A DNA stretch of 23,984 bases from a virus: the IMG/VR virus record IMGVR_UViG_3300048091_000228, positions 1-23,984 of that record, one strand, 5' to 3'. This document shows, piece after piece, positions 1 to 23,984 of the stretch. The translations under genes and the position numbers were made by a program. Under the pieces are notes generated by a model. The model made no database searches, was not told the DNA's origin, and saw only the letters and a list, made by a program, of their open reading frames with translations. Position 1 is the stretch's first letter, and each line of letters opens with the position of its first letter.

Positions 1-73
1 CGACCTGATCGACAACCGACAATTTAAAAGTCAGTGTGTAATCGCGCTGACTGCGCTTTTCGCCCGTCTCCAT
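1..73 (-). CDS. IS3-family transposase OrfA, N-terminal fragment (runs off the window)
   Basis: Only the first 24 codons are in the window. They begin METGEKRSQRDYTLTFKL, which I recognise as the start of the small OrfA (helix-turn-helix DNA-binding subunit) of an IS3-family transposase common in pseudomonads. The start is supported by a strong AGGAGGG Shine-Dalgarno at 77-83, a few bases upstream of the ATG. OrfB would lie to the left, outside the window. The family call is from recognition of the N-terminus alone, so the exact IS group is open. Confidence 0.7.
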   Translation of the reverse strand, partial: METGEKRSQRDYTLTFKLSVVDQV

Positions 74-126
74 TGCACCCTCCTGATAAGAAGCCAGAAG
101 GTGTAAACCTTATTTAGGACGAGGCA
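1..126 (-). mobile_element. End of an IS3-family insertion sequence
   Basis: The OrfA start at 73 reads leftwards, so this is the upstream end of an IS element. IS3-family ends usually start with TG; on the minus strand a TGCCTCGTCC end at 126 is a possible terminus, about 50 bp upstream of orfA. I cannot see the other end, so the boundary and any target duplication are inferred. The element lies just past the terminator of the prophage early operon, so it either interrupts the prophage or marks a deletion of its late genes. Confidence 0.5.
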
Positions 127-134
127 CCGCGCAT

Positions 135-164
135 AAAAAAGCCCCGAAGATGTCGGGGCTTTTT
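135..164. terminator. Bidirectional intrinsic terminator
   Basis: A 7-bp GC-rich stem, GCCCCGA/TCGGGGC (141-147 with 153-159), has loop AGATG. Six A precede it and five T follow, so it can stop transcripts from either side. It separates the IS end from the phage operon. Confidence 0.8.
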
Positions 165-179
165 GCTTTCTGGCGGACA

Positions 180-203
180 TAAAAAAACCGGCTCACTGGC
201 CGG
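180..203 (-). terminator. Intrinsic terminator of the leftward early operon
   Basis: On the minus strand CCGGC-CAGTGA-GCCGG (203-188) is followed by seven T. It lies about 70 bp past the stop of the last leftward gene (272) and is oriented to end that operon. Confidence 0.75.
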
Positions 204-271
204 CTCTTAAGTAACTTGCCGTAGGCAAAATACTAACTATGGGGAAATGATGCCCTCAGCCGTGCGGGAAG

Positions 272-853
272 TCAAGCGGCCTCTTTCATCTTGTAAATCA
301 CTCCGCCGATTGGACTCAATGCCCGAGCGTCGATGTCGTAACAGGCATCGAAGCAAAGCTGCACGAATGGCTCCCAATCACGGCCCCAGGCTGCGGACGG
401 CAGCTCGACTTCGTACTCCCCTTTCATCCAGGCTCGGAACAACTCGGGCTTTATCAGCGGATCTGCGTTGGCCGATTGTCCGCCTTGGTGCATGTAGCGG
501 TAACGACGAAACACGCCCTTGGCAACGTACTCGGCCCGCTCCCGCTTGCTGGTGGTCATGCGTGCTGCTCGCGAACATGCAAGATTGAAAACCGCAGCTT
601 CGGCCTCCTCCCGATCATCATCTGTCGGCTGAGCCGCATACATGGCATTGCCGAAAGCCCGAAGTTGAAAGTGAAGCCGTGCGATAGCCGACTGAATATG
701 ACCGGCTAGCGTTGCGTGCATCGCGGGATTCGCTGTCGGGCCTCGCTCAGTGCTCTGCACCACCACACCCAATTCAGCAGCATCAGAAGTTTGGCCCGGG
801 GCCGGGTTGTAGTTGCAGTCGTGCCAAGCTTGGCGCGCGGAATGGATTTTCAT
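272..853 (-). CDS. Phage early protein in the position of antiterminator Q; function not recognised
   Basis: A 193-aa protein, last gene of the leftward early operon, whose start overlaps the NinG stop by 4 bp (ATGA), so it is translationally coupled. I see no signal peptide or membrane segment. The middle is basic (residues about 92-118, with MTTSKRERAEYVAKGVFRRY) and the C-terminal third is Trp/Asp-rich. In lambda-like phages the gene after ninG is usually ninH or the late antiterminator Q, and an operon terminator just downstream would be a natural Q target. That role is inference from position; no zinc finger typical of lambda Q is visible. A DNA-binding or nuclease accessory protein is equally possible. 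Confidence 0.75.
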   Translation of the reverse strand: MKIHSARQAWHDCNYNPAPGQTSDAAELGVVVQSTERGPTANPAMHATLAGHIQSAIARLHFQLRAFGNAMYAAQPTDDDREEAEAAVFNLACSRAARMTTSKRERAEYVAKGVFRRYRYMHQGGQSANADPLIKPELFRAWMKGEYEVELPSAAWGRDWEPFVQLCFDACYDIDARALSPIGGVIYKMKEAA

Positions 854-1431
854 GCTGCCGTCCTCTTCAGTTCCCTTGTTTTCGCCCTATATTCGGCCTT
901 GATATTTTTGATTTCTTCGACGGTGTGCTTGCAGGGTTCATGAGGCCCTTCAAGCCACTCGACTTGTTCCGCCCCTATCAGCTGCAGGAGCGAAATCCGG
1001 TAATTCACCAGGTTGCCGGACAGATGCGTGTTGCACGGCGCGCACTGCTTCCAAACGTTCAGCGGTTCGAATCGTAGCTCCGGGTTCGCCCCCACAGAGC
1101 GGTAGTGCCCCGCGTGATATTGGCCTTCGTGGTGCCGACCGCAGCTCACGCAAGGGCGATCGGCATCACGCAGGCGGATCCACTCGTTGAACGCGGCCTG
1201 GGCTTCGCGCATGTGCTCCGCCCTGCTCTTCAGCTTCTCCCTACGGACTTTGATCTCGCGACGCTCGCACTGGTCGATTGCCTTGCGAGCTTTCTCTTGA
1301 TGACGCGGGGCATCAATTGCTGCACAGGCCGGGCTGCAAACTGCCTGCCCCATCCGCGATGGGACGAACGAGGCCCTGCAAGTATCAACGCGGCATTTCT
1401 TCGGTTTGGGCTGCTTCCGCTCAATCGTCAT
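850..1431 (-). CDS. ninG: NinG/Rap-family recombination protein
   Basis: A 193-aa protein close in length to lambda NinG (about 200 aa). The N-terminus has a CRVDTC...CSPAC zinc-binding cluster (residues about 13-36). After a long basic coiled-coil-like helix (about 45-85) comes CVSCG, then GHYRSVGANPELRFEPLNVW and CAPCN (about 95-135), the treble-clef HNH-like part of the family. NinG/Rap is known to act with phage recombination (Red/RecF-type) as a Holliday-junction or branched-DNA endonuclease in the cytoplasm. It overlaps ninB and the 272-853 gene by 4 bp each, so the three are coupled. I recognise this family clearly. Confidence 0.93.
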   Translation of the reverse strand: MTIERKQPKPKKCRVDTCRASFVPSRMGQAVCSPACAAIDAPRHQEKARKAIDQCERREIKVRREKLKSRAEHMREAQAAFNEWIRLRDADRPCVSCGRHHEGQYHAGHYRSVGANPELRFEPLNVWKQCAPCNTHLSGNLVNYRISLLQLIGAEQVEWLEGPHEPCKHTVEEIKNIKAEYRAKTRELKRTAA

Positions 1432-1898
1432 GCAGCCTCCTGGCTTAGCAGGTCATCGAAATACACGCCCTGCGGAGCGAAGCGCGCGACGATGCGGTCG
1501 GTGTACGCCACGCCTTGAGCGCGGTTGAACAGGCTGGTCACCGGGAAACCGTCTGGCCCGAAGAGTTTGCAGCCGCCCATCATGGCCAGCTTCGTCTCGT
1601 ACGGGAGGTGGCGCATGACGCGGTACCACTCGGCCTGAAAACCGGCATCCTCGTTCAGCAGGATCTGCACGCCGACGTGCAACTTGCAGTACCGGCGAGC
1701 GTCGGCCTCATCGCCAATCTGGGTCATCTCTGCGATGCGCTTGTACATCGCGAACCACAGCCGGTTTTGGTCGAGCGTGCGGTCCTTTCCCGGGCGCAGC
1801 GATACGACGACGAACTTCTTGTCGCGGTACATGGCGTTAAGCTTCGTGATGGCCTCGGAGAGTTTCGCCTGACAGTTCACGGAGATTTTGTCAGCCAT
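1428..1898 (-). CDS. ninB: NinB-family recombination protein (Orf)
   Basis: A 156-aa protein of the NinB/Orf family (lambda NinB is about 146 aa). The hallmark block RPGKDRTLDQNRLWFAMYKR lies at about residues 36-55, followed by the conserved ...RRYCKLHVGVQIL... region. NinB binds single-stranded DNA and helps phage homologous recombination by substituting for host RecFOR, acting in the cytoplasm. The stop overlaps the ninG start by 4 bp and the start overlaps the upstream 75-aa gene by 8 bp. The ninB-ninG order matches lambda. Confidence 0.93.
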   Translation of the reverse strand: MADKISVNCQAKLSEAITKLNAMYRDKKFVVVSLRPGKDRTLDQNRLWFAMYKRIAEMTQIGDEADARRYCKLHVGVQILLNEDAGFQAEWYRVMRHLPYETKLAMMGGCKLFGPDGFPVTSLFNRAQGVAYTDRIVARFAPQGVYFDDLLSQEAA

Positions 1899-2118
1899 GG
1901 GTGGCCACCTTGTTCGGCAATCCGTTGATCAGATCGCCGAGTTGCTGTGTCAGTCGCTCGTTCTCGGCCAGCAACCCAAGCGCCACCTCTTCCACGGTTT
2001 TCTCCCCGAGAAAGTCCTGCAGCGCCTCGGTGTTGCGCTTCCAGTCTGCGCAGTCGGCACGGTAGGACGCAGCTTCGGCCCACAGCAGTTTCTGGAGTTT
2101 CTGTTTGTCGATGGTCAT
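1891..2118 (-). CDS. Small coiled-coil phage protein, unknown function
   Basis: A 75-aa, mostly helical, charged protein with a heptad-like C-terminal half (VEEVALGLLAENERLTQQLG at about residues 41-60). It has no Cys, signal or membrane segment. It is coupled at both ends: its ATG overlaps the upstream loader-like gene (ATGA) and its end overlaps ninB by 8 bp. This packing supports it as a real gene. I do not recognise the family. Confidence 0.75.
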   Translation of the reverse strand: MTIDKQKLQKLLWAEAASYRADCADWKRNTEALQDFLGEKTVEEVALGLLAENERLTQQLGDLINGLPNKVATHG

Positions 2119-2912
2119 TGAGCCGCACTCCTTGCTTCCAATTGTTCGGACTGCTGGATAAGCAGCGCCCGGCGATCCGCCAGCTCATTGGCTGCCAGAA
2201 TTCGCAGTTCTGTTTTTTCCTCGGCCGATGCTTGGCGCATGGCGCGCATCGAATCCTTCACCGCGGCGAGCTTCTCGCGCAGTTTTGGCGAAGGCCGCGC
2301 TGCATCACCGGTCAGCAGCGCAACGACGGCCCGGCCGTCTTCGGTAACCGGCGCGACACTCAAGTCGGCCAAGTACAGCTGCCCGCGTTCATGTGGGATC
2401 CGTTGCATCTGCACCGCCTTGGTGATCGCCTGGGTGCGGCGGTTGGCGTCGAAACCGACCGACACGTGCCAATTGACGTTTTTGTTGTCCTCCCGAGCCT
2501 GCACCACCAAGCGCTCGTAAGCGCTGTTGAAAGCCATACGCGCACCAATCTTGTCGCCGGCATCGAGGACAGGTTTTGCGGCAGCCAGCGCGAGCTGAAT
2601 CTCGTCGGTCAGCACCACGGTTTCAAACTCGTCATTCGTGGTCATGGCGATCGCCCATGCTTCGTCCTTGCCCGGGCGACCATCAGCAACCTGGACGCGC
2701 TGGAGGATGTCAGCCATGGCCAACTTGCCTTTCACCTCAAAGCGACAAGCTTTCAGCGCGGATTTCACGACCGGCACCGGGTAAGCGCAGAGGTCTTCAG
2801 CCATGATCGCCGCAGTGCCTGGGTTCATTTCCTGACCCATGGCCTCGGCGGTGGCGCAGATCGCGGCAGCGAGCCCGGCAACTTGCTGGTCGTTCATTTC
2901 AAAGGTATTCAT
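2115..2912 (-). CDS. Phage replication protein, lambda P-like (helicase loader) candidate
   Basis: A 265-aa protein immediately after the O-like initiator, the slot of lambda P. The N-terminal half (residues about 5-75) is an all-helical region containing YPVPVVKSALKACRFEVKGK then LAMADILQRVQ. This layout resembles the helical domain of phage helicase loaders (lambda P and G40P-loader types), where short helices precede a conserved 'search for suitable positions' segment. A GRPGKDEAWAIA stretch follows. The C-terminal quarter is charged and helical. No replicative helicase gene is present, so the phage must recruit host DnaB, which fits a loader. The ATG at 2912 has GGGGAG upstream and lies inside the end of the initiator gene (14-bp overlap). 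The role is inferred from position and fold-like features, not from a clear motif. Confidence 0.7.
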   Translation of the reverse strand: MNTFEMNDQQVAGLAAAICATAEAMGQEMNPGTAAIMAEDLCAYPVPVVKSALKACRFEVKGKLAMADILQRVQVADGRPGKDEAWAIAMTTNDEFETVVLTDEIQLALAAAKPVLDAGDKIGARMAFNSAYERLVVQAREDNKNVNWHVSVGFDANRRTQAITKAVQMQRIPHERGQLYLADLSVAPVTEDGRAVVALLTGDAARPSPKLREKLAAVKDSMRAMRQASAEEKTELRILAANELADRRALLIQQSEQLEARSAAQ

Positions 2913-3870
2913 TGCGCTCCCCTGCTTGGCGCTTAGCCAAGACCATTTGCGCGGCCTGCTCGGCGGCGGAGACGTTCGCTTCGGTCCGTTCCATCTGGCG
3001 TGCTGTTGTGCCGTTGATGCGCTGACCGGTCACCCACTGGGTGTGGTAGCTCTCTGCGTTGGCCAGCAGCTCGTTGAGGCTGTGGCACTTGCGCAGCACC
3101 GCGGCATCGGCGGTTTTCAGGAAGTGTGCAGCGACGTGGTGAGCGACATCGGCACCGAGGCGGTCGACCAGTTGACCGAGCTGGCCACCAACCTTGGCGT
3201 TCCACACCGGCCAGGTGCTGTAGCGCTTGCGGTAGGCCATGGCGTAGTTCGCCCAGACCTTGAAGGTTTTGCAGGACTGGTCTTTCGGGCCCGGCATGTC
3301 AGCGGGAATCTCAACCCGTGGCGCATCGGTGCGATCAACCACCAGGACCAGATTGCGGGCCGGCTCGTCCGGGCCGTCTTGCAAGTCCTGACTGGTATCC
3401 TGATCGGTACCCTGATGATTGGTATCCTGATTTGTCGGAGATTTTTCCGACCCTTGTTCGGATTTTTCTCCGACCTTGCTCGGATTTTTTTCCGAGATAG
3501 ATCGGATTTTTTTCCGACCCTCGTTCTTTGGTGGGGTCGGATATTTTTCCGACCCGTCGAGCTTCTGGTTCCACTCGATTGCCTTCTCGGTCAGGCGGAA
3601 CAGAGTGATGTTCGAAGTGCTGGAAAGCTCAATCAAACCCGCATCTTCCAGGGCCTTCAGCATGCGATAAGCAGTGTCTGGCTTGTCAGTGAGCAGCGGC
3701 AGCTCCTCGATGATCTTGGCCTTGCTCAGCGCGAAGAAGATCCCGTCGTCAGTCTTGAATGGCTTGGTCCAGCTCGGGCAGCCGTAGACGAAGGCGAACA
3801 GCAGAGCTTGCTGAGAATTCAGCCCCCACTCCAGCGCCTTCACCTGATTGATCGTGACGGTGAATTGCAT
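2899..3870 (-). CDS. Phage replication initiator (O-like), carries the origin inside its gene
   Basis: A 323-aa protein. Residues 1-100 form a winged-helix domain (FFALSKAKIIEELPLLTDK, then YRMLKALEDAGLIELSS, the recognition-helix and wing-like part). Residues about 105-165 are a low-complexity hydrophilic linker encoded by five palindromic DNA repeats. The C-terminal part (about 190-323) is helical. N-terminal DNA-binding domain, linker over the iterons, C-terminal partner-binding domain is the known plan of lambda O, which binds origin iterons and recruits the P-helicase complex. I chose ATG 3870, one base after the stop of the BRO gene and in line with the start of the winged helix; an in-frame ATG at 3918 would add 16 residues inside the upstream gene. 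The function is a family-level inference. Confidence 0.85.
   Translation of the reverse strand: MQFTVTINQVKALEWGLNSQQALLFAFVYGCPSWTKPFKTDDGIFFALSKAKIIEELPLLTDKPDTAYRMLKALEDAGLIELSSTSNITLFRLTEKAIEWNQKLDGSEKYPTPPKNEGRKKIRSISEKNPSKVGEKSEQGSEKSPTNQDTNHQGTDQDTSQDLQDGPDEPARNLVLVVDRTDAPRVEIPADMPGPKDQSCKTFKVWANYAMAYRKRYSTWPVWNAKVGGQLGQLVDRLGADVAHHVAAHFLKTADAAVLRKCHSLNELLANAESYHTQWVTGQRINGTTARQMERTEANVSAAEQAAQMVLAKRQAGERNEYL
3435..3552. repeat. Iteron array: putative phage replication origin
   Basis: Five 16-bp palindromic repeats TCGGA-N6-TCCGA at 3435-3450, 3458-3473, 3480-3495, 3502-3517 and 3537-3552. Arms are perfect in all five and the centre is T-rich (mostly TTTTTT). Start-to-start spacing is 23, 22, 22 and 35 bp, about two helical turns, and not a multiple of three. 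The repetition therefore serves the DNA, not the protein. A lambda-type origin sits in exactly this place, in the linker-coding part of gene O. Confidence 0.8.
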
Positions 3871-3871
3871 A

Positions 3872-4723
3872 TCAGGCCTTCCCGACCAGTTTGGCCAGCT
3901 CAGGGAAACGATCGACATACCAGTGAGGCTGGGTTTCGCGGGGGCATTGCGGGCTGGTGAGGTTCTTGCCGTAGGTCAGCCCCTTGTTAGTCACTGACCA
4001 GAAGTCGACCATCTCTTGTTTGGAGTTTTTGCGCTGAAGGACTTTGAGGAAGCCGTGAGCTTCCAGTGCAATGTTGAAAGTGCGTGCGGTACTGGCGATG
4101 CAGTGATCTTTGATCAGCGCGGTTATGGCCTTGGTCGGCATCGAACTGCCGACAGTGGCATCCGGCGCAGCATCCACGGCGTAACCCGGAAGGAAACTCG
4201 ACTCCAGACCGTTATTGGTGGCGATCCTCGCCAGCATCATCACCTGGCTGGACGGCGACGGCTTCAGCAAGCGCGTGTAGCACTCCATGAGTGCCAGTTC
4301 ACCTACAACTTTTGAACTGCTCGGGCTGGCAGCTTCGTACTTTCCGGTTTTGCGAATGCTAGGCAGCACCTCACCCACTACCCAGTCTTCGAAGCGTTCG
4401 GCACCAACCAGCTTGGAGCGCATCACCAGTCGGTAGACATCGCGCTCAGGAATGACGGTCATGAAACCACCACCCTGTTTCGGGGTAGTGGTCGCGGCCT
4501 TGCAGTGACGGGAGATCGCGTTCTCTGGCTTTGCATAACCCAAGGCGTCGGCTACGTCACGGGCAACGAACCACGGATCACCGAGCTCGTCGGTGATGAC
4601 GCGGATAGCGGCACCATCAAAGTCGAAAGGAATTACTGAGGTGGTACGCGACACATTTTGCGATTTCTGGAAACGTGTCGCGACATTGTTCTGGGTATTG
4701 CTGGAATTTGGCTGGCTCTGCAT
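3872..4723 (-). CDS. BRO-N domain phage protein (antirepressor-like)
   Basis: A 283-aa protein. Residues about 30-130 are a BRO-N domain: IPFDFDGAAIRVITDELG, DPWFVARDVADALGYAKPENA, ISRHC, a VIPERDVYRLVMRSKLVGAE block and FEDWVVGEVLPSIRKTGKY. The C-terminal part (about 185-283) looks like a second winged or KilA-C-type DNA-binding domain ending in WYVDRFPELAKLVGK. BRO-N proteins in temperate phages are DNA-binding and often annotated as antirepressors. The N-terminal 25 residues are Asn/Ser/Gln-rich and disordered. It sits between cII and the initiator, one base before the initiator's ATG. A GAGAGG Shine-Dalgarno supports the 4723 start. Whether it antagonises the CI repressor here is not shown. 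Confidence 0.88.
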   Translation of the reverse strand: MQSQPNSSNTQNNVATRFQKSQNVSRTTSVIPFDFDGAAIRVITDELGDPWFVARDVADALGYAKPENAISRHCKAATTTPKQGGGFMTVIPERDVYRLVMRSKLVGAERFEDWVVGEVLPSIRKTGKYEAASPSSSKVVGELALMECYTRLLKPSPSSQVMMLARIATNNGLESSFLPGYAVDAAPDATVGSSMPTKAITALIKDHCIASTARTFNIALEAHGFLKVLQRKNSKQEMVDFWSVTNKGLTYGKNLTSPQCPRETQPHWYVDRFPELAKLVGKA

Positions 4724-4750
4724 AATCGCGCCTCTCTAGTTTTGCGAATC

Positions 4751-4776
4751 AGCCGACCTTCTCCGTCGGCTTTTTT
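4751..4776 (+). terminator. Intrinsic terminator facing against the early operon
   Basis: AGCCGAC-CTTCTCC-GTCGGCT (4751-4771) is followed by a T run on the plus strand. It would stop rightward (antisense) transcripts coming from the BRO gene before they enter cII. For the leftward operon it has the A run upstream and no T tail. Its location between cII and the replication genes recalls the lambda oop terminator region. Confidence 0.6.
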
Positions 4777-4787
4777 GTGCCCGGGAT

Positions 4788-5210
4788 TCAGGCGGCCTTT
4801 ACCGAGGCATCCATCACGTCCAAGCTCTGCCGAACGTGATCGATTTCCTGACGGATCAGGTTTTTTTCGAATGAGCTGACGTGGTTGTCATCCAGTGCTT
4901 GGTGCACCGCGATGGTCAGATCGGCGACTTCTTTGCCGACGTTGATCAGTGATTTGGTCAGCGCTTCTGGTTCCGGTGCAGCTTTCGCTACGAGGTCAAA
5001 ACCGAACTCGTTCGCCAGTGTTGCCAGAGGTCGCATGTCGCCTGTGTGCAACAGAACTCCGAACAAATGCTCCACGGTCAGATGGTGTGCGTCGTTGTCC
5101 GGGTTGGCGCGTTGAAGCAATCCGACGTGTGGAACGCCCATCTTTGCAGCCAAGGTCTTGGCTTCGTTATCCAGGACAGCGCTCTGGCAAGCCCGCAGAA
5201 AATCTTCCAT
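4788..5210 (-). CDS. CII-type regulator, phage CP76 family
   Basis: A 140-aa protein of the phage regulatory CII/CP76 type. The start EDFLRACQSAVLDNEAKTLA followed by KMGVPHVGLLQRANPDNDAH and LTVEHLFGVLLHTGDMRPL is a helix-turn-helix region (residues about 2-60). The C-terminal half is helical (IAVHQALDDNHVSSFEKNLI), probably for oligomerisation. It is expected to activate lysogeny promoters early in infection. I prefer ATG 5210, where TTGAGG sits 8 bp upstream; the longer frame from 5264 adds 18 residues without a ribosome site. It is the second gene of the leftward operon, after cro. Confidence 0.85.
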   Translation of the reverse strand: MEDFLRACQSAVLDNEAKTLAAKMGVPHVGLLQRANPDNDAHHLTVEHLFGVLLHTGDMRPLATLANEFGFDLVAKAAPEPEALTKSLINVGKEVADLTIAVHQALDDNHVSSFEKNLIRQEIDHVRQSLDVMDASVKAA

Positions 5211-5291
5211 TCGTAAAACCTCAATTTTGTTTCCGTGGCGCCCTGCCAGTGCGTGGGCGATCATTTGTTCGGGCAGTAAGCAATGACTGCC

Positions 5292-5495
5292 TCAGGCTGC
5301 TGTGCGCTGTGGACGCGCCGGGATCGGACGAATCTCATTCGCCTCAATACGGCCGTCTTCATAAAGGGTGATTTCAATGCTTCTGCCGGCTCGAACCATT
5401 TGCGAGATCGCGCTCTGGTTCACGCCGAGAGCAGCAGCAAGCGCGGCTTGAGTGCCGTGCTCTTCTAGGTATTTGCTCAAAGGGATCTTTTTCAT
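5292..5495 (-). CDS. cro: Cro-type repressor
   Basis: A 67-aa protein. Residues 5-35 form a helix-turn-helix (LSKYLEEHGTQAALAAALGV then NQSAISQMVRAGRSI), followed by a short strand ITLYEDGRIEANEIRPIP, the Cro fold plan. Size fits lambda-type Cro (about 60-80 aa). It is divergent from the cI gene and is the first gene read from pR, so it is the lytic-side repressor that competes for the same operators (5530-5597). The identification is from fold pattern and position and is strong. Confidence 0.9.
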   Translation of the reverse strand: MKKIPLSKYLEEHGTQAALAAALGVNQSAISQMVRAGRSIEITLYEDGRIEANEIRPIPARPQRTAA

Positions 5496-5525
5496 GGAAT
5501 TTCCACGGCTTGATATCTGCCATGT

Positions 5526-5554
5526 ATAGTAGCAGTGCTGCTTTTTATCAGCAA
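5526..5554 (-). promoter_or_regulatory. pR-like promoter for cro
   Basis: Read on the minus strand: -35 TTGCTG (5554-5549), 17-bp spacer, -10 TACTAT (5531-5526). The operator TAGCAG-TG-CTGCTT (5530-5543) lies in the spacer and shares two bases with the -10, so bound repressor would block polymerase. Confidence 0.6.
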
Positions 5555-5597
5555 CAAATTACTAGCAGCGCTGTTTGCTTGGATATCAGCTCTGCTA
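5530..5597. promoter_or_regulatory. OR-like operator cluster (three sites)
   Basis: Three matches to the palindrome TAGCAG-N2-CTGCTA: 5530-5543 (TAGCAGTGCTGCTT), 5563-5576 (TAGCAGCGCTGTTT) and 5584-5597 (TATCAGCTCTGCTA). Centres are 33 and 21 bp apart. They fill the cro-cI intergenic space. The first overlaps the pR -10; the third abuts a possible cI promoter -10 (TAATAC, 5596-5601), which would give autoregulation at high repressor level. The same palindrome recurs at 10301-10336. Confidence 0.75.
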
Positions 5598-5611
5598 ATA
5601 CTCTTATTCGT

Positions 5612-6400
5612 ATGAAAATACGTCGCCCCCTCACCCCCGAAGAAGTCGCCGAGAGCGCCAGGCTCAAAGCCATCTACGAACAGCGGAAATCAGCTGCCAA
5701 AGCGGCCGGGCGCAGCCTGACGCAGGCGGACGTAGCCGAAGCATGCGGATGGTCCGGGCAAAGCGCATTCAGCCAATACGCCACCGGGAAGGTGCCACTA
5801 AATGTGGAAGCGCTGCTTAAGCTCGCAAAGGCGCTCAACTTCGACGCAAGCGAGGTCAGCTCTCGACTGTTATCCACAGTTGCCAGCGTGCAGCAGGACC
5901 GCATACAGCCGAGCGTAAAATTAGGAAGCATCGAGACTTGGGACGACGAAACCCCGCTCGATGACGACGAGGTCTACGTCCCCTTCCTACACGAAGTCGA
6001 ATTGGCGGCCGGATCTGGCAGGTTTGCGATTGAGGAAAGCGCCAACTCGCGACTGCGCTTCAACAAGAAGGACCTACGCCACAACGGCGTTCAGTTCAGC
6101 AACGCGAAGTGCGTCAAGGTAGGCGGCAACAGCATGATGCCTGTGTTGCGCGACGGCGCGACGGTTGGCGTGAACGTGGGTAAGAACTCCCTCAGCGACA
6201 TCGTCGACGGTGAGATGTACGCCATCAACCACAATGGCCAGCTCCGTGTGAAGCAGGTCTACCGCATCCCGATCGGGATTCGCCTGCGCAGCTTCAATCG
6301 TGATGAACATCCAGACGAGGACTACACGTTCCAGCAGATCCAGGAACAACAAATATCGATTCTGGGGCACGTGTTCTGGTGGGCGATGTATTCGCGTTGA
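5612..6400 (+). CDS. cI: CI-type phage repressor, S24/LexA-like autoprotease
   Basis: A 262-aa protein that should maintain lysogeny. Residues about 36-75 are the helix-turn-helix (SLTQADVAEACGWSGQSAFS, then YATGKVPLNVEALLKLAKAL). Residues about 122-262 are the S24 peptidase domain: cleavage site Ala133-Gly134 in VELAAGSGR, nucleophile Ser174 in GGNSMMPVLRDG, general-base Lys214 in LRVKQVYRI. RecA-stimulated self-cleavage would induce the prophage, as in the family. I chose ATG 5612; the open frame extends to 5510, but that would run through the operators. The gene is the first of a rightward unit that may include the 6484 gene, only 83 bp downstream with no obvious terminator between. Confidence 0.95.
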   Translation: MKIRRPLTPEEVAESARLKAIYEQRKSAAKAAGRSLTQADVAEACGWSGQSAFSQYATGKVPLNVEALLKLAKALNFDASEVSSRLLSTVASVQQDRIQPSVKLGSIETWDDETPLDDDEVYVPFLHEVELAAGSGRFAIEESANSRLRFNKKDLRHNGVQFSNAKCVKVGGNSMMPVLRDGATVGVNVGKNSLSDIVDGEMYAINHNGQLRVKQVYRIPIGIRLRSFNRDEHPDEDYTFQQIQEQQISILGHVFWWAMYSR

Positions 6401-6483
6401 GGATGCTGCCTGAAGCATGCAATAACTAGCCCGACGGAATTGGTTGGGTACGAAAAATGACAAGCGCACTCAAGGATTTGATC

Positions 6484-9138
6484 ATGGCGAACGTTTTTCA
6501 AGGGCAAGACATTAGAACCGAGAGCGATGTTGAGCAAAAAATAATATACAAACTTCTGACTCTCGACCCTCCGTCAGGTTTAGGTTATTTAGGTTCCGAC
6601 ATTAGAACTAAGTCGGATATTAGAAAGCTGAAAATTGACAAAGGAACCAAAGGAAAGCTTTACTTTCCCGACTACGCCATTATTACCAGCGGCCTTCCAC
6701 TCATAATAATAGAAGCAAAAACACCTGGGGAAGATTTGCGGGAGGCCATGCGAGAAGCAAGGCTTTATGCGACGGAAATAAACTCATCGTATGCTCGCAA
6801 CATCAACCCGTGCGAAATAATCATAGCGACCGACGGGCACAGTCTAGCACTAAGCTACTGGGACAAAGACGAGCCGGAAATCACAATCTCCATTGACGAT
6901 TTTGATCCATTAAGCGCGGAATTTTCTCATTTAATCGATCTCGCATCAAAGAAAAGCGCCTTACGAAAAGCTGATATCATCCTTCGCTCTATCAAAAGCA
7001 CAGCATTGTATTTCAAACCAACCCAGATGCTTGGTGGAAAAGTCATCGCAAACGAAAGTGTAGGCGAAAACTCGTTTGGAGCAAACGTATCAATAGAGTA
7101 CAAATATCTATTCAATCCCGAGACACTTGATGACAGAGCGTCTATCGCTCATAACGCCTACGTTACTTCAATAAGAAAACAATCACATATCGCGCCTATT
7201 GATAAGATAATTCGCGCAGCGTTACCCATCTCAAGTCAAGCCCGACTGATCGAAGACACTAGCACTGCTAAAGAAATAATCGAACAAGTAGCTGATTTCA
7301 GAAAAATCAAGAATGAAATTTGCTTATTGATTGGTGGCGTTGGTTCCGGGAAGTCAACCTTTACCGATTACATTCGGCTTGAGGCATTGCCTCGCCCCCT
7401 AGTTGATTCAACGGTATGGATCAATATAAACCTGAATAAAGCTCCACTCTACCGTGAGCGCATATATGACTGGGTGATAGAGCAGAGCATAGACCTCCTT
7501 AAAACGACCAACAGCAAGATAGATTTCGACAGCATTGACATCCTGAAAAAGATATATTATCGCGAAATAGGAAGAGTTGAGCGAGGACGAGCAGCTCTAT
7601 ACCCAAAAGACTCTGAAAAGTACATTGATGCGATATATAACGAAATAGAACGACTCCAGCGAAATAATCAAGCCACGCTGGACGGCATGATTAATTTCCT
7701 CTGTACTGGCGGAGAAAAATTGCTGGTAGTTGTCTTGGACAATTGCGACAAACGAAATCGAGAAGATCAGTTACTAATGTTCGATGTCGCGTCTTGGCTA
7801 AAAGACACTTTCCCATGCATGGTTTTTCTTCCGCTCAGAGACACAACCTACGATCAGTATAGAGACGAGCCGCCTCTAGATACTGTCATTAAGGATCTTG
7901 TTTTCAGAATTGACCCGCCGCTGCTGGAAAAAGTCATCTATAAAAGACTGGGTTACGCATTAAGAGTCATACAAAGTCAACACTCTAAGTTCACATACTT
8001 TCTCCCTAACAATATGAAGGTGGAGTGCGCCCGAACAGAAGTGGCGACCTACATTCAATCGATGATTTCCTCACTTTTCCAAGATACTTTTTTCAAGCGA
8101 ATCATTACTGGATTAGCTGGTCGGAACATACGAAAAGGACTGGAGATACTTCTTGATTTCTGCAAAAGCGGCCACATAGGAGAAGACGAACTTCTTAAGG
8201 CGCGTCAATCTCTGGGAGAACATCGACTCCCCAACTACCTGATCGCGAGAATCCTTTTAAAGAGCAAGCGAAAATTTTATTCAGATACAGATTCGCACAT
8301 CAAGAATCTTTTCAATTCGAACACTGAAGATTCGTTGCCAAATCCGTTCATGAGACTTTCGATTCTAACTTGGCTTAGAAGCACCTCCAGAGAATATGGA
8401 CCTAATAGAACGAAAGGTTTTCACAAAGTATCGACCTTAATTGGATTCCTTCAGTCAACTGGACACGCTACAGAAAGGGCATATTACGAAATTGCTAACC
8501 TCACGAATGCAGGGTGCATTTTGTCTGAGGCTCAGTCGCATGAGATTACTGATGAAGATCTGATCGCTATTTCTCCCTCTGGACTCATCCACCTAGACCT
8601 TCTACGTAACATTGATTACCTATCAACTATATCGGAAGATGTATTTTTTCGAGAAAATCAACCTGCGAGAAAAATTGCAGACAACTTGATTGGCAAGGGT
8701 CAGTTTAAAGTAGATAGCCGCCAGACAGCCTTGAGCAATAGTTCAACATTGATAAACTATTTGGAGTCGTACCATCAGAAATTTTTTGTCGGCCCAGCAA
8801 AGCTACTGACGGATGAATTCCAGCAAGACTTGCTAGATCTCAGCGGTTTGAAAGACTATGTAACGAAAACGTCCGAAAACGACGAAACGATTCAGCGGCT
8901 CACCAGATTCGAAACGGAATATCCGGAAGGGACACAAGTGGACGCCCAAATCGTGTCAGTTCAGAATTATGGTGTTTTTGTTGAGTTTGGGCTCCAGGGG
9001 CGGGGACTAGTTAGAAAATCTCAACAGCGCCAACAAGATACAACGCTATTTAACTCGTTTGAAACTGGAGAATGGATCAGAGTGACTATTGGAAAATATA
9101 GCGTTCAGCACAGCGGATTCACATTAACGCTCGCCTAA
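6484..9138 (+). CDS. PD-(D/E)xK nuclease / P-loop NTPase / S1-domain protein; candidate prophage defence or exclusion effector
   Basis: A large protein (884 aa from ATG 6484, which has AAGGA 7 bp upstream; an earlier ATG at 6457 gives 893 aa and lacks a good ribosome site). Numbering below is from 6457. N-terminus: HsdR-like restriction nuclease fold with Glu22/Glu26, FPDY (Asp72), then IIIEAK (Glu86, Lys88), a complete PD-(D/E)xK set, and a following EAMREARLYA helix as in type I restriction subunits. Middle: Walker A LLIGGVGSGKST (293-301), Walker B LLVVVLDNCDKR (Asp428, Asp431), and a PLRD sensor-like motif (461), as in STAND/AAA-type NTPases. C-terminus (about 823-893): S1/OB-like GTQVDAQIVSVQNYGVFVEF. 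No membrane segment. It is markedly AT-rich against its neighbours, implying recent acquisition. It sits directly downstream of cI, the lambda rexAB position, so it is probably expressed in lysogens. Domain calls are from motifs; the antiphage role is inference. Confidence 0.85.
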   Translation: MANVFQGQDIRTESDVEQKIIYKLLTLDPPSGLGYLGSDIRTKSDIRKLKIDKGTKGKLYFPDYAIITSGLPLIIIEAKTPGEDLREAMREARLYATEINSSYARNINPCEIIIATDGHSLALSYWDKDEPEITISIDDFDPLSAEFSHLIDLASKKSALRKADIILRSIKSTALYFKPTQMLGGKVIANESVGENSFGANVSIEYKYLFNPETLDDRASIAHNAYVTSIRKQSHIAPIDKIIRAALPISSQARLIEDTSTAKEIIEQVADFRKIKNEICLLIGGVGSGKSTFTDYIRLEALPRPLVDSTVWININLNKAPLYRERIYDWVIEQSIDLLKTTNSKIDFDSIDILKKIYYREIGRVERGRAALYPKDSEKYIDAIYNEIERLQRNNQATLDGMINFLCTGGEKLLVVVLDNCDKRNREDQLLMFDVASWLKDTFPCMVFLPLRDTTYDQYRDEPPLDTVIKDLVFRIDPPLLEKVIYKRLGYALRVIQSQHSKFTYFLPNNMKVECARTEVATYIQSMISSLFQDTFFKRIITGLAGRNIRKGLEILLDFCKSGHIGEDELLKARQSLGEHRLPNYLIARILLKSKRKFYSDTDSHIKNLFNSNTEDSLPNPFMRLSILTWLRSTSREYGPNRTKGFHKVSTLIGFLQSTGHATERAYYEIANLTNAGCILSEAQSHEITDEDLIAISPSGLIHLDLLRNIDYLSTISEDVFFRENQPARKIADNLIGKGQFKVDSRQTALSNSSTLINYLESYHQKFFVGPAKLLTDEFQQDLLDLSGLKDYVTKTSENDETIQRLTRFETEYPEGTQVDAQIVSVQNYGVFVEFGLQGRGLVRKSQQRQQDTTLFNSFETGEWIRVTIGKYSVQHSGFTLTLA

Positions 9139-9144
9139 TGATAA

Positions 9145-9336
9145 AAAAAAGCCACTTTCTAGTGGCTTTTTTTCAAGTCATTATCGACTCATATTTTTTT
9201 CAATTTAGGGTTACATCAAAGCTTGTATTAATCATCCACTGCCCTCTACGCATAATAATCCCTTATACCAGCCAATTCTCGAACCTGCTTCCAGCTTCTA
9301 GGTCAATCCTTGGCACAATGGCGCATTCTTGCAGCG
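9145..9336 (-). ncRNA. Candidate small RNA between a consensus promoter and an intrinsic terminator
   Basis: On the minus strand a near-perfect sigma70 promoter (9371-9343) predicts a start near 9336. The bidirectional hairpin at 9151-9166 with its T run predicts an end near 9145, giving about 190 nt. No convincing protein is encoded; a 17-codon frame (ATG in GATTATTATG, about 9259) with an AAGGGAT ribosome-site match is the best, so a micro-peptide mRNA is an alternative. The RNA would converge with the 3' end of the nuclease/NTPase/S1 gene and share its terminator. Existence of the transcript is inferred. Confidence 0.4.
9150..9173. terminator. Bidirectional intrinsic terminator after the nuclease/NTPase gene
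   Basis: GCCACT-TTCT-AGTGGC (9151-9166) with an A run before and a T run after, starting 12 bp past the TAA of the 6484 gene. It works in both directions, ending that gene and any leftward RNA from the 9343-9371 promoter. Confidence 0.85.
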
Positions 9337-9342
9337 AAAAAA

Positions 9343-9371
9343 TTATTACCCCGCAAAACCTCGATTGTCAA
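9343..9371 (-). promoter_or_regulatory. Near-consensus sigma70 promoter, leftward
   Basis: Minus strand TTGACA (9371-9366), exactly 17 bp, then TAATAA (9348-9343). This is the closest match to the sigma70 consensus that I noticed in the window, yet no recognisable gene lies downstream before the terminator at 9151. Confidence 0.65.
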
Positions 9372-9757
9372 CCCCTTTCGTATCAGTTTGAGAAGCATTA
9401 TATATTTCGCGCGCCCAAGCGTTCTGCAGACATATTGGCATAGCAGTACTCTCCCCTAGCCTCTCTACCGATTGCACATAGAGGGCATACGCCTTGTCTT
9501 CCAGCTTCCAGAGCTTACCCTACCGCTCCTCTGTATCCATCCGGAATTCTGGCCCTTAGAGGCGCCATACGGCCTTCTCCTTCTCGTGCTCCTTCTCCTG
9601 CTCCGTCTATCATCGCTCATCGTAAATCACCCGGTCGGCTGTGGGCTCGCACAAATTGTCAGTTGCAGAAGTGTTCAATGGCGGGACTGACGGCGCTTCG
9701 CATGGTGGCGCAGCGCCACGAATGGTAAGGTGCAGGCTTTATTTGGGGAGGGATACC
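9372..9757. other. Intergenic stretch without a supported gene; degenerate reading frame on the minus strand
   Basis: No intact gene is supported here. On the minus strand one frame reads like coding sequence (charged EQEKEHEKEKAVWRL, then GKLWKLEDKAYALYVQSVER, then LQNAWAREIYNA) but is broken by several in-frame stops within about 45 codons upstream of the last open block (about 9510-9340). It may be a decayed gene. The other minus-strand frame over the AG-rich tract at 9580-9605 is Arg/Ser low complexity and unconvincing. The plus strand shows only short shadows. Confidence 0.4.
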
Positions 9758-10237
9758 ATGGTTCATCGCGCACTTCTCGCAGCACTCTTTTTTATCAACT
9801 CTCTTTCAGCTAGCGCTGGAGTTTTCAGGGATGAGACGGACAGATTCACCGGAAACAGAGCTGTTACCTGGAGCGCATTACCGTCCAATGCAGAAGATTT
9901 CTCTTTTTCGACCGTCGCGCTCTACCTAAAAGGCGATTTAGTCCCTGGGTACTACAAGATCGAACTGATGACTTGGAGCGAGAGTGGGAATTTTCGGGAC
10001 TGCAACCATACGAACTGGCTTGTGGACGGAGTTCTAGACCCATATTTGGAGCTTGAATACTCGTCAGCTGGCGCGAGTTCAGCTGTAATAGAGCGCTTCG
10101 ACAAGCGAGTAGACCGCGCCAATCTCCAGCGTCTTTCCTCAGCCAAACTCATCGAGTTCCAGGTCTGCGGTACTGAGGGGAAGATTTCGCAAGACGATAT
10201 GGAAGGTATGCGCAAGGTACTCAATGCAACAAAGTAA
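9758..10237 (+). CDS. Small secreted (periplasmic) protein, unknown function
   Basis: A 159-aa protein with a clear Sec signal peptide: MVHRALLAALFFINSLSASA, with likely cleavage after residue 20. The mature part is about 139 aa, with single Cys residues near DCNHTNW and QVCGTEG that could form a disulfide, and a predicted beta-rich middle (TVALYLKGDLVPGYYKIELM). ATG 9758 is chosen for its GGGGAGGGA ribosome site; the frame continues upstream to 9641 without one. It has its own downstream terminator (10255-10280) and lies between the rex-position gene and the pL-like operators, so it is a likely lysogenic-conversion gene. I do not recognise the family. Confidence 0.8.
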   Translation: MVHRALLAALFFINSLSASAGVFRDETDRFTGNRAVTWSALPSNAEDFSFSTVALYLKGDLVPGYYKIELMTWSESGNFRDCNHTNWLVDGVLDPYLELEYSSAGASSAVIERFDKRVDRANLQRLSSAKLIEFQVCGTEGKISQDDMEGMRKVLNATK

Positions 10238-10254
10238 AATCATACACCCCATCT

Positions 10255-10280
10255 AAAGCCCGCCAAGCGCGGGCTTTTTT
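10255..10280 (+). terminator. Intrinsic terminator
   Basis: GCCCGC-CAAGC-GCGGGC (10258-10274), extended by AAA/TTT pairing and followed by a T run. It ends the 9758 gene and insulates the accessory segment from the pL-like promoter just downstream. Confidence 0.85.
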
Positions 10281-10300
10281 GTGCCAGCTGAAAATATTAT

Positions 10301-10336
10301 TAGCAGCGCTATTTACATTAAATAGCAGCACTGCTA
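10301..10336. promoter_or_regulatory. OL-like operator pair
   Basis: Two further copies of the repressor palindrome: TAGCAGCGCTATTT (10301-10314) and TAGCAGCACTGCTA (10323-10336, both half-sites perfect). Centres are 22 bp apart. They match the cro-cI sites about 4.7 kb away and control the rightward operon that ends in the integrase. Confidence 0.75.
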
Positions 10337-10340
10337 CTTT
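10312..10340 (+). promoter_or_regulatory. pL-like early promoter
   Basis: -35 TTTACA (10312-10317), 17-bp spacer, -10 TACTTT (10335-10340). The operator at 10323-10336 fills the spacer and shares its last TA with the -10, the same geometry as at pR. The downstream leader has a boxA. Confidence 0.6.
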
Positions 10341-10385
10341 TATTCGCAAGCCAGACAACAACGGCCCTGCAGCGAAAGCCGCGTC

Positions 10386-10397
10386 GCTCTTTAACAA
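10386..10397 (+). promoter_or_regulatory. boxA antitermination element
   Basis: GCTCTTTAACAA matches the rRNA-operon boxA (TGCTCTTTAACAA) in all 12 bases. It lies about 45 bp downstream of the pL-like -10, where lambda has nutL. BoxA is bound as RNA by NusB/S10 and supports processive antitermination. Confidence 0.7.
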
Positions 10398-10472
10398 CCA
10401 GCGCCATGAACGACTACCCGGCCAGTCCGGTTAGGTCACTCCCGGCTCCATCGGTGGGAGGTCAGTAAACCG

Positions 10473-10571
10473 ATGAACAAAACCGCACTTGCCTCTACCG
10501 GCGACCGGCGATCCGACAGGCCCGAAAGCCTGCCCACGCGCAGCCCACTGCGACGGCGGACGAGGTGTTGA
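10473..10571 (+). CDS. Possible 32-aa arginine-rich leader peptide
   Basis: Begins MNKTALASTGDRRSDRPESL and ends in PLRRRTRC; 8 of 32 residues are Arg. GGGAGG lies 11 bp upstream of the ATG, slightly far. It sits right after the boxA, the place of lambda N, whose RNA-binding part is an arginine-rich motif. High GC alone makes Arg-rich spurious frames common, so this is a weak call; homologues with conserved protein but drifting third positions would be needed to accept it. Confidence 0.25.
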   Translation: MNKTALASTGDRRSDRPESLPTRSPLRRRTRC

Positions 10572-10675
10572 CCGAACTGAGTGAATGACCTGGTAAGCGG
10601 GTGCGGAGTAACACGGAATTTTTCACTGATGCACCTGGTGACGGGTGCATTGGGAAAACAACCGAGGGCAGTGAA

Positions 10676-10954
10676 ATGCGTCACAGACAGTACTATCTCA
10701 CTCACGACTGCCCACACTGCGGCGCGAAAGACGCCAAAGAAGAATGGGGCGGCGCACGCATGTGGAGCACTTCGTGGGGTCATGGCTTCAGCTGTTGCAG
10801 CGAAGAATGCGGCCTCGCTTTGGCGAAGACGGTGATACCGGATCAGGATACGAAGAAGGGTCGAAAGCGTCTCAAAGCACTTTGGGAGAAGTTGGCCGGA
10901 CAAGCAGAACATGGGTTGTCTGGCGAGCCATACCCGGGCTATCCATGGCGGTAG
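10676..10954 (+). CDS. Small zinc-ribbon phage protein, unknown function
   Basis: A 92-aa protein starting MRHRQYYLTHDCPHCGAKDA; ATG 10676 is preceded by GAGGG. It has a CPHC pair (residues 12-15) and a CCSEEC cluster (about 38-43), which could form one zinc site, then a basic helix (DTKKGRKRLKALWEKLAG) and a Pro/Gly-rich tail. First well-supported gene of the rightward operon. Such small zinc proteins are common in phage early regions and often target host machinery, but I see nothing that fixes a function. An earlier in-frame ATG at 10601 has no ribosome site. Confidence 0.7.
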   Translation: MRHRQYYLTHDCPHCGAKDAKEEWGGARMWSTSWGHGFSCCSEECGLALAKTVIPDQDTKKGRKRLKALWEKLAGQAEHGLSGEPYPGYPWR

Positions 10955-11001
10955 CCAAAGAACAACCAGCGCCACGACAGCCTGTCGTTAACTGCCCGAT
11001 C

Positions 11002-11219
11002 CTCTCTATGAGAGCGCATCGGGGTGTGATTTGGAGTTTGCCTCGGCGGATCAGGGGCGCCCTGCGTGCGGGGTGGTGTCGACTAGGTAGCGCTGCCGAA
11101 ATCGACGTAATTCTTTTGGGTTCGAATCCCTACCAAATCACACCCCGATGCGGACGAAACCGCGGCCTATAACCGCCCACCTGCATCTCCACCAACTACC
11201 GAGGATTTCTCGGCAGTTG
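11002..11219 (+). ncRNA. Structured RNA candidate: tRNA-like element closed by a perfect 20-bp stem
   Basis: The arms CGCATCGGGGTGTGATTTGG (11015-11034) and its exact complement (11133-11152) enclose 98 nt. At the 3' side GGGTTCGAATCCC (11118-11130) is a textbook T-arm loop, directly followed by CCAAATC, which pairs with GATTTGG as a 7-bp acceptor would. The inner part also folds (GTCGA/TCGAC at about 11078-11105 and a CCC/GGG hairpin), but I cannot draw a canonical D-arm or an anticodon loop with U33, and no CCA is encoded. Hairpins CTCTC-TAT-GAGAG (11002-11014) and CAACT-A-CCGAG/CTCGG-C-AGTTG (11193-11219) flank it. It is therefore not a normal tRNA; a processed tRNA-like RNA or a small inverted-repeat element are the alternatives. 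Confidence 0.5.
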
Positions 11220-11539
11220 CCTTCAATCAGAGGAATGGCAGCCATGTAAACGTGAGCGATTCACCTGCGCGGCGCGGCAAGCCTGAAGGCCGGCGCCCAT
11301 CACTCATACAGGCAGCGGACAGTAGGCCGTCGATGTCACCGCGCATCGGCCGAATGCGGTAGGCCACCCCAGCGCACGAAGACAACTTGATGCTGCAAAC
11401 CCGGTCTGTCGCCAGCAGCGAGACCGGGCCACCCTTCCCGACCAATCCCGAATGCACTCCCCTCCACGCCCAACGGCAACCAGCGGAGCGGATGAGTGCA
11501 TCCGAGCTTTGTTGGATCAATCAACGAGTGGAGAAAGTC
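11220..11539. other. Non-coding stretch before the 11540 gene
   Basis: About 320 bp of GC-rich DNA. Open frames here are unconvincing: none has a ribosome site with phage-like sequence, except a possible 16-codon upstream extension of the 11540 gene from ATG 11492. I see no clear promoter, operator or repeat. Confidence 0.4.
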
Positions 11540-11863
11540 ATGAATTTTCAGCCGCCAGATCCCGAGCGTTTCGGGTCGTGCTTGACGTGCAACAGCCTGA
11601 TCGAAGAGTCGGAACAGTCCGGCGGTGTTTGCTTCGAGTGCCAATCCTCAAATTTCGGTAAAGAGCCCGCATTCCCTGTAGTCGCAAACGAATACGGCGG
11701 ACACGGTACCTGCTTCGGAATCACGGCTCGCGACTACTTCGCGGCCAAGGCGATGCAAGGCATCTGCGCCCATGCCGACACGTGGGGCCTGGCTACCAGC
11801 CAGAAGATCGCAAATTCGGCATACGAACTGGCTGACGCAATGCTCGCCGCCCGTTCCGCCTAA
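11540..11863 (+). CDS. Conserved phage protein with C-terminal 'DYFAAKAMQG...ADAMLAAR' motif
   Basis: A 107-aa protein. The N-terminus has CLTCN (residues about 14-18) and CFECQ (about 33-37), a two-knuckle zinc ribbon. The C-terminus GITARDYFAAKAMQGICAH followed by ANSAYELADAMLAARS is a motif I know from many phage and prophage proteins of unknown function (a helical pair with the ADAML-AR ending). ATG 11540 has GGAGAAAG upstream. Early operon member; the fusion of a zinc ribbon to this tail is seen here, its function is not known. Confidence 0.8.
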   Translation: MNFQPPDPERFGSCLTCNSLIEESEQSGGVCFECQSSNFGKEPAFPVVANEYGGHGTCFGITARDYFAAKAMQGICAHADTWGLATSQKIANSAYELADAMLAARSA

Positions 11864-11884
11864 CCCCAAACACTGGAGGTCGTC

Positions 11885-12163
11885 ATGCACAACTGCACCG
11901 ACACACAAGCAGTTTGCCGAGGTTGCGGGCTGAAGCTGCGCGGCTCGCCATCGTGGAAAGGCGGCCTCGCCTATCACCCCGAGCCGAAAGGTGAAGTCCA
12001 CCGCTGCCATTACGGCGGCTGGGTTTGCTCGCGCCGCTGCGACATCCGCGCCTGCGTCGAGCTTGAAGGAACCATGCCGGGGTGCGGATCGGTAAACGGC
12101 TACGCGCGCCTCTCGCCGTACGCCAAAGAAAGCATTGAGCGCCACTGGCCGGAGGCAGCATGA
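11885..12163 (+). CDS. Cysteine-rich small phage protein, probable zinc binder
   Basis: A 92-aa protein with eight Cys and several His: CRGCG at residues 11-15, then H-R-C-H (about 39-42), VCSRRC (about 47-52) and further single Cys. The spacing suggests one or two zinc-ribbon sites. The stop overlaps the next ATG by 4 bp; TGGAGG lies 8 bp upstream of ATG 11885. No membrane or signal segment. Family not recognised. Confidence 0.75.
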   Translation: MHNCTDTQAVCRGCGLKLRGSPSWKGGLAYHPEPKGEVHRCHYGGWVCSRRCDIRACVELEGTMPGCGSVNGYARLSPYAKESIERHWPEAA

Positions 12164-12357
12164 GTAATTGGATTCCGATTGGCGAGCTACCAGAGCGTGA
12201 AATCGGCGCTCGCTATCTGATGATCCTCGATGGATCCCCTCAGGCCTGCCAAGAAATAGAAATGGAAGGCACCAGCAAGCGCTGGTTTTACGGTGAGGAG
12301 AATGGCGCATACCCCATCGATGAAATCGAGTTGTTCAAACCGATCTCCACCGAATAA
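12160..12357 (+). CDS. Small acidic phage protein, unknown function
   Basis: A 65-aa acidic protein. The opening SNWIPIGELPEREIGARYLM resembles small phage proteins of the DUF551 style, which begin with a W-I/xPI/V pattern and carry aromatic residues in a short beta fold (here KRWFYGEENGAYPIDEIELF). That match is tentative. It is translationally coupled to the gene before it (ATGA overlap). An early operon accessory gene. Confidence 0.7.
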   Translation: MSNWIPIGELPEREIGARYLMILDGSPQACQEIEMEGTSKRWFYGEENGAYPIDEIELFKPISTE

Positions 12358-12376
12358 CGCCGATTTGGAGGCAACC

Positions 12377-12805
12377 ATGAACGCAGCACTGAAGATTTGT
12401 CAGGCCATGCACGACGCGCAGTTGCCTCCGATGGTGAGTGAGAGCGCGCAGGAAGTGGCTCGGGCTGAGTGGCTGTACAACGCCGCTGAGCAGTTGGCGC
12501 GGTTCGGCTGCGACGTCTCATTCCAGCGCCGCATGCGGCCGGCTCAGGGCGTCACGCTGGCCCAGCTCGCTCTGGCAGTTGATGAGCATGCAAACGGACG
12601 GCTCGCAGACTGCGGGGTCACCACGGCTTCGCTGGGGTATCTGCTGATCGGCGCCGAGCGCGGCCATGCTGACAAGGTCGCGGCCGCCGAACTGCTCGGC
12701 CCAAGCGATCACCCACTGGGCAAGCTCGGCGAAATCGCAGAGGGCCTACTTCGACCCCTTGTCGATGACGCGCTGATCGCCCAGGCCGAGGACAACGAGC
12801 TATGA
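12377..12805 (+). CDS. Phage early protein, unknown function
   Basis: A 142-aa, mainly helical protein from ATG 12377, with TTGGAGG 8 bp upstream. Its frame is open further upstream, but those codons overlap the preceding gene. Features: NAALKICQAMHDAQLPPMVS at the N-terminus, a central FQRRMRPAQGVTLAQLALAV block and an acidic C-terminus ending EDNEL. No catalytic motif that I can name. It is coupled to the next gene by an ATGA overlap. Confidence 0.72.
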   Translation: MNAALKICQAMHDAQLPPMVSESAQEVARAEWLYNAAEQLARFGCDVSFQRRMRPAQGVTLAQLALAVDEHANGRLADCGVTTASLGYLLIGAERGHADKVAAAELLGPSDHPLGKLGEIAEGLLRPLVDDALIAQAEDNEL

Positions 12806-13017
12806 GCAATCAGGTAGCACTCGCCCGGCTGGGCCTTGAAATCGCGAAGATGCGCAAGTCATGCACTCCAGTGCCGGATCGCACCTTCGTCATGGGCATG
12901 ATCGAAATGGCCGAGTTTGCCCAGATCATCGACACCCGCACTGCCAATCGTTATCGCGATGCGCTGGACGCCAAGTTCGTCGAGCGAAACGCGCATCTGA
13001 AAGGAGTTTCGGCATGA
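12802..13017 (+). CDS. Small helical phage protein, unknown function
   Basis: A 71-aa helical protein starting MSNQVALARLGLEIAKMRKS. It overlaps its neighbours by 4 bp on both sides, within a run of five coupled genes (12377 to 13443). An AAGGAG ribosome site for the following gene is embedded in its last codons. No recognised domain. Confidence 0.7.
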   Translation: MSNQVALARLGLEIAKMRKSCTPVPDRTFVMGMIEMAEFAQIIDTRTANRYRDALDAKFVERNAHLKGVSA

Positions 13018-13208
13018 CAACCCCTCTCGTGAAAACGCTGGTCGATGAGCAGCTCGACGATATCGAGCGCCGCATCGCGATACTCGGCTTCGGCCTGCCC
13101 TTCAACGAAGTCATCGGCCGCAAACGCGAGGATCTGGTCGACAGCCTCCCTCAGCGCCTGTCGGTGACCATGAAAGGCGGACGCATCGCTGTGAGGGCTC
13201 GGCCATGA
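13014..13208 (+). CDS. Small phage protein, unknown function
   Basis: A 64-aa protein starting MTTPLVKTLVDEQLDDIERR. ATG 13014 follows AAGGAG at 13001-13006 and overlaps the previous stop. The middle (LGFGLPFNEVIGRKREDLVD) and the basic end (VTMKGGRIAVRARP) show no known motif. Its stop overlaps the ATG of a micro-ORF at 13205. Confidence 0.65.
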   Translation: MTTPLVKTLVDEQLDDIERRIAILGFGLPFNEVIGRKREDLVDSLPQRLSVTMKGGRIAVRARP

Positions 13209-13330
13209 AGATCATGTTCTGGTGCCTTGCCGCTGGCCTAGTTGTGGTTCTGGCTGCCTACAGCGCGGCTCGCGATTCGTCCGGTGTCTGCCAGGTACCG
13301 CGCTCCACCACCTACAACGTGTTCCGATGA
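13205..13330 (+). CDS. Micro-ORF: 41-aa single-pass membrane protein
   Basis: Starts MKIMFWCLAAGLVVVLAAYS: one hydrophobic helix (residues about 4-19), then a short polar tail with one Cys (RDSSGVCQVPRS). Could be an inner-membrane protein or a short signal-anchor. Both ends overlap neighbouring genes as ATGA, which is the main evidence that it is translated. No family recognised. Confidence 0.6.
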   Translation: MKIMFWCLAAGLVVVLAAYSAARDSSGVCQVPRSTTYNVFR

Positions 13331-13443
13331 CCAGTCTTCAGCGGGCACGCCGCGTGCTGATCCGGCGCGGAGCGTTTCGAGTCCTCGCGATCTACACCTT
13401 CCTGATGCTGCTCAGCGCCCTCGCCGACCGCATCACCTCCTGA
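13327..13443 (+). CDS. Micro-ORF: 38-aa basic membrane protein
   Basis: A basic N-terminus (TSLQRARRVLIRRGAFR) is followed by one hydrophobic segment (VLAIYTFLMLLSALA, residues about 19-33). It begins inside the stop of the 41-aa membrane ORF (ATGA), so two tiny membrane proteins are made as a coupled pair. The positive-inside rule would place the N-terminus in the cytoplasm. Function unknown. Confidence 0.55.
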   Translation: MTSLQRARRVLIRRGAFRVLAIYTFLMLLSALADRITS

Positions 13444-13487
13444 CTGTCAACTTCAAGCGCTGCGCACGTCGCGGCAAGGATTTCGTC

Positions 13488-13817
13488 ATGCCTGAATCAA
13501 GCCACACGCCCGGGCCGTGGAAAGTGGTCGATGGGCATTACCCTGGCTTCATCAAGATCGTCGGCGCCTCTTTTGAGCCGTCGATAGTCTTGTCGGCAAC
13601 TGATCTTGACCTTGCAGACTATTGCCGTCGCACAGCTGATGCGCGGCTCATGGCTGCCGCGCCTGACCTTCTGGCCGCCGCACAAAAAACGGTAGATGCC
13701 TGGGCGAAATTCATTGCCTCTTTTGACTACGTTCCGGGCATTGGCGATCGAGCTGAGGATCTGGAGTTCCGAGAAATCTTGGAGCTCCGCGCCGCCATCA
13801 GCAAAGCCACCGAATAA
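13488..13817 (+). CDS. Conserved phage protein of the 'HTPGPW...DARLMAAAPDLL' type
   Basis: A 109-aa protein. It has the SHTPGPWKVV opening and the TADARLMAAAPDLLAAAQ core, a pattern found in a very widespread family of small phage proteins of unknown function. ATG 13488 with AAGGA 9 bp upstream; the open frame extends further but the family's usual start is here. The C-terminal helix (residues about 85-107) is acidic. Confidence 0.85.
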   Translation: MPESSHTPGPWKVVDGHYPGFIKIVGASFEPSIVLSATDLDLADYCRRTADARLMAAAPDLLAAAQKTVDAWAKFIASFDYVPGIGDRAEDLEFREILELRAAISKATE

Positions 13818-13827
13818 CCCTTCCACA

Positions 13828-13847
13828 GCGCCCCTCTCCGGTGGCGC
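13828..13847 (+). promoter_or_regulatory. Hairpin immediately before a ribosome site
   Basis: GCGCC/GGCGC (13828-13832 with 13843-13847) lies directly before GGAG and ATG 13859. It is one of several hairpin-SD modules in the window. Confidence 0.45.
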
Positions 13848-13858
13848 GGAGAACAGTC

Positions 13859-14596
13859 ATGTCCGATAAAAACATGAAGATTTGGACTCTGGTCGAGAAG
13901 ACAGACACCCGGTTCACCAAAAAAGCCAAAGTCAACGGCCAGGACATCACCAGCCTGAGCGGCACCGCGATGGTGATGAAGGCCACCGAGCTGTTCGGCC
14001 CGGTCGGCATCGGTTGGGGCTGGAAGATCATCGAAGAGCGCTTCGATGAGGGCCACGAAATTTACATCGGTGAGGGCGACAAACGCTCCTGCATCGGTCG
14101 CGAAATCGGTCACACACTCAAAATCGCCCTCTGGTTTACCCAAGACGGTCAGCGCGGCGAGATCGAGCAATACGGCTGCACCCGGTACCAGTACAAGACC
14201 AGCTACGGCATGACCACCGACGGCGAGGCGCCGAAGAAGTCGCTGACTGACGCAATCAAAAAAGCACTTTCCATGCTCGGGTTCAGCGCGGACGTGTTCC
14301 TCGGTCTTTTCGATGACGAAGGCTATGTGCAACAACTCAAGGAAGAAGAGGCAATTACTAACGCAGACGACAAGGATGCGGAAATCAAGCGCCAGAAAGA
14401 GGCGCGCATCGCCTGGTTGGAGTCGGCCGTCGAAACAATTGGCAAGGCCGTGAAGCTCCATGAGCTGAACCTGCTCAACGTTCAGTATGTCCGCGAAGCA
14501 ACTCGCCGAAACGAGGTTTCTTTTATCAAGCGCATCGCCAAGGCATTCGAAGAACGAAAGGCACAACTCGAATCACCTAAAGAGGACGCAGCATGA
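13859..14596 (+). CDS. Candidate single-strand annealing protein (Rad52/Sak-like)
   Basis: A 245-aa protein. The N-terminal 155 residues contain LFGPVGIGWGWKIIEERFDE, a beta-rich middle, and KKSLTDAIKKALSMLGFSAD followed by VFLGLFDD (about 127-153). An aromatic-Gly block near the start of the beta sheet and a late 'T-AIKKAL--LG' helix are the pattern of Rad52-superfamily (Sak-type) phage annealing proteins, which coat ssDNA and anneal complementary strands in phage recombination. The C-terminal 90 residues are a charged helix. The next gene overlaps by 4 bp. Early-operon position fits lambda bet; no partner exonuclease is visible. The assignment is from motif memory, so moderate. Confidence 0.6.
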   Translation: MSDKNMKIWTLVEKTDTRFTKKAKVNGQDITSLSGTAMVMKATELFGPVGIGWGWKIIEERFDEGHEIYIGEGDKRSCIGREIGHTLKIALWFTQDGQRGEIEQYGCTRYQYKTSYGMTTDGEAPKKSLTDAIKKALSMLGFSADVFLGLFDDEGYVQQLKEEEAITNADDKDAEIKRQKEARIAWLESAVETIGKAVKLHELNLLNVQYVREATRRNEVSFIKRIAKAFEERKAQLESPKEDAA

Positions 14597-15156
14597 CCCA
14601 GCTCTACGCACTGACCGGCAAGCTTGCCGAACTTCAGGGAATGGCAGACACCGACGACGAGGGCCTGAAAGAGGCCCTGCAGCACGCAATGGACGAGATC
14701 CAAGGCGAGTTTGAGGTGAAGGCCGACAATATCGTCATGCTGCGCCGCAACATCGAGAGCGACGTAACGGCCATCGATACTGAGATTGAGCGCCTGAAAG
14801 AGCTCAAGCGCATCAAGTCCAACAGCGTTTCGCAGATCAGCGACTACCTGCGTCGGAACATGGAAGCCGCCAACCTCAAGTCGATCAAGCGCCCGCTGTT
14901 CACCATCACCCTGGCCTTGGGCAAGGAGAAGGTCATCGTCGATAACGAAGACGCGGTGCCGGACGAATTCACGGCGGTGAGCACCTGCATTACCCCTGAC
15001 AAGAACGCGATCGCCGCCAAGCTCAAGGAAATTCGTGAGCACAACGAATCTGTGCGCAAGCGCATGGCCGCCGGCGAAGACGCAGAACACGAACTGATCG
15101 AAGAGCCGGCCTACGCGCACTTGGAGCGCGGCGACAGCTCGATCCGGATCAAGTGA
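14593..15156 (+). CDS. Siphovirus Gp157-family protein
   Basis: A 187-aa protein matching the Gp157 pattern through its length: LYALTGKLAELQGM start, FEVKADNIVMLRRNIESDVT followed by AIDTEIERLKELKRIKSNSV (coiled coil, about 38-78), SDYLRRNMEAANLKSIKRPL (about 83-102), FTITLALG, then the PDEFTAVSTCITPDKNAIAA block and an SSIRIK end. Gp157 of Streptococcus thermophilus phages was linked to phage resistance of the host when overexpressed; here it pairs with the annealing-protein candidate (4-bp overlap), and this family commonly neighbours ssDNA-annealing genes, so a DNA-metabolism role is likely. Confidence 0.88.
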   Translation: MTQLYALTGKLAELQGMADTDDEGLKEALQHAMDEIQGEFEVKADNIVMLRRNIESDVTAIDTEIERLKELKRIKSNSVSQISDYLRRNMEAANLKSIKRPLFTITLALGKEKVIVDNEDAVPDEFTAVSTCITPDKNAIAAKLKEIREHNESVRKRMAAGEDAEHELIEEPAYAHLERGDSSIRIK

Positions 15157-15163
15157 GGTCAGC

Positions 15164-15406
15164 ATGATCAGCAACCACCTCAACCTCGTTGAGCAGCACC
15201 GGACAGATGCCGAATCGATCTCTGAACGAATCGCGCAATACCTGGCCGCCGGCGGGCGGATCGATCAACTGAAAAGCCCGCCGCGCAATCCGCTGCCACC
15301 GCCCCGCTCGAAGAAAATAGACCCTGAAACGGTCCTCAAGCGGCGCCCGAAGCCGATATCGGCCGCTGACCGCAAGGCTCTGCGAAAAATGGCGGACTCG
15401 ATATGA
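15164..15406 (+). CDS. Small basic phage protein, unknown function
   Basis: An 80-aa protein: an N-terminal helix (LVEQHRTDAESISERIAQYL), AAGGRIDQL, then a Pro/Arg-rich linker (SPPRNPLPPPRSKKIDPETV) and a basic C-terminal helix (ADRKALRKMADSI). The helix followed by an 'AAGGRI--L' turn resembles the start of small phage DNA-binding or transcriptional regulator proteins, but I cannot name a family. GTGAGG precedes ATG 15164; its stop overlaps the next ATG. Confidence 0.7.
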   Translation: MISNHLNLVEQHRTDAESISERIAQYLAAGGRIDQLKSPPRNPLPPPRSKKIDPETVLKRRPKPISAADRKALRKMADSI

Positions 15407-15867
15407 AGTCGAAACGCAAACCCAACAACGGTTTCGCTCGGGCTGAACGCAGTTGCCGGGCGCTGCTTCGCACCAACCACGTCGCGGTGGTGAACATCGA
15501 CCCCAGTGGCAGCCAGATCATGGCGAACTGGAAGAGCTGCAAGCAGATCCGCAGTCTGGCGATTGCCAACGCGATCTTCGACTTCTCCTACCGCTGGACG
15601 ATCTGCATCGCCGCCATGTGTCGAGATGAGCGCGGCGCCGAGTACATCAAGTCGGTGGAGATCTCGCCCGAGGGCATCTACAAGGTCGAGCGCCTCACCG
15701 ATGCCATCGAGCATTACTACCTGGAGCTGCGCAACAGCGCAAACCCGACCCATCTGGTCGCGTCAGGCTGGATTGCCATTCCGGACGAAATCTCGCTGGA
15801 TGAAGCCGAAGCCGCGAAGCTGTTCTACGCCGCCGGCGCTTGGCATCAGGTGAAGGTCGCAGCGTGA
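15403..15867 (+). CDS. Phage early protein, unknown function
   Basis: A 154-aa protein. Basic N-terminus (KSKRKPNNGFARAERSCRAL), then NHVAVVNIDPSGSQIMANWK, an aromatic stretch around FDFSYRWTICIAAMCRDE and an acidic helical C-terminus (DEISLDEAEAAKLFYAAGAW). Codon use matches its neighbours. It is coupled to the gene before it by ATGA overlap. I have seen similar proteins in Pseudomonas prophages, but without a known role. Confidence 0.7.
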   Translation: MKSKRKPNNGFARAERSCRALLRTNHVAVVNIDPSGSQIMANWKSCKQIRSLAIANAIFDFSYRWTICIAAMCRDERGAEYIKSVEISPEGIYKVERLTDAIEHYYLELRNSANPTHLVASGWIAIPDEISLDEAEAAKLFYAAGAWHQVKVAA

Positions 15868-15942
15868 GACGTTCCAGACCCCAACAACGCAAACGACAGA
15901 CCTGGCTGGACTTGCCGGCCAGCGGAATTGAAGAGGTAGGCC

Positions 15943-16305
15943 ATGGCCGAGGAAAAGGAACTGACGGAGGAAGCCAAGAAGCAGCGCAAGAAGCGCGAGA
16001 AAGCAGCAGCAAAGGACGCTGCATTGGGCGTCGAGAAGTTTACGGTTGAGGTCGCGGGTGTGTTCAAGCCTGACCTCAAGCGAGTGATGGCCGCGCACGG
16101 CATCAACAACCAGCAGGAGGTTTACCAACTGCTGCTGATGAACCTGATCGCCGGCGACTTCGAAACCCAGGCCAAGATGCTGCAATGTGTCACGACACCT
16201 TTTCTGATTACTGAAAAGGTGTCGCTAGAATTTAGGAATGAAAGCCTCGCCGAGCTAGCGCGCTACCCTGGCGATGAAGTCTTCAACCCTACTCAGATTA
16301 TGTAA
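15943..16305 (+). CDS. Phage early protein with basic N-terminus, unknown function
   Basis: A 120-aa protein. Residues 1-28 are Lys/Glu-rich and disordered (EELTEEAKK-type charge pattern, then KKREKAAAKDAALG). The core (FTVEVAGVFKPDLKRVMAAH, then GINNQQEVYQLLLMNLIAGD) has the strand-helix-helix look of a ribbon-helix-helix DNA-binding protein, which is inference. GAAGAGGTA precedes ATG 15943. The final codons overlap the convergent 71-aa gene by 8 bp, so its original C-terminus may have been changed when that reversed gene arrived. Confidence 0.72.
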   Translation: MAEEKELTEEAKKQRKKREKAAAKDAALGVEKFTVEVAGVFKPDLKRVMAAHGINNQQEVYQLLLMNLIAGDFETQAKMLQCVTTPFLITEKVSLEFRNESLAELARYPGDEVFNPTQIM

Positions 16306-16513
16306 GATCGAATGTTACGCTTGATTTGCCTGCCCTAGCGATAGATACCAGGCTATCAGTCGATTTATTCCCTTCCTTAACCGTAACATGGGCTCCGCTC
16401 TGAACCGCGGCACGCACGATTGAGATAACACTGTCCGTCGAGTGCTGCTCGCCGATGATTACATTGCCGCCTGCCCTAACGATTGAAATCACGCTATCAG
16501 TCGATTTTGCCAT
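16298..16513 (-). CDS. 71-aa protein made of three repeats (STDSxxSIxRA)
   Basis: Three copies of an 11-residue motif: STDSVISIVRA (residues 4-14), STDSVISIVRA (25-35) and STDSLVSIARA (51-61), separated by short strands such as GGNVIIGEQH and VQSGAHVTVKEGNK and ended by GKSSVTFDLT. An alternating helix/strand solenoid is the likely fold. It has a very good start: AAGGAG six bases before ATG 16513. It is reversed relative to the operon and overlaps the convergent 15943 gene. A hairpin (16529-16543) precedes its ribosome site. I recognise such proteins as occurring in pseudomonads but know no function. Confidence 0.75.
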   Translation of the reverse strand: MAKSTDSVISIVRAGGNVIIGEQHSTDSVISIVRAAVQSGAHVTVKEGNKSTDSLVSIARAGKSSVTFDLT

Positions 16514-16526
16514 TTGCTTCTCCTTG

Positions 16527-16543
16527 ATCCGGCTCCATGCCGG
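16527..16543 (-). repeat. Hairpin repeat, copy 1, before the 71-aa gene
   Basis: ATCCGGCTCCATGCCGG on the plus strand. The hairpin CCGGC/GCCGG is read on the minus strand just before AAGGAG and ATG 16513. It differs by one base from the copy at 17169-17185. Confidence 0.6.
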
Positions 16544-16649
16544 TCACCCGTAATACCCCAACCCAAACCAAAATGCCACCACCGGTCACGGAGGGCGGCG
16601 CTGATGCGATCAGGCCGCAATGACCAAATGCTGGAGTTTGCGTCAAATT

Positions 16650-17156
16650 TTAATGAATATGTGCTCGAAGAGCCTTCAAATTGAACGACGAAGCATAGAT
16701 AAGGTTACTTGCTTCCTTGATAAGGGCATGTGCCTTTTTTGCAGATTCTTGATCCATTAAGCCATGGCATAAGCTTTCTTTTTGCAGGGCTACCTCTAAG
16801 GTTGATCTCACCTTGAGAACCTCATTAAGGACTTTTTCATTGGGAAGCGTCAGTAAATTGATCGACATAAATGATGCAAGACTGTTTTCAACGTAAGCAA
16901 CATCCTCAGCACTTCTTGAGTTCGGAGAGACTTTTGCATGTAGGCGTTCAACTGCGAGAGCTGCGCTGTCTGCCATTGCAATGAGTCCCGAGATCACAAC
17001 TCTTTCATGCTCCTTTCTGTCTTTTTTTGCTCTTCTTGATTCCCCGCTTGCGAGATAAATGGCAACGAGTATTGCTGCTACCGAGCCTACCGCCTGCACC
17101 CAAGAAGCCAGGCCCGGGTGATGCTCGATCCAATAAGAAACGCATTCCCAATCCAT
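16650..17156 (-). CDS. Single-pass membrane protein, moron candidate
   Basis: A 168-aa protein. The N-terminal helix SWVQAVGSVAAILVAIYLAS (residues 18-37) is a membrane segment. It is followed by a strongly basic stretch (GESRRAKKDRKEHERVVISG) and a long helical cytoplasmic domain. I chose ATG 17156 (MDWECVSYW), with AGAGGG upstream; an ATG at 17180 would start inside the hairpin repeat. The gene is more AT-rich than the surrounding operon, points against it and is flanked by two near-identical hairpin repeats, all signs of a separately acquired moron. The one-TM plus helical-domain plan occurs in small phage exclusion proteins, but no specific family is recognised. Confidence 0.75.
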   Translation of the reverse strand: MDWECVSYWIEHHPGLASWVQAVGSVAAILVAIYLASGESRRAKKDRKEHERVVISGLIAMADSAALAVERLHAKVSPNSRSAEDVAYVENSLASFMSINLLTLPNEKVLNEVLKVRSTLEVALQKESLCHGLMDQESAKKAHALIKEASNLIYASSFNLKALRAHIH

Positions 17157-17168
17157 TACCTGCCCTCT

Positions 17169-17185
17169 ATCCGGCCCCATGCCGG
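17169..17185 (-). repeat. Hairpin repeat, copy 2, before the single-pass membrane gene
   Basis: ATCCGGCCCCATGCCGG on the plus strand, a 16/17 match to the copy at 16527-16543. On the minus strand it precedes AGAGGG and ATG 17156. Confidence 0.6.
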
Positions 17186-17224
17186 GCCGAACACAAATAC
17201 CGCAACGGCGGGCAATGCGCCAGC

Positions 17225-17413
17225 TCAGACGAACGCCGGCGCTTCAACCAGCCGATGCTTCGACTCCATGTAGCTGGCCAGGTCGATCACCTCCCGAAGG
17301 AACACGACCACCTCAAGCTTCACCGCGTCGTCCGGCAGCCCTATCCGTTTCAGCATTGCCTTGGCGTCCTCTTCGATCGCCGCCAGCGCATCTACATCGC
17401 TCTGCAACCTCAT
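17225..17413 (-). CDS. Small acidic helical protein, unknown function
   Basis: A 62-aa protein starting MRLQSDVDALAAIEEDAKAM. ATG 17413 has an excellent AGGAGG ribosome site; an upstream in-frame ATG (17455) lacks one. Predicted all-helical (KLEVVVFLREVIDLASYMES). It is reversed relative to the operon and reads towards the single-pass membrane gene, so the three minus-strand genes may form one short transcript. Its base composition is like the phage, not AT-rich. Confidence 0.65.
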   Translation of the reverse strand: MRLQSDVDALAAIEEDAKAMLKRIGLPDDAVKLEVVVFLREVIDLASYMESKHRLVEAPAFV

Positions 17414-17489
17414 GTCGGCCTCCTGCCAGTGTGAGTTCAGAGATACATACCCCACTTCTACGAATCACGCCAGCCGGCGAGGATCCCCT

Positions 17490-18644
17490 ATGCCACCTAC
17501 TCACCAGATACTGGTCGGCGACTGCTTGGATCTGTTGCGGCAGATGCCAGACAGCAGCGTCGATAGCGTTGTTACTGACCCGCCGTACGGCCTAGCCTTC
17601 ATGGGAAAAAAATGGGACTACGACGTGCCGGCGACTGAGGTCTGGGCCGAATGTCTGCGAGTACTCAAGCCGGGCGGCCACCTCCTGGCTTTCGCCGGCA
17701 CTCGCACTCAGCACCGCATGGCTGTCCGAATCGAGGATGCCGGATTCGAGATCCGCGACATGATTGCCTGGGTGTATGGCTCAGGCTTCCCGAAGTCGCA
17801 CAATCTGGGCGGGTCGCACGAAGGCTGGGGCACAGCATTGAAGCCGGCGCTTGAGCCAATCACTGTCGCTCGGAAACCATTTTCCAGCACGGTCGCAGCC
17901 AACGTCATAGCGCACGGAACCGGCGCCCTGAATATCGATCGTTGCCGGGTAACAACCGGAGACGACACGGCCCGGATCAGCAACGGAGCAATCAAGGGCG
18001 GCAACTTCGCCGCAGGCGGATCTGCGCCCGGCCCGATCGCCGGCGGACATTCAGCTGGACGATGGCCAGCCAATCTGATTCACGACGGCAGCGCCGATGT
18101 CGTCGCGCTGTTTCCCGCTTCGGCGGGCGCCTCTGCGCCTGTGACCGGCAATGAACCCACGGCCAACGGATTCAGCGGGGCGGTCAAGTACAGCGGCATG
18201 CGCGAACGGGTGGCCGGAGCTTTCCACGCCGACAGCGGGAGCGCGGCGCGGTTCTTCTACTGCGCCAAGACCAGTCGCAAAGATCGCAACGAGGGTCTTC
18301 TCAGCTCGAATGCTCCCGCTGTCGCCAAGGACGCAACAATGCGCGACTGCGAGACAGCCGAATGGAGTACTCGAAACGGCAACAGCCATCCCACGGTGAA
18401 GCCGACTGACCTGATGGCCTACCTGCTGCGCCTGGTGACACCGGCCGGCGGAGTTGCTCTCGATCCATTCATGGGCAGCGGCAGCACCGGCAAGGCCGCC
18501 ATGCGCGAAGGCTTTCAGTTCATCGGCTGCGAGATCGACGAGCAGTACGCGGCGATCGCCCGATCGCGAATTGAGCACGAAATCAACCGCCAGCAAGAAC
18601 AGCAAGCCGAATCTGACCAGCTCGACCTTTTCGGCACCGCCTGA
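17490..18644 (+). CDS. Solitary DNA adenine methyltransferase, beta-class
   Basis: A 384-aa protein with motif IV TDPPYGL (Asp30-Tyr33), the catalytic motif of N6-adenine methyltransferases, followed by VLKPGGHLLAF (motif VI-like). Near the C-terminus lies LDPFMGSGSTG (motif I, AdoMet binding, from about 324). Motif IV before motif I defines the beta class; the specificity region lies between, about residues 110-290. The last residues include QLDLF (377-381), which fits the bacterial sliding-clamp binding consensus. No partner restriction gene is seen, so it probably protects phage DNA or alters regulation. The start is ATG 17490 after a GAGG site shared with the next methyltransferase. Confidence 0.92.
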   Translation: MPPTHQILVGDCLDLLRQMPDSSVDSVVTDPPYGLAFMGKKWDYDVPATEVWAECLRVLKPGGHLLAFAGTRTQHRMAVRIEDAGFEIRDMIAWVYGSGFPKSHNLGGSHEGWGTALKPALEPITVARKPFSSTVAANVIAHGTGALNIDRCRVTTGDDTARISNGAIKGGNFAAGGSAPGPIAGGHSAGRWPANLIHDGSADVVALFPASAGASAPVTGNEPTANGFSGAVKYSGMRERVAGAFHADSGSAARFFYCAKTSRKDRNEGLLSSNAPAVAKDATMRDCETAEWSTRNGNSHPTVKPTDLMAYLLRLVTPAGGVALDPFMGSGSTGKAAMREGFQFIGCEIDEQYAAIARSRIEHEINRQQEQQAESDQLDLFGTA

Positions 18645-18697
18645 CCCATCCACACCACTCCTAAATGAAACGCTGAATTTACCGGCGAGGATCCTCT

Positions 18698-18928
18698 ATG
18701 TCCGCACAACAGAAGAAACATCCCTTCGATTTCAAAACTCAGTACGGACTCGGCTTCAGCGCTCAGGACGATGAGATCGTTGTCGACTTCTTCTGCGGTG
18801 GCGGCGGCGCCGATACCGGTCTGGAGATGGGGCTTGGCCGCGCAGTAAACGTCGCGAAGAACCCCAGCCCCCCTATGCGATCAGTACCGCACACCGAAAT
18901 TACCCTAAATAACAATGATCAAATATAG
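18698..18928 (+). pseudogene. Truncated C5-cytosine DNA methyltransferase
   Basis: A 76-aa remnant. Residues about 25-52 are motif I of C5-cytosine methyltransferases: EIVVDFFCGGGGADTGLEMG, then LGRAVNVAKN. After about residue 56 similarity stops and the sequence becomes an unrelated AT-rich tail ending in a stop. The catalytic PC motif and everything after are absent; normal enzymes exceed 300 aa. The break coincides with the AT-rich block carrying the 18938-19447 gene, so that block replaced the rest of the gene. The start keeps the GAGGATCC(T)CTATG context used by the adenine methyltransferase, so the stub may still be translated. Confidence 0.75.
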
Positions 18929-18937
18929 ATTATGAAG

Positions 18938-19447
18938 TTACTCTTCTTTTTTATTTTCATCTGTGCTAACTGCCTTTAATGGCTCAAACCAAATCGAATT
19001 CCTTGCAGATGGATTTTTTAAAAACATCCGGAGATTAATTGATTCAATTACCAAATTCAAAATAACAGTAAAAAGTATAAGCCAAGAAATAAATGAAACT
19101 TTTAAATCGAAAACCCAAACCGTGGCAATGATTGTATACATATTCAACGCATTACCTACACCATGCCTGAGATACCAATCAGTCGGGGTTCCCCAGAGGT
19201 ATCGCTTATCTGGCATCTTCGCAGCAACGACCTGCGCAAAAAATGCAGTAAAGACGATAGGAAATACAAACGTAGGGGATGAGATCGCGATCGCCAAGAC
19301 GATCAACTTAGAAAAATCAATGGAAAGAAAAGTCCCTGACTCATACTGATAAAAGATTAAGAATCCGGGCGCAATAAATGAAAAAAAGAAAATCGCAAGA
19401 TTCGTAGACAATGACACATCCAGCTTCTTCAGATCACCAACTTCCAT
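18938..19447 (-). CDS. Four-TM membrane protein, moron candidate
   Basis: A 169-aa protein with about four hydrophobic helices: residues about 16-34 (LAIFFFSFIAPGFLIFYQY), 45-72 (including VLAIAISSPTFVFPIVFTAF), 98-114 and 117-138 (FISWLILFTVILNLVIES), and an acidic cytoplasmic tail (TDENKKEE). AGGAGAGG lies 6 bp before ATG 19447. The gene and its flanks are far more AT-rich than the phage and reversed to the operon. It was probably acquired recently as an independent unit. An inner-membrane exclusion or conversion function is possible; I recognise no family. Confidence 0.78.
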   Translation of the reverse strand: MEVGDLKKLDVSLSTNLAIFFFSFIAPGFLIFYQYESGTFLSIDFSKLIVLAIAISSPTFVFPIVFTAFFAQVVAAKMPDKRYLWGTPTDWYLRHGVGNALNMYTIIATVWVFDLKVSFISWLILFTVILNLVIESINLRMFLKNPSARNSIWFEPLKAVSTDENKKEE

Positions 19448-19593
19448 TTAGAACCTCTCCTACAGATCAATTAAAACTGCAAATAAGACAGCAGGTGAAC
19501 TAGATAGCCTACTATCGGATGGGATTTAAGATGCAAAACGTGACAATTTAACTCAAATCACACCGCAAAATGAACCCTCCCCCTTCAAAGTCA

Positions 19594-19607
19594 GCCGCTA
19601 TAGCGGC
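19594..19607 (+). promoter_or_regulatory. Hairpin before the ribosome site of the HNH/AP2 gene
   Basis: GCCGC-TATA-GCGGC, directly followed by AAAGGA and the start of the HNH/AP2 gene. Member of the recurring hairpin-SD module. Confidence 0.5.
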
Positions 19608-19624
19608 AAAGGATGAGTGCGCCC

Positions 19625-20128
19625 ATGAAAACGCGCCAACTCACGCACGCACGCCTGCTGGAAAAAGTGGTGTACGACCCCGACACAGGAAAATTCACGC
19701 ATCTGGGACGGCGCCGGCCGAAGGTCGGGCAGTTCGACAAAGACGGATACGTGAAAATCTCGATTGATGGGATCAAGCATCAAGCCCACCGACTGGCGTG
19801 GCTTTACATGACCGGCAGCTATCCGCCGGCAGACATGCACGTCGACCACCGAAACGCTGTGCGCGACGACAACCGATGGCAGAACTTGCGCCTTGCGACA
19901 TACGCAGAGAACCAAGCGTATCGCCTTGCCTCCGTACCTGATGGTCCCGGACGAGGTGCAAGTGGTGTTCGAGGCGTGTATTGGGACGGCAGGAAAGAAC
20001 GATGGTTCGTCCAGGTCAGAGCGAACAAGAAAGTCCACTGCGGCGGCTATCACGTCGACGTCGCGTCGGCGGCAATCGAAGCGGCTGCGCTGAGAAATCA
20101 AATCCAAAACGATAGGGCCGCACCATGA
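19625..20128 (+). CDS. HNH endonuclease with AP2 DNA-binding domain
   Basis: A 167-aa protein of the phage HNH homing-type family. N-terminal region LLEKVVYDPDTGKFTHLGRR, then the HNH core MHVDHRNAVRDDNRWQNLRL (residues 71-90; His72/His75, Asn83, Asn87), then an AP2-like DNA-binding domain SGVRGVYWDGRKERWFVQVR (113-132) to about 157. Such genes are selfish homing nucleases or act in phage DNA processing. ATG 19625 and ATG 19613 are both possible (AAAGGA lies nearer 19613); I prefer 19625 for spacing. It is the first gene after the AT-rich island and starts a new chain of coupled genes. Confidence 0.85.
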   Translation: MKTRQLTHARLLEKVVYDPDTGKFTHLGRRRPKVGQFDKDGYVKISIDGIKHQAHRLAWLYMTGSYPPADMHVDHRNAVRDDNRWQNLRLATYAENQAYRLASVPDGPGRGASGVRGVYWDGRKERWFVQVRANKKVHCGGYHVDVASAAIEAAALRNQIQNDRAAP

Positions 20129-20205
20129 TCACCAAGTGCGCACTCGGCTGCACCCTCTTCTTCTGGCTTCCATTGGTACTGACCATAAAGGCGGTGATCG
20201 GATGA
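20125..20205 (+). CDS. Micro-ORF: 26-aa membrane peptide
   Basis: Residues about 5-22 are a single hydrophobic helix (CALGCTLFFWLPLVLTIK). It overlaps the HNH gene before it and the gene after it by 4 bp each (ATGA on both sides), the only evidence for translation. Function unknown. Confidence 0.5.
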   Translation: MITKCALGCTLFFWLPLVLTIKAVIG

Positions 20206-20387
20206 GCGAAAAATCAACCATCTGCGCCGCCAAGTCAGGCGACCACGAGTGCAGATCGCAAAGGGTGCGGGGCACGCTGTTTTGCAGCCAGCATCAGCGC
20301 TCAGATTATCGCCGTCGCATGGGCTCACGCCCGCTCACCAACGAACAACTCGCCTACATGATGCAGCGCGATGGAGAGCAGCAATGA
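20202..20387 (+). CDS. Small basic Cys/His protein, unknown function
   Basis: A 61-aa protein from ATG 20202. It has three Cys and two His (ICAAKSGDHECRSQR, then LFCSQHQRSDYRRR) spaced for one zinc site, followed by RPLTNEQLAYMMQRDGEQQ. Both ends overlap neighbours by ATGA. Family not recognised. Confidence 0.68.
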   Translation: MSEKSTICAAKSGDHECRSQRVRGTLFCSQHQRSDYRRRMGSRPLTNEQLAYMMQRDGEQQ

Positions 20388-20731
20388 CCGACCATTCAAA
20401 ACTCAAACAACTGGCCGAGGCTGCAACGCAGGGCGGCTGGCAGGTAATCGAAACCGAACTTCCGTGTCGCCTCGGGCAACCGCACGTTGAGCGGCGGATT
20501 TTCACCACCAAGGATCACCCGCAGCTCAAGGCGCCATACCCAGTAGTCAATGGTTCCGTGGCCCTCGGCACTGACGAAGCTCCAGTTCACCACATGGTGA
20601 GCATGACGGCCGAAGACGCGGCATTCATTGCGGCGGCCAACCCCGAAGCAGTCCTGGCACTGATCGCAGAGAACGAAGCGCTGCGCCAAGACCGCGACGA
20701 CCTCCTAGAAGCAGGAGCACACCTACTATGA
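20384..20731 (+). CDS. Ea22-like phage early protein
   Basis: A 115-aa protein. The C-terminal MTAEDAAFIAAANPEAVLAL followed by IAENEALRQDRDDLLE is the signature of ead/Ea22-like phage proteins: an 'AxFIAAANPxAVLxLI' block leading into a coiled coil. The N-terminal half (KLKQLAEAATQGGWQV, then a beta-rich region) also fits. These proteins are abundant in lambdoid early operons; their role is not established. Coupled at both ends by 4-bp overlaps. Confidence 0.82.
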   Translation: MTDHSKLKQLAEAATQGGWQVIETELPCRLGQPHVERRIFTTKDHPQLKAPYPVVNGSVALGTDEAPVHHMVSMTAEDAAFIAAANPEAVLALIAENEALRQDRDDLLEAGAHLL

Positions 20732-20784
20732 TCTTCGCCCCGCTCTACATGGCCTACCTCATCTATCGAGGCCCTTGGCGATGA
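20728..20784 (+). CDS. Micro-ORF: 18-aa peptide
   Basis: MIFAPLYMAYLIYRGPWR: a short hydrophobic, Tyr-rich peptide with a basic end. Its start and stop overlap both neighbours as ATGA. It might only serve to couple translation of the following gene. Confidence 0.4.
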   Translation: MIFAPLYMAYLIYRGPWR

Positions 20785-21410
20785 ATAAGTTGGTTTGTGG
20801 GTGGGGCATCAACGATGCCGATTACGACATCCAGATGAACAAGCCGTACTTTGCTAATGGGGTCAAAAAATACATTACAGAGTTCGACTGTCCTTATTAC
20901 CGGCGCTGGTCGCATATGCTCATGCGGTGTCACAACGGCAAGTTCAAATCCAGAAATCCAACCTACGCGAAAACAACCGTTTGTGATGAGTGGAAGAGCT
21001 TCTCGAAGTTCAGGTCGTGGATGGAAACCATGCCGTGGCAGGGTAACGAGCTGGACAAGGACATCCTCGGCGACGGCACTTATTACTCCCCACAGACATG
21101 CTGCTTTGTCCCAAAAAGCGTGAACGTGTTCTGGACGAAATGCGGGGCGAAAAATTCCGGACTTGTAGGCGTGAGCTTTCACAAAGCCTCTGGAAAATAT
21201 CGAGCGCAATGCAACGTCGGCAACCAACGCAAGGCACTGGGTTACTTCAGGTCAGAGTTTGAGGCTCATGCGGCTTGGGTTAATGCAAAAGCCCAATCGT
21301 TGGCCATATTGCTGGCGTCGGTAGAGCTTGAGGAGCGGATCGTCCAAGGAATGCATCGCAAGCTGCGAGTCTTTGAAGACCGATTATCCGCAAAGGTTGC
21401 TTGCTCATGA
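20781..21410 (+). CDS. Phage homing-endonuclease-like protein with AP2 domain
   Basis: A 209-aa protein. YYRRWSHMLMRCHNGKFKSR (39-58), TVCDEWKSFSKFRSWMETMP (66-85), LDKDILGDGTYYSPQTCCFV (91-110) match the layout of phage HNH-like proteins (aromatic-W-x-M--RC, CDEW--F--F, LDK/LDR-D, Y-P--C). Then GLVGVSFHKASGKYRAQCNV (127-146) with LGYF begins an AP2-type DNA-binding domain. It is the second HNH/AP2-type protein in the operon. The classical second His/Asn residues of HNH are not obvious, so nuclease activity is uncertain. Start ATG 20781 overlaps the 18-aa ORF. Confidence 0.78.
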   Translation: MNKLVCGWGINDADYDIQMNKPYFANGVKKYITEFDCPYYRRWSHMLMRCHNGKFKSRNPTYAKTTVCDEWKSFSKFRSWMETMPWQGNELDKDILGDGTYYSPQTCCFVPKSVNVFWTKCGAKNSGLVGVSFHKASGKYRAQCNVGNQRKALGYFRSEFEAHAAWVNAKAQSLAILLASVELEERIVQGMHRKLRVFEDRLSAKVACS

Positions 21411-21718
21411 ACCGCCTGGTCAGCGTCCGCACCGAAGAACTGACCGGCCCGGCGCTGGACTGGGCAATCAACGCGATCGAGGGTGACCAGCAGCCCGGCA
21501 CCGGTCAGCTGCAACTGTTCGCCCTGCCCGACGCCGAGCAACTGATCAAGAAGTACGGCGTTTGGGTCGATATTGGCCACCGGCACCCATGGCTGGCCGA
21601 CATGACGAACGACCCGTTCAACCGCCAGACCGGCGAAACCCGAACCATCGCAGTGTTCCGCGCGGTGGTTTATGCCGAGCGCGGCTCCACGGTGCAAGTC
21701 CCTGCCGAACTGAATTAG
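21407..21718 (+). CDS. DUF2591-type (NinX-like) phage protein
   Basis: A 103-aa protein. Start VRTEELTGPALDWAINAIEG (residues 7-26) is the diagnostic opening of the DUF2591/NinX family, followed by PDAEQLIKKYGVWVDIGH and PWLADM. The family is common in phage early and nin regions, without known function. An internal QLQLF (34-38) resembles the sliding-clamp binding consensus. ATGA overlap with the gene before it. Confidence 0.82.
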   Translation: MNRLVSVRTEELTGPALDWAINAIEGDQQPGTGQLQLFALPDAEQLIKKYGVWVDIGHRHPWLADMTNDPFNRQTGETRTIAVFRAVVYAERGSTVQVPAELN

Positions 21719-21743
21719 CAATAACCCCTCCCCCAACTCAACA

Positions 21744-21764
21744 GCCTGCCGGTTTACGGCGGGC
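21744..21764 (+). promoter_or_regulatory. Hairpin before a ribosome site
   Basis: GCCTGCCG-GTTTA-CGGCGGGC, an 8-bp stem with one G-T pair, immediately followed by GAGG and ATG 21776. Confidence 0.5.
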
Positions 21765-21775
21765 GAGGTGCACGC

Positions 21776-21979
21776 ATGTTTATTTGCGCAGGAACCAAGA
21801 TCGGGCGGTGCAAGTCGCTCGGCGATCAGGTGCGAGTTCTGGCGCTTCGCCTCGGTGGCGGATGGAGCCAGGCGCGCGAGGATCTGGCGAAAGAAGCAGA
21901 GCAATGGTTTGGCCGAGAGCCGGTCACCACAAAACAGGAATGGCGCTCCGTCCGCGCCGAAGTCTTCCGCACCGAATAA
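21776..21979 (+). CDS. Small basic phage protein, unknown function
   Basis: A 67-aa protein starting MFICAGTKIGRCKSLGDQVR, then a helical region with several Trp (GGGWSQAREDLAKEAEQWFG and TTKQEWRSVRAEVF). GAGG lies 8 bp upstream of ATG 21776, right after a hairpin. It is not overlapped by neighbours. No family recognised. Confidence 0.65.
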   Translation: MFICAGTKIGRCKSLGDQVRVLALRLGGGWSQAREDLAKEAEQWFGREPVTTKQEWRSVRAEVFRTE

Positions 21980-21988
21980 CCACCTTCT

Positions 21989-22003
21989 GCCGCCACGCGC
22001 GGC
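21989..22003 (+). promoter_or_regulatory. Hairpin before the excisionase-position gene
   Basis: GCCGC-CACGC-GCGGC, followed after two bases by GGAG and ATG 22019. Confidence 0.5.
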
Positions 22004-22018
22004 ATGGAGCAATACCTC

Positions 22019-22435
22019 ATGACAAATCGTAGCGCGGCTCAGGTCGCGCCAATCCTCCCGCGCTTCATTCGCGCCGGCGAGGCATACGGCTATCTCGGCA
22101 TGTGCCGGGAGGAATTCAACAAAACAGTCCGCCCCAACGTCCGGGAATTCCCGATCGGGAAACAAGGCGTCGGCTTCGACCGAATCGAGCTTGATGAGTG
22201 GGCTGATCGTTATATCGAGACCATGGCAATTGAAAAGGCCGCGAATCAGGACAACAATCGCCCTCGCAGCGAGCGCCAGGGCAAGAAGAAAGGAGCAACG
22301 CCGTGGCCCAAAAAGCAATCACCGGCCTCCAGCAAATGCCGAACGGCATCTGGAAGATCGACAAAAAGTACAGAGGAGAACGAATTCAAGAGAGTACTGG
22401 CACTTGTAACCGCGCCGAAGCAGAGCAGTACCTGA
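22019..22435 (+). CDS. Small DNA-binding protein in excisionase position
   Basis: A 138-aa frame. Residues about 10-62 (LPRFIRAGEAYGYLGMCREE, FNKTVRPNVREFPIGKQGVG, FDRIELDEWADRYIE) have the AlpA/excisionase-like winged-helix plan: a short helix-turn-helix, a basic strand and an 'F-x-ELDEWAD' helix. The neighbour is the integrase, so control of excision is likely. The last about 45 codons overlap the integrase gene by 133 bp in another frame and look like a Lys/Ser-rich shadow of it. GGAG lies 9 bp before ATG 22019. Confidence 0.72.
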   Translation: MTNRSAAQVAPILPRFIRAGEAYGYLGMCREEFNKTVRPNVREFPIGKQGVGFDRIELDEWADRYIETMAIEKAANQDNNRPRSERQGKKKGATPWPKKQSPASSKCRTASGRSTKSTEENEFKRVLALVTAPKQSST

Positions 22436-23487
22436 TTCACAAGCTGGAGCAGTTGCGCCAGCAAAAGGTGTACGGCGTCCGGAGGGTCAGGACGTGGCGG
22501 GAGGCGGCAACTCGCTTCCTGCTGGAAGTGAAGGATCAGGCTTCAATTCACATCTCGGCCACCTATATGGAGCAGCTCGATCCGTTTATTGGCGACATGC
22601 CGCTGACCCACATCGATGACGATGCCCTCGCGCCATACATCCAGTCGAAGCTGAATCCAGCGGTAGGGAAGCCAGTCACAAACCGGACAGTGAATATCGC
22701 GCTTCAGCGGGTCATCCGCGTGCTGAATCTCTGTGCACGCAAATGGCGAGACGAGGAGCGACGGCCGCTGCTGGACGTGGTGCCGATGATTTCCCTGCTG
22801 GACGAGAAAACGAACAGCCGAAAGCCCTACCCGCTTTCATGGGAAGAACAGTCGATCCTGTTCGCCGAACTCCCGGCGCACCTTCAGACCATGGCGATGT
22901 TCAAGGTCAATACGGGTTGCCGGGAACAGGAAGTTTGCAAGCTTCAGTGGAATTGGGAGATTGCGGTACCGGAGCTGGGAACGAGCGTGTTCCTGATACC
23001 TGCGGGATTTGGGGGAAGAAGCGCCAGGTCTGGCGTGAAGAACCGAGACGAGCGTCTGGTCGTGATGAATGACGTTGCCAAGTCAGTGATCGAGAAGCAG
23101 CGCGGCAAGCATCCGCTCTACGTCTTCCCGTTTGGCAAGCCAGATGGTGATGGGAATGAAACGACGGTTCACCGCATGAATGACTCGGCCTGGAAGAAGG
23201 CGCGGATCCGAGCGGCGAAGAAGTGGCAGGAGAAATTCTTGCGGCCGGCACATGACGGCTTTGCCAGAATCCGAATTCACGACTTGAAGCACACCTTTGG
23301 GAGAAGGCTGCGTGCTGCTGGCGTGACTGAGGAGGATCGCAAAGCGCTGCTCGGCCACAAGAACGGGAGCATCACCAGCCACTACTCGGCAGCGGAGTTG
23401 GATCAGCTCATTGCGGCGGCAAATAAGGTATCAGCAACCGACTCGCGCGCACCAGCGCTGACGATTCTGAAAAGGAGGGAAGCATGA
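22303..23487 (+). CDS. int: Tyrosine-recombinase integrase
   Basis: A 394-aa phage integrase that recombines attP with the host tRNA gene. It has an N-terminal AP2/arm-binding-like region (PNGIWKIDKKYRGERIQEST, about 13-32), a core-binding domain (about 60-150) and a catalytic domain (about 175-365). Catalytic residues: Arg207 in TGCREQE, Lys246 in GVKNRDE, His326 in HDLKHTFG, His352 in LLGHK, nucleophile Tyr361 in SHYSAAE. The second Arg of the family is replaced by Lys329 (HDLK), which I believe is usual for this subfamily. The start is GTG 22303 with AGGAG 7 bp upstream. It ends 82 bp from the tRNA-Pro, the predicted attachment site. Confidence 0.95.
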   Translation: MAQKAITGLQQMPNGIWKIDKKYRGERIQESTGTCNRAEAEQYLIHKLEQLRQQKVYGVRRVRTWREAATRFLLEVKDQASIHISATYMEQLDPFIGDMPLTHIDDDALAPYIQSKLNPAVGKPVTNRTVNIALQRVIRVLNLCARKWRDEERRPLLDVVPMISLLDEKTNSRKPYPLSWEEQSILFAELPAHLQTMAMFKVNTGCREQEVCKLQWNWEIAVPELGTSVFLIPAGFGGRSARSGVKNRDERLVVMNDVAKSVIEKQRGKHPLYVFPFGKPDGDGNETTVHRMNDSAWKKARIRAAKKWQEKFLRPAHDGFARIRIHDLKHTFGRRLRAAGVTEEDRKALLGHKNGSITSHYSAAELDQLIAAANKVSATDSRAPALTILKRREA

Positions 23488-23535
23488 TCGAAAATGCCAA
23501 GGTCACTCGGAAAGTCACTATGGCAGAAACAACAA

Positions 23536-23553
23536 AGCCGCTCGAAAGCGGCT
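23536..23553 (-). terminator. Probable terminator of the tRNA-Pro transcript
   Basis: AGCCGCT/AGCGGCT with a tetraloop (23536-23553). On the minus strand it is followed by TTGTTGTTT, so it can end the tRNA transcript 17 bp past the mature end. Confidence 0.65.
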
Positions 23554-23569
23554 AAGTCGTTGAATTATA

Positions 23570-23600
23570 TGGTCGGGACGGAGTGATTCGAACACTCGAC
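23570..23600. other. Likely phage attachment site (att) at the tRNA 3' end
   Basis: The integrase faces the tRNA 3' end, the usual target of tyrosine integrases; the core would be the T-arm to CCA part that the phage copy must restore. The matching copy at the other end of the prophage is outside the window, so limits are inferred. Confidence 0.45.
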
Positions 23601-23646
23601 CCCTAGCACCCCATGCTAGTGCGCTACCGGACTGCGCTACGCCCCG
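23570..23646 (-). tRNA. tRNA-Pro(GGG)
   Basis: A 77-nt cloverleaf read on the minus strand, starting CGGGGCGTAGCGCAGTCCGG. Anticodon arm CTAGC-ATGGGGT-GCTAG gives anticodon GGG (proline, codons CCC/CCU); T-arm GTTCGAATC; encoded CCA end at 23572-23570. It is intact, so integration restored it. It is the host gene next to which the prophage lies. Confidence 0.95.
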
Positions 23647-23700
23647 ACTGGTCTTGCAACTCGCTCTCCACCTCGAAGAACGCTCAAGAATATAGCGCAA

Positions 23701-23729
23701 GCGTTTGAAAACTGGAAGTATTCAAACGC
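23701..23729 (-). terminator. Inverted repeat between merR and tRNA-Pro
   Basis: GCGTTTGAA/TTCAAACGC, a 9-bp stem (23701-23709 with 23721-23729) just past the merR stop. On the minus strand no strong T run follows, so it may be a weak or Rho-aided terminator. Confidence 0.45.
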
Positions 23730-23735
23730 TGCTTT

Positions 23736-23984
23736 TTATTTCTTGAGCACCACCAGTACATCTTCCAATTCGGCAATCATCTGCCGAATCATCTGCTTGT
23801 ATTGGGTCGTGTCGTCTTTGGCTTCATCGCCGGACAAACGCAGGCGTGCGCCGCCGATGGTGAAACCTTGATCGTAAAGGAGTGCGCGGATCTGCCGGAT
23901 CATCAGCACGTCCTGGCGCTGATAATACCGGCGGTTTCCGCGGCGTTTGACGGGGTTGAGTTGAGGAAACTCCTGCTCCCAGTA
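23736..23984 (-). CDS. MerR-family transcriptional regulator, C-terminal part (host gene)
   Basis: The last 82 codons are in the window; the start is off the right edge. YWEQEFPQLNPVKRRGNRRY is the wing and second helix of a MerR DNA-binding domain, followed by YQRQDVLMIRQIRALLYDQG, FTIGGARLRL and a C-terminal coiled coil (KQMIRQMIAELEDVLVVLKK). No effector-binding Cys is seen, so it is a short MerR of unknown signal. In pseudomonads a MerR-like gene downstream of ihfA lies beside tRNA-Pro, a known integration spot; this matches. It marks the chromosomal side of the prophage. Confidence 0.9.
   Translation of the reverse strand, partial: YWEQEFPQLNPVKRRGNRRYYQRQDVLMIRQIRALLYDQGFTIGGARLRLSGDEAKDDTTQYKQMIRQMIAELEDVLVVLKK

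What the first reader, a model, noticed from the sequence alone, without database searches (positions are those of the whole stretch)
9145..9371. Consensus promoter plus terminator define an orphan RNA next to the S1-containing effector
Minus strand TTGACA-17-TAATAA with an intrinsic terminator about 190 bp downstream and no clear gene between. An RNA-binding (S1) effector beside a dedicated small RNA raises the idea of an RNA-controlled defence pair, or an antisense/antitoxin-like RNA. A micro-peptide of 17 aa is an alternative product.
Basis: partly seen in the sequence, partly recalled or inferred. Interest (0 to 1): 0.6.

Follow-up and report, generated by a model that had tools for sequence, protein, structure and literature searches.

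The report
Conserved small RNA in Pseudomonas prophage
Next to a predicted phage-defence gene, a dormant virus of Pseudomonas carries what looks like a real small-RNA gene with its own on and off signals, kept by evolution in its one close relative; that it works together with the defence gene is possible but not shown.

Summary
The promoter-terminator unit is real and looks selected. On the minus strand, TTGACA plus a TAATAAT -10 (9371-9342) is the best sigma-70-like site in the window. It drives a predicted ~193-nt RNA (9336-9144) ending at a hairpin with 8 U, which is also the effector's own terminator. In the closest relative (L004, effector 93% identical) the promoter hexamers, their 17-nt spacing, the RNA body (74-77% identical, 3 gap columns) and the terminator are kept. 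The effector's fourfold-degenerate sites are only 31% identical (saturated), the promoter spacer 47%, and a neighbouring gene has decayed in the window. The 17-aa micropeptide is not conserved (stop at codon 6 in L004). Three further Pseudomonas-type prophages (effector 72%) keep the terminator and an intergenic stretch there, under constraint in the pair that could be compared, but not this RNA sequence or promoter. Effector homologues at or below 60% identity, some still carrying the S1 domain, lack it. No complementarity to the effector's start region exceeds chance. Best reading: a lysogeny-region prophage sRNA, probably trans-acting; an RNA-effector pair remains a minority hypothesis. No transcript was observed.

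The parts
9366..9371 (-). -35 box TTGACA
   Evidence: exact consensus; identical in L004 while the bases around it are 47-52% identical
9342..9348 (-). -10 box, TAATAAT (AATAAT, spacer 18, 11/12; or TAATAA, spacer 17)
   Evidence: L004 has TATTAAT at the same distance
9144..9336 (-). predicted small RNA, about 193 nt including terminator
   Evidence: inferred from promoter and terminator; body 120-125 of 162 aligned bases identical to L004 with 3 gap columns, versus 97/315 at fourfold sites of the adjacent CDS
9320..9335 (-). conserved 5' block GCTGCAAGAATGCGCC, predicted to pair with the block at 9237-9253
   Evidence: 15 of 16 identical in L004; the two outer helices appear in both sequences folded alone, but a structure-conservation test was not significant
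9237..9253 (-). conserved core ATGCGTAGAGGGCAGTG (17 of 17 in L004)
   Evidence: exact core found elsewhere in IMG/VR only in L004's record; contains a Shine-Dalgarno-like AGAGG with GAGG predicted unpaired
9200..9235 (-). 11-codon mini-ORF MINTSFDVTLN, same start and stop in L004 (MTNTNFDAQPN); peptide sequence not conserved
   Evidence: its SD-ATG is not significant by itself (P 0.36)
9143..9173 (.). bidirectional intrinsic terminator shared by the RNA (-) and the effector gene (+)
   Evidence: kept in L004, L005, L006, L007
6484..9138 (+). neighbouring effector gene: HSDR_N (PD...EAK) nuclease-like domain, P-loop NTPase (GGVGSGKST), C-terminal S1 domain
   Evidence: Pfam HSDR_N 1.9e-8 and S1 1.2e-4; invariant motifs in A4; S1 resembles ribosomal S1; PHROG 14719, function unknown
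9403..9600 (-). decayed remains of a gene that is open (170 codons) in L004, just upstream of the RNA promoter
   Evidence: Smith-Waterman 64 versus 26.5 +/- 4.8 shuffled; in-frame stops in the window

Best explanation
A stand-alone small-RNA gene of the prophage's lysogeny region. A near-consensus sigma-70 promoter without the phage's CI-type operators makes a ~193-nt noncoding RNA, ended by a U-rich terminator shared back to back with the convergent effector gene that follows CI. It most likely acts in trans on host or phage mRNAs through its conserved, partly single-stranded segments, in the way of other prophage sRNAs, and travels in the same CI-linked accessory slot as the effector. Shown: promoter-like site, terminator, selective constraint, lack of conserved coding. 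Inferred: transcription, expression in the lysogen, trans action; no target is known.
For: The best promoter-like site of the window lies 193 nt upstream of a strong terminator. Between window and L004 the hexamers and their 17-nt spacing are kept while the spacer sequence is 47% identical. The RNA body is 74-77% identical with blocks of 16-17 nt nearly invariant, against 31% at 315 fourfold sites of the adjacent CDS (Fisher 1.7e-19 or 2.2e-22), and it outlived a flanking gene that decayed. Substitutions show no codon periodicity (13/15/9), there is an indel, and the 17-aa ORF breaks in L004. The CI-type operator motif occurs at 5530-5597 and 10301-10336 but not at the RNA promoter, and L004 keeps the promoter although its CI has a different DNA-binding N-terminus. 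An 8-U tail is typical of Hfq-type sRNAs (general knowledge).
Against: Only one other sequence (L004) carries the full RNA, so this is one pairwise comparison. No transcript data. The RNA body folds no better than shuffles (z -0.43), structure conservation is not significant (14/400 and 52/400 controls as good), and no phage start region stands out as a target. L005-L007 have no clear promoter at the corresponding place.
Confidence: 0.55

Rival explanations
1. The RNA is a functional partner of the effector: an RNA antitoxin, activator or sensed bait bound by the nuclease-NTPase-S1 protein, so gene and RNA form a two-part defence cassette.
For: All five effector genes at 72% identity or more keep a back-to-back terminator and an intergenic stretch there; where a pair could be compared (L006/L007) the proximal 150 nt are 88% identical versus 68% at fourfold sites (Fisher 1.5e-6). 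Each RNA core was found in IMG/VR only in effector-bearing records. None of 50,697 phage records has a detectable match to the RNA or the effector.
Against: Effectors at 51-60% identity with an S1 domain have no such RNA. The three RNA types share no significant sequence beyond the 3' terminator part. The exact-match searches would miss diverged copies, so exclusivity is weak. No pairing to the effector start region.
Confidence: 0.2
2. The transcript is a tiny mRNA or dual-function RNA: an SD-like AGAGG followed by an 11-codon ORF makes a micropeptide or recruits ribosomes.
For: SD-ATG with the same start and stop in window and L004; SD-ATG mini-ORFs (14, 11 and 7 codons) at a similar distance from the terminator in L005, L006 and L007; GAGG predicted unpaired in window and L004.
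Against: Peptide sequences and lengths differ, with nonsynonymous changes dominating between window and L004 and a stop difference between L006 and L007; each SD-ATG alone is within chance (P 0.08-0.37; in L006 another ATG scores better). The similarity of position was noticed afterwards.
Confidence: 0.1
3. The stretch is constrained for another reason: a DNA site, or the 3' untranslated region of the upstream minus-strand gene, and the promoter is not used.
For: L004 has an open minus-strand ORF ending about 10 nt before TTGACA; L006/L007 have a DUF1654-like minus-strand gene upstream and no clear promoter.
Against: In the window the upstream gene is decayed, yet hexamers, spacing and RNA body are kept.
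Confidence: 0.1
4. Chance promoter next to the effector's own terminator, with no RNA gene.
For: Sites at the 9/12 threshold are as frequent as in shuffles, and the terminator serves the effector.
Against: Conservation in L004 far above saturated synonymous sites.
Confidence: 0.05

Closest known systems
svsR / co293 prophage sRNAs (E. coli prophages NC-SV and e14), PMC12803456
   Same: RNA of a temperate phage in the cI region that could act on host genes and change phage susceptibility
   Different: svsR is a 77-nt stretch at the 3' end of cI on the cI strand; the present RNA is ~193 nt, intergenic, on the opposite strand, convergent with an effector gene; sequence relation to svsR not tested
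Lambda OOP RNA (77 nt; described in the review PMC12197685)
   Same: Short phage RNA made from its own promoter in the immunity region
   Different: OOP is antisense to cII; the present RNA overlaps no gene, its terminator lying just outside the effector CDS
Type III toxin-antitoxin RNAs (ToxI type) and type I antitoxin RNAs (from general knowledge)
   Same: Small RNA next to a candidate toxic protein
   Different: No tandem repeat RNA, not in the toxin's operon upstream of it, no antisense overlap, and effector homologues exist without it
RsmY/RsmZ-type decoy RNAs of Pseudomonas (from general knowledge)
   Same: Pseudomonas sRNA carrying some GGA motifs
   Different: GGA count at chance (4 found, 3.5 expected); no Rfam match

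Membership tests
Intergenic prophage small RNA | own promoter and intrinsic terminator | tested here: met
   both kept in L004
Intergenic prophage small RNA | noncoding, under selection | tested here: met
   body 74-77% versus 31% at fourfold sites; reading frames not kept as peptides
Intergenic prophage small RNA | transcript observed | not testable with these tools
   no expression data available
Type III toxin-antitoxin system | antitoxin RNA is a tandem repeat array upstream of the toxin in one operon | tested here: not met
   sequence read directly: single-copy RNA, downstream and convergent
Type I antitoxin (antisense to toxin mRNA) | overlap with, or extensive complementarity to, the toxin mRNA | tested here: not met
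   only the terminator palindrome matches within the window; pairing to the start region within shuffles
Known Rfam family | match at gathering score | tested here: not met
   none; only sub-threshold hits
RsmY/RsmZ-like decoy | excess of GGA motifs | tested here: not met
Hfq-dependent trans-acting sRNA | Hfq binding and base pairing with target mRNAs | not testable with these tools
   only the 8-U tail and A/U-rich single-stranded 3' part agree

The most novel reading that the evidence does not exclude
Nuclease-NTPase-S1 proteins of Pseudomonas-type prophages carry a dedicated, fast-diverging RNA partner encoded back to back with them, bound by the S1 domain, that holds the protein inactive or triggers it when the RNA pool changes during infection.
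Probability: 0.15. Interest if true: 0.8.

Novelty: new member of a known kind. Interest (0 to 1): 0.42.

Why it matters
If transcribed, it is an undescribed Pseudomonas-type prophage sRNA selected strongly enough to outlive the decay of its neighbour while nearby synonymous sites are saturated, in a slot where prophages keep accessory genes. If it works with the effector, it would be a new RNA-controlled defence design; a deletion experiment would separate the two.

Tried and rejected
17-aa micropeptide: truncated in L004. Antisense to the effector: pairing of the RNA with the start region is within shuffles, and blastn of the stretch against the window finds only the terminator palindrome. 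RsmA-decoy idea: GGA counts at chance. Structure-based family: body z -0.43, conservation controls not significant. Same RNA in other phages or plasmids: none in INPHARED or PLSDB. Pattern hits L020-L025 lie near the number I estimate for chance and were not matched by the covariance model R1. R1 over 398 and 369 bacterial genomes gave only 20-35-bit hits against 232 bits for the window itself; I take these for terminator matches, their alignments were not inspected. Further effector homologues in 399 genomes of G002's order and 369 of G001's class: none close. AlphaFold model of the effector: mean pLDDT 52, not used. My first idea that homology stops at the -35 as a recombination boundary was dropped when remains of the L004 neighbour gene were found in the window.

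Full report
What is there. The window is an IMG/VR virus record. Its nearest named relatives are Pseudomonas phages, and it ends in an integrase gene and tRNA-Pro, so it is a Pseudomonas-type prophage. Behind an S24-type CI repressor (ending at 6400, +) lies an 884-residue effector gene (6484-9138, +) with an HSDR_N nuclease-like domain (PD...EAK residues invariant in seven relatives), a P-loop and a C-terminal S1 domain. About six bases after its stop codon starts a bidirectional terminator. On the minus strand, 193 nt further out, lies TTGACA with a TAATAAT -10. The site is the top-scoring promoter-like sequence of the window.

Is it more than chance? The terminator alone proves nothing, since it serves the effector. 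The evidence is comparative. L004 (IMGVR_UViG_3300013306_000440) has the same gene order and an effector 93% identical in protein. Fourfold-degenerate sites in the two CDSs are 31% identical (97/315), i.e. saturated. The RNA body is 120-125 of 162 identical with only three gap columns; blastn E 4e-42. The promoter hexamers and their 17-nt distance are kept, while the spacer is 8/17 identical and the sequence upstream about 50%. The comparison with fourfold sites uses optimised alignments, which lift unrelated DNA to about 50%; the near-absence of gaps, the Smith-Waterman score of 166 versus 22.5 +/- 3.8 in shuffles and the two blocks of 15/16 and 17/17 put the stretch far above that. A neighbouring minus-strand gene, open in L004 (170 codons), is decayed in the window, so the RNA stretch is not kept by a neighbour.

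Coding or not. The 17-aa ORF (9253-9200) has a stop at codon 6 in L004. The only frame with the same start and stop in both that I found is an 11-codon ORF behind the conserved AGAGG (9235-9200), but most of its changes are amino-acid changes, and single SD-ATG pairs are within chance. L005, L006 and L007 also have an SD-ATG mini-ORF at a similar distance from the terminator. I keep this as a lead, because it was noticed after the fact.

Relation to the effector. All five close effectors (72% or more) keep a back-to-back terminator. In L006/L007 the 150 nt next to it are 88% identical against 68% at fourfold sites (Fisher 1.5e-6), falling to 76% further out. The sequences of the three RNA types are unrelated beyond the 3' part, and L005-L007 have no convincing promoter at the place. 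Effector homologues at 51-60% identity (L008, L009, L017, L036) and 44% (L018) have no comparable terminator-bounded element next to the gene (L009 by reading and by model only), though their S1 domains are kept in those inspected. So the RNA is not an obligate partner of the protein family; a partnership within the Pseudomonas-type branch is possible.

Regulation. The CI-type operator motif (TAGCAGNGCTGNT) clusters at 5530-5597 and 10301-10336, with no match at the RNA promoter; L004 keeps the promoter although its CI has another DNA-binding N-terminus. Expression in the lysogen is therefore plausible but inferred.

Comparison with what is known. Prophage sRNAs near cI are a known kind: svsR and co293 in E. 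coli prophages, the former reported to reduce phage adsorption (PMC12803456), and lambda OOP (PMC12197685). This one matches no Rfam family and differs from those in place and orientation. Type I and type III toxin-antitoxin membership fails on tested defining features.

Verdict. Observation confirmed. It is a probable prophage small-RNA gene under purifying selection, function unproven. The defence-pair reading is open at about 0.15-0.2; the micropeptide reading in its original form is rejected. Everything about transcription and action is inferred from sequence.

Noticed in passing
window 5530-5597 and 10301-10336: Clusters of the palindrome-like motif TAGCAGNGCTGNT between cro and cI and again upstream of the 10601 gene; 20 matches in the window (up to 2 mismatches) versus 5.7 expected: likely CI/Cro operators controlling a second early promoter.
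   Followed up: partly
window 5613-5900 versus L004 about 5160-5420: CI N-terminal DNA-binding domains differ while the S24 C-terminal half and the effector are homologous: a domain swap of immunity specificity.
   Followed up: no
window 6484-9138: Effector belongs to PHROG 14719 (E 5e-128, function unknown); the PHROG match covers residues 8-787 and leaves out the S1 end, so relatives without S1 may exist.
   Followed up: no
L018 2989-5673; L017 3001-5691: Full-length effector homologues on a Desulfocapsa plasmid (44%) and a Paraburkholderia megaplasmid (61%): the family moves beyond phages.
   Followed up: partly
window 9403-9600 (-): Remains of a decayed gene whose homologue is open in L004 8922-9434 (-).
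   Followed up: yes
window 10601-10954 (+): Protein with a weak, below-cutoff match to Lar restriction-alleviation proteins.
   Followed up: no
window 17361-18644 (+): DNA methyltransferase of the prophage (PHROG 67).
   Followed up: no
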